NCBI GenBank assembly: GCA_020725195.1
Contig: DYFL01000008.1
Span: 1-64,000, forward strand
DNA from: Hydrogenophilus sp.
GTDB taxonomy: Bacteria; Pseudomonadota; Gammaproteobacteria; Burkholderiales; Thiobacillaceae
DNA: 64,000 bases
Direction of reading: 5' to 3'
A model generated the notes under the pieces. It saw nothing but the letters and a program-made list of their open reading frames with translations, did no database searches and had not been told where the DNA came from. Below, piece by piece: positions 1 to 64,000 of the stretch (its first letter is position 1; each line of letters starts with the position of its first letter). The position numbers were made by a program, and so were the translations under genes.

Positions 1-54
1 CGCTCCGCCTCACATTCCGGGGCTGATGAGCGGCTAATGGATAATCTGGGATAA

Positions 55-168
55 ATGAATTCATGGGCACTTCCCGGCGGCAGCGGCCGCGTCGACCGGG
101 TGCTCTCGGTCGACGAGATGGCCGTGCTGGGCAGCGTGGCCGGCGCGCCGGCCGAGGCCCAGGCGTGA
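55..168 (+). pseudogene. Short open frame, possible gene-tail remnant
   Basis: A 37-codon frame runs from an ATG at 55 to a TGA at 166-168. Its middle reads GRVDRVLSVDEMAVLG, which looks like real protein rather than random GC-rich translation. There is no convincing ribosome site, and the first codons come from unrelated sequence, so it is probably the 3' end of a broken gene. The family is not recognised. Confidence 0.25.
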
Positions 169-271
169 GCCGGCGCACGGCCGTGCGGCCGAGGCGCGGC
201 CTCCGACCCGATCTTCGCCTACCAGAAGATGCAGGAGCGCCGGCCTGCAGCTCCTGATCCTGGCCAAACGC

Positions 272-1086
<815 letters not shown>

Positions 1087-1109
1087 GCCGCCCAGGCGGC
1101 AACGCTAGG

Positions 1110-1222
1110 CCCCTTCCCCCTTGACGGGGGAAGGCCGGGATGGGGGTGGCGAGGCATCGACACGCGCCTTGCGCCATTCCACCCCCACCCTGACCCTCCC
1201 CCGTCTAGGGGGAGGGGGTTTA
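1110..1222. repeat. Paired CT-rich palindromic repeat
   Basis: Two hairpins, CCTTCCCCC-5 nt-GGGGGAAGG at 1112-1134 and CCCTCCCCC-GTCTA-GGGGGAGGG near 1195-1217, face each other around a spacer with GGGATGGGGGTGG-type flanks. The same design recurs near 5827, 6640, 43010 and 57785, and inside the coding region at 25974, so it is a dispersed repeat family of this genome. Confidence 0.7.
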
Positions 1223-1321
1223 CCCAATTGAATCAGCATCCCTATAACCAGACCCCCGTGCCCGCTTATCGGGGGTCATCGCCTTGAAACCTAAAGCCTT
1301 TTTTCCGGCAGAAAAATCCTC

Positions 1322-1335
1322 TTGACGCAGATCAA
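1322..1335. promoter_or_regulatory. FNR/ANR-like site
   Basis: The 14-mer TTGAC-GCAG-ATCAA matches the FNR consensus (TTGAT-N4-ATCAA) at nine of ten half-site positions. It covers the -35 element of the promoter below, which would fit repression of the oxygen-dependent reductase without oxygen. It could instead activate a start near 1370, since the site would then sit at -41.5. No experiment supports either mode. Confidence 0.5.
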
Positions 1336-1349
1336 GCCGACACTAGAAT
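1322..1349 (+). promoter_or_regulatory. Candidate sigma-70 promoter of nrdA
   Basis: TTGACG (1322-1327), a 16-nt spacer and TAGAAT (1344-1349) form a good sigma-70 promoter about 100 nt upstream of the nrdA ATG. The -10 lies inside the first NrdR box. Confidence 0.5.
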
Positions 1350-1355
1350 TAGCGC
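1340..1355. promoter_or_regulatory. NrdR box 1
   Basis: ACACTAGAATTAGCGC is an NrdR-type 16-mer with a good left half and a decayed right half. It starts exactly 32 bp before box 2, the roughly three-turn spacing typical of paired NrdR boxes, and covers the -10 element. Confidence 0.65.
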
Positions 1356-1371
1356 CCATAACAAGCCGCAA

Positions 1372-1387
1372 ACACTAGATTTAGTGT
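1372..1387. promoter_or_regulatory. NrdR box 2
   Basis: ACACTAGATTTAGTGT is a near-perfect palindromic NrdR box (consensus acaCwAtATaTwGtgt). NrdR is the zinc-ribbon/ATP-cone repressor of ribonucleotide reductase genes. Its position just downstream of the -10 fits repression of nrdAB. Confidence 0.8.
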
Positions 1388-1449
1388 TCTCTAATATAGC
1401 GCCGCGATCGGCGTGCTTACTGTAAACAACACGAAGAGGAGACCAGCCG

Positions 1450-4371
1450 ATGCAGCCTGCCGCCGAGTTTCGCCCCGCCAGCCCCGATGTTTCCGTGACC
1501 GGAAGCCACGAGACCGCATCCAGCAATACCGCCCAGTACGCCCAGTACAAGATCATCCGCCGCAACGGGTCGGTGGTCGGCTTCGAGCCCTCCAAGATCG
1601 CCGTGGCCCTGACCAAGGCCTTCATCGCGGTCAACGGCTCCCAGGCGGCGGCCTCCGCCCGCATCCGCGAGCTGGTGGAGAGCCTCACCGGCAGCGTGGT
1701 CTCCGCCCTGGTGCGGCGCCAGCCCGAGGGCGGCACCTTCCACATCGAGGACGTGCAGGACCAGGTGGAACTCGCCCTCATGCGCTCCGGCGAGCACGAG
1801 GTGGCCCGCGCCTACGTGCTGTACCGGGAGCGCCGCGCCGAGGAGCGCGCCAGGCAGCGCCAGGGCCAGGCCGAGGCGCACGCCCTCTTCTGCGTCGAGG
1901 ACGGCGAGCGCCGGCCCCTCGAACTCGACCGCCTCACCGACCTGGTGCGCTCGGCCAGCGAGGGTCTGCCCGAGGTGAGCCCCGAGCCCATCCTCCAGGC
2001 CACCCTGCGCGACCTCTACGACGGCGTGCCCATGGACGAGGTCAGGAAGTCGCTGATCCTCTCCGCCCGCTCCTTGATCGAAAAGGACCCGGACTACAGC
2101 CATGTGACCGCCCGCCTGCTGCTCGACAGCATCCGCCGCGAGGTGCTGGGCGAGAGCGCCACCCAGGCCGAGATGGCCACCCGCTACGCCGAGCACTTCC
2201 CCGCCTACATCAGACAGGGCATCGAGGCCGAGCTGCTGGACGAGCGCCTGATGCAGTACGACCTGCCGCGCCTCGCCGCCGCGCTGGACGCCGGCCGCGA
2301 CCTCAAGTTCCAGTACCTGGGCCTGCAGACCCTGTACGACCGCTACTTCCTGCACATCCAGGAACGCAGGATCGAATTGCCCCAGGCCTTCTTCATGCGC
2401 GTGGCCATGGGCCTGGCACTCAACGAGATCGACCGCGAGGCGCGCGCCATCGAGTTCTACCAGGTGCTCTCCAGCTTCGACTACATGTCGAGCACGCCGA
2501 CGCTCTTCAACGCCGGCACCCGCCACAGCCAGCTCTCCAGCTGCTACCTCACCACCATCCCGGACGACCTGGACGGCATCTACCAGGGCATCAAGGAAAA
2601 CGCCATGCTCCAGAAGTTCGCCGGCGGCCTGGGCAACGACTGGACCCGCGTGCGCAGCTTGGGCGCCTACATCAAGGGCACCAACGGCAAGTCCCAGGGG
2701 GTCGTGCCCTTCCTCAAGGTGGCCAACGACACCGCCGTGGCGGTGAACCAGGGCGGCAAGAGGAAAGGGGCGGTGTGCGCCTACCTCGAGACCTGGCACA
2801 TGGACATCGAGGAGTTCCTGGAACTCAGGAAGAACACCGGCGACGACCGCCGCCGCACCCACGACATGAACACCGCCAACTGGGTGCCCGACCTCTTCAT
2901 GAAGCGGGTCATGGAGAACGCCGACTGGACCCTGTTCTCGCCCTCCGACGTACCCGACCTGCACGACAAGTACGGTGCCGACTTCGAGGCGGCCTACACC
3001 CGCTACGAAGAGAAGGCCGCGCGCGGCGAGCTCAGGCTCCACAAGAAGATCCCCGCCGTCTCCCTCTGGCGCAAGATGCTCTCGATGCTCTTCGAGACCG
3101 GCCACCCCTGGATCACCTTCAAGGACGCCTGCAACGTGCGCTACACCAACCAGCACGTCGGCGTGGTGCACTCCTCCAACCTCTGCACCGAGATCACCCT
3201 GCACACCAACGACAACGAGATCGCCGTGTGCAACCTGGGCTCGGTGAACCTCATCAACCACCTGAGCGAGAACGGCCTCGACCTCGACAAGCTGAAGCAG
3301 ACCATCCGCACCGCCATGCGCATGCTCGACAACGTCATCGACATCAACTTCTACTCGGTGGGCAAGGCGCGCAACTCCAACCTCAGGCACCGCCCCGTGG
3401 GCTTGGGGCTGATGGGCTTCCAGGACGCCCTGCATCGCCTCCGCCTGCCCTACGCCAGCACCGACGCCGTGGAATTCGCCGACCGCACCATGGAGGCCGT
3501 CGCCTACTACGCCTACTGGGCCTCCACGGAGCTCGCGGAGGAGCGCGGCCGCTACTCCAGCTACAACGGCTCGCTGTGGAGCCGCGGCATCCTGCCTCAG
3601 GACTCGCTCAAGCGCCTGGCCGAGGAGCGCGGCGGCTACCTCGAGGCCGACCTCTCCGAGACCCTGGACTGGTCCGCCCTGCGCGCCCGCATCGCCCAGC
3701 ACGGCATGCGCAACTCCAACTGCCTGGCCATCGCCCCCACCGCCACCATCGCCAACATCGTCGGCGTCTCGGCCTCCATCGAGCCCACTTATCAAAATCT
3801 CTTCGTGAAATCGAACCTGTCCGGTGAATTCACCGTGGCCAACCAGCACCTGGTGCGCGACCTCAAGGCCCTGAACCTGTGGGACGAGGTCATGGTGGGC
3901 GACATCAAGTACTTCGACGGCTCCCTGTCGAAGATCGACCGCATCCCCGAGGGCCTGCGCAGCCTCTACGCCACCGCCTTCGAGATCGACCCCGTGTGGC
4001 TGATCGAGGCCGGCGCGCGGCGGCAAAAGTGGATCGACCAGGCCCAGAGCCTCAACCTCTACTTCCACGGCGCCAGCGGCAAGAAGCTCGACGAGACCTA
4101 CAAGCTCGCCTGGCTGCGCGGCCTCAAGACCACCTACTACCTGCGCGCCCTGGGCGCCACCCACGCCGAGAAGTCCACCGGCCGCGGCGGCGAGCTCAAC
4201 GCCGTGCCGACGGGAGGAATGTCCGGCGGCATGGCTGCCGCCGGTGGCGGCCTGGGCCTGGGCGGCGCGGCGAGCGCGCAGCCCCACCTCCCCGAACCCG
4301 AGCTCGTCGGCCGCGCCTGCACCCTGCGCCCCGGCGACCCCGGCTTCGAGGAATGCGAGGCCTGCCAGTAA
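1450..4371 (+). CDS. nrdA: Ribonucleoside-diphosphate reductase, alpha subunit (class Ia)
   Basis: The large subunit of 973 residues reduces ribonucleoside diphosphates to deoxy forms, with NrdB supplying the radical. The N-terminus carries an ATP-cone (about 33-125) for overall activity control and a second cone-like segment (about 140-230), which makes it longer than the E. coli protein (761). The active-site cysteines can be seen in the contexts QLSSCYL, SNLCTEI and AVCNLGS. The C-terminal CEACQ (Cys969, Cys972) is the redox shuttle pair. The ATG at 1450 follows a GAGGAG ribosome site by 7 nt. It forms an operon with nrdB, 160 nt downstream, and is preceded by NrdR and FNR-like sites. Confidence 0.97.
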   Translation: MQPAAEFRPASPDVSVTGSHETASSNTAQYAQYKIIRRNGSVVGFEPSKIAVALTKAFIAVNGSQAAASARIRELVESLTGSVVSALVRRQPEGGTFHIEDVQDQVELALMRSGEHEVARAYVLYRERRAEERARQRQGQAEAHALFCVEDGERRPLELDRLTDLVRSASEGLPEVSPEPILQATLRDLYDGVPMDEVRKSLILSARSLIEKDPDYSHVTARLLLDSIRREVLGESATQAEMATRYAEHFPAYIRQGIEAELLDERLMQYDLPRLAAALDAGRDLKFQYLGLQTLYDRYFLHIQERRIELPQAFFMRVAMGLALNEIDREARAIEFYQVLSSFDYMSSTPTLFNAGTRHSQLSSCYLTTIPDDLDGIYQGIKENAMLQKFAGGLGNDWTRVRSLGAYIKGTNGKSQGVVPFLKVANDTAVAVNQGGKRKGAVCAYLETWHMDIEEFLELRKNTGDDRRRTHDMNTANWVPDLFMKRVMENADWTLFSPSDVPDLHDKYGADFEAAYTRYEEKAARGELRLHKKIPAVSLWRKMLSMLFETGHPWITFKDACNVRYTNQHVGVVHSSNLCTEITLHTNDNEIAVCNLGSVNLINHLSENGLDLDKLKQTIRTAMRMLDNVIDINFYSVGKARNSNLRHRPVGLGLMGFQDALHRLRLPYASTDAVEFADRTMEAVAYYAYWASTELAEERGRYSSYNGSLWSRGILPQDSLKRLAEERGGYLEADLSETLDWSALRARIAQHGMRNSNCLAIAPTATIANIVGVSASIEPTYQNLFVKSNLSGEFTVANQHLVRDLKALNLWDEVMVGDIKYFDGSLSKIDRIPEGLRSLYATAFEIDPVWLIEAGARRQKWIDQAQSLNLYFHGASGKKLDETYKLAWLRGLKTTYYLRALGATHAEKSTGRGGELNAVPTGGMSGGMAAAGGGLGLGGAASAQPHLPEPELVGRACTLRPGDPGFEECEACQ

Positions 4372-4382
4372 GCACCACAACA

Positions 4383-4440
4383 TGTGGGAGCGGCTTCAGC
4401 CGCGAAGTTCAGATCGTTCGCGGCTGAAGCCGCTCCCACA
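4383..4440. repeat. REP palindrome between nrdA and nrdB
   Basis: Two perfect 24-bp arms beginning TGTGGGAGCGGCTTCAGCC flank a 10-nt loop. The arm sequence recurs at 54416, 54483-54547 and, slightly altered, near 40523. It lies inside the nrdAB transcript, where it may stabilise or attenuate the message. Confidence 0.9.
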
Positions 4441-4531
4441 GAAACCGAGCAAAGAGGGTTGAGGAGACCCGCGGGGCGGACCGGAGACAACGGCCGCCCC
4501 ACCCCGACAGCAATCGAAGGAGACCAAGAAC

Positions 4532-5674
4532 ATGCTGAACTTCGACGAAGACCTGACCCCCGCCGCGCCGGCCGGCAGCCGCGGCTTCGACCCCGCCGAC
4601 ATCACCTTCGGCGCCGCGGCCGCCGGCGCCGCCCCCCAGGAAGCAGACGCCAAGTTCCGCCGCGTGCGCATGGAAGACAAGCGCATCATCAACGCCACCG
4701 CCGACGTCAACCAGCTCGTCCCCTTCAAGTACAAGTGGGCCTGGGAGAAGTACATCGCCGCCTGCGCCAACCACTGGATGCCGCAGGAAGTGAACATGAA
4801 CCGCGACATCGCCACCTGGAAGGACCCGAACGGGCTGACCGAGGACGAGCGCCGCGTGGTCAAGCGCAACCTGGGCTTCTTCGTCACCGCCGATTCCCTG
4901 GCCGCCAACAACATCGTGCTCGGCACCTACCGCCAGATCACCGCGCCCGAGTGCCGCCAGTACCTGCTGCGCCAGGCCTTCGAGGAGGCCATCCACACCC
5001 ACGCCTACCAGTACATCGTCGAGAGCCTGGGGCTCGACGAGGGCGAGATCTTCAACGCCTACCACGAGGTGCCGTCCATCCGCGCCAAGGACGAGTTCCT
5101 GCTGCCCTTCATCGACGTGCTGGCCGACCCCAACTTCAAGACCGGCACGCCCGAGGCCGACCAGACCTTCCTCAAGAGCCTGATCGCCTTCGCCTGCATC
5201 ATGGAGGGCCTCTTCTTCTACGTCGGCTTCGTGCAGATCCTGGCCATGGGCCGGCAGAACAAGATGACGGGAGCCGCCGAGCAGTACCAGTACATCCTCC
5301 GCGACGAGTCCATGCACTGCAACTTCGGCATCGACATGATCAACACCATCAAGCTCGAGAACCCGCACCTGTGGACCAACGAGTTCAAGGCCGAGCTCAA
5401 GGGCATGTTCCAGCGCGCCGTCGAGCTCGAATACGCCTACGCCGAGGACACCATGCCCCGCGGCGTGCTGGGGCTCAACGCCCCCATGTTCAAGGAATAC
5501 CTGCGCTTCATCGCCAACCGCCGCGCCACCCAGATCGGCCTGGACGAACTCTTCCCGGGCGCGACCAACCCCTTCCCGTGGATGGCGGAGATGATCGATC
5601 TGAAGAAGGAGAAAAATTTCTTTGAAACAAGGGTGATTGAATACCAGACGGGCGGTGCGCTCAGTTGGGACTAA
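4532..5674 (+). CDS. nrdB: Ribonucleoside-diphosphate reductase, beta subunit (class Ia)
   Basis: The small subunit of 380 residues builds the di-iron tyrosyl radical used by NrdA. Iron ligands align as Asp121 (TADSLA), Glu152 and His155 (EEAIHTHAY), then the later Glu/His pair in LRDESMHCN. Tyr159, four residues after His155, sits at the E. coli Tyr122 radical position. Overall sequence resembles the Chlamydia-like branch, but that class Ic enzyme has Phe at the radical site and Glu at the first ligand. Tyr and Asp here therefore point to class Ia. It is the second gene of the nrdAB operon, with a GAAGGAG ribosome site upstream. Confidence 0.96.
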
Positions 5675-6021
5675 GCCGGAGGCACGTCGAGGAAATTCTT
5701 TCAGTGAAGGCTAACCTGATCGACCACGATCAGGTTAGGCCCGAAGGGCGGCCGGAACTAAAAGAATTTCGGCTCTTGTGAAAATCGAGTGGGTAACGCA
5801 GACAAGGCCGCCTGTTCTCGGATTCCCTCCCCTTCAAGGGGAGGGCTAGGGTGGGGATGGGTCCCCTCGCGGGATAACCAGCGACTTGGCGGCTTTAGCC
5901 GCTAGTCGGATGGCTAGCAGTTCCATCAGAGGGCCAGGGTGAGAGGGCAGTAACACAGCGACAACCTATCCCCACCCCGCTCCCCCCGCATTAAAATGAG
6001 GCATCCAACCAGGAGGCCGCC
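5675..6021. other. Intergenic region with nested palindrome and CT-rich repeat
   Basis: The 347-bp gap holds a nested palindrome (5692-5770) after nrdB and a CT-rich hairpin of the dispersed family near 5826-5862. No gene is seen before hicB. Confidence 0.6.
5692..5770. repeat. Nested palindromic element
   Basis: The outer 10-bp arms GAAATTCTTT (5692-5701) and AAAGAATTTC (5761-5770) enclose an inner hairpin with perfect 12-bp arms, CTAACCTGATCG and CGATCAGGTTAG (5711-5738, loop ACCA). The inner stem resembles the stems at 33105 and 54619. There is no T-run, so it is not a classical terminator. Confidence 0.75.
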
Positions 6022-6273
6022 ATGCTCACCGAATACGTGGAAGAAGCCCTGCGCCGCGCCCACTACGAAATCATCGAGGACCCGGACGAGCCCTTTTATG
6101 GCGAGGTCAAGGAACTCGAAGGCGTATGGGCCTCCGGCAAGTCCCTGGAAGAATGCCGCAGCCAGCTCAAGGACGTCGTGGAAGGCTGGATACTCCTCAG
6201 CATCAAGAAGGGACTGCCCATTCCCAAACTGGGCGCCTACGAGATCACAGAGATCGCGGAACAAGCCGCCTGA
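6022..6273 (+). CDS. hicB: HicB-type antitoxin
   Basis: The 83-residue protein has the partial RNase H-like HicB fold: MLTEYVEEALRRAHYEI, then EPFYGEVKELEGVWASG and a DVVEGWILLSIKKG helix. HicB neutralises the HicA mRNA interferase and usually represses its own promoter. Here the antitoxin gene comes first, the reverse of the common hicA-hicB order, and its TGA overlaps the hicA ATG by one base. No C-terminal DNA-binding domain is evident, so autoregulation may need another element. Confidence 0.85.
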   Translation: MLTEYVEEALRRAHYEIIEDPDEPFYGEVKELEGVWASGKSLEECRSQLKDVVEGWILLSIKKGLPIPKLGAYEITEIAEQAA

Positions 6274-6482
6274 TGGGCGCGCTCAAGCCGATCGCCTGGC
6301 GCGACCTGGTCCGCCGCCTGCATGAACACGGCTTCGAAGGCCCTTACAGCGGAGGCAAGCACCTGTTCATGACCAAAGAAACGAGAAGGCTAACCATCCC
6401 TAACCCGCACCGAGCAGAGATCGGTCCCGCCCTGCTGGAGCGGATACTCAAACAGGCCGGCATCGATAAGTCCGAGTGGTGA
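6273..6482 (+). CDS. hicA: HicA-type mRNA interferase toxin
   Basis: A 69-residue double-stranded RNA-binding-like toxin of the HicA/YcfA family, which cleaves mRNA. The catalytic His lies in SGGKHLFMTK, followed by the TIPNPHRAEIGPALLERILK pattern usual for the family. The start overlaps the hicB stop (TGATG), so the two are translationally coupled. Length is normal for HicA. Confidence 0.88.
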   Translation: MGALKPIAWRDLVRRLHEHGFEGPYSGGKHLFMTKETRRLTIPNPHRAEIGPALLERILKQAGIDKSEW

Positions 6483-6880
6483 GGCAGGATGATGAATACA
6501 CCGACACAGACCTTAGGTTTGAGGCCTTCGTCTCGTCTTGTGAGGCAATGGGGATGTTGCAATGCAAGACCCCGAAGCCCCGCTCCCCGGATTACGCTGC
6601 GCTTCATCCGGGCTACAACTTGCTGGGATTGACCCCCGTCCCCTCTCCCCTGCTGGGGAGAGGGTTAGGGTGAGGGGGAGGCCGACCAAGCCAGCGAACG
6701 TAGCCCGGATGACGTGAAACGAAATCCGGGGGCATCAACCCGTTCCCCGGATTACGCTGCACTTCATCTGGGCTACAACTTGCTGGGCAGCAGCCTGATT
6801 CAGCGGAGATATTGAGACTGTCGGGGTTGGAATGAACCGGCCCCGCTCCCCTGACGCGCGCCGGCGTCAGGAGGCACAGG
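6483..6880. repeat. Repeat-filled gap with GTAGCCCGGAT elements
   Basis: About 400 bp without a credible gene. It contains half of a GTAGCCCGGAT-type palindrome (6585-6616), a CT-rich hairpin (about 6637-6680), and a full element (6700-6776) whose ends are GTAGCCCGGATGACG and its near-complement. The same family occurs at 13157-13231 and 63265-63353. Confidence 0.75.
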
Positions 6881-7132
6881 CTACCTTTTCGCGGCCGGCT
6901 TTCTGCCCGGCGCCGGCTTGGGAATATAGCCGGAAACCCGGCAGAGAAAGCCCTCTACGGCCTTGCCGTTGTCGAACCGGGTGACGCTGCACTGGGAGAT
7001 TTCGCCCTGCTCCGACAGATCGGACAGCGAGAAGCGAACCTTGGCAAGCGGAATGCCGGTTTCCGTGGCAATCTCGGAATCCAGCAGCTGGCCGTGCTTT
7101 TTCAGGCATTGGAGGATGGTGGCGGTGTGCAT
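6881..7132 (-). CDS. Small winged-helix transcriptional regulator
   Basis: The 83-residue protein is a single winged helix-turn-helix: MHTATILQCLKKHGQLLDSE, then a recognition-helix segment IPLAKVRFSLSDLSEQGEI and a short wing. It ends in a basic tail, PGRKPAAKR. The start at 7132 is preceded by AGGGAGG at 8 nt. It probably binds DNA, but no target is visible and it does not match a named subfamily clearly. It stands alone between repeats. Confidence 0.6.
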   Translation of the reverse strand: MHTATILQCLKKHGQLLDSEIATETGIPLAKVRFSLSDLSEQGEISQCSVTRFDNGKAVEGFLCRVSGYIPKPAPGRKPAAKR

Positions 7133-7398
7133 ATCGATACCTCCCTTAGACGTAAGCAAAGGTCCACTGCCGGCGATTGCTGCATATCGCCCACATGGAC
7201 GCTGAGAGCAGATGGCCACCCGAAAAAGTGGCCTGCGTAAGTTCTTGATTATACATAATTATTGGTCGCGGCGCCAACACCAGCTGAATCAAGGCATCCG
7301 GGCCGGCCTGCCCGCTTAACGGGCACGTTTGCTGAAGAAGGAAATCAACAGAGGGACAATCGGGGACAGCCCCGTGTTTCAGCCGGACGACAAGACCC

Positions 7399-7860
7399 AT
7401 GACAGGCCGCACCCCCTCTTCCCCCATCGCCACCGAGGCCAAGCCTGAAAAGGCCTGGATGCTGATCTTCCTCGCCTGGCTGATCGCCGCCGCCTCGACC
7501 CTGGGGGCCCTGTTCTTCAGCGAGGTGATGAAGCTGGCCCCCTGCGAACTGTGCTGGTGGCAGCGCATCTTCATGTTCCCGCTGGTGCTGATCCTGCCGG
7601 CCGGGCTCTTTCCCCTCGACCCCAGGGTGGTCCGCTATGCCTTGCCGCTGGCGCTGGCGGGCTGGGGCTTCGCGGTGTTCCACTGGCTGCTGGTCCTGGG
7701 CGTGATTCCGGAAAGCATCGGCCCCTGCGTCAGAGGGGTGCCGTGCAGCGAGGTCACGTTCGAGTGGCTCGGCTTCATCAACCTCCCGCTGCTGTCCGTC
7801 CTGGCCTTTTCCTTCATCATCGCGCTGCTGGCGCTGACCCACATCAAGGTATCCAAATGA
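7399..7860 (+). CDS. dsbB: DsbB/BdbC-type disulfide oxidoreductase
   Basis: An inner-membrane protein of 153 residues with four predicted membrane helices. It carries the CELC pair (about Cys49/Cys52) in the first periplasmic loop and a second pair, CVRGVPC, in the other loop. DsbB-family proteins reoxidise a periplasmic thiol oxidase and pass electrons to quinone. Short length and loop pattern are closer to BdbC than to E. coli DsbB. The ATGA overlap with the next gene, a DsbA-like protein, makes a matched pair. Confidence 0.85.
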   Translation: MTGRTPSSPIATEAKPEKAWMLIFLAWLIAAASTLGALFFSEVMKLAPCELCWWQRIFMFPLVLILPAGLFPLDPRVVRYALPLALAGWGFAVFHWLLVLGVIPESIGPCVRGVPCSEVTFEWLGFINLPLLSVLAFSFIIALLALTHIKVSK

Positions 7861-8510
7861 AGCAGAAAACCCTGTTCATCCTGTCCGCCGTCGCCCTGCT
7901 GCTGGCCTTTGCGGTGGGCACGCTGTTCTACACCAGCCAGAAGCAGGAGGAGACCACCCAGGCCGTGGCCGTGAACCAGGCCAAGCTGGTGCGCATGCAT
8001 TCGCCCACCCTGGGCCCCGCCGAGGCCAAGGTACTGGTCGTCGAATTCTTCGATCCCGCCTGCGAGACCTGCCGGCACTTCTACCCCTTCGTCAAGGAGT
8101 TGATGGCCGCCCACCCGGGCCGCGTGCGTCTTGCCCTGCGCTACACACCGTTCCACGAAGGCGCCGACCAGGTGGTGAAGGTGCTGGAAGCGGCGCGCAG
8201 GCAGGGGAAATACTGGGAAACGCTGGAGGCCCTGTACGCCGCCCAGGACACCTGGGTCAGCCACCACCGCGTGCAGCCGGACCGGATCTGGGATGCCCTG
8301 ACCGGCGTCGGCCTGGATCTGGACCGCGTCCGGCAGGACATGCACGCGCCCGAGATCGCGGCCCTCATCGCCCAGGACCTGGCGGACGCCGAGGCGCTCA
8401 AGGTCACCAAGACCCCGGAGTTCTTCGTCAACGGCCGCCCCATGCCCAGCTTCGGCTACGAACAGCTGCAGACCCTGGTGGAAGAGGCCGTGGCCGGGAG
8501 CTACCGTTGA
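7857..8510 (+). CDS. DsbA/BdbD-like thiol-disulfide oxidoreductase
   Basis: 217 residues with an N-terminal signal anchor (FILSAVALLLAFAVGTLF) and a thioredoxin fold. The active site reads FFDPACETCRHFYPF (CETC), and the cis-proline loop is TKTPEFFVNGRP. It would oxidise cysteines in exported proteins and be recycled by the DsbB-like partner encoded just upstream, with which it overlaps by 4 bp. The substrate is unknown. BdbD and DsbA/DsbG-like names are all possible. Confidence 0.85.
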   Translation: MKQKTLFILSAVALLLAFAVGTLFYTSQKQEETTQAVAVNQAKLVRMHSPTLGPAEAKVLVVEFFDPACETCRHFYPFVKELMAAHPGRVRLALRYTPFHEGADQVVKVLEAARRQGKYWETLEALYAAQDTWVSHHRVQPDRIWDALTGVGLDLDRVRQDMHAPEIAALIAQDLADAEALKVTKTPEFFVNGRPMPSFGYEQLQTLVEEAVAGSYR

Positions 8511-8631
8511 ACCGTCACCGTCCGGTTTGCGAGATGCGCACCCAGGTACTGGACAGCCCGTAGGGTTTGGCCCAAGCCGGCCGCGCGGATCACAATCGCG
8601 ATACGAATAAGACGACAGGAGGAACACCCCC

Positions 8632-9843
8632 ATGCTGCGCTCCATCCACGAAAAGGCGCGCCGTTTCCAGCAGCGCCTCACCCGCCTGGACAACCAGCCT
8701 ATCGGCAAGGCGGCGCTGGTGGTCATCGTCTTCCTGGACATCTTCATCCTGGGCTCGATCTTCGACGGCCTGGCCGATCACACGCGGCAGCTGACCTCGC
8801 CCGACGAGCGCATCCCCGCGCTGTGCCGCGACATCGTCATCGATGCCGACTGGAACCCGACGAACCACCTGGACAACCTGGCGCAGCTCGTCTCGCGGCA
8901 CCACGCGCTGCGCTACACGCCCTACGAGCGGGCCGGCGACGCGCGGCAGCACCCCATCTGCGTGCCCATCCTCCGCGCCTACAAGACGATCCGCGACGAC
9001 GAGGGGCTGGCGCGCAACCTCAAGGAGGCCGTCAGGCTGCGCCGCGAGACGCGCGAGCTGCGCGTGGAGCTGGACCGCATGAAGGGCGCCTACGATACCC
9101 GCCTGCTGGAGCGCATCGCCGGGCAGCGGCCGGCGGAGACGGACGTCGATGCGCTCCGCAAGGAGACGGCCGAGAAGACCGCCGCCCTGGACGCGCTGGT
9201 GGGCAAGGAGCAGCGGCTCACCGCCTCGATCGAGCAGGACCCGCGCGTGCAGGAGCTCTACGCGCGGGTGGCCGGCGTCTCCGATGCGGAGCGCACGGCC
9301 CTGCGCGACGAGCTGCGGCGGCTGAACTTCTGGTACCCGGCCGAGCGCCTGGGCATGCAGATGCTGTTCCTGCTGCCGCTGCTCGCGATCTTCTACTACT
9401 GGAACGCGCGGAGCATCGCCGCCGGCCGCCCCTTCCAGACGCTGGTGTCGTCGCACCTGCTGGTGGTGGCGGCCATCCCGGTGTTCCTCAAGGTGGCCGA
9501 GCTGGTCTACGACATCATCCCCAGGCGGCTGCTGCGGCAGGTCATCGAGCTGCTGGAGTCCCTCAAGCTCGTCGCCATCTGGCACTACCTGGTGATCGCC
9601 CTGTCGATCTTCGCGGCCCTCGCCCTGATCTACCTCTTCCAGAAGAAGCTCTTCTCGCGCGAAAAGCTGCTGCAGCGGCGCATCGCCAAGGGCCAGTGCC
9701 AGGCCTGCGGCCAGCACCTGCCGCCCGGCAGCCGGCACTGCCCGGCCTGCGGCGCGGCCCAGTACCGGACCTGCAACCAGTGCAACGAGCCCACCCATGT
9801 GCACGGGACGTACTGCAAGGCCTGCGGGCATGCGGGGCCGTGA
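8632..9843 (+). CDS. Membrane protein with coiled coil and C-terminal zinc ribbons
   Basis: 403 residues, family not recognised. There are four likely membrane helices (about 25-46, 241-257, 272-289, 315-337). A long soluble segment between the first two is charged and coiled-coil-like (about 125-230). The cytoplasmic tail has four CxxC knuckles (Cys356/359, 370/373, 381/384, 395/398), enough for two zinc ribbons. The ATG follows an AGGAGG site. It stands as a single gene between the Dsb pair and a convergent secreted protein. The zinc ribbons could bind nucleic acid or protein; no enzyme motif is seen. Confidence 0.75.
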   Translation: MLRSIHEKARRFQQRLTRLDNQPIGKAALVVIVFLDIFILGSIFDGLADHTRQLTSPDERIPALCRDIVIDADWNPTNHLDNLAQLVSRHHALRYTPYERAGDARQHPICVPILRAYKTIRDDEGLARNLKEAVRLRRETRELRVELDRMKGAYDTRLLERIAGQRPAETDVDALRKETAEKTAALDALVGKEQRLTASIEQDPRVQELYARVAGVSDAERTALRDELRRLNFWYPAERLGMQMLFLLPLLAIFYYWNARSIAAGRPFQTLVSSHLLVVAAIPVFLKVAELVYDIIPRRLLRQVIELLESLKLVAIWHYLVIALSIFAALALIYLFQKKLFSREKLLQRRIAKGQCQACGQHLPPGSRHCPACGAAQYRTCNQCNEPTHVHGTYCKACGHAGP

Positions 9844-9920
9844 ACGGCATGCACCATGCGCCGGGCCGTTACGTACAGCAGGCCGCCCTGGTTCTGGACC
9901 GTTAGTGCTCGCAGCGTGAT

Positions 9921-10787
9921 TTACCGCACCGACTGCTGGCGCTGGTACTCGGCGCGCTTCATGTCGAGGTAGGCGGTGCGGCCGACTTCGTGCAGCTGGC
10001 GGGGGTATTGCTCGGTGGCGGCGAACCAGCTCTGCAGGCGCCGTTCGAGCTGCTGGGGCGGCGGCGCGCCGTAGGCGCCGAGATGGGCGTCGATGGCGAG
10101 GTAGTAGCGCATGGTGTTGCGCTCCACCACGCCGCGCACACCGCCGATGTATTCGGACTGGCCGTCGGGCTGCCTGCCGGTGACGGTGAAGCCCACCTTG
10201 TCGCTGCCGATGGTGGCGAGATAGGTCTTCATGGCGAGCCGCCCGGCCAAGCCATAGGCATAGGAATAGCTCAGGTGCAGGAAGGTCCGCCCGCCCTCGA
10301 CCGGCACGGCCCTGAGCTGGATGCGGTAGTCGCGGGTGCTCATCGGGCCTTCTACCGCGTTGAGCTGGACCTCGAGGTAGTTCGGCGTGGCCGCCGCGAG
10401 GCGATAGGCGAACTCGATGGGATAGGCCTCGTCGAGTCGCTGGGGGTGCTTCTTGCCGACGCTGACCGCCAGGGCCGACCTGCCCTTGTCCGTCGAGGCG
10501 CGGCAGTGCTTGGTGTTGATGTGCAGGATGAGCACATCGCACCACTGCCCGGGGCCGCTGAGCGCTGCGGCCACGGTGGCGAAGGGGTAGTCGACCAGGG
10601 CGTAGACGTCGCCGCGCAGGTCGTTGGGGGTCTCGGCCGAATCGAGGTGGAGCGGCCGCTTGAACGGGTTACGGCTGAGCAGCTCGTCCAGTGATGTGTA
10701 CTTGGCACGCAGCGCGGCACCGGGGTTCGCCTCCGGCAGGCCGGCCATGGCCAGCCCTGCGCCGGCACACGCGAACCCGGCGATCAA
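9921..10787 (-). CDS. Secreted hypothetical protein
   Basis: About 288 residues with a hydrophobic N-terminus (FACAGAGLAMAGLPEA) that looks like the second half of a signal peptide, then a soluble alpha/beta domain. No family is recognised. The first usual start codon is the TTG at 10787, which would clip the signal peptide. The frame stays open upstream to an in-frame TGA, and the only further candidate is an ATT at 10823, giving a better signal sequence (RRNPLARLTRLL). The start is therefore unsettled. Secretion to the periplasm or outer membrane is likely. Confidence 0.65.
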   Translation of the reverse strand: MIAGFACAGAGLAMAGLPEANPGAALRAKYTSLDELLSRNPFKRPLHLDSAETPNDLRGDVYALVDYPFATVAAALSGPGQWCDVLILHINTKHCRASTDKGRSALAVSVGKKHPQRLDEAYPIEFAYRLAAATPNYLEVQLNAVEGPMSTRDYRIQLRAVPVEGGRTFLHLSYSYAYGLAGRLAMKTYLATIGSDKVGFTVTGRQPDGQSEYIGGVRGVVERNTMRYYLAIDAHLGAYGAPPPQQLERRLQSWFAATEQYPRQLHEVGRTAYLDMKRAEYQRQQSVR

Positions 10788-11077
10788 GAGACGCGTCAGC
10801 CTAGCCAGGGGATTTCTCCGAATGGTTGCTCATGGGTACGGTCTTCTGCCGTCTCGAAGACTTGCTGGACCATGCAGGCGTTGCAGATGCCCACAAAAGG
10901 GGTGAAGACCCTGCGCCTGGGTCAAGAGTTCCGTACGCCGATACCGGCACTGCAACCTTGGCCCCGGCTTGCCCGAAGGATGGCGTGGACATGCGCTGGG
11001 CTTCTCTCCGATCAGCCCGGACTCCGGCCCTGAGGATGCGCTGACGCCGGGCCTGCTGCCCGCCGCCCCCGGTCGAC

Positions 11078-11971
11078 CTAGAGGCCGTGCTCTTCTGCAA
11101 ACCGCCGGTATTGCTCGGGCGTGTCGAAGAGCTGGCTGGTCGGCAGGCGGAGGATGCGGGGACGGTTCGACTCGATTTCCGCGAGGTATCGCTGCCAGTC
11201 CTCTTCCAGCTCGTTCAGGGGCTGGTCAAAAGCCGCTTCCAGGTGGGTGCGGTAGCCCCGCCGATCGTCCGCCTGCACCAGCTGCAGAAAGCGCCCGAGC
11301 TTGCCGCGCTGATGCAGAAACACCGACACCAGGCGCTTCTCGGACGTGTCCTGCGAGCCATGCACGACGCGGATCAGCTTCAGCCGCTTCAGGTCGGGGC
11401 CGAGCTTCGCGATGCGCCACGGGTTCTGGTATCCCCACTGCACCCGGAGCCTGCCATCCTGCACGTACCCGTAGAATTTTTCGAAGAAGGCGGGGATGCC
11501 CTCTCCTGCCCAATCCGGCCGATTGGGCAGGCTCCCGTCCACCAGGGGGTGCATGATCTCGTGCGTGAACGTGCCCAGGCCGGCGCCGTCGTAGGTCACG
11601 AAGGCCCCGGCCTCCGGCAGATACATGCCGTACTCCGACGGCATGGCAACGCCGTACGTCGTGCGCAGGAAGGCCTGGAATCTCGCCTGGTCCTCCAGCA
11701 CGAAGGCCTGGATCGGAAACCGCGTCTTCACGCGGAAGAACTCCTGATCGACCAGTTCCACGAAGAGGTCGGAAAGGCGCGCATACAGCGCCAGTCGCTG
11801 CGGCGGTATGTTGGAATGGAACTGGAAATACCTGCCGGCGGCATGGTGGGCGAATTGCGCCGCGGTCGCCCGGGTCGAGGCCGAGGCGGCCCTGCCGCTG
11901 TCGGCGCGCGCTGCCCAGGGGGCAACGAGCAGCGTCATGAGCGCAAGCACTGCCATCCATCTCGAGACCAT
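11078..11971 (-). CDS. Secreted HExxH zinc metalloprotease-like protein (peptidase MA type)
   Basis: 297 residues with a signal peptide (MVSRWMAVLALMTLLVAPW, cleaved near ARADS). The zinc motif HEIMH lies in GTFTHEIMHPLVDG, followed by WAGEGIPAFFEKF, whose Glu is placed as the third ligand of a gluzincin. This matches the peptidase-MA/DUF1570 arrangement. The ATG at 11971 has GGGAGG 5 nt upstream, so the longer upstream frame is not used. It probably acts on a periplasmic or extracellular protein; the substrate is unknown. Confidence 0.72.
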   Translation of the reverse strand: MVSRWMAVLALMTLLVAPWAARADSGRAASASTRATAAQFAHHAAGRYFQFHSNIPPQRLALYARLSDLFVELVDQEFFRVKTRFPIQAFVLEDQARFQAFLRTTYGVAMPSEYGMYLPEAGAFVTYDGAGLGTFTHEIMHPLVDGSLPNRPDWAGEGIPAFFEKFYGYVQDGRLRVQWGYQNPWRIAKLGPDLKRLKLIRVVHGSQDTSEKRLVSVFLHQRGKLGRFLQLVQADDRRGYRTHLEAAFDQPLNELEEDWQRYLAEIESNRPRILRLPTSQLFDTPEQYRRFAEEHGL

Positions 11972-12208
11972 CACGCCTCCCTGATACAGGCATACATGAT
12001 TCTGTCCCCACCACTCCGGCGGGGAGAGCGGCCTGCCCACCGAATCGCCGGCTCGTGTCGTGTTCCATTTTGAATGGATAGGACCTGATCGCCTCGTCGG
12101 CAAGGACTCGAATGCGCCAGGGGCGGCCCGTACGGCACGATGCCGCTTTTCTCCCACCCCGCAGGGCACTTATCATCGGCCGGCCCCCACTGTATGGAGA
12201 GAGCCCGA

Positions 12209-13132
12209 ATGAAGCGACTCGTGCTGTTACTCTGCGCCACCCTGCTGGCCGCCCCCGCCCTCGCCGCCCAGATCCCGGCGCCCAAGGTGGTCAAGGTGAA
12301 CGAGCGGGTCTACGCCCTGCTCGGCCCGGTGGCGCTGCCCAACAAGCACAACCAGGGCTACATGGTGAACAGCACCCTGATCCTGGGCGACACCGGCGCC
12401 ATCCTGGTCGATACCGGCTTCACCGACGAGATCGGCGCGCACCTGGCCAAGACCATCGCGAAGCTCACCAAGAAGCCCGTCACCCACATCATCAACACCC
12501 ACCACCACGGCGACCACAGCTTCGGCAACGCGGCCTTCCCCAAGGCCAAGGTGATCAGCTCCGAGGAGTGCCGCAAGCTGCTGCTGGAGTCCGAGGCGGA
12601 CTGGCGCGCCCTGGTCGAGAACGCCGTCGGCCGCAAGTTCCCGAACACGCGCGCGGTGCCGGCCACCGAGGTCTATGCGCGCGACAGCCGCAGCGAGATC
12701 GTCATCGACGGCGTGCGGATGGTGATGTGGGTGCCCGAGGCGGCGCACACCAGCGGCGACATGCTGGTCTGGCTGCCCGACGACGCGGTGCTGCTGGCCG
12801 GCGACGTGCTGGTCAACGAGGTCACCCCGAACTTCCGCGACGCCACGGTGAAGGGCTGGGTCGCCACCCTGGCCGAGATCCGCAACGTGCCGGCCAGGAC
12901 CATCATCCCCGGCCACGGGCCGCTCATGACCCCGAAGGACGCCGCCGCCATGCACGCGCGCATGGCCGGGCTCTATGCCGGCGTCGAGGAAGGCTACAAG
13001 GCCGGCCTCACCGACAGCGAGATCCGCGGCAGGCTCGACCTCGCCGAATGGGAGAAGCTGCACCACTTCAACGAGGTCATGGGCGGCAACATCAACAAGG
13101 CCTACCTGGAAGTCGAGGCCGCGGCCTTCTGA
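12209..13132 (+). CDS. Periplasmic metallo-beta-lactamase-fold hydrolase
   Basis: 307 residues with a signal peptide (MKRLVLLLCATLLAAPALA). Metal ligands appear as THHHGDHSFGN, a second His in EAAHTSGDM, Asp in LLAGDVLVNE and His in IPGHGP, so a dinuclear zinc site is expected. Relatives include SoxH-like and quinoprotein-associated MBL proteins of unknown substrate. A GGAGAGAG ribosome site supports the ATG at 12209 rather than the in-frame ATG at 12140. It is divergent from the secreted metalloprotease gene. Confidence 0.85.
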   Translation: MKRLVLLLCATLLAAPALAAQIPAPKVVKVNERVYALLGPVALPNKHNQGYMVNSTLILGDTGAILVDTGFTDEIGAHLAKTIAKLTKKPVTHIINTHHHGDHSFGNAAFPKAKVISSEECRKLLLESEADWRALVENAVGRKFPNTRAVPATEVYARDSRSEIVIDGVRMVMWVPEAAHTSGDMLVWLPDDAVLLAGDVLVNEVTPNFRDATVKGWVATLAEIRNVPARTIIPGHGPLMTPKDAAAMHARMAGLYAGVEEGYKAGLTDSEIRGRLDLAEWEKLHHFNEVMGGNINKAYLEVEAAAF

Positions 13133-13156
13133 GCGATTTGAGACGGATGAAATAAC

Positions 13157-13231
13157 GTAGCCCGGATGGAGTGAAACGGAATCCGGGGTTCATCCTGACT
13201 CCCGGATTGCGCTGCGCTGCATCCGGGCTAC
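13157..13231. repeat. GTAGCCCGGAT palindromic element
   Basis: A complete element bounded by GTAGCCCGGATGGAG and its imperfect complement ending in CATCCGGGCTAC, with an inner CCCGGATT/AATCCGGG pairing. It separates the MBL gene from the convergent diguanylate cyclase gene. Confidence 0.85.
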
Positions 13232-13324
13232 ATGCCGCCGCGCCCGATGACGCGTCGCGAGCCAGCCAACCACAACGGCCTCGAGTGAAAGCCTGAGGCA
13301 GGTCTTGCAGCACCTCGGCAGCAA

Positions 13325-15043
13325 TCACGCCGTGCTTGGCGCCACATCGTAGCTGACCCGGTTGCGACCCGTTTCCTTCGATTGGTAGAGATAGCCGTCC
13401 GCGCTCGAGATCAGCGCATCCAGGCTGCCGTGATGCAATTCCCTTTGCGCCACGCCGAAGCTGGCCGTGAAGGCGGTCTCCCCGTCCATATGCCTGATGC
13501 GGATGCCTGCCAGGGCGATGCGCAGCCTTTCCGCCAGGGCTATGGCTTCCTGATGATCCGTCTCGGGCAGCAGCAGGATGAACTCCTCGCCGCCCCAGCG
13601 GGCCGCCACGTCCTCCTGCCGGATGGATTGCATCAGGGCCTTGGCGGTGGCGATGAGCACCTCGTCGCCGCGGGCATGGCCGTAGGTGTCGTTGATCCGC
13701 TTGAAGTTGTCGATGTCGAGCAGGACGACGGAAAGCTCCCGATGGTGGCGCAGCGCGCCGTTCCACACCGGCGTGGCCCTGTCGTAGAAGGCGCGCCGGT
13801 TGCTGATGCCGGTGAGCGGATCCAGGGTGGCGAGCTGTTCGGCGCGGAGCCTCTCCGCCTGGCCGGCGCGGAACTGGTAGGCCAGGGCCAGCGCGAGCAG
13901 CGTGGCGTCCATGAGCATGCCGATGTCCACCGCGCGGAAGGTCCATCTGTTGTGCGGGATGAAGCCCCACACGGCCAGGGTGGTCACGCCGGCCCCCGCC
14001 ATGGCCGCGGCCGCGGCCAGCAGGAAATAGCGCGCGGGCCTCTCGCCAGCCCGGACGGAGATCACCCCCAGGGCCAGCATGATGCCGGTGAACAGAAAGA
14101 CGAAGGTGAACGCCACCAGCAGGGCAGCGGTCTGATCGTTGGCGAGCACGGACAGGGCGAGGAGCATGGCGGAGACGCCGCAATACCCCAGGACGGCCTT
14201 GTGGACCCGCGGGAAATGCCTGCGGATGTCCAGAAAGCGCAGGGCGAACATCAGCCCGCTGACGCCGTAGAGCACCATGAGCACCGGGTTGGACCATTGC
14301 TGCCAGCCCGCCTGCGCAGGCCAGATCCAATCGAACCCGTGCCCGGTATAGGCGATGTTCAACAGCATGAACATGCCCAGGTACAGGGAATAGAGGAGGT
14401 AGCGCGAGTCCCGCAGGCTGGCGTAGAGGGTGGCGTTGAAGGCCATCAGGGCGAACAGGAAGCCGTACAGGAAGCCGTAGCTGTACTCCTGTTCCCGCTC
14501 TCTGGCCTGCGCCTGCTGCGGCGTCAGCAGGTAGATCGGCACCACCATGGGATCGGGCGTTTCCACCCGCAGGTAGACCTCGCTGGCGCCCGGCCCGAAG
14601 GCGTGGTCGAGCGCGAAGTGACGGCTGGCGACGGGGCGCAGGCCGAAGGCCTGGCTGTCACCGAGGCGGTGGGCCGCGACCGTCTCGCCACCGTGCCGGA
14701 CATAGACGTCGACCTTGTCGAGCCAGGCGGTTTCGATGGACAGCCGCCTCGGCAGCGGCCCGGCCGTCGGGTTGTCCACGGCGAAGCGGATCCAGACGGG
14801 ATTCGAGCCGATGCCGAAATTCAGGACCTCGCCATGGCTGGCCGCAAACCTCCCGCCTTCGTAGGCGGCGATGGCCTCTTCCAGCGCGAGCCCGGCCCCC
14901 TCCTCCTTGAGGTAGCCGGCATGGAGCCCGATGGCCGCTTGCCGAGGGAGGCTGGCCGCAACGGGCGGCGTGGCGGCCGCGGCCGTGCCGCCCCACAGCA
15001 CTGCCAGCGCCAGGAGCAGCGGGAAGAGGAGCTTCGTTCTCAT
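13325..15043 (-). CDS. 7TM-DISM diguanylate cyclase
   Basis: 572 residues: signal peptide (LLFPLLLALAVLWGG), a periplasmic 7TMR-DISMED2-like sensor domain (about 30-180), seven membrane helices (about 195-395), then a GGDEF domain. The catalytic motif reads GGEEF, and an inhibitory RxxD site (RQED) sits five residues before it, so product inhibition by c-di-GMP is likely. It would make c-di-GMP in response to an extracytoplasmic ligand, often a carbohydrate in this sensor class. The start at 15043 has only a weak AAAGG site. Single gene, minus strand. Confidence 0.9.
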   Translation of the reverse strand: MRTKLLFPLLLALAVLWGGTAAAATPPVAASLPRQAAIGLHAGYLKEEGAGLALEEAIAAYEGGRFAASHGEVLNFGIGSNPVWIRFAVDNPTAGPLPRRLSIETAWLDKVDVYVRHGGETVAAHRLGDSQAFGLRPVASRHFALDHAFGPGASEVYLRVETPDPMVVPIYLLTPQQAQAREREQEYSYGFLYGFLFALMAFNATLYASLRDSRYLLYSLYLGMFMLLNIAYTGHGFDWIWPAQAGWQQWSNPVLMVLYGVSGLMFALRFLDIRRHFPRVHKAVLGYCGVSAMLLALSVLANDQTAALLVAFTFVFLFTGIMLALGVISVRAGERPARYFLLAAAAAMAGAGVTTLAVWGFIPHNRWTFRAVDIGMLMDATLLALALAYQFRAGQAERLRAEQLATLDPLTGISNRRAFYDRATPVWNGALRHHRELSVVLLDIDNFKRINDTYGHARGDEVLIATAKALMQSIRQEDVAARWGGEEFILLLPETDHQEAIALAERLRIALAGIRIRHMDGETAFTASFGVAQRELHHGSLDALISSADGYLYQSKETGRNRVSYDVAPSTA

Positions 15044-15457
15044 CTGCCTTTCAGACGTGACGGCCGCGCCGCAGCGAAGGCCGGGGCCGACTGTCTGGCG
15101 CAAACAGGCCTGCACCGGAACGAGGGGCCACCGGCCGTGAAAAAACGTCGGCGCGCGGCATTAGAAACGGTCTAAGTGCGCATCCTGCCATCTTTTCATG
15201 GCCGGCACATCACGGATTCGACAGGCACGTTGCGACAGAACCTACTAAAGTCCAGAGGGCAAGACCGTCGCCGCGCCCCCCCGCAGGGAAAGCGAGCGGG
15301 GCGCGCCGGCTTCGCGGACGGGAGCGACCCGGCCGAATTTCGGAAGAGCCCTTCTTGAGGACGCGGAAAACAGGGAGAATCGGCTCTACTCAGCATGCTC
15401 GGCTGGCCTTTCTTCTGTGTTCCCCGTGACTCGATGGCTCAAGTGAGGTGTTTCAGG

Positions 15458-15871
15458 ATGAACAGCCTTCCGCACATTACCGTGTCGACGCTCGATCTCG
15501 TGCGCCTGCGGGCCTTGTTGGATGCGCCCGATGTGCAGGCGCAGCCCGAGCTGGACGACCTGCGCATGGAACTGGACAGGGCCCGCGTGGTGGAGCCGGA
15601 GGCGATGCCGCCGAACGTGGCCACCATGAACTCGACCATCAAATTCGTGATCGAGCCATCGGGCAAGGAGTTCGAGCTGACCCTGTCCTATCCGGAGGAC
15701 GTGCGGGGGCAGGCGGGCAGGATATCCGTCCTGGCGCCGGTCGGCAGCGCCCTGCTGGGCCTTTCGGTCGGGCAGGAGATCGAATGGCCGGTTCCGGGTG
15801 GCAAGACCGTCCGGGTCCGGGTGATCGATGTCAGCTATCAGCCGGAGCGGTCCGGCGAACTGACGCGCTAG
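15458..15871 (+). CDS. rnk: Regulator of nucleoside diphosphate kinase (Rnk/GreA-C family)
   Basis: 137 residues, the length of E. coli Rnk (136). A short N-terminal helical segment precedes the GreA/GreB C-terminal FKBP-like domain (VIEPSGKEFELTLSYPED, ISVLAPVGSALLGLSVGQEI). It lacks the long coiled coil of Gre factors. Rnk-type proteins bind RNA polymerase and affect nucleotide pools and polyphosphate or alginate traits. The ATG at 15458 is preferred over the in-frame ATG at 15395. It lies upstream of a diguanylate cyclase gene on the same strand. Confidence 0.85.
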   Translation: MNSLPHITVSTLDLVRLRALLDAPDVQAQPELDDLRMELDRARVVEPEAMPPNVATMNSTIKFVIEPSGKEFELTLSYPEDVRGQAGRISVLAPVGSALLGLSVGQEIEWPVPGGKTVRVRVIDVSYQPERSGELTR

Positions 15872-15955
15872 CGTCGCCGTGCCGTGGTGGTGGCTCGGGG
15901 GCCGCGTGCCGCCCTCGGTGTGAACGATGACGAGAGGGGGAGCCGGGTCGGTCCG

Positions 15956-17026
15956 ATGTCGCCACAGCAGCGTCCCTCCATGCGGGGCATGGAACCAGCC
16001 AGCGCCGATCCGGCACGCTTCGCCCGCATCTTCGAGGTGCTCGGCCTGGGCGCCGTGCATGGCTACCTGGCGCGGCGTCTTCGCGCCGGCCTGCTGCATG
16101 TGCACGCCGCGGACATGGTCGATGACAGCCTCGCCGCATTGGCGGCCTGCGAGGATTTTTCGCGCATCGAACAGGCCGGTTTCCGCGCCGGGTTCCGCCG
16201 CGGCTGGATCGACATCCTGCAAGGCTTCGGGCGGGACTTCACCTCGCCCGGCTATCGCTCGCGCCGCCTGGCTTTTTCCGCCGCCTGCGCCCATGCCGGC
16301 ATTCCGCTGGGCCTGTTGCTCCTGCAACACGGCCTGATCCAGCGCGCCGCGATCGAGCGGCTGACGGCCGGGGCACAGGACGCGCCCGGGGTGCGCGCGC
16401 TGACCGATTGCCTGCTGAGGCTGGGCGCCCTGGATGCCTATCTGCTGGCGGAGGGCTACCGTGCGCCCGACATCGACGCCCTGCGGCTGGCGCTGGAGGA
16501 GCTGCGCGAGGAAGCGACGCGCCTGCACCGGCAGGCGACGACCGACCCGCTTACCGGCCTGCTCAGCTTCGGCAGCCTGCTGGAGTCCCTGGAGAGGCAC
16601 ATCGACAAGGCGCGGGCGCGCAGCCATCCCCTGTGCGTCATGATGGCCGACCTGGACTTCTTCAAGCGGGTCAACGACACCCACGGCCATCTGGTCGGCG
16701 ACCTGGTGCTGCGCCACACGGCACAGCGCATCCTCGCCGCGGTGCGCGATTTCGATGTCGTCGGGCGCTTCGGCGGGGAGGAATTCACCATCATCCTGAA
16801 GGACACCGACCTGGCCATGGCGAGCATCATCGCCGAGCGCATCCGCGAGGACATCGCCGCGACCCCCATGCATGTCAAGGGCAGGAACATCTCCATCACC
16901 ATCAGCATCGGCGTGGCGATGCTGCGGGAAGGCGATACGGGGGAGACCCTGCTGGACCGCGCCGACGCGGCCATGTATCAGGCCAAGCAGGCCGGCCGCA
17001 ACCGCGTGGTGGCCGCGCCTGGCTAG
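15956..17026 (+). CDS. Diguanylate cyclase with globin-like N-terminal domain
   Basis: 356 residues from the ATG at 15956. The start is uncertain; the frame is open to 15884. Residues about 20-165 are all-helical, with the order seen in globin-coupled sensors: a Trp-containing helix (RRGWIDILQGF), Phe-x-x-x-x-Tyr, then a helix with His113 followed by AGIPLG, the place of the heme proximal His. Residues 195-356 are a GGDEF domain with GGEEF at 273-277 and an RxxD inhibitory site at 264-267. It probably makes c-di-GMP under O2 or redox control. The globin assignment is by pattern only. Confidence 0.75.
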   Translation: MSPQQRPSMRGMEPASADPARFARIFEVLGLGAVHGYLARRLRAGLLHVHAADMVDDSLAALAACEDFSRIEQAGFRAGFRRGWIDILQGFGRDFTSPGYRSRRLAFSAACAHAGIPLGLLLLQHGLIQRAAIERLTAGAQDAPGVRALTDCLLRLGALDAYLLAEGYRAPDIDALRLALEELREEATRLHRQATTDPLTGLLSFGSLLESLERHIDKARARSHPLCVMMADLDFFKRVNDTHGHLVGDLVLRHTAQRILAAVRDFDVVGRFGGEEFTIILKDTDLAMASIIAERIREDIAATPMHVKGRNISITISIGVAMLREGDTGETLLDRADAAMYQAKQAGRNRVVAAPG

Positions 17027-17353
17027 CGGCCTGTCGGGCCCCAGGGGAAGTCGGCCCAGGCGGGGCGAATGGAAAATCCGGGTTCAACCCAGATTGTCCA
17101 TGAGGACGCGGGATGCAGGCGGGCCCAGGCGAGACTGGATTGCACGAGACGGGCGCAGGCCAGGTTGGACACCTGGCCGAGCAGTTGAGTGCAAGCCGGG
17201 CCGCATGGGGCCGCCTCGCCCCCGCGTAGGCCGGGAAGCCGCATCCGGACGCCACCCTGCTCGCTTCCGGGGCAATATCTCCGAAGCCACGGGCCGGTCT
17301 AATGGACAATCCGGGTTCAAGACTGAAGCAAGTTCACCCCCGTGCGCCACGGC
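17027..17353. other. Intergenic region with ATGGACAATCCGGG repeats
   Basis: A 327-bp gap between convergent genes. It holds a palindrome at 17068-17099 and a half copy (ATGGACAATCCGGGTTC) at 17302-17318. The same motif, variably preserved, occurs near 37-51 and 40500-40516. No gene is supported. Confidence 0.55.
17068..17099. repeat. ATGGAxAATCCGGGTT palindrome
   Basis: The left arm ATGGAAAATCCGGGTT and the right arm AACCCAGATTGTCCAT pair with only two mismatches and no loop, forming a dispersed REP-like unit. Confidence 0.7.
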
Positions 17354-17635
17354 TCAGCGGGGGCCGGCCGGGCCGTTCTCGCCGTAGTGGGCCGTCAGGT
17401 AATCCAGGATGATGCCCCGCTCCTCGGGTGAGATCGGGGCGCCGCGGCGGATCATGAGGTCGACCGTGTCCTCCCAGGCCGCGCGGCTCTGCCTGAGGCG
17501 GACGATGTGTCCGGCCTCGTGGCAGAGCAGGCATTTGCTGCGGGCAAGTTCCGCCCCCGGCACCCCGCTCTTCAGCTCTTCGCCGCCGGCCAGGAGGGGG
17601 AAGCCCAGCGCCAGGATGAGGGCAGGCGGGCGCAC
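17354..17635 (-). CDS. sorB: Sulfite dehydrogenase cytochrome c subunit
   Basis: 93 residues with a signal peptide and a single c-type heme motif, CLLCH, followed by a helix ending in ILDYLTAHYG. This small monoheme cytochrome directly follows the molybdenum subunit gene (3-nt gap). That is the SorAB arrangement, in which SorB takes electrons from SorA and passes them to a respiratory cytochrome. The name rests on context as much as on sequence. Confidence 0.82.
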   Translation of the reverse strand: MRPPALILALGFPLLAGGEELKSGVPGAELARSKCLLCHEAGHIVRLRQSRAAWEDTVDLMIRRGAPISPEERGIILDYLTAHYGENGPAGPR

Positions 17636-17638
17636 GGC

Positions 17639-18913
17639 TCAGGACTCGATGCTGAAGCCGACCCGGTGGATGCCGTTCCAGAAATAGCCAAGGGGGTTCC
17701 AGCGGGCGACCATGGGCTGGATGTTGCCCCTGTCGTCGGTGGCCCGCGCCAGGACGGTGACATAGCCCCGCTCGCGCGGCGTCCATTCATAGGTGAACAG
17801 GCGCCAGGCGTATTTGTCCCTGGGCCGGCTGAGCCGGGCCCTGCGCCAGGTGACGCCCTCGTCCAGAGAGATCTCGACCCTGTCCACTTCGAGGTCGCCC
17901 GCCCAGGCGCGGCCGGCGATCATCACCGGGGCCCCGGGCCTGAACTTCGCCCCCGGCGCCGGATGGGTGATGATGGACTTGATCGGCCAGGCCTCGGTGT
18001 AGACCGTCTCCTTGGGCATGCGCTCGCCCGGCGCCACGGGGTAGGCGGGTATGCGGTAGCTGTCGTCCATATAGGTGCCCTTGAAGGGGGCGTCGAGCAC
18101 CTCGATCCCGACCAGCCACTTGATGGAGGCCGAGCCCACCCAGCCGGGCACCAGGGCGCGCAGGGGATAGCCGTGCACCTTGGGCAGGGGCGCGCCGTTC
18201 AGGCCCCAGGCGACCAGGGTGTTGGGCTCCACGGCCTTGGCCAGCGGGATGGAGCGCACCACCGGCGGGGCGGTGGCCAGTTCGCCGAAATCGGCGGCGA
18301 GGAAGGCCACGTGCACGGCGCCGCCCTTCACCCCCGCCGCCGAGAGCAGGTCCCTCAGCCGCACCCCGGTCCATTTCGGGCAGCCCATGCCGCCGGTGGC
18401 CGGCCAGGGCGTGCCGCGCGGCACCGGACTGAAGGCGGTGCGGCCTGCGCCTGCGCATTCCAGCATGGCCTGCAGGGTGACGTTGGGGAAGCGGCGCTGC
18501 AGCTCCTCCACGCTGAGGTCCAGGGGCTTGTCCACCAGCCCGGTCACCCGCAGCCGCAGCGTCGCGGCGTCGAGGTCGGGCGTGAGCAGGTTGTTGCGGA
18601 TGAACAGGCGTGCGGTGGGGGTGACCTCGTCGTGCAGGTATTCCGCCGTCGCGCTGGCGGTGAGCGGGCGCTCGGTCAGCACCTTCACCGCCGGATCTTT
18701 CTCCGCCATGATGGCAGCGTTCGGCACGGTGCCGGGGATGGGCGCGGGGGGCGCGGCGGCCTGCTGGGCGAATGCCCGCGCCCCGAGCAGGGGGCTCGCC
18801 GCCACAGTCAGCACCCCGGCCTGGCCGATCCGCTCGATGAATTGCCGCCGGCCCTGATCCACCTGGCCGCGGTCCTTGGGGTAAGGCGTCGGAGGGTTGG
18901 TGTCCCGATTCAT
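17639..18913 (-). CDS. sorA: Sulfite dehydrogenase molybdopterin subunit
   Basis: 424 residues of the sulfite oxidase family, exported by Tat (GRRQFIERIGQAG, cleaved after ARAFA). The molybdenum-binding Cys lies in LECAGAGR, and the C-terminal Mo-co dimerisation domain contains RVEISLDEGVTWRRA. It oxidises sulfite to sulfate in the periplasm. The ATG at 18913 is preceded by AGGAGG at 7 nt; the longer frame to 19048 has no such site. It forms an operon with the cytochrome gene. A SoxC/YedY-like role is possible but less likely given the partner. Confidence 0.88.
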   Translation of the reverse strand: MNRDTNPPTPYPKDRGQVDQGRRQFIERIGQAGVLTVAASPLLGARAFAQQAAAPPAPIPGTVPNAAIMAEKDPAVKVLTERPLTASATAEYLHDEVTPTARLFIRNNLLTPDLDAATLRLRVTGLVDKPLDLSVEELQRRFPNVTLQAMLECAGAGRTAFSPVPRGTPWPATGGMGCPKWTGVRLRDLLSAAGVKGGAVHVAFLAADFGELATAPPVVRSIPLAKAVEPNTLVAWGLNGAPLPKVHGYPLRALVPGWVGSASIKWLVGIEVLDAPFKGTYMDDSYRIPAYPVAPGERMPKETVYTEAWPIKSIITHPAPGAKFRPGAPVMIAGRAWAGDLEVDRVEISLDEGVTWRRARLSRPRDKYAWRLFTYEWTPRERGYVTVLARATDDRGNIQPMVARWNPLGYFWNGIHRVGFSIES

Positions 18914-19350
18914 GGCTGGGCCTCCTCGTGATCGGCCCCGATCCGCTCCCCCCGTCGCGGTGCGCAGCGGCCTGCTACGGGAAATCCGGACCGGGCGGGT
19001 TGTCGTCGATGGGTTATCAAACCCGGATGGTCCAATGGGCGGCGCCATGCGCCAGCATCGCCTGCCCTGGTGGCCTTAAACTTAGTAAAGGTCCTGGATA
19101 GAATCAAGAAACTCCGCCGGCCGATGTACCGAACGCCTTGCCACTTCACTCAACCCGGATATTTCACCGGATCGCGGCTAATGAACCTGAAAACCTCATT
19201 TGAACCGCAAAGTTCGCAAAGTAAGACCAAGGGGTGTCCGGATGATCGCCGCCACCGGAAAGGTGACCGCCCCGCCGCAGGCAACCTTATGAATCCCTTT
19301 GCGTTCTTTGCGCCTTTGCGGTTGAACTGCTTTTTCTAGGGTGAATGTTC
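18914..19350. other. Intergenic region upstream of sorA with inverted repeat
   Basis: A 437-bp divergent region. A large inverted repeat spans 19200-19326, with arms TTGAACCGCAAAG and CTTTGCGGTTGAA carrying tandem GCAAAG units. A related copy sits at 63184-63219. Promoters for sorA and the gene at 19351 must lie here, but none is clear. Confidence 0.55.
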
Positions 19351-19698
19351 ATGACATCGACCACACCCCGCCTGCCCCAGTCCCTGCACGCCTGGCCGAC
19401 CCCCGGCTTCGCCCGGAGCCTCAAGCGCGGGATCGAGGCCCTCGGGGCGGGGGCGCTGCCCCTGGAGCAGGCCATCGAGCCGGGCAGCCGCGTGGGCGGG
19501 GGGCCGATCACCGTCACCGTGCTGCGGGCGGCCGATGCGGGGGACGCGATCGTGGCCAGGGTCGGCGTCTTCTTCGCAGAGACCGTCGGCTCCTGCGGCT
19601 GCGGCGCGGAGCCCATGGAGCAGAACGCCTGCTGCGTGATGCGGGTGCGCATCGACAAGGCCACGGCCGAGGCCGCCTTCGCCGTCGTCGACGAGTAG
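19351..19698 (+). CDS. Conserved hypothetical protein, Cys-rich
   Basis: 115 residues, cytoplasmic, with no named domain. The N-terminus LHAWPTPGFARSLKRGIEAL and a late Cys cluster (GSCGCGAEP, NACCVMRV) recall an uncharacterised betaproteobacterial family. Its middle forms a beta-rich stretch (ITVTVLRAADAGDAIVARVG). The four cysteines could bind a metal. The ATG at 19351 is better spaced from TAGGGTG than the one at 19345. It converges on glgP with a 13-nt gap. Confidence 0.65.
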   Translation: MTSTTPRLPQSLHAWPTPGFARSLKRGIEALGAGALPLEQAIEPGSRVGGGPITVTVLRAADAGDAIVARVGVFFAETVGSCGCGAEPMEQNACCVMRVRIDKATAEAAFAVVDE

Positions 19699-19711
19699 GC
19701 CGCGGCCTGCG

Positions 19712-22240
<2,529 letters not shown>

Positions 22241-22317
22241 GGCGGCACCGGCTGGCGGTTTCCGGAGGGGATGCAACGAGGATAAACCCTGGCGCGGCCA
22301 ATGCAAGCCGCGGCGGG

Positions 22318-23934
22318 TCACCTCCGCAGGGTGCGCGAGAGCATCACCACGGGGATCAGGCCCACCGCGACGATGATCAGCGAGGGCGTGGCCGCCTCGG
22401 CGAGGCGCTCGTCGGCCGCCAGGATGTAGACCTGGGTGGCCAGGGTCTCGAAGTTGAAGGGCCGCAGCACGATGGTGGCCGGCAGCTCCTTCATCACGTC
22501 CACGAACACCAGGAGCAGGCCCGAGACCATGCCGCCGGAGAGCAGCGGCACGTGCACCCGCGCCAGGAGCCCCGTGCGGCTCGCGCCCAGGCTGCGCGCC
22601 GCCTCGTCCAGGCTCGGGCGGATGCGCGCGAGGCTCGCCTCCACGGCATTGAGCGCCACCGCCAGGAAGCGCGCCAGGTAGGCAAAGACCAGCGCCGTGG
22701 CGGTGCCGGTGATGAGGAGCCCCAGGCTCACGCCCCAATGCTCCCGGAACCAGACGATGAGGGCGTGGTCGAGGGCGGTGAGCGGGATCAGCGCGCCCAC
22801 GGCGATGACCGTGCCGGGCACGGCGTAGCCCAGGGAGGCCAGCCGCTTGACCCCGGCCATGAGCCGGCCGGGGTGGAGCCGGCCCGCGTAGGCGAGGAGC
22901 AGCGCCACCACCACCGCGAGCCCGCAGGCCACCGTGGCGAGGAAGAGGCTGTTGCCGGCGAGCGTGAGGTACTTCGCGCCGAACTGGACGTCCCCCTCGG
23001 TCAGAGCCATGCGCAGCAGCAGGACGCCGGGCAGCAGGAAGCCGCCGGCGAGCGGCAGCAGGCAGGCCGCCCAGGCGAGCAGGCTGCGCCCCGCCCCCAG
23101 CGCGGGCCGCTCGAAGGGGCGGCCGCCGGTGTCGTGGAAGCGGGCGCGGCCGCGGCTCCACTTCTCCAGGGCCAGGGCCAGCACCACCACCGCGAGCAGG
23201 CTCGCCGAGAGCTGGGAGGCGGCCACCGGGTCGCCGAAGGCGTACCAGGCCCGGTAGATGCCCGTGGTGAAGGTGGGCACGCCGAAGTAGGACACGGCGC
23301 CGAACTCCGCCAGGGTCTCCATCACCACCAGGGCGACCCCGCCCGCCACCGCCGGCCGGGCGAGCGGCAGGGCGACGCGGAAGAAGGCCGCGCGCTGCGA
23401 GAGGCCCAGGCTGCGCGCGGCCTCCAGGAGCCCCCCGGAGCGCTCCAGGAAGGCGGCGCGGGCGAGCACGTAGACGTAGGGATAGAAGACCAGGCTGAAG
23501 ACGACGATCGCCCCGGAGAGGGAGCGCACCTCCGGGAACCAGTAGTCGCCCCGGGACCAGCCGAAGGCGGAGCGCAGGCCGGACTGCACCGGGCCGGCGA
23601 ACTGCAGGAAGTCGGTGTAGACGTAGGCGATGACGTAGGTGGGGATGGCCAGGGGGAGCAGCAGCGCCCACTCCAGCACGCCGCGGCCGGGGAAGCGGTG
23701 CATGGCGACGATCCACGCCGCGCCCGTGCCCAGCAGGGCCGCGCCCAGGCCCGTGCCTGCGGCCAGCGCCAGGCTGTTGACCACGTAGTCGGCAAGCACC
23801 GTCTCCACCAGGTGCGCCCACACGCCCTGCTCGTCGGGCCGGAAGACCTGGACGAGGACGCTGGCCACGGGCAGGGAGACCAGCAGCGCCAGCGCGGCGG
23901 CAACGGAGAGCAGGAGCGGGAAGCGGTTCTTCAT
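22318..23934 (-). CDS. fbpB: Fe(3+) ABC transporter permease (FbpB type)
   Basis: 538 residues with two tandem permease domains (about 50-265 and 330-535). Each has an EAA loop, the first reading LLEAARSLGLSQRAAF and the second DEAARSLGASRTGLL. This fused arrangement is typical of FbpB/SfuB ferric iron importers. It faces the ATPase gene on the other strand across a 96-bp region with a Fur box. No periplasmic iron-binding protein gene is present in the window, so it must be encoded elsewhere. Confidence 0.9.
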   Translation of the reverse strand: MKNRFPLLLSVAAALALLVSLPVASVLVQVFRPDEQGVWAHLVETVLADYVVNSLALAAGTGLGAALLGTGAAWIVAMHRFPGRGVLEWALLLPLAIPTYVIAYVYTDFLQFAGPVQSGLRSAFGWSRGDYWFPEVRSLSGAIVVFSLVFYPYVYVLARAAFLERSGGLLEAARSLGLSQRAAFFRVALPLARPAVAGGVALVVMETLAEFGAVSYFGVPTFTTGIYRAWYAFGDPVAASQLSASLLAVVVLALALEKWSRGRARFHDTGGRPFERPALGAGRSLLAWAACLLPLAGGFLLPGVLLLRMALTEGDVQFGAKYLTLAGNSLFLATVACGLAVVVALLLAYAGRLHPGRLMAGVKRLASLGYAVPGTVIAVGALIPLTALDHALIVWFREHWGVSLGLLITGTATALVFAYLARFLAVALNAVEASLARIRPSLDEAARSLGASRTGLLARVHVPLLSGGMVSGLLLVFVDVMKELPATIVLRPFNFETLATQVYILAADERLAEAATPSLIIVAVGLIPVVMLSRTLRR

Positions 23935-23981
23935 GGGTCGGCCGGCGGGCACGGGCGGCATCGTCAGGCAAAGGCGTATAT

Positions 23982-24000
23982 TATAATGACTCTCATTTGG
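23982..24000. promoter_or_regulatory. Fur box between fbpB and fbpC
   Basis: TATAATGACTCTCATTTGG matches the 19-bp Fur consensus at 12 positions, including the full ATAATGA half. It sits between the divergent permease and ATPase genes and could control both. Confidence 0.6.
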
Positions 24001-24030
24001 ATTGCCCCACCCGACGACAGGGAAAAGCCC

Positions 24031-25110
24031 ATGGCCGATGTACTCGAGGTGGCCGACCTGAGCCACCGCTACCGCGAAAAACCCGTGCTCAAGGGGGTGT
24101 CCTTCGCCCTCGCCGAGGGCGAGATCGGCTGCCTGCTGGGGCCCTCGGGCTGCGGCAAGACCACGGTGCTGCGCCTGATCGCGGGCTTCGAGGCCCCGGG
24201 CGCGGGCGAGATCCGCCTGGGCGGCGAGACCGTGAGCCGCGCCGGCCACGCCCTGGCGCCCGAAGCGCGCCGGATCGGCATGGTCTTCCAGGACTACGCC
24301 CTCTTCCCCCACCTCAGCATCGAGCGCAACGTCGGCTTCGGCCTGCGGCACCTGGACCGCGCCGCGCGGCGCGAGCGCGTGGCGGCCATGCTCCAGACCG
24401 TGGGGCTGGCCAGCCGCGCCCAGGCCTATCCGCACGAGCTCTCCGGCGGCCAGCAGCAGCGCGTCGCCCTGGCTCGGGCCCTGGCGACCCGGCCGCGGCT
24501 GCTGCTCCTCGACGAGCCCTTCTCCAACCTCGATGTGGAACTGCGCGAGAAGCTCGCGCTGGAGGTGCGCGAGATCCTCAAGCGCGAGGGCATCACCGCG
24601 CTCATGGTCACCCACGACCAGCACGAGGCCTTCGTCGTGGCGGACGCGGTGGGCGTGATGAACGAGGGCGTGATCCAGCAGTGGGACAGTCCCTACGCCC
24701 TCTACCACCAGCCCAAGAACCGCTTCGTGGCCGACTTCATCGGCCAGGGGGTGCTGCTGCCGGGCAGGGTGCTGGACGCCGACCAGGTCGAGGTGGAGTT
24801 CGGCGTCCTCAAGGGGGTCTCGGCGGCGGAGTGCGACGGCGGCAGCTGTCTCGCCTTCGGCCGCGATGCCGAGGTCGAGGTGCTCATCCGCCCCGACGAC
24901 ATCCTGCACGACGACGCCAGCCCCATGCTCGCCGAGGTGGAGCGCAAGGCCTTCCGCGGCGCGGAGTTCCTCTACACCCTGAAGCTGCCCTCGGGCGGGC
25001 GGCTGCTCGCCCTGGTGCCCTCGCACCACAACCACGCCATCGGCGAGCGGATCGGCATCCGCATCGGCGTGGACCACGTGGTGGCCTTCCACCGCACCCC
25101 GGCCGCGTAG
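24031..25110 (+). CDS. fbpC: Fe(3+) ABC transporter ATP-binding protein
   Basis: 359 residues: Walker A GPSGCGKTT, Q-loop MVFQDYALFPH, signature LSGGQQQRVALARAL, Walker B LLLLDEPFSNLD and switch His in MVTHDQHEAF, then a C-terminal TOBE-like regulatory domain (about 240-355). It would power the FbpB permease encoded divergently. The Fur box 31 bp upstream supports iron control. An AGGGAAA site precedes the ATG at 24031. Confidence 0.92.
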   Translation: MADVLEVADLSHRYREKPVLKGVSFALAEGEIGCLLGPSGCGKTTVLRLIAGFEAPGAGEIRLGGETVSRAGHALAPEARRIGMVFQDYALFPHLSIERNVGFGLRHLDRAARRERVAAMLQTVGLASRAQAYPHELSGGQQQRVALARALATRPRLLLLDEPFSNLDVELREKLALEVREILKREGITALMVTHDQHEAFVVADAVGVMNEGVIQQWDSPYALYHQPKNRFVADFIGQGVLLPGRVLDADQVEVEFGVLKGVSAAECDGGSCLAFGRDAEVEVLIRPDDILHDDASPMLAEVERKAFRGAEFLYTLKLPSGGRLLALVPSHHNHAIGERIGIRIGVDHVVAFHRTPAA

Positions 25111-25182
25111 GGCGGGTGGTTCCCACCCGCCGCAGGCCTCGGCGGCTGTCTATGATGAAGGCGTGCGCATCCGCCTGCCACC

Positions 25183-26784
25183 ATGAGCCACCCGCCCCTC
25201 ATCGCCGCCCTGCTCGCCCCCGCCGCCTATCCCCACCCCGCGGCGTCGGTGCGCCTGATCGAGACCCACATCTCCTGGGTGCTGATCGCCGGCGACTACG
25301 CCTACAAGCTCAAGAAGCCCGTCGACCTCGGCTTCCTCGACTTCGGCAGCCTGGCCAAGCGCCGCCACTTCTGCGAGGAGGAGCTGCGGCTCAACCGCCG
25401 CCTCGCGCCCGACATCTATCTGGAGGTGGTGCCCGTCACCGGCAGCATCGATGCGCCCCGCATGGGGGGCACAGGCCCCGCGCTGGAATATGCCGTGCGC
25501 ATGCGGGCCTTCCCGCCCGACGCCACCCTGGATAAGGCGCCCGAGATCGGCGAGGCGCAGATCGACGCCATCGCCGAGGCCGTCGCCCGCTTCCACCGCG
25601 ACATCGAGCGGGCGCCCCCCGAGAGCGATTACGGCACGCCCGAGGCGGTCATGCGGCCCGTGCGCGAGAACTTCGCGCAGATCCGCGCTCTGGAGCATGA
25701 CGCCGAGCCCCTGCAGGCGCTCGATGCCCTGGAGCGTTGGAGCGAGGCCGAGGGCAGCCGCCTCGCGCCCACATTCGCCGGGCGCAGGCGCGAGGGCTTT
25801 GTGCGCGACTGCCACGGCGACCTGCACCTGGGCAACATCGCCTGGGTGGACGAAAAGCCGCTCATCTTCGACTGCATCGAATTCAACCCGGCCCTGCGCT
25901 GCATCGACGTCGCCAGCGAGATGGCCTTCCTGGTGATGGACCTGATGAGCCGCGGCCGGAACCCTCACCCCAGCCCTCTCCCAGAGGGAGAGGGGGACGA
26001 GGCATCGCCGCGCGAGATGCGATTTACCGCCCTCGCCTGGCGCTGTCTCAACCGCTATCTCGAACACACCGGGGACTACGCCGGGCTCGCGGTCTTCCGC
26101 TTCTACCTCGTCTACCGCGCCCTGGTGCGCGCCAAGGTGGCCCGCATCCGCGCCGCCCAGACGGGGGGCGAGGGGGGAGAGGCGTTCCCTGCCCACCTGC
26201 GGCTCGCGCAGCACCTCGCAGCACCCGGCCGCCCCGCCCTGCTCCTCATGCACGGGGTCTCGGGCACGGGCAAGACCTGGTTCTCGCAGCGGCTCCTGGG
26301 CGAGCTGGGCGCCGTCCGGCTGCGCTCCGACGTGGAGCGCAAGCGGCTCTTCGGCCTCGGCCCCTTCGAGACCAGCGCGAGCGCCCTGGGCGCCGGCATC
26401 TATACCGAAGCGGCCACGGCGCGCACCTTCGAGCGCCTGGAGCGCCTGGCCGAGGGCCTCCTGGAGGCGGGCTGCCGCGTCATCGTCGACGCCACCTTCC
26501 TCAGGCGCGAGCTGCGCGAGGCCTTCCGCCGGCTCGCCCTGCGCCGGCAGGCCGAGTTCCGCATCCTGGACATGCGCGCCGACGAGCATGTGTTGCGCAG
26601 CCGCGTCGGCCGCCGTGCCGCGGCGCGGCTCGATGTCTCCGAGGCCACGCTGGAGGTCCTGGAGGCCCAGGCCCAGCGCCAGGACCCCCTGGCCGCCGGG
26701 GAACTGGAAGCGACGGTCGTCTTCGACGCGGCGGACCAGGAGCATTGGCCGCATCGGATCGAGGCGCTGAAGCGGGCGTTGTGA
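25183..26784 (+). CDS. Two-domain kinase: aminoglycoside phosphotransferase-like plus P-loop kinase
   Basis: 533 residues. The N-terminal half is APH/choline kinase-like (HGDLHLGNI at 211-219, IFDCIEFN at 228-235). The C-terminal half is a nucleotide kinase with P-loop GVSGTGKT at 358-365. This fusion is widespread and uncharacterised. Oddly, residues about 260-280 (PHPSPLPEGEGDEASPRE) are encoded by a CT-rich palindromic repeat inserted in frame at 25960-26020. The insertion falls after the APH core, in what looks like a tolerant loop. The substrate is unknown, and lack of a resistance context argues against drug modification. Confidence 0.82.
   Translation: MSHPPLIAALLAPAAYPHPAASVRLIETHISWVLIAGDYAYKLKKPVDLGFLDFGSLAKRRHFCEEELRLNRRLAPDIYLEVVPVTGSIDAPRMGGTGPALEYAVRMRAFPPDATLDKAPEIGEAQIDAIAEAVARFHRDIERAPPESDYGTPEAVMRPVRENFAQIRALEHDAEPLQALDALERWSEAEGSRLAPTFAGRRREGFVRDCHGDLHLGNIAWVDEKPLIFDCIEFNPALRCIDVASEMAFLVMDLMSRGRNPHPSPLPEGEGDEASPREMRFTALAWRCLNRYLEHTGDYAGLAVFRFYLVYRALVRAKVARIRAAQTGGEGGEAFPAHLRLAQHLAAPGRPALLLMHGVSGTGKTWFSQRLLGELGAVRLRSDVERKRLFGLGPFETSASALGAGIYTEAATARTFERLERLAEGLLEAGCRVIVDATFLRRELREAFRRLALRRQAEFRILDMRADEHVLRSRVGRRAAARLDVSEATLEVLEAQAQRQDPLAAGELEATVVFDAADQEHWPHRIEALKRAL
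25960..26001. repeat. CT-rich palindromic repeat inside a coding region
   Basis: CCCTCTCCC (25974-25982), AGA, GGGAGAGGG (25986-25994), with the flanks CCCTCACCCCAG and GGGACGAGG of the dispersed intergenic family. It keeps the reading frame open as PHPSPLPEGEGD. Confidence 0.88.
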
Positions 26785-26860
26785 CGCTGCCCGAGCCGCC
26801 GTTCCCCGGCCGGGCGCGGGCCGCCGATATGACCCATATCAAGATTTGACCATCGCAATA

Positions 26861-26888
26861 TTGCTTTGCAGCCCGCCCGGGGTACAAT
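26861..26888 (+). promoter_or_regulatory. Candidate promoter of feoAB
   Basis: TTGCTT (26861-26866), a 16-nt spacer and TACAAT (26883-26888) form a reasonable sigma-70 promoter ending where the Fur box begins. Confidence 0.5.
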
Positions 26889-26904
26889 GAGAACAATTCT
26901 CGTT
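26886..26904. promoter_or_regulatory. Fur box upstream of feoA
   Basis: AATGAGAACAATTCTCGTT is a near-perfect palindrome and a strong Fur box. It overlaps the -10 and start site of the feoAB promoter, so iron-loaded Fur would block transcription. Confidence 0.82.
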
Positions 26905-26916
26905 TTAGGCGCGCAC

Positions 26917-27150
26917 ATGCCCCTCTCGCTCAACCAGCTCGCTCCGGCCGCCATCGCCGTCATCCATGCCCTGAACGTGGGCCAGGACCTGCGCCGCCGC
27001 ATGTCCGGCCTGGGCCTGCGCCCCGGCGCCCGGGTCCAGGTCATCCGCACCTCGCCGCTCAACGGCCCCATGCAGATCCGGGTGGGACATACCGACCTCA
27101 TCCTCCGCCGCGCCGAGGCCGCGCGCATCGAGGTGGCTGCCGCGGGATGA
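26917..27150 (+). CDS. feoA: Ferrous iron transport protein A
   Basis: 77 residues with the SH3-like FeoA fold (LRRRMSGLGLRPGARVQVIR, LNGPMQIRVGHTDLILRRAEA). FeoA is a cytoplasmic helper of the FeoB transporter. The ATG at 26917 is taken because longer starts at 26866 or 26887 would lie before or within the Fur box. The stop overlaps the feoB start (ATGA). Confidence 0.88.
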   Translation: MPLSLNQLAPAAIAVIHALNVGQDLRRRMSGLGLRPGARVQVIRTSPLNGPMQIRVGHTDLILRRAEAARIEVAAAG

Positions 27151-28931
27151 AGCGCATCGCCCTGTTGGGCATGCCCAACACGGGCAAATCCACCCTCTTC
27201 AACCGCCTGACCGGGGCCGGCGCCCGCATCGGCAACTGGCCGGGCATCACCGTGGACCTGCTGTCCGCGAAGGTGCTCCTCGGCGACTCGCTGGTGGAGG
27301 TGGTGGACCTGCCGGGCATCTACAACCTGCACGGCTTCTCCGAGGACGAGCTGGTGGTGCGCCGCTTCCTGGAGGCGCAGCCGGTCAACTTCCTCGCCGT
27401 CGTGCTCAACGCCTCCCAGCTCGACCGCCAGCTCGCCCTGCCCCTGCAGCTCAAGGGCCTGGGCATCCCCATGCTGGTGCTGCTCAACATGGCGGACGAG
27501 GCGAGGCACCTGGGCATCCGCGTCGACACCGCCCACCTGGAGCAGGTCCTGGGCGCCCCCGTGCGCCTCGTCTCCGCCAAGTACGGCACCGGCATCGAGG
27601 CGGTGCGGCAGGAGCTGGCGGGCCTGCTCCACGCCCATCCGAAGCTGCAGCGGATCGACACCCGGGCCTTCGCCGAGGACGACCAGATCGAGCGCGAGCT
27701 CGACGCCCTGGTGAGCCGCAGCGTCCACGCGCCGGTGCTGATCCCGCCCAGCGCCACCGACCGCCTCGACCGCCTGCTGCTGCATCCCTGGCTCGGGCTG
27801 CCGCTCTTCTTCGGCATCATGTTCGGGGTCTTCCAGACGGTCTACAGCCTGGGCGCCCCGCTGCAGGACGGCATGGGCTGGCTGCTGGGGCACCTGAAGG
27901 AGGCCTGGATCGAGCCTGCCGCCGCGGGGCTGCCCACGGGCCTGCGCAGCTTCCTGATGGACGGGCTCTACGACGGCGTCGGCACCGTGCTCACCTTCCT
28001 GCCCATCATCGCCGTGTTCTTCGTGGTCATGGCCGTGGTGGAGGACAGCGGCTACCTCGCCCGGGCCGCCTTCCTGGTCGACGCCCTGATGAGCCGGCTG
28101 GGGCTGGACGGGCGCGCCTTCGTCATGCAGCTCATGGGCTTCGGCTGCAACGTGCCGGCCATCCTGGGCACGCGCATCATGCGCTCGCCCAGCCTCAGGC
28201 GCCTGACCATGCTGATGATCCCGCTGTCGCTGTGCTCGGCGCGGCTGCAGGTCTTCCTGTTCATCATCACGGCCGTGTTCGCGCCCCGCGCCGCGGCCGT
28301 GGCGCTCTTCTCCCTGTACCTCATGAGCTTCGCGCTCGCCTTCCTGACCGCCTTCCTCTGGCGCGGGCGCTTCGCCGGCAGCGAGCCGCTGCTGCTGGAG
28401 CTGCCGCCCTACCGGATGCCCACCTTCCGCTTCCTCGTCCTCGAGGGCTGGCGCGCCACGCTGCAGTTCCTCCGGGGGGCGAGCGGCTTCATCGTGCTGG
28501 GGGTGGTGCTGGTCTGGTTCCTCACCCACTACCCCTTCGATGCGGCGCCGGCCGGCCCCGACACCCTGGCGGGCCGCATGGCCGACTTCATGGCGCCCGT
28601 CTTCTCGCCGCTGGGGCTGGACAGCCTGCTCGCCATCGCCCTGCTCTTCGGCTTCGTCGCCAAGGAGGTGGTGATCGGCGCCCTGGCGGTGATCTACGGC
28701 GCCGGCGGCGGCGAGCTCGCGAGCCTGCTCGCCGGCCGCCTCGACTGGGTGCAGGCCTACAGCTTCCTGCTCTTCACCCTCATCTACACGCCCTGCCTCG
28801 CCACGCTCTCCACCATCAGGCAGGAATCGAAGAGCTGGCCCTTCACCCTCTTGGCGCTCGCCTGGCCGCTGGCGCTCGCCTGGGTGGCGAGCTTCGCGTT
28901 CTATCAGGGCGCCCGCGCGCTCGGGTTCTGA
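27147..28931 (+). CDS. feoB: Ferrous iron transporter FeoB
   Basis: 594 residues: a cytoplasmic G domain with G1 GMPNTGKST, G3 DLPGIYNL and G4 NMAD, a helical linker, then a membrane domain with two gate regions (VVMAVVEDSGYLARAAFLVD, LMGFGCNVPAILGTR, and the C-terminal gate with FGFVAKEVVIG). It imports Fe2+ across the inner membrane. It is shorter than the E. coli protein (773), a common compact form lacking an extended C-terminus. No feoC follows. Transcribed with feoA under a Fur box. Confidence 0.95.
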   Translation: MKRIALLGMPNTGKSTLFNRLTGAGARIGNWPGITVDLLSAKVLLGDSLVEVVDLPGIYNLHGFSEDELVVRRFLEAQPVNFLAVVLNASQLDRQLALPLQLKGLGIPMLVLLNMADEARHLGIRVDTAHLEQVLGAPVRLVSAKYGTGIEAVRQELAGLLHAHPKLQRIDTRAFAEDDQIERELDALVSRSVHAPVLIPPSATDRLDRLLLHPWLGLPLFFGIMFGVFQTVYSLGAPLQDGMGWLLGHLKEAWIEPAAAGLPTGLRSFLMDGLYDGVGTVLTFLPIIAVFFVVMAVVEDSGYLARAAFLVDALMSRLGLDGRAFVMQLMGFGCNVPAILGTRIMRSPSLRRLTMLMIPLSLCSARLQVFLFIITAVFAPRAAAVALFSLYLMSFALAFLTAFLWRGRFAGSEPLLLELPPYRMPTFRFLVLEGWRATLQFLRGASGFIVLGVVLVWFLTHYPFDAAPAGPDTLAGRMADFMAPVFSPLGLDSLLAIALLFGFVAKEVVIGALAVIYGAGGGELASLLAGRLDWVQAYSFLLFTLIYTPCLATLSTIRQESKSWPFTLLALAWPLALAWVASFAFYQGARALGF

Positions 28932-29004
28932 ACGGCCGCCCGGCCCGGGGACGGGCCGGGCGCACGGGTGGCCTCTTCAAGCCTCTTGCGAATACACTCC
29001 CCGC

Positions 29005-33088
<4,084 letters not shown>

Positions 33089-33104
33089 GAGTTTCGGCGC
33101 AGGC

Positions 33105-33125
33105 TAACTTGGCGCAGCCAAGTTA
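33105..33125. terminator. Hairpin between serS and mltF
   Basis: TAACTTGGC, loop GCA, GCCAAGTTA form a perfect stem in the gap between convergent genes. There is no T-run, so termination is only possible. The stem is almost the same as the one at 54619-54639, so it may be a repeat. Confidence 0.5.
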
Positions 33126-33189
33126 AGGGCGCAGCCCGGCCGAAGCCGCCGGAGCAACGCCGCCTCCCCACCCGTGGGGAGGGCCGGGG

Positions 33190-34569
33190 TCAGTTGAACC
33201 CGATCCCGTCGTGATAGGCCGGCTCGTGCCGCACCAGGATGTCGTAGTAGATGCGCACGTTCTCGGCGAGGATGCGCGCCTCGCCGCCGCGGGCGAAGCC
33301 GAACCTGAGCCGCCCCTGGTAGCTCTCGCGCGAGAGCAGCGGCAGCACGTCCTTCACGTCGCTCCAGGCATCGGGATTCTTGCCCAGGCTCTGGGTCAGG
33401 CGCCTGGCGTCCTCGAAATGCGCCGGGCCGATGTTGTAGGCCGCCAGGGCCATCCAGGTGCGGTCGGGCTCCTGGATGCGCGCCGGCAGGCCCTCCTTGA
33501 GCATGAGGATGTAGCGCGCCCCGCCCAGGATGCTCTCCTTCGGATCCAGGCGGTTCTTCACCCCGAGGCGGTCGGCGGTCTCGCCGGTGAGCATCATGAT
33601 GCCCCGCACCCCCGTCGGCGAGGTGGCGTTCGGATCCCACTGCGACTCCTGGTAGGCCAGCGCGGCGAGGAAGCGCCAGTCGAGCCCCGTCTCCGCCTGG
33701 GCCTGGTGGAAATGGCGCCTGAGCGGCGGCAGCACGCGGCTGCGGCGCTCCAGGATGCCCAGCACGTCGGCCTCGTCCAGCCGCCGGACGTGGCCGAAGT
33801 AGCGCTCCTTCATGCGCTTGAGCTCGCCGTCCTCCCTGATCCCGTCGAAGAAGGCCTTGATCTTGCCGACCAGGGCGTCTTCCGCCTGCTTCGGCAGCAT
33901 CCAGGCCACCTTCTGCGGCTTGCCCAGGTCGAAGGCCACCGCGAGGTCGGGGTAGAAGTGGCGCGCGATCTGGAAGCCCGTGGAGTCGGCCACGGTGCAG
34001 TCCGAAAGCCCCGACTGCACCCGGTCCAGGAGCTCCTCCTCGCCGGCCGCGGGCACCTCGGTCCAGTCCAGCCGCAGCTGCCGCACCCGCAGCCACCACA
34101 GGGCCTCGGCATGGCTGCTGTCCGCCACCACCTCGATGCGCTTGCCGATCAGGTCGATGGGCTTGCGCGGCAGGCCGGGGCCCTTGCGGCAGATGACCTG
34201 CTCGGTCACCTCGGTGTATTCCGGGCCGAGGCGATACTTGATGCCCCGCGCCTCGGTCGCGGTTAGCCCGGCCGCGGCGACATGGACCTGGCCATGCCGG
34301 AGCAGCTCGAACAGCTCCTGCAGGTTCTCCACCACGACGAAGCGCACCCGCCAGCCCTGGGATTCGGCAAAGCGCACGGCGAGGTCGTGCTCCAGGCCCG
34401 AGGCCTGGCCGGCAGGATCGATGAAATAGGTCGTGGGGCTGGAGCGGGTCGCCACCACCAGCACCCCGCCCTCCCCGGGCGCAGGCAAGGGCGCGCGCCC
34501 GCACCCGGCCACGGCCAGAACCGCGAGCGCCGCAAGGGCGTAGCGCAGGATGGCGGACCTATGCATCAT
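33190..34569 (-). CDS. mltF: Membrane-bound lytic murein transglycosylase F
   Basis: 459 residues. The lipoprotein signal ends in LAVLAVAGC. An N-terminal periplasmic binding protein-like regulatory domain (about 35-265) precedes a SLT catalytic domain with the catalytic Glu in LAALAYQESQWDP and motifs GVRGIMML and LAAYNIGPAH. It cuts peptidoglycan with 1,6-anhydro product formation at the outer membrane. The first of two adjacent ATGs (34569) has AGGA at good spacing. Confidence 0.94.
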   Translation of the reverse strand: MMHRSAILRYALAALAVLAVAGCGRAPLPAPGEGGVLVVATRSSPTTYFIDPAGQASGLEHDLAVRFAESQGWRVRFVVVENLQELFELLRHGQVHVAAAGLTATEARGIKYRLGPEYTEVTEQVICRKGPGLPRKPIDLIGKRIEVVADSSHAEALWWLRVRQLRLDWTEVPAAGEEELLDRVQSGLSDCTVADSTGFQIARHFYPDLAVAFDLGKPQKVAWMLPKQAEDALVGKIKAFFDGIREDGELKRMKERYFGHVRRLDEADVLGILERRSRVLPPLRRHFHQAQAETGLDWRFLAALAYQESQWDPNATSPTGVRGIMMLTGETADRLGVKNRLDPKESILGGARYILMLKEGLPARIQEPDRTWMALAAYNIGPAHFEDARRLTQSLGKNPDAWSDVKDVLPLLSRESYQGRLRFGFARGGEARILAENVRIYYDILVRHEPAYHDGIGFN

Positions 34570-34668
34570 TGCGGTTCCTCGCGGGATCATAAGCGGGTAA
34601 AATGCCGCCCTTTCGGGCCTGCGCCGTACGCGCGACGAACCAGGCCCGGATGCCGACAGCAGCGTAAC

Positions 34669-34758
34669 GGAGAGATGCCGGAGTGGTCGATCGGGCTTGA
34701 CTCGAAATCAAGTGTACGGCTTGCCGTACCGTGGGTTCGAATCCCACTCTCTCCGCCA
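34669..34758 (+). tRNA. tRNA-Ser(CGA)
   Basis: A 90-nt gene with acceptor GGAGAGA paired to TCTCTCC, discriminator G and an encoded CCA. The anticodon stem is CTTGA/TCAAG with anticodon CGA at 34703-34705, reading UCG. The long variable arm (TACGGC...GCCGTA) is typical of class II tRNAs, and the T loop is GGTTCGAATC. It is followed by a strong terminator and by an 84-bp direct repeat of its 3' end. Confidence 0.96.
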
Positions 34759-34823
34759 GATACGAAACGGGGCCCCGCGCCCCGTTTTTTATCTGGCGCA
34801 GAGGGTGCGTGCGCAGAAGCCGA
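34740..34823 (+). repeat. 84-bp direct repeat, copy 1 (tRNA-Ser 3' end and terminator)
   Basis: Begins in the T arm of tRNA-Ser, includes the last 19 nt of the tRNA with CCA, the terminator hairpin and 23 nt beyond. It is identical to copy 2 at 34923-35006 over all 84 positions; the offset is 183 bp. Confidence 0.95.
34763..34800 (+). terminator. Terminator of tRNA-Ser
   Basis: The stem ACGGGGC/GCCCCGT is followed by TTTTTT, a classic intrinsic terminator. Outer arms CCAGATA and TATCTGG lengthen the hairpin on both sides. Confidence 0.85.
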
Positions 34824-34922
34824 TCGGGTTCGACCCCGACGCACCGCGTCGGGGGACGCCCGCAGGGCGGTCCCGAGCCGCAGGCGAGGGATGGCGGGAT
34901 CGCCCCCAGGCGAGACCGGCAC

Positions 34923-35006
34923 AATCCCACTCTCTCCGCCAGATACGAAACGGGGCCCCGCGCCCCGTTTTTTATCTGGCGCAGAGGGTGCGTGCGCAGA
35001 AGCCGA
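34923..35006 (+). repeat. 84-bp direct repeat, copy 2
   Basis: A perfect second copy of 34740-34823, without the rest of the tRNA. The 99 bp between the copies hold a perfect stem (CCCCGACGC, ACC, GCGTCGGGG at 34834-34854) and no gene. Duplication of a tRNA 3' end is the usual footprint of tRNA-targeted integration, but a simple tandem duplication is equally possible. Confidence 0.9.
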
Positions 35007-35189
35007 GAAGGGGAGGGGACCCGAGAGCGGTGCGCATGTCTGCTTACCCACTCGTTTTTCAAGAGAGCCAAAAGAAAACAATCAATCGTCGCGAACTCGA
35101 TCCGCCGGGACGGAGCACCACCCGCCCCTGCCCGAATTGGGCACGCAAATCGGCAAGGATGTCTTCGGCGTCCATGACATGAAGGGTAT

Positions 35190-35265
35190 TGGTGCCCCCG
35201 AAAGGAATCGAACCCTCGACCTTCTCATTACAAGTGAGCTGCTCTACCAACTGAGCTACAGGGGC
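35190..35265 (-). tRNA. tRNA-Thr(TGT)
   Basis: A 76-nt gene on the minus strand: acceptor GCCCCTG with CGGGGGC, D arm AGCTCAGTTGGTAGAGCA, anticodon TGT (35230-35232) in loop CTTGTAA, T loop GGTTCGATTCC, and encoded CCA. The anticodon reads ACA and related codons. A TAAAAT -10 lies just upstream at 35277-35282. Confidence 0.95.
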
Positions 35266-35316
35266 ATGTGAGGCCGATTTTACCTCACCCGCAGGCTTTG
35301 GCCCGGCCAGGACTGT

Positions 35317-35354
35317 CCCGACGAAATCCCGGCATTTTTCGGGAATTCGTCGGG
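35317..35354. terminator. Hairpin downstream of sspB
   Basis: The arms CCCGACGAAATCCCG and CGGGAATTCGTCGGG (one mismatch) enclose an 8-nt loop, GCATTTTT. It lies between sspB and tRNA-Thr, both on the minus strand, and may end the pet-ssp transcript. It lacks a T-run after the stem. Confidence 0.45.
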
Positions 35355-35512
35355 CAAAGGGGGGAACAAAAGCGCCGGCGAACCTGGCTTACCGGCCTTC
35401 CAGCACGTTCCCGCGCGGCGTTTTCTTGCAAACTTGCCTACAAAGGCGGTTGCCCGGGCCATGCCGGCGCTGCCGCGGTCCCGGAAAGCCTCGGGCCCGC
35501 ACCGGTGCCGGA

Positions 35513-35902
35513 TTACTTCACGACGCGAAGACTGGGACGCCCCTTGGGGCGCTCGGGGCCTGCGTCCGCATCGGGGGCGGCCGACTCCTGCTGCGGAAAG
35601 GCCATGCCCTCCCCCGTCTCGCGGGCGTAGATGGCGAGGACGTTGGCCACGGGCACGTAGATCTCGTGGGCCACGCCGCCGAAGCGGGCGGAGAAGCTCA
35701 CCGCCTCGTTGTCCATGACCAGGCTGCGCACGGCGCCGGGGCCGATGTTGAGCACGATCTGGCCGTCCTTGACGTAGGCCATGGGCACGCGGGTGGTCTC
35801 GTCCACCCGCACGGTGATGTAGGGCGTCAGGCCGCCGTCCACGCTCCACTCGTAGAGCGCCCGCAGGAAGTAGGGGGTGGTGGACAGGGCCTTGGCGCTC
35901 AT
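35513..35902 (-). CDS. sspB: ClpXP adaptor SspB
   Basis: 129 residues. The N-terminal SspB fold (PYFLRALYEWSVDGGLTPYI, GQIVLNIGPGAVRSL, ISFSARFGG-like VSFSARFGGV) binds ssrA-tagged substrates. A flexible Pro/Asp-rich linker leads to the C-terminal ClpX-docking peptide RPSLRVVK. It delivers tagged proteins from stalled ribosomes to ClpXP. The start overlaps the sspA stop by 4 bp. Confidence 0.93.
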   Translation of the reverse strand: MSAKALSTTPYFLRALYEWSVDGGLTPYITVRVDETTRVPMAYVKDGQIVLNIGPGAVRSLVMDNEAVSFSARFGGVAHEIYVPVANVLAIYARETGEGMAFPQQESAAPDADAGPERPKGRPSLRVVK

Positions 35903-36498
35903 TTGCGCATGGCCTTTTCGACGGGGGTCAGGGCCGCGATGAAGGCCGGGCGGCTGAAGATGCGCTCGGCGTACTTCAAGAGCGGCGAGGCCTGCTTGGG
36001 CAGCTTGATGCCGTAGTGGTCCAGGCGCCACAGCAGGGGCGCGATGGCCACGTCGAGCATGGAGTAGTCCTCGCCGAGCATGTACTTCTGCTTGGCGAAG
36101 ATGGGGGCGATGGTGGTGAGGTTGTCGCGGATCAGGGTCCGGGCCTTCTCCGCCGCCTTGGGGCTGCCTTGCTCGATGTCGGCCACGTGGCTGAAGAGGT
36201 CCTGCTCGAAGTTGAACAGGAACAGGCGGGCGCGGGCCCGCATGACCGGGTCCGCCGGCATGAGCTGCGGATGCGGAAAGCGCTCGTCGATGTATTCGTT
36301 GATGATGTTGGACTCGTAGAGGACGAGGTCGCGCTCCACCAGCACGGGGACCCGGCCGTAGGGGTTCATCACCGCGATCTCGGAGGGCTTGTCGTGCATG
36401 TCCACGTCGCGGATCTCGAAGTCCATGCCCTTCTCGTGCAGCACGATGCGGCAGCGGTGGCTGAAGGGGCAGGAGGTGCCCGAATACAGAATCATCAT
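35899..36498 (-). CDS. sspA: Stringent starvation protein A (GST fold)
   Basis: 199 residues with a thioredoxin-like N-terminal domain (MILYSGTSCPFSHRCRIVL) and an all-helical GST C-terminal domain. SspA binds RNA polymerase with sigma-70 and alters promoter choice in stationary or stressed cells. It follows petC by 22 nt and overlaps sspB, so it belongs to the bc1 transcript. The gene order petABC-sspAB is conserved in betaproteobacteria. Confidence 0.93.
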   Translation of the reverse strand: MMILYSGTSCPFSHRCRIVLHEKGMDFEIRDVDMHDKPSEIAVMNPYGRVPVLVERDLVLYESNIINEYIDERFPHPQLMPADPVMRARARLFLFNFEQDLFSHVADIEQGSPKAAEKARTLIRDNLTTIAPIFAKQKYMLGEDYSMLDVAIAPLLWRLDHYGIKLPKQASPLLKYAERIFSRPAFIAALTPVEKAMRK

Positions 36499-36520
36499 AA
36501 GCGTCGCCCGATCCTCAAGC

Positions 36521-37252
36521 TCAATGCACGTCCTTCCAGTATTCCTTCTTGAGATAGAAGGCCACCAGGAAGAACACGAACAGGAACAGCATCACCCCGA
36601 GGCCGGTGTTCAGGCGCTTGCCCTTGGCCGGCTCGCCCATCCAGGCCATGTAGTTGACCAGGTCGCCGACCAGGGCGTCGTACTCGGCCTGGGTCATCCT
36701 GCCGGGCTTGGCGAGCTCCAGGCGGTCGATGACCTGGTGCGTCCCGCCCTCGTGGTCGGTCTCGCTGCGGTAGACCGGCGCCAGGTGACCCTGCAGGTCC
36801 TGCATCACGTGGGGCATGCCCACCTTGTCGAACACCGTGTTGTTCCAGCCCGTGGGGCGGGAGTCGTCGCGGTAGAAGCTGCGCAAATAAGTATAGACCC
36901 AGTCGGCGCCGCGGGAGCGGGTGATCACGGTCAGGTCCGGCGGCGCGGCGCCGAACCATTCCTTGGCCTCGTGGGTGCGCATGGCGACGGACATGGTGTT
37001 GCCGACCTTGTCCGTGGCGTAGAGCAGCTTGTCCTTGATCTGCGGCTCGGTGAGCCCGATGTCGGTCAGGCGCGAATAGCGCATGTAGTTGGCGCTGTGG
37101 CAGCTCAGGCAGTAGTTGACGAACACTGCCGCGCCCCGCTGCAGGGACTCCTGGTTCTTGTAGTTGACCGGGGCGCGGTCCAGGGGCACGGCCGCGCCGG
37201 AGGCGAAGGCGGTCAGCGGCAGAAACAGCAGTATGTGCAGCAGCTTGTTCAT
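36521..37252 (-). CDS. petC: Ubiquinol-cytochrome c reductase, cytochrome c1
   Basis: 243 residues. A signal peptide precedes the heme motif CLSCH (Cys48, Cys51, His52). The family segment NYMRYSRL follows, the likely axial Met lies in a later GMPHVMQ context, and a C-terminal membrane anchor reads LGVMLFLFVFFLVAFYL. It takes electrons from the Rieske centre and passes them to soluble cytochrome c. It overlaps petB by 4 bp. Confidence 0.95.
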   Translation of the reverse strand: MNKLLHILLFLPLTAFASGAAVPLDRAPVNYKNQESLQRGAAVFVNYCLSCHSANYMRYSRLTDIGLTEPQIKDKLLYATDKVGNTMSVAMRTHEAKEWFGAAPPDLTVITRSRGADWVYTYLRSFYRDDSRPTGWNNTVFDKVGMPHVMQDLQGHLAPVYRSETDHEGGTHQVIDRLELAKPGRMTQAEYDALVGDLVNYMAWMGEPAKGKRLNTGLGVMLFLFVFFLVAFYLKKEYWKDVH

Positions 37253-38478
37253 TTGAGGGTCACCCTTTCCGGTTCCGGTTTGCTGGTGTCGTTCTTGGTG
37301 TACCAGGGCATCAGGAAGAAGAAGCCGAAGTACACCACCGTGAGCACGCGGGCGATCCAGGTGTAGAGCTCGGTGGCGGGCAGGATGCCGAGCCAGCCCA
37401 GGCCGATGAAGGCGATCACGAACAGGGTGAGCGCGATCTTGAACTTCGGGCCGCGGTAGCGGATGGACTTCACCGGGCTCCTGTCCAGCCAGGGTAGGGC
37501 GAAGAAGATCAGCACCGACACGCCCATGGCCGCCACGCCCGGGAACTGGGAGCCCAGGATCGGCGGGATGGCGCGCAGGATGGCGTAGTAGGGCGTGAAG
37601 TACCAGACCGGTGCGATGTGCTCGGGCGTCTTCAGCGGGTCGGCCGGGATGAAGTTGTTGGCCTCGAGGAAATAGCCGCCCATCTCGGGGGCGAAGAACA
37701 CCACGGCGGAGAAGGCGATCAGGAACACGACCACACCCAGGATGTCCTTCACCGTGTAGTAGGGGTGGAAGGGGATGCCGTCGAGCGGACGATGGGTGAC
37801 CGGGTCCTTGTGCTTCTTGATCTCGACGCCGTCGGGGTTGTTGGAGCCGACCTCGTGCAGGGCCACCAGGTGCACCGCCACCAGGCCCAGCAGCACCAGC
37901 GGGAAGGCGATGACGTGGAAGGCGAAGAAGCGGTTGAGGGTGGCATCCGAGATCACGTAGTCGCCGCGGATCAGGATGGAGAGGTCCTCGCCGATGAAGG
38001 GCACGGTGGCGAACAGGTTCACGATCACCTGGGCGCCCCAGTAGGACATCTGGCCCCAGGGCAGCAGGTAGCCGAAGAAGGCCTCGCCCATCAGCACCAG
38101 GAAGATCAGCACGCCGAAGATCCAGATCAGCTCGCGCGGCTGGCGGTAGGAGCCGTAGATGATGCCGCGGAACATGTGCAGGTAGACCACGACGAAGAAG
38201 GCCGAGGCGCCGGTGGAGTGAATGTAGCGGATCAGCCAGCCCCATTCCACGTCGCGCATGATGTACTCGACGGAGGCGAAGGCGAGGTTCGCGTCCGGCT
38301 TGTAGTTCATGGTCAGGAAGATGCCGGAGACGATCTGGATCACCAGCACCAGCAGCGCCAGCGACCCGAAGTAGTACCAGAAGTTGAAGTTCTTGGGCGC
38401 GAAGTACTCGGAGAGGTGCGCCTTGTAGGTGGCGGTGAGCGGGAAGCGCGCATCCACCCAGTTCATCAGCTTTTCCAT
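37249..38478 (-). CDS. petB: Ubiquinol-cytochrome c reductase, cytochrome b
   Basis: 409 residues, the full-length form (not the split b6/subunit IV). It has eight membrane helices, paired heme-b histidines in helices B and D (HSTGASAFFVVVYLHMFRG; RFFAFHVIAFPL with VAVHLVALHEVGS), and the Qo-site PDW-like region around PEMGGYFLEANN. It forms the quinone sites of the bc1 complex. It lies 19 nt after petA and overlaps petC. Confidence 0.96.
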   Translation of the reverse strand: MEKLMNWVDARFPLTATYKAHLSEYFAPKNFNFWYYFGSLALLVLVIQIVSGIFLTMNYKPDANLAFASVEYIMRDVEWGWLIRYIHSTGASAFFVVVYLHMFRGIIYGSYRQPRELIWIFGVLIFLVLMGEAFFGYLLPWGQMSYWGAQVIVNLFATVPFIGEDLSILIRGDYVISDATLNRFFAFHVIAFPLVLLGLVAVHLVALHEVGSNNPDGVEIKKHKDPVTHRPLDGIPFHPYYTVKDILGVVVFLIAFSAVVFFAPEMGGYFLEANNFIPADPLKTPEHIAPVWYFTPYYAILRAIPPILGSQFPGVAAMGVSVLIFFALPWLDRSPVKSIRYRGPKFKIALTLFVIAFIGLGWLGILPATELYTWIARVLTVVYFGFFFLMPWYTKNDTSKPEPERVTLK

Positions 38479-38497
38479 CGATCTATCCCCTTAAGTC

Positions 38498-39091
38498 TCA
38501 GGCCTTGGCGTCTTCGCCGATCAGGACCATGGTCTCGCTCAGATACTTGTGCGGCGGGATCACCAGGTTGGTCGGCGCCGGCGAGCCCTTGAACACGCGC
38601 GCCGCCAGGTCGAAGCGGGAGCCGTGGCAGGGGCAGAAGAAGCCGCCCGGCCAGTCGGCGCCCAGGTCGGCCGCGCCGATCTCCTTGCGGTAGGTGGGCG
38701 AGCAGCCCAGATGGGTGCAGATGCCGATGGCGATCAGGTACTGGGGATGGATGGAGCGGGTGGGGTTCTTGCAGTACTCGGGCTGCTGGGAGGTTTTCTC
38801 GGAATTCGGGTCGGTGAGCTTGTCGTCGTGCCTGCCCAGGAGGTCCAGCATCTCCGGGGTGCGGTGCACGATCCAGATCGGCTTGCCGCGCCACTCCGCG
38901 GTCAGCTGCATGCCCGGCTCGACCTTGGACAGGTCCACCTCCACCGGCGCGCCGGCCGCCAGGGCCTTGGCCGAGGGCAGCATGCTCATGACGAAGGGCA
39001 CGGCCGCACCCGCTGCGGCCACCCCTCCTACCGCCGAGCTCATCGCTACCAGGAACCGGCGTTTGGATCTATCCACGTTCTCGTTGCTCAT
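38498..39091 (-). CDS. petA: Ubiquinol-cytochrome c reductase, Rieske iron-sulfur subunit
   Basis: 197 residues. A Tat-type N-terminus (RSKRRFLVAMSSAVGG) doubles as membrane anchor. The 2Fe-2S ligands are in CTHLGCSPTY and FFCPCHGSRFD. It carries electrons from the quinol oxidation site to cytochrome c1. First gene of petABC-sspAB; a divergent protease gene starts 195 nt upstream. Confidence 0.96.
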   Translation of the reverse strand: MSNENVDRSKRRFLVAMSSAVGGVAAAGAAVPFVMSMLPSAKALAAGAPVEVDLSKVEPGMQLTAEWRGKPIWIVHRTPEMLDLLGRHDDKLTDPNSEKTSQQPEYCKNPTRSIHPQYLIAIGICTHLGCSPTYRKEIGAADLGADWPGGFFCPCHGSRFDLAARVFKGSPAPTNLVIPPHKYLSETMVLIGEDAKA

Positions 39092-39286
39092 TTATTGTTT
39101 CCTACCTGTGGGTCTGGAATTCTGGGTCGCAACCCTTATCGGTCCGAGGCGCATGCGCCTTCCACGGCCCCGGCACGCAAAAACCGCGAGATTGTACAGA
39201 AAAGCCGCCCGATCTTGAATCCCCCGAACCCGGCCGCAGCTTCGTGCTTGAGGTAGAATCCGGCTGTTACAAGCAGGCATGGAATC

Positions 39287-40438
39287 ATGCGGAAATTTTG
39301 GCTTGTCTTCTCGCAGATCGTCGCGGCCATCGCCGTCGTGCTGGCCGCGCTCGCGGCCCTAGGCTGGCTCGTCCCCGGCATCCTGCCCCGGGAGGCCCAG
39401 GTCATCGTCCGCGAGGTGGCCGAAGGCGGCCGCCCGGCCCTGGTGACCTCCTACGCCGACGCCGCCATGAAGGCCCAGCCCTCGGTTGTGAACATCTTCA
39501 CCAGCAAGCTCGTGCGCGTCCCGCGCTCGCCCCTGATGGACGACCCCTTCTTCCGTCGCTTCTTCGGCCCCGGACTGGATAGCCGCCCGCAGCGGGTCAC
39601 CAACCTGGGCTCCGGCGTGGTGGTCAGCGCGGACGGCTACATCCTCACCAACCACCACGTCATCGAGGCGGCGGACGAGATCCAGGTCGCCTTCGCGGAC
39701 GGCAGGACCCTGGCCGCCGAGCTGGTGGGCTCCGACCCGGAGACCGATCTGGCCGTGCTGCGGGTGAGGCAGAAGGGCATGCCCGCCATCACCTTCGCCC
39801 GCCCCGACAGCCTCAGGGTGGGCGACGCGGTGCTCGCCATCGGCAACCCCTTCGGCGTGGGCCAGACCGTGACCATGGGCATCGTCTCCGCCCTGGGCCG
39901 CAGCCACCTCGGGATCAACGTGTTCGAGAACTACATCCAGACCGACGCGGCGATCAACCCGGGCAACTCCGGTGGCCCGCTGGTGGACGCCTCGGGCAAC
40001 CTGGTGGGCATCAACACCGCCATCTTCTCGCGCTCGGGCGGCAGCCTGGGCATCGGCTTCGCCATCCCCGTGTCCATCGTGCGCCAGGTCATGGACCAGA
40101 TCATCGCCACCGGCGCCGTCACCCGGGGCTGGGTGGGCGTCGAGGTGCAGGACATCACCCCCGAGATCGCCGAATCCTTCGGCCTGAAGTCGACGGAGGG
40201 GGCGCTCATCGCCGGGGTGCTGCGCGGCGGCCCGGCAGACCGCGCCGGCGTCCGCCCCGGCGACGCCCTGATCGCGGTCAACGCCAAGCCCGTGCAGGAC
40301 TCCTCCACGCTGCTGGGCCTGATCGCCGATCTCTCCCCCGGCCAGACCGCCACGCTGCGCCTGATCCGCAGGGGCAGCGAGATGGAGGCCGCGGTGAGGG
40401 TGGAGAGGCGCCCGGCGATGCGCCGCGCCGAGGAATGA
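39287..40438 (+). CDS. algW: Periplasmic serine protease of the DegS/AlgW type
   Basis: 383 residues: an N-terminal membrane anchor (VAAIAVVLAALAALGWLV), a trypsin-like domain with triad His124 (TNHHVIEA), Asp154 (PETDLAVLR) and Ser228 (NPGNSGGP), and a single C-terminal PDZ domain (about 275-370). One PDZ and a membrane anchor fit DegS/AlgW, which starts the cleavage cascade releasing sigma-E, rather than DegP with two. A TAGAAT -10 is visible at 39254-39259. Its place beside petABC is common in betaproteobacteria. Confidence 0.88.
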   Translation: MRKFWLVFSQIVAAIAVVLAALAALGWLVPGILPREAQVIVREVAEGGRPALVTSYADAAMKAQPSVVNIFTSKLVRVPRSPLMDDPFFRRFFGPGLDSRPQRVTNLGSGVVVSADGYILTNHHVIEAADEIQVAFADGRTLAAELVGSDPETDLAVLRVRQKGMPAITFARPDSLRVGDAVLAIGNPFGVGQTVTMGIVSALGRSHLGINVFENYIQTDAAINPGNSGGPLVDASGNLVGINTAIFSRSGGSLGIGFAIPVSIVRQVMDQIIATGAVTRGWVGVEVQDITPEIAESFGLKSTEGALIAGVLRGGPADRAGVRPGDALIAVNAKPVQDSSTLLGLIADLSPGQTATLRLIRRGSEMEAAVRVERRPAMRRAEE

Positions 40439-40479
40439 GGGTCCGCGGATGACGCGCATTTGCGCAGATCAATCCTTGA

Positions 40480-40646
40480 ATCCGCAGATGACACAGATGA
40501 GCCCGGATTGTCCATGGGCACTGCAGGAGCGGCTTTAGCCGCGAACATCCGCGCATAAAGGTCCACGGTCCGCCCGAAGGCGCTCCTACGCGAGGGCACC
40601 CCGGCACCGAATTTTCGTCTGCGTGAATCTGCGTCGTCTGCGGATC
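40480..40646. repeat. CGCAGATGACACAGATG inverted repeat
   Basis: ATCCGCAGATGACACAGATG at 40480 faces TCTGCGTCGTCTGCGGAT ending at 40646. Between them sit a half copy of the ATGGACAATCCGGG motif (40500-40516) and a half copy of the GGAGCGGCTTxAGCCGCGA repeat (40523-40543). A related inverted repeat lies at 52425-52558. Confidence 0.7.
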
Positions 40647-40664
40647 AAGCGACCCCGGCACCGG

Positions 40665-42410
<1,746 letters not shown>

Positions 42411-42597
42411 GGCTCCTCCATCGGTTTTCGGGCCGATTCCGGCCCCTTGCACACCATGATGCGGCGCCTCCCGAAAATGGCAACGGTACGGATGGCTCAG
42501 CGCCCTTCCCCTGGCGGCGGACGGCCCGGGGTGATTTATGCCGGGTTTGATCGCATAATGAACAGGGAAGCCACCCCAATCCAGAAAGGCCGAGCCC

Positions 42598-42939
42598 ATG
42601 ACCGAGGCCGCAACTGCCGTGATCGACCGCCAGGACGCCCTCTCCCGCATCGGCGACGACGAGGCGCTGCTGCAGACCCTCGTCGACATGTTCCTGGCCG
42701 GCTACGACGACTACGTCCGCAACATCGACGAGCCCTTCGCCGCCGCCGACTGGCGGGGCTTCACCCGCGGGGCGCATACCCTGAAGGGGGTGCTCGCCAC
42801 CCTCTCCGCCCACCGGGCCCACGGCAAGGCCCTCGCCCTGGAAGAGGCCGCGAAGGAGCAGGACGGGACGGCCTCGCAGCGGCTCATCGACGAGCTCAAG
42901 CAGGAACTCGGCGTCCTGCTCCGGGAACTCGGGCCCTAA
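42598..42939 (+). CDS. Orphan Hpt phosphotransfer protein
   Basis: 113 residues, a single histidine phosphotransfer domain with His60 in RGAHTLKGVLATL. It would pass a phosphate between a receiver domain and a response regulator. No kinase or regulator gene adjoins it, though a hybrid kinase with its own Hpt is at 29005-31698. The stop codon lies inside the left arm of an inverted repeat. Confidence 0.85.
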   Translation: MTEAATAVIDRQDALSRIGDDEALLQTLVDMFLAGYDDYVRNIDEPFAAADWRGFTRGAHTLKGVLATLSAHRAHGKALALEEAAKEQDGTASQRLIDELKQELGVLLRELGP

Positions 42940-43001
42940 CCGTTCATGGCGCCCACGCCGTCCCCGCCGATGAAAATCAACGGGTTGCGCCATGAACGGT
43001 T
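42938..43001. repeat. Inverted repeat over the Hpt gene stop codon
   Basis: Perfect 15-bp arms AACCGTTCATGGCGC (42938-42952) and GCGCCATGAACGGTT (42987-43001) with a 34-nt loop. The left arm starts within the TAA stop. No T-run follows, so it may be a small mobile palindrome rather than a terminator. A CT-rich hairpin follows directly. Confidence 0.75.
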
Positions 43002-43076
43002 CCCCTCACCCCTGGCCTCTCCCGCTTGCGGGAGAGGGGGACGCGGTCTCGCTGCGCGAGTTGCACGGTAACGGCC

Positions 43077-43373
43077 ATGCACGTCACCCTGGTCCACGTG
43101 CGCGTGAAGCCCGAGCGCGTCGCCGACTTCATCGCCGCCTGCCGGGAGAACCACGAACACTCGATCCGCGAAGCCGGCAACCGGCGTTTCGATATCCTGC
43201 AGGACGCCGCCGACCCCACCCGCTTCATCCTCTACGAGGCCTATGCCACGGCCGAGGCCGCCGCCGCGCACAAGGCCACGGCCCATTACCTCGCGTGGCG
43301 CGACGCGGTGGCGGAGATGATGGCCGAGCCGCGCCGGGGCCTGCCCTACAAGGGCCTGTATCCCGAGGACTGA
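43077..43373 (+). CDS. Antibiotic biosynthesis monooxygenase (ABM) family protein
   Basis: 98 residues with the ferredoxin-like ABM fold (MHVTLVHVRVKPERVADFI, NRRFDILQDAADPTRFILYE, HYLAWRDAVAEMMAEPR). Close relatives include LsrG, which processes autoinducer-2 phosphate, and YgiN-type quinol monooxygenases. The substrate cannot be told from sequence, and no lsr genes adjoin it. The start at 43077 is chosen because the upstream frame is repeat sequence. Confidence 0.78.
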   Translation: MHVTLVHVRVKPERVADFIAACRENHEHSIREAGNRRFDILQDAADPTRFILYEAYATAEAAAAHKATAHYLAWRDAVAEMMAEPRRGLPYKGLYPED

Positions 43374-43433
43374 GGACTGGGGCGGTGCCGATGTCCTTAA
43401 CTCAGGCCTCGGCCCTCAGTCCTCGTCACTTCT

Positions 43434-44907
43434 TCAGAGTTTATTCCGCCACTCGGTGTCTTCGGAGTCGAACAGCCGGTTCGCCTCGATGGGCCCCCAG
43501 CTGCCCGCCGGGTAGGTGTGGATGAACTCGCGCTCCTGGGCCCAGTACTTGAGGATGGGGTCCACCACCCGCCAGGCCCATTCCACCTCGTCGAAGCGGA
43601 TGAACAGGGTGTGGTCGCCCTCGATCACGTCCAGGAGCAGGGCATCGTAGGCGTCCAGGGGGTTTTCCTCCGGCTTGCGGAAGCTGGCATTGAGCCGGAT
43701 CACCCGGGTGTCCATGTCCAGGCCCGGCTGTTTGGCGTGGATCTCCACGTGCATGCTCTCCTCGGGCTGGATGGAGAGCACGATCCAGTTGGGCTCCAGG
43801 GTCTCCAGGGGGGTCTCGCGGAAGAGCTGCTGGGGCGGGTGCCTGAGGCGGATGGCGATGATGGAGAGCTGCTCCTTGAGCCGTTTGCCGGTGCGCAGGT
43901 AGAAGGGCACGCCGCGCCAGCGCCAGTTGTCGATGTAGAACTTGGCGGCGACATAGGTCTCGGTCACCGACTCGGGCTCCACCCCCGGCTCGTCCTGGTA
44001 GCCCTGGACCTGCAGGCCCGCAACGTTGCCGGCCTTGTACTGGGCGCGGAAGGCGTGGGCGTGCACCGAGCGCTTGGAGATGTTGCGGATGGAGCGCAGC
44101 ACCTTCACCTTCTCGTCCCTGAGGGCGTCCGCCTCCAGGGCGGGCGGCGGCTCCATGGCCACCAGGGTCAGGAGCTGCATGAGGTGGTTCTGCAGCATGT
44201 CCCGCAGGGCCCCGGCGCGGTCGTAGTAGTCGGCCCGCTTCTCGATGCCCACGGACTCGGCCACGGTGATCTGCACGTGGTCGACGTAGTTGCGGTTCCA
44301 CAGGGGCTCGATCAGGGTGTTGGCGAAGCGGAACACGAGCAGGTTCTGCACCGTCTCCTTGCCCATGTAGTGGTCGATGCGGAAGATCTGCTCCTCCTCG
44401 AAGTAGCGGTGCAGCAGCTCGTTCAGGACCCGCGCCGACTCGATGTCCTCGCCGAAGGGCTTCTCCACCACGATGCGGTGCAGCCCCCGCGGCTTGTTCA
44501 GGCCGCAGCAGTCCAGGTTCTTGATCACCGCCGGGAAGTCGGTGGGCTTGATGGCGAGGTAGAAGACGACGTTGGAGCACACCCCCATCTTGGGCTTGGC
44601 GAGCACCTCCTTGAGCCGCTCGTAGGCCTCGGTCTCGTGCAGCTCGCCTTGCAGGTAGTCGAAGCGCGCGGCGAAGCGCGCCAGCAGTTCGCCGTCGGCC
44701 TCGAAGCGGGCCTGGAGGAGCTGCTTCACGTTCTCGCGCCAGGCGGCGTCGTCGAACTCGCGGCGGGCGAAGGCGATGAAGCTGAGGCCCTCGGGCAGCT
44801 TGCCGGCCAACTCCAGGCGGTAGAGGGCCGGGATCAGCTTGTTGCTGGCGAGGTTGCCGGTGGCGCCGAAGATGACGAAGTTGCAGGGCGGCAGCGGGGT
44901 TTCGACT

Positions 44908-44915
<8 letters not shown>
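43434..44915 (-). CDS. zwf: Glucose-6-phosphate 1-dehydrogenase
   Basis: 493 residues, the usual length. The NADP-binding motif is [11 protein letters not shown]. The active-site signature RIDHYMGKE contains the catalytic His region, and [11 protein letters not shown] holds the substrate-binding segment. It oxidises glucose-6-phosphate to 6-phosphogluconolactone. Its start overlaps the end of gnd by 8 bp, so the two enzymes of the oxidative pentose phosphate route are co-translated, without a lactonase gene between. Confidence 0.96.
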
Positions 44916-45831
<916 letters not shown>

Positions 45832-45948
45832 CGCGCATCTCCCTTCCGCTTCGAATGCCTGCATCTTAGCCCGAGCGGAGCGAAAGCGGCGCAGGCGAGC
45901 CGGCCCGGTCCCGGCGCTACAATAGGGGCCTCGCCCACAGGATGCACC

Positions 45949-47397
45949 ATGACCCGTATCCTCTTTGCCACCTCCGAAGCGCGCCCCCTGGTCAAGACCG
46001 GGGGGCTGGCCGACGTCAGCGGCGCCCTGCCCGCCGCCCTGTGCGAAATCGGCGAGGACTGCCGCCTCCTGCTGCCGGGCTATCATGGCGTGCTCGGCGG
46101 CGTCGAGGGCGCCCGGGAGCTGCACCGCTTCGACGACCTGCCCCATCCGGTGCGCCTGCTGGAGGCCGACATGCCGGACTCCGGGGTAGCGCTCCATATC
46201 CTCGACGCGCCCCACTACTACCTGAGGGAGGGCGGCCCCTACCAGGACGCCGACGGCGCGGATCACCCGGACAACGCCGAGCGCTTCGGTCTGCTCTCCC
46301 GGGTCGCCGCCCTGCTCGCCTCGCCACGCTCGCCGCTCGCCTGGCGGCCGGAGGTGCTGCACTGCAACGACTGGCAGACGGGGCTCGCCCCCGCCTGGCT
46401 GAAGTTCGCGGGCGGCGGCGCGCGCAGCCTCATGACCGTGCACAACCTCGCCTTCCAGGGCATCTTCCCCGCCGACTGGGTGGCCCGTCTGGGCCTGCCG
46501 CCGGAGAGCTTCGCCGTCGAGGGGCTGGAGTACTACGGCAACCTCTCCTTCCTCAAGGCCGGCCTCCACTACGCCGACGCCCTCAGCACCGTGAGCCCCT
46601 CCTACGCCGAGGAGATCCAGAGCGAGCCCCTGGGCATGGGGCTGCAGGGCCTGCTGGCCAGGCGCCGCGCCGACCTCGCCGGCATCGTCAACGGCATCGA
46701 CACCGCCTACTGGAACCCGCGCTGCGACCCCTACCTGCCCTGCAGCTACTCCGTGCGCGGCCTCTCGGGCAAGAAGCGCTGCAAGGCCGCCCTGCAGAAG
46801 GACCTGAACCTGGAGGCGGACCCGGCCGCCCCCCTCCTGGGCATGGTCTCCCGGCTCACGCACCAGAAGGGCGTGGACCTGGTGCTGGAGATCGCCGACC
46901 GGCTCGTGCGGGACGGCGCCCAGCTCGCCATCCTCGGCGCCGGCGAGGCCGGGCTGGAGGCCGCCTGCCGCGCCCTCGCCCAGCGCCATGCCGGCCGGGC
47001 GGCGACGGTGATCGGCTACGACGAGGGGCTCGCCCACCGCATCGAGGCCGGCGCGGACCTCTTCCTCATGCCCTCGCGCTTCGAGCCCTGCGGCCTGAAC
47101 CAGATGTACAGCCAGCGCTACGGCACCCCGCCGTTGGTGCACGCCACCGGCGGGCTCCGGGACACGGTGGTCGACGCCACTCCGGAGAATCTGGCTGCGG
47201 ACACGGCCACCGGCTTCGTCTTCGAGGCGGCCACGGCCGCGGCCTTGCAGGCTACGGTGCAACGCGCCCTGGCGCTCTACGGGGACGCGGCCGCCTGGAA
47301 GCGGCTGCAGCTCGCCGGCATGCGGCGCGACTTCAGCTGGGAGCACAGCGCCCGGGAATACCGGGCGCTGTATCGGCGGATGCTGGCCGAGGACTGA
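45949..47397 (+). CDS. glgA: Glycogen synthase (ADP-glucose)
   Basis: 482 residues, GT5 family. The ADP-glucose binding KTGGLADV lies near the N-terminus (residues 16-23). VLHCNDWQTGL and the C-terminal domain EPCGLNQMYSQRYGTPPLVH and ATGGLRDTV are intact. It extends alpha-1,4-glucan from ADP-glucose. A TACAAT -10 lies at 45918-45923. It converges on the alpha-glucan phosphorylase gene and diverges from gnd, so synthesis, breakdown and sugar-phosphate oxidation genes adjoin. No glgB or glgC is in the window. Confidence 0.95.
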   Translation: MTRILFATSEARPLVKTGGLADVSGALPAALCEIGEDCRLLLPGYHGVLGGVEGARELHRFDDLPHPVRLLEADMPDSGVALHILDAPHYYLREGGPYQDADGADHPDNAERFGLLSRVAALLASPRSPLAWRPEVLHCNDWQTGLAPAWLKFAGGGARSLMTVHNLAFQGIFPADWVARLGLPPESFAVEGLEYYGNLSFLKAGLHYADALSTVSPSYAEEIQSEPLGMGLQGLLARRRADLAGIVNGIDTAYWNPRCDPYLPCSYSVRGLSGKKRCKAALQKDLNLEADPAAPLLGMVSRLTHQKGVDLVLEIADRLVRDGAQLAILGAGEAGLEAACRALAQRHAGRAATVIGYDEGLAHRIEAGADLFLMPSRFEPCGLNQMYSQRYGTPPLVHATGGLRDTVVDATPENLAADTATGFVFEAATAAALQATVQRALALYGDAAAWKRLQLAGMRRDFSWEHSAREYRALYRRMLAED

Positions 47398-47469
47398 GGT
47401 GGAAAGGCGCTACGCACCTGCACTCAGTCCTCAGTCCTCGTCACTCGCCACTCGCCACTCGTCACTGCA

Positions 47470-50022
47470 TCAAAGCCAGAGCATCAGCCCCGTCTCGAAG
47501 GGATGGGTGAGCAGCTCGTGGTGCGGGTAGATGCGCAGGCGGTAGAGCAGGCGCCCGCACAGCTCGGGGGCCAGCGCCAGGGTGAAGACGCACTCGTTGC
47601 CGACCGGGGGCCCGGGGACCAGGGGGATGGCCTTGAAGCCCGTCTCGTGGCCGCGCCTGGAATCGCGCCCGATCAGGAGCTCCACCCGCACGTCCTCGGG
47701 CCTGAGGCCGTTGAGGTTCACCGCCACCCGGATATCCATGGCCTCGCCGAAGACGATGCGCCTGCGCGGCTCGTCCAGCCGCCGCAGGGACACGCCGCTC
47801 CAGGCCTGCCGGACCCGGGACTTCCACTCGGCCACGGCCTTGGCGGCGGCGAAGTCGCGCTCGGCGTAGCGCCGCCACTGCCGGCTGGCCGGGGCGTAGA
47901 ACCTGTTGACGTATTCCATGACCATGCGGCTGGAGTTGAACCGCGGCAGCAGCGTGGCGATGGAGCGCTTGGCCATCTTCACCCACTCGGGCGAGATGCC
48001 CAGCTCGTTGCGCCGGTAGTACATGGGGATGACCTGGTCCTGGAGCAGCTCGTAGAGGTCGCGGCTGTCCTCCTTGTTGCGGCGGGCGTCGTCGTAGTAT
48101 TCCGGCGCCGGCCGGATGGCCCAGCCGTTGCTGCCGTCGTAGCCCTCTTCCCACCAGCCGTCGGTGACCGAGAGGTTGATCACGCCGTTCATGCCCGCCT
48201 TCATGCCCGAGGTGCCCGAGGCCTCCAGGGGATAGATGGGGGTGTTGAGCCAGACGTCGCAGCCGGCCACGAGCCGCCGCGACAGCCCCAGGTCGTAGCC
48301 CTCCACCAGCAGGAAGCGGCCCTCGAACTCCACCTCGTGGGAGACCTCGTGGATGCGGCGGATCAGCTCCTGGCCGGGCTTGTCGGCCGGATGCGCCTTG
48401 CCGGCGAAGACGAAGAGCACCGGCCGGTCGGCATCGTTGAGCAGGGCGCGCAGCCAGTCCATGTCCTCCAGCAGCAGCGCGGCCCGCTTGTAGGTGGCGA
48501 AGCGGCGGGCGAAGCCGATGGTGAGCGCGTTGGGGTCGAGCGGATTGGCGTGCTTGAGCATGCGGTCCAGGTGCGCGGCGGAACCGTGGTTGCGCAGGTG
48601 CTGCTGGGTGATGCGGTAGCGCAGGCTGTTCAGCATCTGCGCCTTGAGGGTCTGGTGCACCGCCCAGAACTGGTGGTCGGGGATCTCCTCCACCCTGACG
48701 CAGAAGTCCACGTCGCAGAAGCGCCGCCGCCAGTCGTAGCCGATCTCGTTGTCGAAGAGGTCCTGCCATTCCTGGGCGAGGAAGCTCGCGACGTGCACCC
48801 CGTTGGTGATGTAGTCCATGGGGGAATCTTCCGGCGCGATCTGCGGCCAGACGTCGGCGCAGATGCGCGAGGACACGCCGCCGTGGATGCGCGACACCCC
48901 GTTGTGGTGGCGCGAGCCGTGCAGGGCGAGCTTGGTCATGTTGAAGCTGGTGCCGTGGCCGGCGCCGCCCAGGCGGAGGAAGTCCCCGCGGTTCACCGCC
49001 AGCTCGCTGCAGCAGGCGCCGAGGTATTCCCAGATCATCTCCTCGGCGAAGTGGTCGTGGCCCGCCGGCACCGGGGTATGGGTGGTGAACACGGTGTTCA
49101 CCGCCACCGCCTCCAGGGCCGCCTCGAAGCTGAGCCCCTGGGAGGCCTTGCGGCGGATGCGCTCCAGCACCAGGAAGGCGGCATGGCCCTCGTTGATGTG
49201 GTAGACCGTGGGCTTCACACCCAGCTGCTCCAGGGCGCGGATGCCGCCCACCCCGAGGACGAGCTCCTGCTGGATGCGGGTGTGCTTGTCGCCGCCATAG
49301 AGCTGGTGGGTGATGTAGCGATCCTCCGTGGTGTTCTCGGGCAGGTCCGTGTCGAGCAGGTAGAGCATGACGTGGCCGACCCGGGCCTGCCAGACCTTCA
49401 CCGCGACCAGCCGCCCCGGGAAGTCGACGTGGATGTGCAGCTCGCTGCCGTCGTCGCGCAGGGCCGGCTCGACCGGCAGGTCCTCGAACTCGGCGTCGGC
49501 ATAGGTGGCGATCTGGTTGCCGTCGTTGTCGATGCGCTGGGAGAAGTAGCCCTTGCGGTAGAGCAGCCCGACGGCGACGAAGGGCAGGCGCAGGTCCGAG
49601 GCCGCCTTGCAGTGGTCGCCCGCGAGGATGCCCAGGCCGCCGGAATAGACCGGGAAGCTCTCGTGGAAGCCGAACTCGGCGCAGAAGTAGGCGACGAGGT
49701 CGCCCGACTTGAGGCCGATGGGCATCTCCCGGCGCAGGGGCTCGCCGTGGTAGGTGTCGTAGGAGGACATGACGCGGTTGTAGCTGCCCAGGAAGATGTG
49801 GTCCTCGGCCGCCTCGTTGAGCCTCACCTCGTCCACCCGCTTGAGGAAGGCCTTGGGGTTGTGGCCCACCGCGTCCCAAAGGCCGGGGTGCAGCCGCGCG
49901 AAGAGGGTGCGGCTGGGCTGGTCCCAGCTGTACCAGAGGTTTTCCGCCAGCTCCGACAGGCGCGCGAGCCGCCGCGGGATGCGCGGGTTGACCTCGATCA
50001 CGTAGGGGGTGCCGGTCTTCAT
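47470..50022 (-). CDS. glgP: Alpha-glucan phosphorylase (DUF3417-containing type)
   Basis: 850 residues. The N-terminal DUF3417 segment (LSELAENLWYSWDQPSRTLF) leads into a GT35 catalytic region with SGGLGILAGDH and the PLP-lysine motif EASGTSGMKAGMNG. It differs from the glgP at 19712-22240 in both motifs and belongs to the other subfamily of alpha-glucan phosphorylases. It degrades storage glucan to glucose-1-phosphate. The ATG at 50022 has AGGAAAGGA upstream. Confidence 0.93.
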   Translation of the reverse strand: MKTGTPYVIEVNPRIPRRLARLSELAENLWYSWDQPSRTLFARLHPGLWDAVGHNPKAFLKRVDEVRLNEAAEDHIFLGSYNRVMSSYDTYHGEPLRREMPIGLKSGDLVAYFCAEFGFHESFPVYSGGLGILAGDHCKAASDLRLPFVAVGLLYRKGYFSQRIDNDGNQIATYADAEFEDLPVEPALRDDGSELHIHVDFPGRLVAVKVWQARVGHVMLYLLDTDLPENTTEDRYITHQLYGGDKHTRIQQELVLGVGGIRALEQLGVKPTVYHINEGHAAFLVLERIRRKASQGLSFEAALEAVAVNTVFTTHTPVPAGHDHFAEEMIWEYLGACCSELAVNRGDFLRLGGAGHGTSFNMTKLALHGSRHHNGVSRIHGGVSSRICADVWPQIAPEDSPMDYITNGVHVASFLAQEWQDLFDNEIGYDWRRRFCDVDFCVRVEEIPDHQFWAVHQTLKAQMLNSLRYRITQQHLRNHGSAAHLDRMLKHANPLDPNALTIGFARRFATYKRAALLLEDMDWLRALLNDADRPVLFVFAGKAHPADKPGQELIRRIHEVSHEVEFEGRFLLVEGYDLGLSRRLVAGCDVWLNTPIYPLEASGTSGMKAGMNGVINLSVTDGWWEEGYDGSNGWAIRPAPEYYDDARRNKEDSRDLYELLQDQVIPMYYRRNELGISPEWVKMAKRSIATLLPRFNSSRMVMEYVNRFYAPASRQWRRYAERDFAAAKAVAEWKSRVRQAWSGVSLRRLDEPRRRIVFGEAMDIRVAVNLNGLRPEDVRVELLIGRDSRRGHETGFKAIPLVPGPPVGNECVFTLALAPELCGRLLYRLRIYPHHELLTHPFETGLMLWL

Positions 50023-50087
50023 CTGCGTGTCCTTTCCTGCATGCGTGGTCTGGTCGGTCGGATGGCAAGCGCCGTGCCGGCCGCGGC

Positions 50088-50636
50088 TCACTCCTGCCGG
50101 ATGAAGTGTTCGCGGTAGTGGCGCAGCTCGCCGATGGATTCGCGGATGTCCGCCAGGGCCGTGTGGCTGTTCTCCTTCTTGAAGCCTTCCACGAGGCCGG
50201 GGCGCCAGCGCCGCGCCAGCTCCTTCAGGGTGGAGACGTCCAGGTTGCGGTAGTGGAAATAGGCCTCGAGTCGGGGCATGTGGCGGGCGAGGAAGCGGCG
50301 GTCCTGGCAGATGGAATTGCCGCACATGGGCGAGGCCCGCTCGGGGACGTGGCGTTGCATGAAGGCCAGCATCCGGGCCTCGACCTCGGCCTCGTCGAGC
50401 CCGGACGCCTTCACCCTGTCGATGAGGCCGGACTTGCCGTGGGTGCCCTTGTTCCAGTCGTCCATGGCGTCCAGGACCGCGTCGGGCTGGTGCACGACCA
50501 GCACCGGCCCCTCCTCCACCACCTCCAGGTCCTTGTCGGTGACCACCAGGGCCACCTCCAGGATGCGTTCCTTGTCGGGATCCAGGCCGGACATCTCCAT
50601 GTCCAACCAGACGAGGTGGGTATCGTTCTGCGCCAT
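50088..50636 (-). CDS. orn: Oligoribonuclease
   Basis: 182 residues of a DEDDh 3'-5' exonuclease: motif [12 protein letters not shown], motif II in [13 protein letters not shown], motif III with [11 protein letters not shown]. It degrades 2-5 nt RNA and pGpG, the last step of c-di-GMP breakdown, which links it to the two cyclases in the window. It is divergent from the M48 protease gene; this order is conserved in betaproteobacteria. Confidence 0.96.
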
Positions 50637-50775
50637 CGGGAGCCTATCGGATTCGGTTTCATATACCGCCCCGGGCCGTCCAACGGGGCCGGGAGGCTCC
50701 GATGGCGGCAACCGGGACACGGCGCCCATTGTGGCATAATCGGCTCGAACGCGTCACCTTTGACAGGCCAAGCCA

Positions 50776-52038
50776 TTGTTTACAAAGATATTTCTTGCCG
50801 CATTCATCCTCACCTACGGCCTGCGGCTGTGGCTGGCGCTGCGCCAGATGCGCCATGTCTGGCTGAACCGGGACGCCGTGCCCGAGGCCTTCGCCGAGGC
50901 CATCGGCGCCGAGGACCACCGCAAGGCCGCCGACTATACCCTGGCCAAGATGCGCGCCGGCCTGGTGCAGCTCGGCATCGAAGGCGCGCTGCTGCTCGCG
51001 CTCACCCTGGGCGGCGGCCTCCAGGCCCTCTACGACCTGGGCGGCGCCTGGCTGGACAATGAGCTGACCCGCGGCGTGGCCTTCCTGCTGGCCCTCTTCG
51101 CCCTGCTCGCCGCCGCCGAGCTGCCCGTGGGCCTGTACCGGCAGTTCCGCATCGAGGCGCGCTTCGGCTTCAACCGCCAGACCCTGGCCGGCTTCTTCGC
51201 CGACCTCGCCAAGCAGTCCCTGCTGGGCCTCGCCGTCGGCGCCCCCCTGCTCTTCGCGGTGCTCTGGCTCATGGGCGCCATGGGCTCTGCCTGGTGGCTC
51301 TACGTCTGGGCCACCTGGATGGGCTTCAACCTGCTCATGCTCGCCGTCTACCCCACCCTCATCGCGCCGCTGTTCAACAAGTTCACCCCCCTGGACGACG
51401 CCAGCCTGCGTAGCCGCATCGAGCGGCTGCTCGCCCGCTGCGGCTTCTCCAGCCAGGGGGTCTACGTCATGGACGGCTCGCGCCGCTCCAGCCACGGCAA
51501 CGCCTATTTCACCGGCCTGGGCCGGTCCAAGCGCATCGTCTTCTTCGACACCCTGCTCAAGCAGCTCTCGGCGGACCAGATCGAGGCCGTGCTCGCCCAC
51601 GAGCTGGGCCACTTCCGGCTGCGCCACGTGGCCAAGCGCATCGGCCTGCTGGCGGCGCTGAGCCTCGCCCTGCTCTTCGTGCTCGCCGGCCTCAAGGCCG
51701 CCCCCTGGTTCTATGCCGGGCTGGGGGTCGCGGTCGAGACCGACGCCACCGCGCTCGCCCTCTTCTTCCTGGTGCTGCCGGTGTTCGCCTTCCCGCTGAC
51801 GCCGCTGATGAGCCTGTACTCGCGCAGGCACGAGTTCGAGGCCGACGCCTACGCCGCGGCCCATGCCGACGCGGGGCAACTGGTCTCCGCCCTGGTGCGC
51901 CTCTACCGGGACAACGCCACGACGCTCACCCCCGACCCCGTCTACTCGCTCTTCTACGACAGCCACCCCAAGGCCGTTGAACGCATCGCCCGGCTGCAGA
52001 CTCATAACGGAACCCTGGCGCAGCCTTCGGGCGCCTGA
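50776..52038 (+). CDS. M48 family membrane zinc metallopeptidase (Ste24-like)
   Basis: 420 residues. Membrane helices flank the zinc site HELGH (275-279) with third ligand Glu355 in RRHEFEADAYA. Length and the HGNAYFTGLG segment match the CAAX prenyl protease/Ste24 branch more than HtpX. It probably handles membrane protein quality control. The start is TTG (50776), with no ATG in range; a CATAAT -10 sits at 50735-50740, in the short divergent region shared with orn. Confidence 0.9.
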   Translation: MFTKIFLAAFILTYGLRLWLALRQMRHVWLNRDAVPEAFAEAIGAEDHRKAADYTLAKMRAGLVQLGIEGALLLALTLGGGLQALYDLGGAWLDNELTRGVAFLLALFALLAAAELPVGLYRQFRIEARFGFNRQTLAGFFADLAKQSLLGLAVGAPLLFAVLWLMGAMGSAWWLYVWATWMGFNLLMLAVYPTLIAPLFNKFTPLDDASLRSRIERLLARCGFSSQGVYVMDGSRRSSHGNAYFTGLGRSKRIVFFDTLLKQLSADQIEAVLAHELGHFRLRHVAKRIGLLAALSLALLFVLAGLKAAPWFYAGLGVAVETDATALALFFLVLPVFAFPLTPLMSLYSRRHEFEADAYAAAHADAGQLVSALVRLYRDNATTLTPDPVYSLFYDSHPKAVERIARLQTHNGTLAQPSGA

Positions 52039-52108
52039 AGCAATGCCCCGCAGGAGCGGGACATGGTGTCGCCACGCGACGATCGCTAGAACCGAGGAGG
52101 AACCAAGC

Positions 52109-52420
52109 ATGAAGAAGAAGACCCTGTACGCAGCTGCCACATGCCTCTTGTCCGCACCCGCCCTCGCCGCCCCCTTCGCCGGCGGCTCGGCCTCGGCAGG
52201 CAAGGCCATCCACGACAAGCAGTGCGTGGCCTGCCATGCCGCCCGCTTCGGCGGCGACGGCAGCAAGATCTACACCCGGACCGAGCGCAGGATCAAGGAC
52301 GCCGGGCAGCTCGCCCAGCAGATCACCACCTGCAACGCCAACCTGGGCAACACCCTCTTCCCCGAGGACGAGAGGAACATCGGGGCCTATCTCAACCAGC
52401 AGTTCTACAGGTTCAAATGA
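52109..52420 (+). CDS. Small periplasmic cytochrome c
   Basis: 103 residues: signal peptide (LYAAATCLLSAPALA), one heme motif CVACH, then a helix ending in NIGAYLNQQFYRF. A GAGGAGG site precedes the ATG. It is a monoheme electron carrier of unknown partner. It lies 70 nt after the M48 protease gene and is followed by a palindromic repeat. Confidence 0.85.
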   Translation: MKKKTLYAAATCLLSAPALAAPFAGGSASAGKAIHDKQCVACHAARFGGDGSKIYTRTERRIKDAGQLAQQITTCNANLGNTLFPEDERNIGAYLNQQFYRFK

Positions 52421-52424
52421 TGTG

Positions 52425-52558
52425 ATCCACAGATGGACACAGATCTACACAGATGATTGAAGCGATCGCTGGCCACGCCACACTGCATGCGTGCGAGCGC
52501 GGCGACAAGCGGATCGGGCAAGGGGTGTTATCTGTGTTCATCTGTGTCATCTGTGGAT
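52425..52558. repeat. CCACAGATGxACACAGAT inverted repeat
   Basis: The left arm starts ATCCACAGATGGACACAGAT (52425) and the right arm ends ATCTGTGTCATCTGTGGAT (52558); each arm is nearly 30 bp with few mismatches. It fills the gap between the cytochrome and phhB genes. Confidence 0.85.
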
Positions 52559-52592
52559 GACCGTTTTTCCGGATACCCAAAAGGAGCCGCAT

Positions 52593-52934
52593 ATGAGTGA
52601 AGTCTTCTGCGACCTGGCCAAGGGCAAGTGCAAACCCTGCGAAGGCGGCGTGCCGCCGCTCACCCCGGCCGAGATCGACAAGCTGCTGCCCGAGCTCAAG
52701 GACTGGCAGGTGGTGGACGGGAAGCTGCGCCGCGACCTCAAGTTCCCCGACCACTACGTCACCATGACCTTCGTCAACGCCATCGCCTGGGTCTCGCACC
52801 AGCAGGGCCACCACCCCGACCTCACCGTGGGCTACAACACCTGCCGGGTGGAGTACATCACCCACGCGATCAACGGGCTCTCGGAGTCCGATTTCATCTG
52901 CGCCGCCAAGATCGACGCGCTGTTCGAGCTCTGA
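52593..52934 (+). CDS. phhB: Pterin-4a-carbinolamine dehydratase
   Basis: 113 residues of the PCD/DCoH fold. The conserved HQQGHHPDLTVGYNT holds the catalytic His pair. It dehydrates 4a-hydroxytetrahydropterin formed by phenylalanine hydroxylase. No phhA gene is present nearby. A Cys-rich N-terminal extension (FCDLAKGKCKPCEGG) is common in proteobacterial members. AAGGAG precedes the ATG. Confidence 0.92.
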   Translation: MSEVFCDLAKGKCKPCEGGVPPLTPAEIDKLLPELKDWQVVDGKLRRDLKFPDHYVTMTFVNAIAWVSHQQGHHPDLTVGYNTCRVEYITHAINGLSESDFICAAKIDALFEL

Positions 52935-52968
52935 GCACCTGGCCTGAGCACGCGATGAGGCGAGGCGT

Positions 52969-53844
52969 TTGAGGACAGGCCAGGTCGTCGCCGTCTTCGG
53001 CAAGCACTTCTGGGTGCAAACTGATGACGGCCTCGTCGAGTGCGTGAGCCGCGGCCGCAAGGGCGGCATCGCCTGCGGCGACCGGATCGAGTTCAAGGCG
53101 ACCAGTAAAGGGGCCGGCGTGATCGAGCGGGTGCTGGAACGCCACAACCTCCTCTACCGCTCGGACGCCTTCAAGACCAAGCTCCTGGCCGCCAACCTGG
53201 ATCAGGCCCTGATCGTCACGGCCGCCGAGCCCGCCTTCAACGAGGAGCTGCTCAACCGCTGCCTCGTCGCCTGCGAGGCGGCCGGCATCCCCGCCCGCAT
53301 CGTGGTGAACAAGGCCGACCTGCCGCAGACCGCCGCGCTGATCGACCAGCTCAGACCCTACGCGGCCCTGGGCTATCCGGTCCTCGCCGTCTCGGCCAAG
53401 ACGGACGTCGCCCCGCTGCTGCCGCTCATCGAGGGCAAGACCTCGGTGCTGGTCGGCCCCTCCGGCGTCGGCAAGAGCACCCTGCTCAACACCCTGGTGC
53501 CCGAGGCCGACGCCCGCACCGCCGAGATCTCCCGGGCGCTCTCCACCGGCCGCCACACCACCACCCACACCCGGCTCTTTGACCTGCCCGGCGGCGGCGC
53601 CCTCATCGACTCGCCCGGCATGCAGGCCTTCGCCCTCGCCCACGTCGACCTCGCCGGCCTGCAGGCGGCCTTCCCGGAGCTGCGCCGGCTCGCAGGCCGC
53701 TGCCGCTTCTACAACTGCCGCCACCTCAAGGAGCCCGACTGCGCCGTGCAGGCCGCCTGCGACGCGGGCGAGATCCTGCCGGCGAGGCTCCGCGCCTACC
53801 GGAACCTGGCGCAGGAAATCCTCGCCCTCGCTGCTACAAAGTAA
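52969..53844 (+). CDS. rsgA: Ribosome small subunit-dependent GTPase A
   Basis: 291 residues: an OB-fold (about 1-65), a circularly permuted GTPase domain with G4 VVNKADLP before G1 GPSGVGKST and G3 DSPGMQ, and a zinc knuckle CRFYNCRHLKEPDCAVQ. It acts in late 30S maturation. Start is TTG at 52969, since the only nearby ATG leads to an immediate stop. It sits 34 nt after phhB. Confidence 0.94.
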   Translation: MRTGQVVAVFGKHFWVQTDDGLVECVSRGRKGGIACGDRIEFKATSKGAGVIERVLERHNLLYRSDAFKTKLLAANLDQALIVTAAEPAFNEELLNRCLVACEAAGIPARIVVNKADLPQTAALIDQLRPYAALGYPVLAVSAKTDVAPLLPLIEGKTSVLVGPSGVGKSTLLNTLVPEADARTAEISRALSTGRHTTTHTRLFDLPGGGALIDSPGMQAFALAHVDLAGLQAAFPELRRLAGRCRFYNCRHLKEPDCAVQAACDAGEILPARLRAYRNLAQEILALAATK

Positions 53845-53874
53845 GTACAACAACATCCATTCGAGGAGGCTGTC

Positions 53875-54372
53875 ATGCAACGCTGGCTGATCCTGCTGGC
53901 GGCAGCCCTGCTGCCGCTCACGGCCCGGGCCGAGGCCACGGTGGTCAACACCCCCTATGCGGCGCCGAGGGTCGTCGTCGACATCTTCCTGGACGACCCG
54001 GCCAAGCTGGGTCCCGCCCTCTACTGGCTGCGCGCCCTCATCCTGCCCCTGTCGGTGCCGCCCTACGAGTACGACCCCGAGACCATCAAGGTCGTGCTCC
54101 ACGGCACGGAACTCGTCACCGTGGCGAAGAAGAACGCGGCGAAGTACCGGGAGGTCGTCGAGCGCATGCGCTACTACGCGGAGCTCGGCATCGAGTTCAA
54201 GGTCTGCGCCCTGGCGATGGAAGACTACGGCTACACGGCGAAGGACCTGCAGGACTTCGTCCAGATCGTGCCCTCCGCCATGGTGGAGCTCGTCCACTGG
54301 CAGAACCAGGGCTATGCGCTGCTCACGCCCCAGGTGCTGGAAAAGCGCTTCGACATCGAGCGGATCCGGTGA
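53875..54372 (+). CDS. Periplasmic DsrE/DsrF-like protein
   Basis: 165 residues with a signal peptide (LILLAAALLPLTARA) and a DsrE-like alpha/beta domain (VVVDIFLDDPAKLGPALYWL, IKVVLHGTELVTVAKKN, GIEFKVCALAMEDYG). One Cys, in FKVCALAM, is at the position of the sulfur-carrying Cys of this superfamily. It may bind or transfer sulfur in the periplasm, which fits the sulfite oxidation genes, but that link is speculative. Confidence 0.78.
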   Translation: MQRWLILLAAALLPLTARAEATVVNTPYAAPRVVVDIFLDDPAKLGPALYWLRALILPLSVPPYEYDPETIKVVLHGTELVTVAKKNAAKYREVVERMRYYAELGIEFKVCALAMEDYGYTAKDLQDFVQIVPSAMVELVHWQNQGYALLTPQVLEKRFDIERIR

Positions 54373-54682
54373 GGGGCCACCTCGGGGGATCGCCCGGGAA
54401 AGATGTGCACACCCCTGTGGGAGCGGCTTCAGCCGCGAAGCCCCGCCTGGCATTGTACTGAGCAGACATGTACAGGCCATATCGTGGGAGCGGCTTCAGC
54501 CGCGAAGCCCATGCCGCCAGCCGATCGCGGCTGAAGCCGCTCCCACGGCTACGCCCGGTTTGCTTAACCTTCAGTGGCGCGTACGGCGCGTTTTGGCTCC
54601 GGCCGCCGCTACGCGGCTTAACCTGGCTTTGCCAGGTTAGCCTACGCCGGAACGCGCTCCTGAAGCGCTAACACTTCAATGT
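54373..54682. repeat. Repeat cluster between convergent genes
   Basis: 310 bp with a single GGAGCGGCTTCAGCCGCGA unit (54416-54441), a complete palindromic pair of the same unit (54483-54547), and a nested element whose inner stem is TAACCTGGC-TTT-GCCAGGTTA (54619-54639). No gene is seen. Confidence 0.85.
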
Positions 54683-55120
54683 CTATTCAGGCCAGTGTTT
54701 GATATAGCGTTTCAGGAGCGCGTTCTCATAATTGATCTTCTTCAGGGCGGCCTTGGCGACGTCGTGGAAGGAGATCACGCCGACGAGCTTCTCGCCGTCC
54801 ATGACGATGAGGTGGCTGATGCGCTCCTTGGTCATGACGTCGCGGGCGTAGTCCACGGAGTCGTCGAGGTTGGCGGCCACCGGCTCCTTGACCATGATGT
54901 CGCTGACCCGGGCGTCCACCACGGAGCCGCCGCGGGACTGCAGGCCGCGCATGACGTCGCGCTCGGTGATGAAGCCGACCAGGACGTCGCCATCCATCAC
55001 CGCCAGGGAGCCGATGTCGTGCTCCACCATGCGCCCGACCGCCTCGGCGATGGTCGCGCCCGGCTCGATGCCGAAGATCTCGCCGCTGCTCTTCACGGAC
55101 AGCACGTCGCGTATGAACAT
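54683..55120 (-). CDS. Two-CBS-domain protein
   Basis: 145 residues, tandem CBS domains only (about 8-65 and 75-130): AVGRMVEHDIGSLAVMDGD and ARDVMTKERISHLIVMDGE. Such modules bind adenine nucleotides and often sense energy state. With no attached enzyme or transporter the target is unknown. The next upstream gene on the strand is a DJ-1 family protein. Confidence 0.9.
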   Translation of the reverse strand: MFIRDVLSVKSSGEIFGIEPGATIAEAVGRMVEHDIGSLAVMDGDVLVGFITERDVMRGLQSRGGSVVDARVSDIMVKEPVAANLDDSVDYARDVMTKERISHLIVMDGEKLVGVISFHDVAKAALKKINYENALLKRYIKHWPE

Positions 55121-55142
55121 GGTCGTCCTCCTTAGGCCTGTT

Positions 55143-55709
55143 TCAACGGGTCTCGGCGCCCGGCCGCTGCAGGGCGGCCTCCACCTGGTCCCGCTTTTCC
55201 CTGCCCGCGAGCAGGGCGATGAGCTCCAGGGCGAAATCCATCGCCGTGCCGGGTCCGCGCGAGGTCACCACCCGGCCGTCCACCACCACCGGGTCGGTGA
55301 GATAGGTCGTGCCCGGCAGGTCCAGTTTATCGACAAAGCCCGGGTAGCTGGTGGCCTTTTTGCCGTCGAGCAGGCCCGCGGCGGCGAGCGCGATGGGGGC
55401 AGCGCAGATGGCCGCGGTGTACTTGCCCGCCCCAGCCAGGCGCTTAAGCACGGCCCGGATGCGCGCGTCGTTCTTCAGGTTCTCCGCCCCCGGCATGCCG
55501 CCCGGCAGGGCGACCATGTCGAAGTCTTCGTCCAGCACCGCGTCGAGCGTGGCGTCCGGCTGCACGCGCATGCCGCGGCTGCCCTGAACCAGGCCGTCGG
55601 CCAGCCCCGCCGTGACCACCTCGATGCCGGCCCGGCGCAGCAGGTCGACGATGGTGACCGCCTCCAGGTCCTCGAATCCGGGTGCCAGCGGCACCAGTAC
55701 CCTAGCCAT
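55143..55709 (-). CDS. DJ-1/PfpI family protein (YajL-like)
   Basis: 188 residues, alpha/beta flavodoxin-like fold with the nucleophile elbow Cys in AAICAAPIAL and the conserved Glu near PGFEDLEA. Relatives (YajL, DJ-1) protect proteins from glycation and oxidation. The start overlaps the end of the upstream oxidoreductase gene by 8 bp, so they are translationally coupled. Confidence 0.9.
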   Translation of the reverse strand: MARVLVPLAPGFEDLEAVTIVDLLRRAGIEVVTAGLADGLVQGSRGMRVQPDATLDAVLDEDFDMVALPGGMPGAENLKNDARIRAVLKRLAGAGKYTAAICAAPIALAAAGLLDGKKATSYPGFVDKLDLPGTTYLTDPVVVDGRVVTSRGPGTAMDFALELIALLAGREKRDQVEAALQRPGAETR

Positions 55710-56901
55710 GATCGCCTCCTGCGATGCGTTTGAATTCGACGGCCGAGCGCTCGGCGCAGTCGCCGATGGACACGCCGTAGAAATAGTTGCCGGTGAGCGC
55801 CAGGGGCTGGCCGGCGAGCAGCCGGTCGAGCTCGGCGACCAGCGCCATGTGCCCCGATTTCAGCGCCGGCAGGCGGTTCAGGCGCTCGCCGACCAGGATG
55901 ATGTCCGCTGCCGCCACGCCCAGCACCCGGGCGACGCGTTCGAGCTTGGCCGCGCGGTCCAGGCGCCCGGGCCGGAAATGGAAGCTGAAACCGCGGTGCG
56001 CCGCATCCGGCACCACGTCGCGCGACACCGCGGAATAGAAGTCCTGGTCCACGCCGATCAGGCCCGCCACCTCGGGCAGACGCACCGCCTCCCGGGGCAG
56101 GGCCACGGCCAGGCTCTCCACGTCGGCCGGCGCGATGCGTGCCAGGCTCCGGGCGAGTTCGGGATAGGCCGGCTCGACCAGGCGCGCCGCCTCCCAGGGC
56201 GGCACCGCCAGGGCGAGGCGGCGGCAGGCCAGCGCACCCTGTCCCGTAGCCAGCTCGAAGCCGCCGTCGGTGCGGGCCACGCCCTGGATTTCGACCCCCG
56301 TCCCGAGCTCGAAGGCCGTCCCGGCCGCCAGGCCCTCGGCCAGGGTGGCAAGACCGCCTTCGAACGTGTAGCTGCGGGGGATGTCCTGGCGCCGCGCCTT
56401 CTTCCGGAACAAGAGATCGGCGGGGAAGTCGTCCGCCGGCTGGGCGATCACGGCGTTGAAGGCGTGGCGCAGCAGCGCCTCGTAGGTGCGCCGCCCCATC
56501 ACCCGGCTGTAGTACGCTTCCAGCCCCTGCCCCGCCTTGGGCGTAATGAAAAGCCGGGGCAGCGCGGGCAGCAGCGTGGGCCAGTGCATGCGGGCGAACA
56601 CGGACTGCAGCCGCCGGCCGTCCCAGACCCGCCAGGGCGCCTTGTGCCGGGCCTGGATGCGCCCCTTCAGGTCATCGTCCAGCAACTCCAGCAGCGCCCC
56701 GTAGGAGTTGTAGCAGGTGTGGGCGCCCAGCTCGACCCAGAAGCCCTGGGCCTGCCCCCCGAAACGGTGGGTGGCGAGGCAGCCGCCCACCCGCGGCGCC
56801 TTTTCCAGCAGCAGGGTGCGCCAGCCGTGGGCGGCGCCGCGCCGCGCCAGGGTGAGGCCGGAGATGCCGCCGCCGATGACGATGAGGTCGTAGGTATCCA
56901 T
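55702..56901 (-). CDS. FAD-dependent oxidoreductase, protoporphyrinogen oxidase-like
   Basis: 399 residues. The Rossmann motif is IGGGISGLTLARR, followed by LLLEKAPRVGGCLATHR. The C-terminal FAD motif region is LALTGNYFYGVSIGDC. It belongs to the flavin amine oxidase/HemY superfamily and could oxidise a porphyrinogen, but other members act on amines or carotenoids and no heme gene adjoins it. It overlaps the DJ-1 gene. Confidence 0.8.
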   Translation of the reverse strand: MDTYDLIVIGGGISGLTLARRGAAHGWRTLLLEKAPRVGGCLATHRFGGQAQGFWVELGAHTCYNSYGALLELLDDDLKGRIQARHKAPWRVWDGRRLQSVFARMHWPTLLPALPRLFITPKAGQGLEAYYSRVMGRRTYEALLRHAFNAVIAQPADDFPADLLFRKKARRQDIPRSYTFEGGLATLAEGLAAGTAFELGTGVEIQGVARTDGGFELATGQGALACRRLALAVPPWEAARLVEPAYPELARSLARIAPADVESLAVALPREAVRLPEVAGLIGVDQDFYSAVSRDVVPDAAHRGFSFHFRPGRLDRAAKLERVARVLGVAAADIILVGERLNRLPALKSGHMALVAELDRLLAGQPLALTGNYFYGVSIGDCAERSAVEFKRIAGGDHG

Positions 56902-56921
56902 TAGTTAACGTTACTTCGGCG

Positions 56922-57311
56922 CTAGTTCTCGGTAAAGCGGTGGATCTGCCGCCGGCCCTTCTTGGTCGGGCGGCCCCTCAGGCCGGCGGCAGGCTCGGCC
57001 GAGACCCTGCGCTCGGCCGCCCGCGCCTCGCGCCGCTCGCGGCTCGCCGCGTCCTCCTCGTAGAGGGTGCGGGCGACGGGGGCGGGGCCGCGCCGGTCGG
57101 CGAGCGCCGCCACGGTGATCGCCCATTCCTGCTCGCCGGCGTGGATGAGGAGCCGGTCGCCGGGACGGACCTCCTTGGCGGGCTTCACGCGCTCGCCGTT
57201 CACCCTGACCCTGCCGCCCTCCACCGCCTGCGCGGCGAGGCTGCGGGTCTTGAAGAAGCGCGCGGCCCAGAGCCACTTGTCGATGCGCAGCCGTTCCTGC
57301 CCCTCGCCCAT
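56922..57311 (-). CDS. hslR: Ribosome-associated heat shock protein Hsp15 (S4 domain)
   Basis: 129 residues: an S4 RNA-binding domain (RLRIDKWLWAARFFKTRS, GGRVRVNGERVKPAKEVRPG), then a basic C-terminal tail (GRPTKKGRRQIHRF). Hsp15 binds stalled 50S subunits carrying nascent chains. The first 15 codons and 91 bp upstream form the unit of a 137-bp tandem array, so the annotated ATG at 57311 was made by a duplication junction. A GAGG 4 nt before it overlaps the stop of the preceding mini-ORF. The ancestral start was probably the ATG at 57722 (see array). Confidence 0.88.
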   Translation of the reverse strand: MGEGQERLRIDKWLWAARFFKTRSLAAQAVEGGRVRVNGERVKPAKEVRPGDRLLIHAGEQEWAITVAALADRRGPAPVARTLYEEDAASRERREARAAERRVSAEPAAGLRGRPTKKGRRQIHRFTEN

Positions 57312-57316
57312 GTGCC

Positions 57317-57448
57317 TCAACCTGCCTTCGCCTGGGCCGCAGCATCCCGCTGCGGGGTCGCATCCCCGCAAGCGGGGCCCCTGCTCCGCCCTCCGCGGTC
57401 GCCCCAGAGCCACTTGTCGATGCGCAGCCGTTCCTGCCCCTCGCCCAT
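57317..57448 (-). CDS. Leader mini-ORF 3 (43 aa)
   Basis: Same protein as mini-ORF 2. Its TGA at 57317-57319 lies 5 nt before the ATG of full-length hslR, an arrangement suited to termination-reinitiation. Expression is unproven. Confidence 0.35.
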   Translation of the reverse strand: MGEGQERLRIDKWLWGDRGGRSRGPACGDATPQRDAAAQAKAG

Positions 57449-57453
57449 GTGCC

Positions 57454-57585
57454 TCAACCTGCCTTCGCCTGGGCCGCAGCATCCCGCTGCGGGGTCGCAT
57501 CCCCGCAAGCGGGGCCCCTGCTCCGCCCTCCGCGGTCGCCCCAGAGCCACTTGTCGATGCGCAGCCGTTCCTGCCCCTCGCCCAT
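57454..57585 (-). CDS. Leader mini-ORF 2 (43 aa)
   Basis: Starts MGEGQERLRIDKWLW and ends AAAQAKAG. Stop TGA, 5 nt, then the ATG of mini-ORF 3; GAGG overlaps the stop. Expression is unproven. Confidence 0.35.
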   Translation of the reverse strand: MGEGQERLRIDKWLWGDRGGRSRGPACGDATPQRDAAAQAKAG

Positions 57586-57590
57586 GTGCC

Positions 57591-57722
57591 TCAACCTGCC
57601 TTCGCCTGGGCCGCAGCATCCCGCTGCGGGGTCGCATCCCCGCAAGCGGGGCCCCTGCTCCGCCCTCCGCGGTCGCCCCAGAGCCACTTGTCGATGCGCA
57701 GCCGTTCCAGTTGCATTTGCAT
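57591..57722 (-). CDS. Leader mini-ORF 1 (43 aa), original hslR start
   Basis: Begins MQMQLERLRIDKWLW with AGGA 7 nt upstream. It then leaves the hslR frame into the palindromic part of the array and stops. It stops 5 nt before the ATG of mini-ORF 2. It probably represents the ancestral Hsp15 N-terminus cut off by duplication. Confidence 0.4.
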   Translation of the reverse strand: MQMQLERLRIDKWLWGDRGGRSRGPACGDATPQRDAAAQAKAG

Positions 57723-57884
57723 CCCCCCATCCTAATGCAATGCTTCACGCCATATGGAACTTCATGTGCGGGCGCCCACTATGGGCCCCTCCCCCTTCAA
57801 GGGGGAGGTTGGGAGGGGGATGGGGTTGCATTGATCCCGAGTCCATCACACCCCCGTGCGGCGGTCTTTGTCTACATTGAAGGC
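57709..57884. other. Divergent region between hslR array and methyltransferase gene
   Basis: Contains the ATGs at 57716 and 57722 that open mini-ORF 1 on the minus strand, and a CT-rich hairpin of the dispersed family (about 57786-57826). Promoters for both directions should lie here but none is obvious. Confidence 0.5.
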
Positions 57885-59105
57885 ATGCGCCGCCTGCTCG
57901 CACCCGTCTTCTGCCAGGTCGGCGAGGCCACCCCGGAGTGCTTCCGGGTGGAGTTCGCCGACGGCAGCCATTACCAGAACCGGGATGGCGAGCCCGCCTT
58001 CACCCTGCGCTTTTGCACCGCCGCCGCCGAGTGGCGCACCGCCGCCCTCGGCCACGTCGGCCTGCTGGAGGGCTATTTCGACCAGGCGATCGAGTTCGAG
58101 GGCGACCTGCGGCTCGCCCTGCGGGCCGGGATCGCGGCCGGCCTCGACGGCCGTCCCACGCTCGCCGTGCGCCTCGCCAACCGCTGGCACGAATGGCGCC
58201 TCGGCAACCGCGATCCCGCCCGGGCCCGGCGCAACGCCGAATACCACTACGCGCTGGGCACCGATTTCTACCGGCATTGGCTCGATGCGCCCTACATGAT
58301 GTACACCTGCGCCTACTGGAAGGAAGGCACACAGGATCTGGAAGCGGCGCAGATCAACAAGATGGAGCACGTCTGCCGCAAGGCGCGGCTCGCGCCCGGC
58401 GACCACGTCGTCGACATCGGCTGCGGCTGGGGCGGCTTCCTGTTCTACGCCCACGAGCGCCACGGCGTCACCGGTGTCGGCGTCAACACCACCGGCGAGC
58501 AGGTGCAGGCGATGCGCCGGGAGATCGCCCGGCGCGGGCTGGAGGGGCGGATCCACGCCGTGGAGGCCGACTTCCGCGCGGTGCAGGGCCAGTTCGACAA
58601 GGCGATCTCCATCGGCGTGCTGGAGCACGCGGGGCGCGACCAGATCCTGGCGGTGGTGCGGGCCCACGCCGAGTCGCTCAAGCCCGGCGGCCTCGGGGTG
58701 CTGCACTTCATCGGCCACGTGGGCCGCTTCGAGACGGAATACTGGATCCGCCGCCACATCTTCCCGGGCGGCTGGATCCCCAGCCTCGCCGAGACCCTGG
58801 AGGCCATGGAGGCCTGCGGCCTGGAGGTCCTCGACGTCGAGAACCTGCGCCGCCACTACGCCCACACCCTGGACGCCTGGGCCGAGCGCTTCGACGCGCG
58901 CTGGCCGGAGATCCGGGAGCTCGACCCCGCGGTCTTCACCGAGCACTTCCGGCGCAAGTGGCGGGTGTATCTCCTCGCCTGCGCCGAGATGTTCCGCTCG
59001 CCCCAGGGCTACACCCACCTCTTCCAGATCGTCTACAGCAAGGGCAACGTGAGCGACGCGAGCTACCCCATGAGCCGGCGCTTCCTGTACGCGGGGGAGA
59101 CCTGA
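57885..59105 (+). CDS. Cfa-like fatty acid methyltransferase (candidate TmsB)
   Basis: 406 residues of the cyclopropane fatty acid synthase family. SAM motif VDIGCGWGG is at 176-184, MYTCAYWK holds Cys142 (E. coli Cys139), and GVLEHAG and LHFIGH carry the conserved Glu and His. It adds a methylene or methyl group from S-adenosylmethionine to the double bond of a phospholipid acyl chain. The immediate overlap with an FAD oxidoreductase gene suggests the TmsB role, making 10-methylene chains for reduction, rather than ring formation. Sequence alone does not settle this. Confidence 0.85.
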   Translation: MRRLLAPVFCQVGEATPECFRVEFADGSHYQNRDGEPAFTLRFCTAAAEWRTAALGHVGLLEGYFDQAIEFEGDLRLALRAGIAAGLDGRPTLAVRLANRWHEWRLGNRDPARARRNAEYHYALGTDFYRHWLDAPYMMYTCAYWKEGTQDLEAAQINKMEHVCRKARLAPGDHVVDIGCGWGGFLFYAHERHGVTGVGVNTTGEQVQAMRREIARRGLEGRIHAVEADFRAVQGQFDKAISIGVLEHAGRDQILAVVRAHAESLKPGGLGVLHFIGHVGRFETEYWIRRHIFPGGWIPSLAETLEAMEACGLEVLDVENLRRHYAHTLDAWAERFDARWPEIRELDPAVFTEHFRRKWRVYLLACAEMFRSPQGYTHLFQIVYSKGNVSDASYPMSRRFLYAGET

Positions 59106-60436
59106 TGCCCGCCTACGCAGAAAAGCGCGACCGCCTCATCGCCGAGTTCCGCGCCAACGGCGCGCCGGTGGGCCTCGCCAAGGCGACCTCCAACCTCTTC
59201 CGCGACCGGGTGGAGGCGCCGAAGCGCAGGCTCGACGTGCGCGGCTTCGACCGGGTCCTGGGCGTCGAGCCCGAGGCGGGCTTCATCGAGGCCGAGGGCA
59301 TGGCCCCCTTCGCCACATTGGTGGACGCGGCCCTGGCGCGGGGCGTGATGCCGGCGGTGGTGCCCCAGCTCAAGTCCATCACCCTGGGCGGCGCGGCGGC
59401 CGGCGTGGGCATCGAGGCCAGCTCCTTCAGGCACGGCCTGGTGCATATGAGCCTCCTGGAGATGGACGTGCTGGTCGGCGACGGCCGGGTGCTCACCTGC
59501 ACGCCGGACAACGAGTACAGCGACCTCTTCTACGGCTTCCCCAATTCCTACGGCACCCTGGGCTATGCGCTCAGGCTCAAACAGCGCACCGTCCCGGTCG
59601 GGCCCTACGTGCACGTCGAGCACCGGCACCACGACGACCCCCGCGCGGCCTTCGCCGACCTCATGGCGAGTTGCGCGGGCGACGCGGACTTCGTCGACGG
59701 CGTGGTGTTCGGGCCGCGCGAGCTGGTGCTGAGCGTCGGCCGCTTCACGGACGCCGCCCCCTACACGAGCGACTACGGCTACGAGCGCATCTACTACCGC
59801 TCGCTGCGCGAACGCGGCGAGGACTGGCTCGCCACCCGCGACTACCTCTGGCGCTGGGATACGGACTGGTTCTGGTGCTCCAAGAACGTGGGGGCGCAGA
59901 ACCCCATCCTGCGCCGGCTCTACGGCCGCCAGCGGCTCAACTCGGTGACCTACACCCGGATCATGCGCTGGAACGGCCGCGTCGGCCTCAGCCGCGCGCT
60001 CGACCGCCTGCGCGGCCTGCACAGCGAGTCGGTGATCCAGGACGTGGACATCCCCATCGGGCGGGCGGCCGCCTTCCTCGACTTCCTGTTCCAGGAGGTG
60101 GGCGTGCTGCCCATCTGGCTCTGCCCGGTCTCGGCACCGGACGAATGGGCGCGCTTCAGCCTCTACCCGCTGCGCGCCGACACCCTCTACGTGAACTTCG
60201 GCTTCTGGGACACGGTGAAGAGCCGCCAGGCGCGGCCGCCCGGCTACCTGAACCGCAGGATCGAGGCCAGGGTGATGGAGCTCGGCGGGATCAAGTCGCT
60301 CTACTCGGACAGCTACTTCGAGCCCGAGGCCTTCCGGCGCCTCTACGGCGGGCCCGCCTACGCGGCCCTCAAGCACCGCTACGACCCGCAGGGGCGCTTC
60401 GGCGACCTCTACGGCAAGTGCGTGCTGCGCCACTGA
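59105..60436 (+). CDS. FAD-binding oxidoreductase (candidate TmsA)
   Basis: 443 residues of the PCMH-type FAD family related to delta-24 sterol reductase. The FAD-binding part covers about 60-200 (MPAVVPQLKSITLGGAAAG, EASSFRHGLVHMSLLEMDVL), followed by a substrate domain. Its ATG overlaps the methyltransferase stop (TGATG). In known tmsAB pairs this enzyme reduces the 10-methylene group to 10-methyl. A DHCR24-like reductase of another lipid is the main alternative. Confidence 0.8.
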   Translation: MPAYAEKRDRLIAEFRANGAPVGLAKATSNLFRDRVEAPKRRLDVRGFDRVLGVEPEAGFIEAEGMAPFATLVDAALARGVMPAVVPQLKSITLGGAAAGVGIEASSFRHGLVHMSLLEMDVLVGDGRVLTCTPDNEYSDLFYGFPNSYGTLGYALRLKQRTVPVGPYVHVEHRHHDDPRAAFADLMASCAGDADFVDGVVFGPRELVLSVGRFTDAAPYTSDYGYERIYYRSLRERGEDWLATRDYLWRWDTDWFWCSKNVGAQNPILRRLYGRQRLNSVTYTRIMRWNGRVGLSRALDRLRGLHSESVIQDVDIPIGRAAAFLDFLFQEVGVLPIWLCPVSAPDEWARFSLYPLRADTLYVNFGFWDTVKSRQARPPGYLNRRIEARVMELGGIKSLYSDSYFEPEAFRRLYGGPAYAALKHRYDPQGRFGDLYGKCVLRH

Positions 60437-60508
60437 GAGCGGCCGAACCCCGCCGCCGCGCGCCGGTCGAATGGACTTCGGGGCATGACGTACGGAAGGA
60501 GGCCCATC

Positions 60509-61051
60509 GTGGCACTGCGCATAATCCTGCCCGCCGCCGCCCTGGCGGCGATCCTCGCCGGCTGCGGCGCCACGCCCGAATACGGCAGCGATTCGCCCTA
60601 CTACCGCTACCCCGACGGCAGCCGCCTCGTCCTGAACCGCCCCCTGGAGATCCCCGCGGGCGCCGCCACGGTGCGGCTGCAGCACGGCCGGACCGTGGCC
60701 TTCGGCGCCGTCCAGGAGCGGGAGCCGCACTGCATCTTCGAGATCGACAGCGTGCGGCCCGGCCCCCAGCGGGTCGAGCCGGACAGCTTCCGCATCGTCC
60801 GGGTGCAGCGCAGCACCCGCACCTTCGCAGGCATGCCGGCCATGGCCGTCCACGTGGCCTTCTTCGGCCGCGACGGCGGCCCGAGCCAGCTCTTCTACCG
60901 GACCGAGTTCACCCTGCGCTCGGAGCGCCAGCCCGGCGTGCGCAGCCTCGCCTGCCAGGTCGACCAGGCCTTCGATGCGGTGGCGCACCACCTGACCCTA
61001 CCGGAGATCCGCCAGGCCCTCGGCGACACCTTCAGCCTGCAGCTGCCCTGA
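60509..61051 (+). CDS. Putative lipoprotein
   Basis: 180 residues with a lipoprotein signal ending in LAAILAGC. The rest is a soluble domain with two Cys (PHCIFEIDS, SLACQVDQA) that could form a disulfide. No family is recognised. Start is GTG at 60509, because AAGGAGG lies 6 nt before it and the ATG at 60485 lies upstream of that site. It may be transcribed with the methyltransferase and FAD genes (72-nt gap). Confidence 0.72.
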   Translation: MALRIILPAAALAAILAGCGATPEYGSDSPYYRYPDGSRLVLNRPLEIPAGAATVRLQHGRTVAFGAVQEREPHCIFEIDSVRPGPQRVEPDSFRIVRVQRSTRTFAGMPAMAVHVAFFGRDGGPSQLFYRTEFTLRSERQPGVRSLACQVDQAFDAVAHHLTLPEIRQALGDTFSLQLP

Positions 61052-61063
61052 TCCGCATCCCCC

Positions 61064-62236
61064 TCAGCCGCGCAGGGCCGCCGCCAGCCGCGCCAGCTGC
61101 TCCGCCCGGTCGGCGAGCAGCCGCGCGGTGTCCGCCATGGCCTCGTCCAGGGGCATGGGCCGCGGCACGATCGGGAAGCAGCCGTCGAACTCGCCCGACA
61201 GGCGTTCGAGGTCCACGACGGCGCCGCTGACCAGCGTCACCGCCACCCCGGCCCGGCGCGCATGGCGGGCGACCACGCAGGGCACCTTGCCGAGCAGGGT
61301 CTGCGCGTCCGAGCGGCCCTCGCCGGTGATCACCCAGTCGGCCCCGCGCAGGGCCGCGTCCAGCCCGGCGAGCTCTGCCACCGCCTCGGCGCCGGACCGG
61401 TAGCGCGCGCCGAGCAGCTGGAAGGCGTAACCGAGGCCGCCGGCCGCGCCGGCGCCCTCGCGCCGGGACACCGCCTCGCCGCGCCAGGCGTCTGCGAGCC
61501 CGGCGAAATGCCGCAGCCGGGCATCGAACACGCCGACCTCCGCCGCCGCCACCCCCTTCTGCGGCCCGAAGACCGCCGTGGCGCCCCCGGGGCCGCACAG
61601 CGGGTTGCGCACATCCGACAGCAGGGTGATCTCGGCCTCGGCGAGCCGCGCATCCAGGCCGGAGAAGTCCACGCGGGCGAGCGCCGCGAGGCCGGCGGGC
61701 GTGGGCGGGAGCTCGCGGCCGCCGGCATCGAGCAGCCTGGCGCCCAGGGCGGCGAGGACCCCGGCGCCCCCGTCGTTGGTGCTGCTTCCGCCCACCCCGA
61801 TCAGGAAGCGCCGCAGCCCCTCGTCCAGGCAGCGGCGCAGGAGCTCGCCCAGGCCCAGGGTGGTGCGGTCCCCGACGCCCGCCTGCGGCCCCAGGGTGAG
61901 GCCCACGACCTGGGCCGCCTCGAGGACGGCGACCGCGGCAGGCGGGGCAAGGCGCGGCCCCGGCGTGCCGGCGCCCGGCAGCAGGCCCCAGGCGGCCTCG
62001 ACGGGGCGCAGATCCGCGCCGGCCACCCGCGCCGTGCGGCGCTCGCCGCCGCACGCCGCCAGCACCGCGTCCAGGGTGCCCTCGCCGCCGTCGGCCATGG
62101 GCAGCAGCCTCAGCGCGGCCCCGGGCCAGACCCGCCTGAGGCCGCGGGCCAGCGCCTCGGCCGCCTCGCGGGCGGACAGCGCCCCCTTGAAGGAGTCGGG
62201 GGCGAGGACGACACAGGGCGGAGCGGGCTGGTCCAC
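61064..62236 (-). CDS. garK: Glycerate kinase (GarK/GlxK family)
   Basis: 390 residues of the type I glycerate kinase family: VVLAPDSFKGALSAREAAEAL at the N-terminus, MADGGEGTLDA, GVGGSSTNDGGAGVLAALG and ITGEGRSDAQTLLGKVP. It phosphorylates glycerate, usually to 2-phosphoglycerate. Start is taken as GTG at 62236, with GAGG overlapping the stop of the upstream reductase gene, so the pair is translationally coupled. Confidence 0.93.
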   Translation of the reverse strand: MDQPAPPCVVLAPDSFKGALSAREAAEALARGLRRVWPGAALRLLPMADGGEGTLDAVLAACGGERRTARVAGADLRPVEAAWGLLPGAGTPGPRLAPPAAVAVLEAAQVVGLTLGPQAGVGDRTTLGLGELLRRCLDEGLRRFLIGVGGSSTNDGGAGVLAALGARLLDAGGRELPPTPAGLAALARVDFSGLDARLAEAEITLLSDVRNPLCGPGGATAVFGPQKGVAAAEVGVFDARLRHFAGLADAWRGEAVSRREGAGAAGGLGYAFQLLGARYRSGAEAVAELAGLDAALRGADWVITGEGRSDAQTLLGKVPCVVARHARRAGVAVTLVSGAVVDLERLSGEFDGCFPIVPRPMPLDEAMADTARLLADRAEQLARLAAALRG

Positions 62237-62241
62237 GGGCC

Positions 62242-63123
62242 TCAGGGCTCCAGCCCGGACATGCGCTCGACGATCTTCACCAGCGCGGCGGAATCGAACT
62301 CGCCGTCGCCGCTGCCGACCAGGGCGTTCATGTACTGCATGGACAGGGCCGCGCCGGGCAGCGCCAGCCCCAGCTCGCGCGCGGCCTGCATGACGATGTT
62401 GAGGTCCTTCTGGTGCAGCCGGCTCTTGAAGCCGGGCCGGAAGTCGCGCTCGATCATGCGCTTGCCGTGCACCTCCAGGATGCGGCTGCCGGCGAAGCCG
62501 CCCATGAGGGCCTCGCGCACGCGGGCGGCGTCCACGCCGCTGCGGCGGGCGAGGGTGAGCGCCTCGGCCACGCCCTGGAGGGTGGCCGCGATCACGACCT
62601 GGTTGCAGGCCTTCGCCACCTGGCCGGCGCCGTTGCCGCCGACGAGCACGATGTTCCTGCCCATGGCCTCGAAGAGGGGCCGCACCCGCTCGAAGACCTC
62701 GGGCCGGCCGCCCGCCATGATGGACAGGGTGGCGGCGATGGCGCCCGCCTCGCCGCCGGAGACCGGGGCGTCGAGCATCTCCACCCCGCCCTGCCTCAGC
62801 TCCGCCGCGAAGGCCCTGGCCGCGCCGGGCGAGATGGTGCTCATGTCCACCACCGCGCTGCCCGCGCGGGCGCCGTGGACGATGCCGAAGTCGCCGAAGA
62901 TGACCTGCTCCACGTCCGGGGTGTCGGACACCATGACGATGCTCACCTCGGCGTGCCTCGCCGCTTCCGCCGGCGAGGCGCAGGCCGTCGCCCCCGCCTC
63001 GGCGAGCGGCGCCATGGTCTCCGGGCGCCGGCCGTGGACCCAGAGCGCATGCCCCGCCCTGAGGAGGTTGAGCGCCATGGGGCGGCCCATGATGCCCAGT
63101 CCGATGAATGCGACGTTCGCCAT
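62242..63123 (-). CDS. garR: 2-hydroxy-3-oxopropionate (tartronate semialdehyde) reductase
   Basis: 293 residues of the beta-hydroxyacid dehydrogenase family: NAD-binding GLGIMGRPMALNLL, substrate motif DAPVSGGEAGA and catalytic Lys in GAGQVAKACNQVV, with the C-terminal HQKDLNIVM segment typical of GarR. It reduces tartronate semialdehyde to glycerate, the substrate of the next gene product. With glcF upstream this marks a glycolate-glyoxylate-glycerate route; glyoxylate carboligase is not in the window. Confidence 0.92.
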   Translation of the reverse strand: MANVAFIGLGIMGRPMALNLLRAGHALWVHGRRPETMAPLAEAGATACASPAEAARHAEVSIVMVSDTPDVEQVIFGDFGIVHGARAGSAVVDMSTISPGAARAFAAELRQGGVEMLDAPVSGGEAGAIAATLSIMAGGRPEVFERVRPLFEAMGRNIVLVGGNGAGQVAKACNQVVIAATLQGVAEALTLARRSGVDAARVREALMGGFAGSRILEVHGKRMIERDFRPGFKSRLHQKDLNIVMQAARELGLALPGAALSMQYMNALVGSGDGEFDSAALVKIVERMSGLEP

Positions 63124-63229
63124 GTTCAGCCTCCTGTCTTCCTTCGGTCCCGAGGTGCCCGCAGGGGCACGGATGCCCCCCATTTGAACCGCAAAGGCGC
63201 AGGGAGCGCAAAGCGGTTCAGGCGGATGA

Positions 63230-63261
63230 CGGGCGGGGCCTCGTCGAGCAGCTCGATCCAG
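63230..63261 (-). pseudogene. Copy of glcF 3' coding end
   Basis: 32 bp identical to 63527-63558, encoding WIELLDEAPP, the C-terminus of the glycolate oxidase iron-sulfur subunit. It is flanked by two palindromic repeats. No other part of glcF is present here. Confidence 0.8.
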
Positions 63262-63264
63262 AAA

Positions 63265-63353
63265 GTAGCCCGGATGAAGCGAAGCGCAATCCGGGGAGGG
63301 CATGGTCGAGCCCTCATCCCGGATTACGGCCTATCGGCCTGCATCCGGGCTAC
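63265..63353. repeat. GTAGCCCGGAT palindromic element
   Basis: Starts GTAGCCCGGATGAAGCGAAG and ends GCATCCGGGCTAC, with an inner AATCCGGG/CCCGGATT pair; third full member of this family in the window. Confidence 0.85.
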
Positions 63354-63371
63354 GAGGCTACTCACGAGCGG

Positions 63372-63485
63372 CTAGCCCAACGTCGGCATCGCCAGGGTAT
63401 CTGCCGTGCGCTCGGCCGGCGCAGGCCATCGGCTGGTAACCACCTTGGTGCGCGGATAGAAGCGCACCCCTCCATCCCGTGAATG
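63372..63485 (-). pseudogene. C-terminal relic of an mmsA-like aldehyde dehydrogenase
   Basis: A minus-strand frame of 37 codons reads HSRDGGVRFYPRTKVVTSRW and ends in a TAG at 63372-63374. This resembles the C-terminus of CoA-acylating methylmalonate semialdehyde dehydrogenases, which end in a Val-Arg-Phe-Tyr-Thr ... Lys-x-Val-Thr-x-Arg-Trp pattern. The upstream 1.4 kb of such a gene is absent. Identification is by motif memory only. Confidence 0.45.
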
Positions 63486-63515
63486 TGCACCTCGTCCGAC
63501 ATCCGTCTCCCCTCT

Positions 63516-64000
63516 CTACGCCGGGCCGGGCGGGGCCTCGTCGAGCAGCTCGATCCAGTGCACCACGCGCAGCGCCGTGCCCGCCTGCAGGTGCAACTGG
63601 CAGCCGACGTTGGCGCTGGCGATGAGCTCCGGCGCGCCGGCCTGCAGGTGGTCGAGCTTGCGGCGGCGCAACTGGGCGGCGAGCTCCGGCTGGAGCACCG
63701 AATAGGTCCCTGCCGAGCCGCAGCACAGGTGGGCCTCGTTCACCGGCGCGAGCTCGAAGCCCAGCCCCTGGAGTATCGCCTCAACGACGCCCTGGAGCCG
63801 CTGCCCGTGCTGCAGGGAACAGGGGGCGTGGAAGGCGATGCGGCGCGGGGCGGCGAGGCGGAAGGCGCCGAGGTCCTCGCGCGCCAGGACCTCGGCGAGG
63901 TCGCGCGCGAGCTCGGTGACGCGCGCCGCCTTCTCCGCGTAGGCCGGGTCGAGCCGCAGGGCGTGGCCGTAGTCCTTGACCAGGCTGCCGCAGCCGCTCG
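63516..64000 (-). CDS. glcF: Glycolate oxidase iron-sulfur subunit (3' part)
   Basis: The gene runs off the window; the last 160 codons are present, ending in a TAG at 63516. Visible motifs are ASGCG-like SGCGSLVKDYGHA, FHAPCSLQHGQ and CCGSAGTYSVLQPELA, the CCG-type cysteine repeats of GlcF and related heterodisulfide reductase-like subunits. With GlcD and GlcE it oxidises glycolate to glyoxylate. It lies upstream of garR and garK on the same strand, which fits a glycolate salvage cluster. Confidence 0.9.
   Translation of the reverse strand, partial: SGCGSLVKDYGHALRLDPAYAEKAARVTELARDLAEVLAREDLGAFRLAAPRRIAFHAPCSLQHGQRLQGVVEAILQGLGFELAPVNEAHLCCGSAGTYSVLQPELAAQLRRRKLDHLQAGAPELIASANVGCQLHLQAGTALRVVHWIELLDEAPPGPA

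Follow-up and report, generated by a model that had tools for sequence, protein, structure and literature searches.

Based on the layout of the sequence, on its copies in related genomes and on the reading frames that run through them, we propose that the tandem array at the start of hslR probably derives from a small mobile element akin to the mycobacterial interspersed repetitive units (MIRU; Supply et al. 1997, via PMC12548453), which acts as a translational relay and has been multiplied to a 137-bp array. A GC-rich palindromic element of about 100 bp without a protein of its own, both MIRU-like and REP-like, would have inserted 15 codons inside hslR, keeping the native start on the left and giving the gene body on the right a second start, namely a duplicated 32-nt piece behind a new leader with a Shine-Dalgarno-like GAGG, an ATG and three codons; this leader would have arrived with the element. 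Unequal recombination or slippage would then presumably have amplified element and duplicated piece, 137 bp together, into a row of identical tandem copies. A ribosome loading at the native site would read through 43 codons, terminate 5 nt ahead of the following ATG and start again there, and three such rounds would bring it to hslR; we propose that this relay of translation is why the host tolerates the element.

The hslR array and the probable native start

The window, that is the whole stretch of DNA analysed, comprises 64,000 nt of a draft genome of 108 contigs (G000), and all array features lie on its minus strand (Table 1). TRF places a tandem array at 57266-57708, with a period of 137 and 3.2 copies that match at 100% without indels; it scores 886, the runner-up in the window reaching 74. 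The first-pass annotation had described a 137-bp unit repeated 3.2 times, and its coordinates agree with the sequence, TRF and the ORF list; the sequence and the ORF list likewise bear out the three 43-codon ORFs, each ending in a TGA 5 nt ahead of the next ATG, with GAGG lying over the TGA. The hslR product matches NCBIfam PRK10348.1 with an E-value of 4.8e-30 and 104 bits, under the curated cut-off of 148, and contains a Pfam S4 domain above cut-off; judged by these profiles, the window gene is Hsp15-like.

Table 1. Features of the hslR array in the window
Feature	Position	Strand	Remarks
Mini-ORF 1	57591..57722	-	MQMQLERLRIDKWLWGDRGGRSRGPACGDATPQRDAAAQAKAG, 43 codons + TGA; passes through core copy 1; from sequence and ORF list
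Mini-ORF 2	57454..57585	-	MGEGQERLRIDKWLW..., 43 codons, TGA 5 nt ahead of next ATG
Mini-ORF 3	57317..57448	-	MGEGQERLRIDKWLW..., 43 codons, TGA 5 nt ahead of hslR ATG
hslR, present frame	56922..57311	-	129 aa, Hsp15-like, S4 domain; profile matches
GC-rich palindromic core, copy 1	57616..57676	-	GCGACCGCGGAGGGCGGAGCAGGGGCCCCGCTTGCGGGGATGCGACCCCGCAGCGGGATGC; dispersed in relatives
Core, copy 2	57479..57539	-	
Core, copy 3	57342..57402	-	
Target-complementary arm, last unit	57332..57340	-	GCGGCCCAG; exact complement of CTGGGCCGC at 57262-57270
Same arm, other two units	57469-57477 and 57606-57614	-	GCGGCCCAG
Host target in hslR	57262..57270	-	CTGGGCCGC; junction between 57266 and 57265
Duplicated piece of hslR start	57266..57297	-	32 nt, identical to 57677-57708
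Orphan copy of duplicated piece	57677..57708	-	adjoins probable native start

The top copy had been taken as the probable ancestral hslR start and the present start as a later product. The former is probably right: G083, whose hslR is without the element, starts MQAEIERLRIDKW, which is close to MQMQLERLRIDKW of the window's top copy (translated by eye), and the start of mini-ORF 1 is probably the native, orphaned hslR start. Other relatives differ at the hslR N-terminus (MDKLRIDKW in G020 and G080). The present start looks acquired later, the first four codons of MGEGQERLRIDKW, the ATG and the next three, being located in the new leader, left of the duplicated piece. A C-rich palindromic repeat, CCCTCCCAACCTCCCCCTTGAAGGGGGAGGGG (minus strand), is located at 57786-57817, just upstream of the first hslR start.

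We considered 109 hslR loci, a set that counts G000 and G004 twice and includes two G139 loci, two genomes that do not belong to the family and some loci at contig ends, where the upstream sequence is short. Among them, the full structure is found in G000, G029 and G036, with the same junction and the same 137-bp spacing, a diverged version with a spacing of 125 in G136, and a right-end remnant at the same offset in G008; the G021 locus looks by eye like a deletion scar. The comparison of copy number among relatives, which had been suggested as a check, gives three units in G000 and one each in G029 and G036. Identical 137-bp units are not reliably countable from short reads, and the number three is that assembled in the 108-contig draft; the layout of first start, core and second start recurs in relatives. 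As for the age of the insertion, the equal spacing and the unalignable leader would favour one old event, and the conserved core would favour turnover or constraint. An insert of a different kind splits hslR after about 21 codons in the single-contig genome G002 (L039:2327-2594), where 268 bp of MITE-like sequence are bounded by perfect 26-bp inverted repeats, AGAGCCTGTCTCATAAAATCCTGTGG.

Dispersal and anatomy of the core element

The array had been read as a private tandem duplication. This was not borne out: the core of the unit belongs to a dispersed palindromic element family, and the layout seen at hslR is also that of sdhA in this genome and of hypD and kdsA in others, with a related one at dsrM/dsrK and mirrored ones at the ends of folE2 and rho. 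Core matches occur in 57 of the 117 family genomes at E <= 0.001 (25 of these at E <= 1e-8, many of the remaining matches spanning only ~30 nt of the central hairpin) and in 39 of 300 genomes drawn from the order at E <= 1e-6, the window's own genome being included in both counts. The exact central pattern occurs in at least 115 stretches in named contigs; among the 80 matches listed, the labels are mostly Betaproteobacteria, Burkholderiales or Proteobacteria, and the isolates Thiobacillus thioparus DSM 505 (L133) and Sulfurisoma sediminicola BSN1 (L152) are represented. Many copies are in tandem, with spacings near 110 or 134-146 and one to four units per site. For instance, L161 has four units at a spacing of 106, L122 three at 108 and L067 at least three at 145, and the single-contig genomes G261 and G327 carry a multi-unit array with diverged units and an array with a core spacing of 140, respectively. 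Plasmids searched with a 1-kb query gave only two weak matches (67-73%), viral contigs contain the core at one locus (L193), and the Rfam 15 covariance models returned two snoRNA matches only (E 4.1 and 4.9, far below cut-offs). The folding of one unit is unexceptional for its composition (z -1.56).

The whole 137-bp unit has no other strong match in its own genome (next best E 0.052). When searched with a covariance model of the ATGA class, this genome yields the hslR copies and further ones, including a pair 137 bp apart; with model R1 at E <= 0.0016, three copies are counted at hslR, two at sdhA and one at bioB, a count that may miss diverged copies. The sdhA pair forms a second array at the start of the gene (contig 7, 4554-4866, L387; TRF period 137, 2.3 copies, 98%). 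Its first ATG, at 4554 of contig 7, shares an ATGA with the upstream stop and is followed by GTG starts at 4691 and 4828; at both of these the stop of a 46-codon mini-ORF overlaps the start as GTGA. Among the 28 sdhA starts placed in this genome and its relatives, the duplicate exceeds the threshold only in the former, with weak hints under threshold at L396, L403 and L404; two of the 30 loci (L412, L414) were not placeable. The bioB copy is an ATGA-class element on contig 5 (~2860-3010, L388), between an upstream gene and bioB, whose frame enters bioB without a stop and adds 40 residues ahead of the first bioB Met.

At hslR, hypD, sdhA, kdsA, folE2 and rho, the core lies inside a gene edge that is duplicated, and in all gene-internal sites read the functional gene body is on the right and the orphan copy of the edge on the left, in the orientation of the core. 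At hslR the duplication covers 32 nt; aligned duplicated pieces elsewhere inside genes measure 20-94 nt. Gene starts are occupied at hslR (G000, G029, G036 and, in diverged form, G136), hypD (G004, G018, G020, G071), kdsA (G135) and sdhA (G000), and gene ends, by an antisense core, at folE2 and at rho (G008); rho and kdsA were named by eye, without a family search, and hypD, folE2 and DsrK were matched by fragments only, under curated cut-offs. Insertions in folE2 were read in G009, G010, G101 and G138 and by coordinates are also present in G008, G018, G020, G069 and G071; nine of the 106 genomes with a folE2 match have the core, the other folE2 loci read being without it. For hypD, 28 loci were read by eye (4 filled, 24 without core), two of the 30 (L244, L249) being not placeable.

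To the right of the core, 8-12 nt are complementary to the host at the junction in 13 of 14 gene-internal cases. The longest exact complement averages 9.6 nt over these 14 cases, which represent six genes and should not be counted as 14 independent events, and which include the failing case (hypD of G020, 5 nt), against 5.0 nt in a control of 152 pairs between different genes, where 8 nt or more were reached in 8 pairs. The arm follows the host allele, with GCGGCCCAG for CTGGGCCGC in hslR of G000 and GCGGCCCATA for TATGGGCCGC in that of G029, and with AATTTCGAG in folE2 of G009 and AACTTCGAG in that of G010. A single terminal-inverted-repeat model for all copies was set aside, since the arms vary with the host gene. 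Across 37 rows of the ATGA class, the slot and the seven to eight bases that precede TGAGCAG pair in register, and pairing drops sharply after position 8; there are 32 double-change cells as against 4.9 +/- 1.9 in shuffles (0/500) and at most 11 in slid controls, in a register that was picked after viewing the sequences and with some rows from one genome or from orthologous sites. A register-free test on 109 loci gives an own mean of 7.05 versus 5.74 when swapped, an effect that is real and modest.

Frames and junctions at occupied gene starts

The first-pass annotation had described the mini-ORFs as laid out for reinitiation into hslR, and the sequence bears this layout out. In all eight insertions at hslR and hypD the frame from the orphan start is open, its stop lying anywhere from a 4-nt overlap with the new start to 5 nt before it; at sdhA the entering frame is likewise open to the new start, and in kdsA of G135 an entering frame of 45 codons ends ATGA on the new start. 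At the kdsA locus L160 the starts are 139 nt apart, there is no relay stop and two unread bases lie inside. Mini-ORF and gene overlap by 4 nt at 20 of 21 dsrMK junctions, at three of the four hypD sites, at hslR of G029 and G036, at sdhA and at kdsA of G135; the window's hslR, with its 5-nt gap, is unlike most other sites. Of the 11 gene-start cases, nine have a start-to-start length that is 2 mod 3 (137 in four, 140 in three, 134 and 125 in one each), the two others being 141 in G071 and 139 in L160, and the folE2-end lengths (140, 141, 144, 145-146) are without this regularity. An open frame alone is weak evidence, because composition shuffles keep the open frame and an allowed stop in 50-74% at five 4-nt-overlap sites, although in only 4-9% at G000, G136 and G071. 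In G000 the duplicated piece stops short of the first 12-14 nt of the frame. Taken as a sequence pattern, the regularity of frame and length at gene starts points to selection on coupling.

The junction of dsrM and dsrK in Thiobacillus was read in 30 of 40 genomes with a dsrK match, 10 being left out. Nine junctions are empty, the dsrM stop directly overlapping the dsrK start, nine have the core and 12 have other extra sequence. There are none, one or two cores per junction, with clean empty and filled sites in one genus, and in the two-unit arrays the units differ from each other. Unlike those at gene-internal sites, the dsrMK elements sit at the start codon, and their left arm is host sequence, since it is found in empty sites too. 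In the 21 junctions with extra sequence, which measures 29-287 nt and contains the core or not, the frame opened by dsrM's ATGA stops exactly on dsrK's ATG in 19 cases and reaches it through two successive frames in L219 (20 of 21 in total), L204 being the sole exception. These junctions, which keep the frame and the 4-nt overlap over such a range of lengths, constitute a natural experiment that suggests selected translational coupling. A different palindromic insert, GAAAACGAAGTTTCGGCGCAGGCTAACTTGC-like, is nested in the element at L199, L202, L206 and L218; L202 and L218 exceed the length of one unit by 66 nt and keep the frame.

On a dsrK tree (a quick tree, with a long-branch warning), well-supported branches force at least four changes between empty and filled; the label 'filled' clusters no better than in shuffles (142/500), and the tree was used for forced changes only. 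We infer mobility because empty and filled sites coexist and because of these forced changes. The sites together show how a repeat element can occupy the starts of the conserved genes hslR, sdhA and hypD without destroying them, and such mini-ORF chains may be annotated as odd N-termini.

Origin of the array and comparison with known elements

That replication slippage alone duplicated the hslR start in tandem, privately and without a mobile element, would account for the perfection of the array and for the lack of another strong match to the whole unit in its genome, but the core at other genes and in other genera and the related 137-bp array at sdhA of the same genome largely contradict it and make it very improbable, slippage still being likely for the step from one unit to three. 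Somewhat less improbable, yet still quite unlikely, is an old cis-acting RNA element (an attenuator or a start-region switch), vertically inherited at a few genes, whose stem is kept by compensatory change: at orthologous sites the core is far more conserved than the leader, the spacing is equal in G000, G029 and G036, at hslR and folE2 the arm varies with the host allele, and there is covariation, whereas clean empty and filled sites inside one genus, the occurrence at several unrelated genes, the antisense copies at folE2 and the range of one to four units per site argue against it. The mobile relay element has its own difficulties. Even orthologous sites have no conserved leader between arm and start, an unexpected feature in a unit that transposed recently; the equal 137-bp spacing at hslR across genera also fits one old insertion with a constrained core; antisense cores are present at folE2 gene ends, where a relay does not apply; and kdsA of L160, dsrMK of L204 and the bioB element fused in frame are exceptions to the relay. 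We nevertheless consider it the probable origin of the array.

Two further alternatives are compatible with the mobile relay element. We regard it as rather unlikely that the three units are an assembly product and that the strain has one unit or many: the draft in 108 contigs and the identity of the units speak for this, and the arrays with differing units elsewhere (G261 in a single contig, the two-unit dsrMK junctions) against it. As for the arm, it may serve as a guide, have been copied during insertion or result from later template-switch correction. Quasipalindrome correction by template switching is an established process, and the arm is placed where a hairpin would put it, so that a mutational by-product, in which template switching in an imperfect palindrome copies the host flank after insertion and the arm is neither guide nor function, is possible, if doubtful; the pairing of the ATGA class ends sharply after eight positions, however, and the arms at hslR, hypD and sdhA match the intact target across the junction, beyond the left flank. 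It seems unlikely that the arm is a guide, the element selecting its site through pairing of 7-12 nt with the host gene, with lineages homing to the same edges (hslR, hypD, folE2, dsrMK) in several genera and bringing a replacement gene edge and a frame that keeps the host gene translated. If true, we would be dealing with a small homing element that needs no protein, is guided by sequence and has its own translational relay built in. Since the arm matches its host, choice of the target by pairing is open to direct test.

Among known elements, MIRU are described as having a mini-ORF coupled to the downstream gene by a 4-nt overlap and as inserting at the start codon (PMC12548453). An overlap of this size is seen at most other sites here, the window's hslR having the 5-nt gap instead; the hslR element, on the other hand, lies 15 codons inside its gene, others are inside hypD, sdhA, kdsA, folE2 and rho, and the palindromic core, the duplicated start, the antisense insertion at gene ends, the target-complementary arm and the mostly betaproteobacterial hosts also depart from that description. 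Compared by description only, we do not file the hslR element as a MIRU because it is inside the gene and has a duplicated start and a host-matched arm. The GTAG and CGTC REP families, with their RAYT transposases, are described as short palindromes often located beside genes, some inside ORFs or supplying a stop codon (PMC3733652). The elements studied here are likewise short palindromes near genes, and some class members have GTAG at the left foot (by eye), but the hslR unit is without a GTAG/CGTC foot tag, is longer and includes a duplicated gene edge, and the copy number in its own genome is not high. A RAYT/Y1 transposase was rejected as the mobiliser, Y1 transposases (PF01797) being equally common with and without the core (40 of 57 core-bearing versus 40 of 60 core-free genomes, hand count); the window's genome has two Y1 matches, on other contigs.

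Rickettsia palindromic elements lie inside ORFs (PMC3733652), in frame within the host protein. They resemble the present family in being palindromic and translated with host genes, whereas here the duplicated start restores the protein and the element becomes a separate mini-ORF. The enterobacterial RU-1/2/3 are described as MITE-like units of 100-170 bp, some translated at gene ends, with TA target duplications and terminal inverted repeats (PMC2759123), and that description, unlike the sites here, includes no duplicated gene start or relay. Compared with MITEs in general, the inverted arms (hslR, hypD, folE2, dsrMK) vary with the host and are without constant element sequence, and in place of a short constant target duplication we find ~6-9 nt at dsrMK, 20-94 nt at gene-internal sites and 32 at hslR. 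A search of open-access papers by element sequence strings and by topic found no paper on this element family.

Longer elements, with the core and a related second hairpin, are present at L059-L062, L072 and L075, several of them having CCTAGAAACCGCAGTT-like inverted ends; these are possibly a parent or a fusion form.
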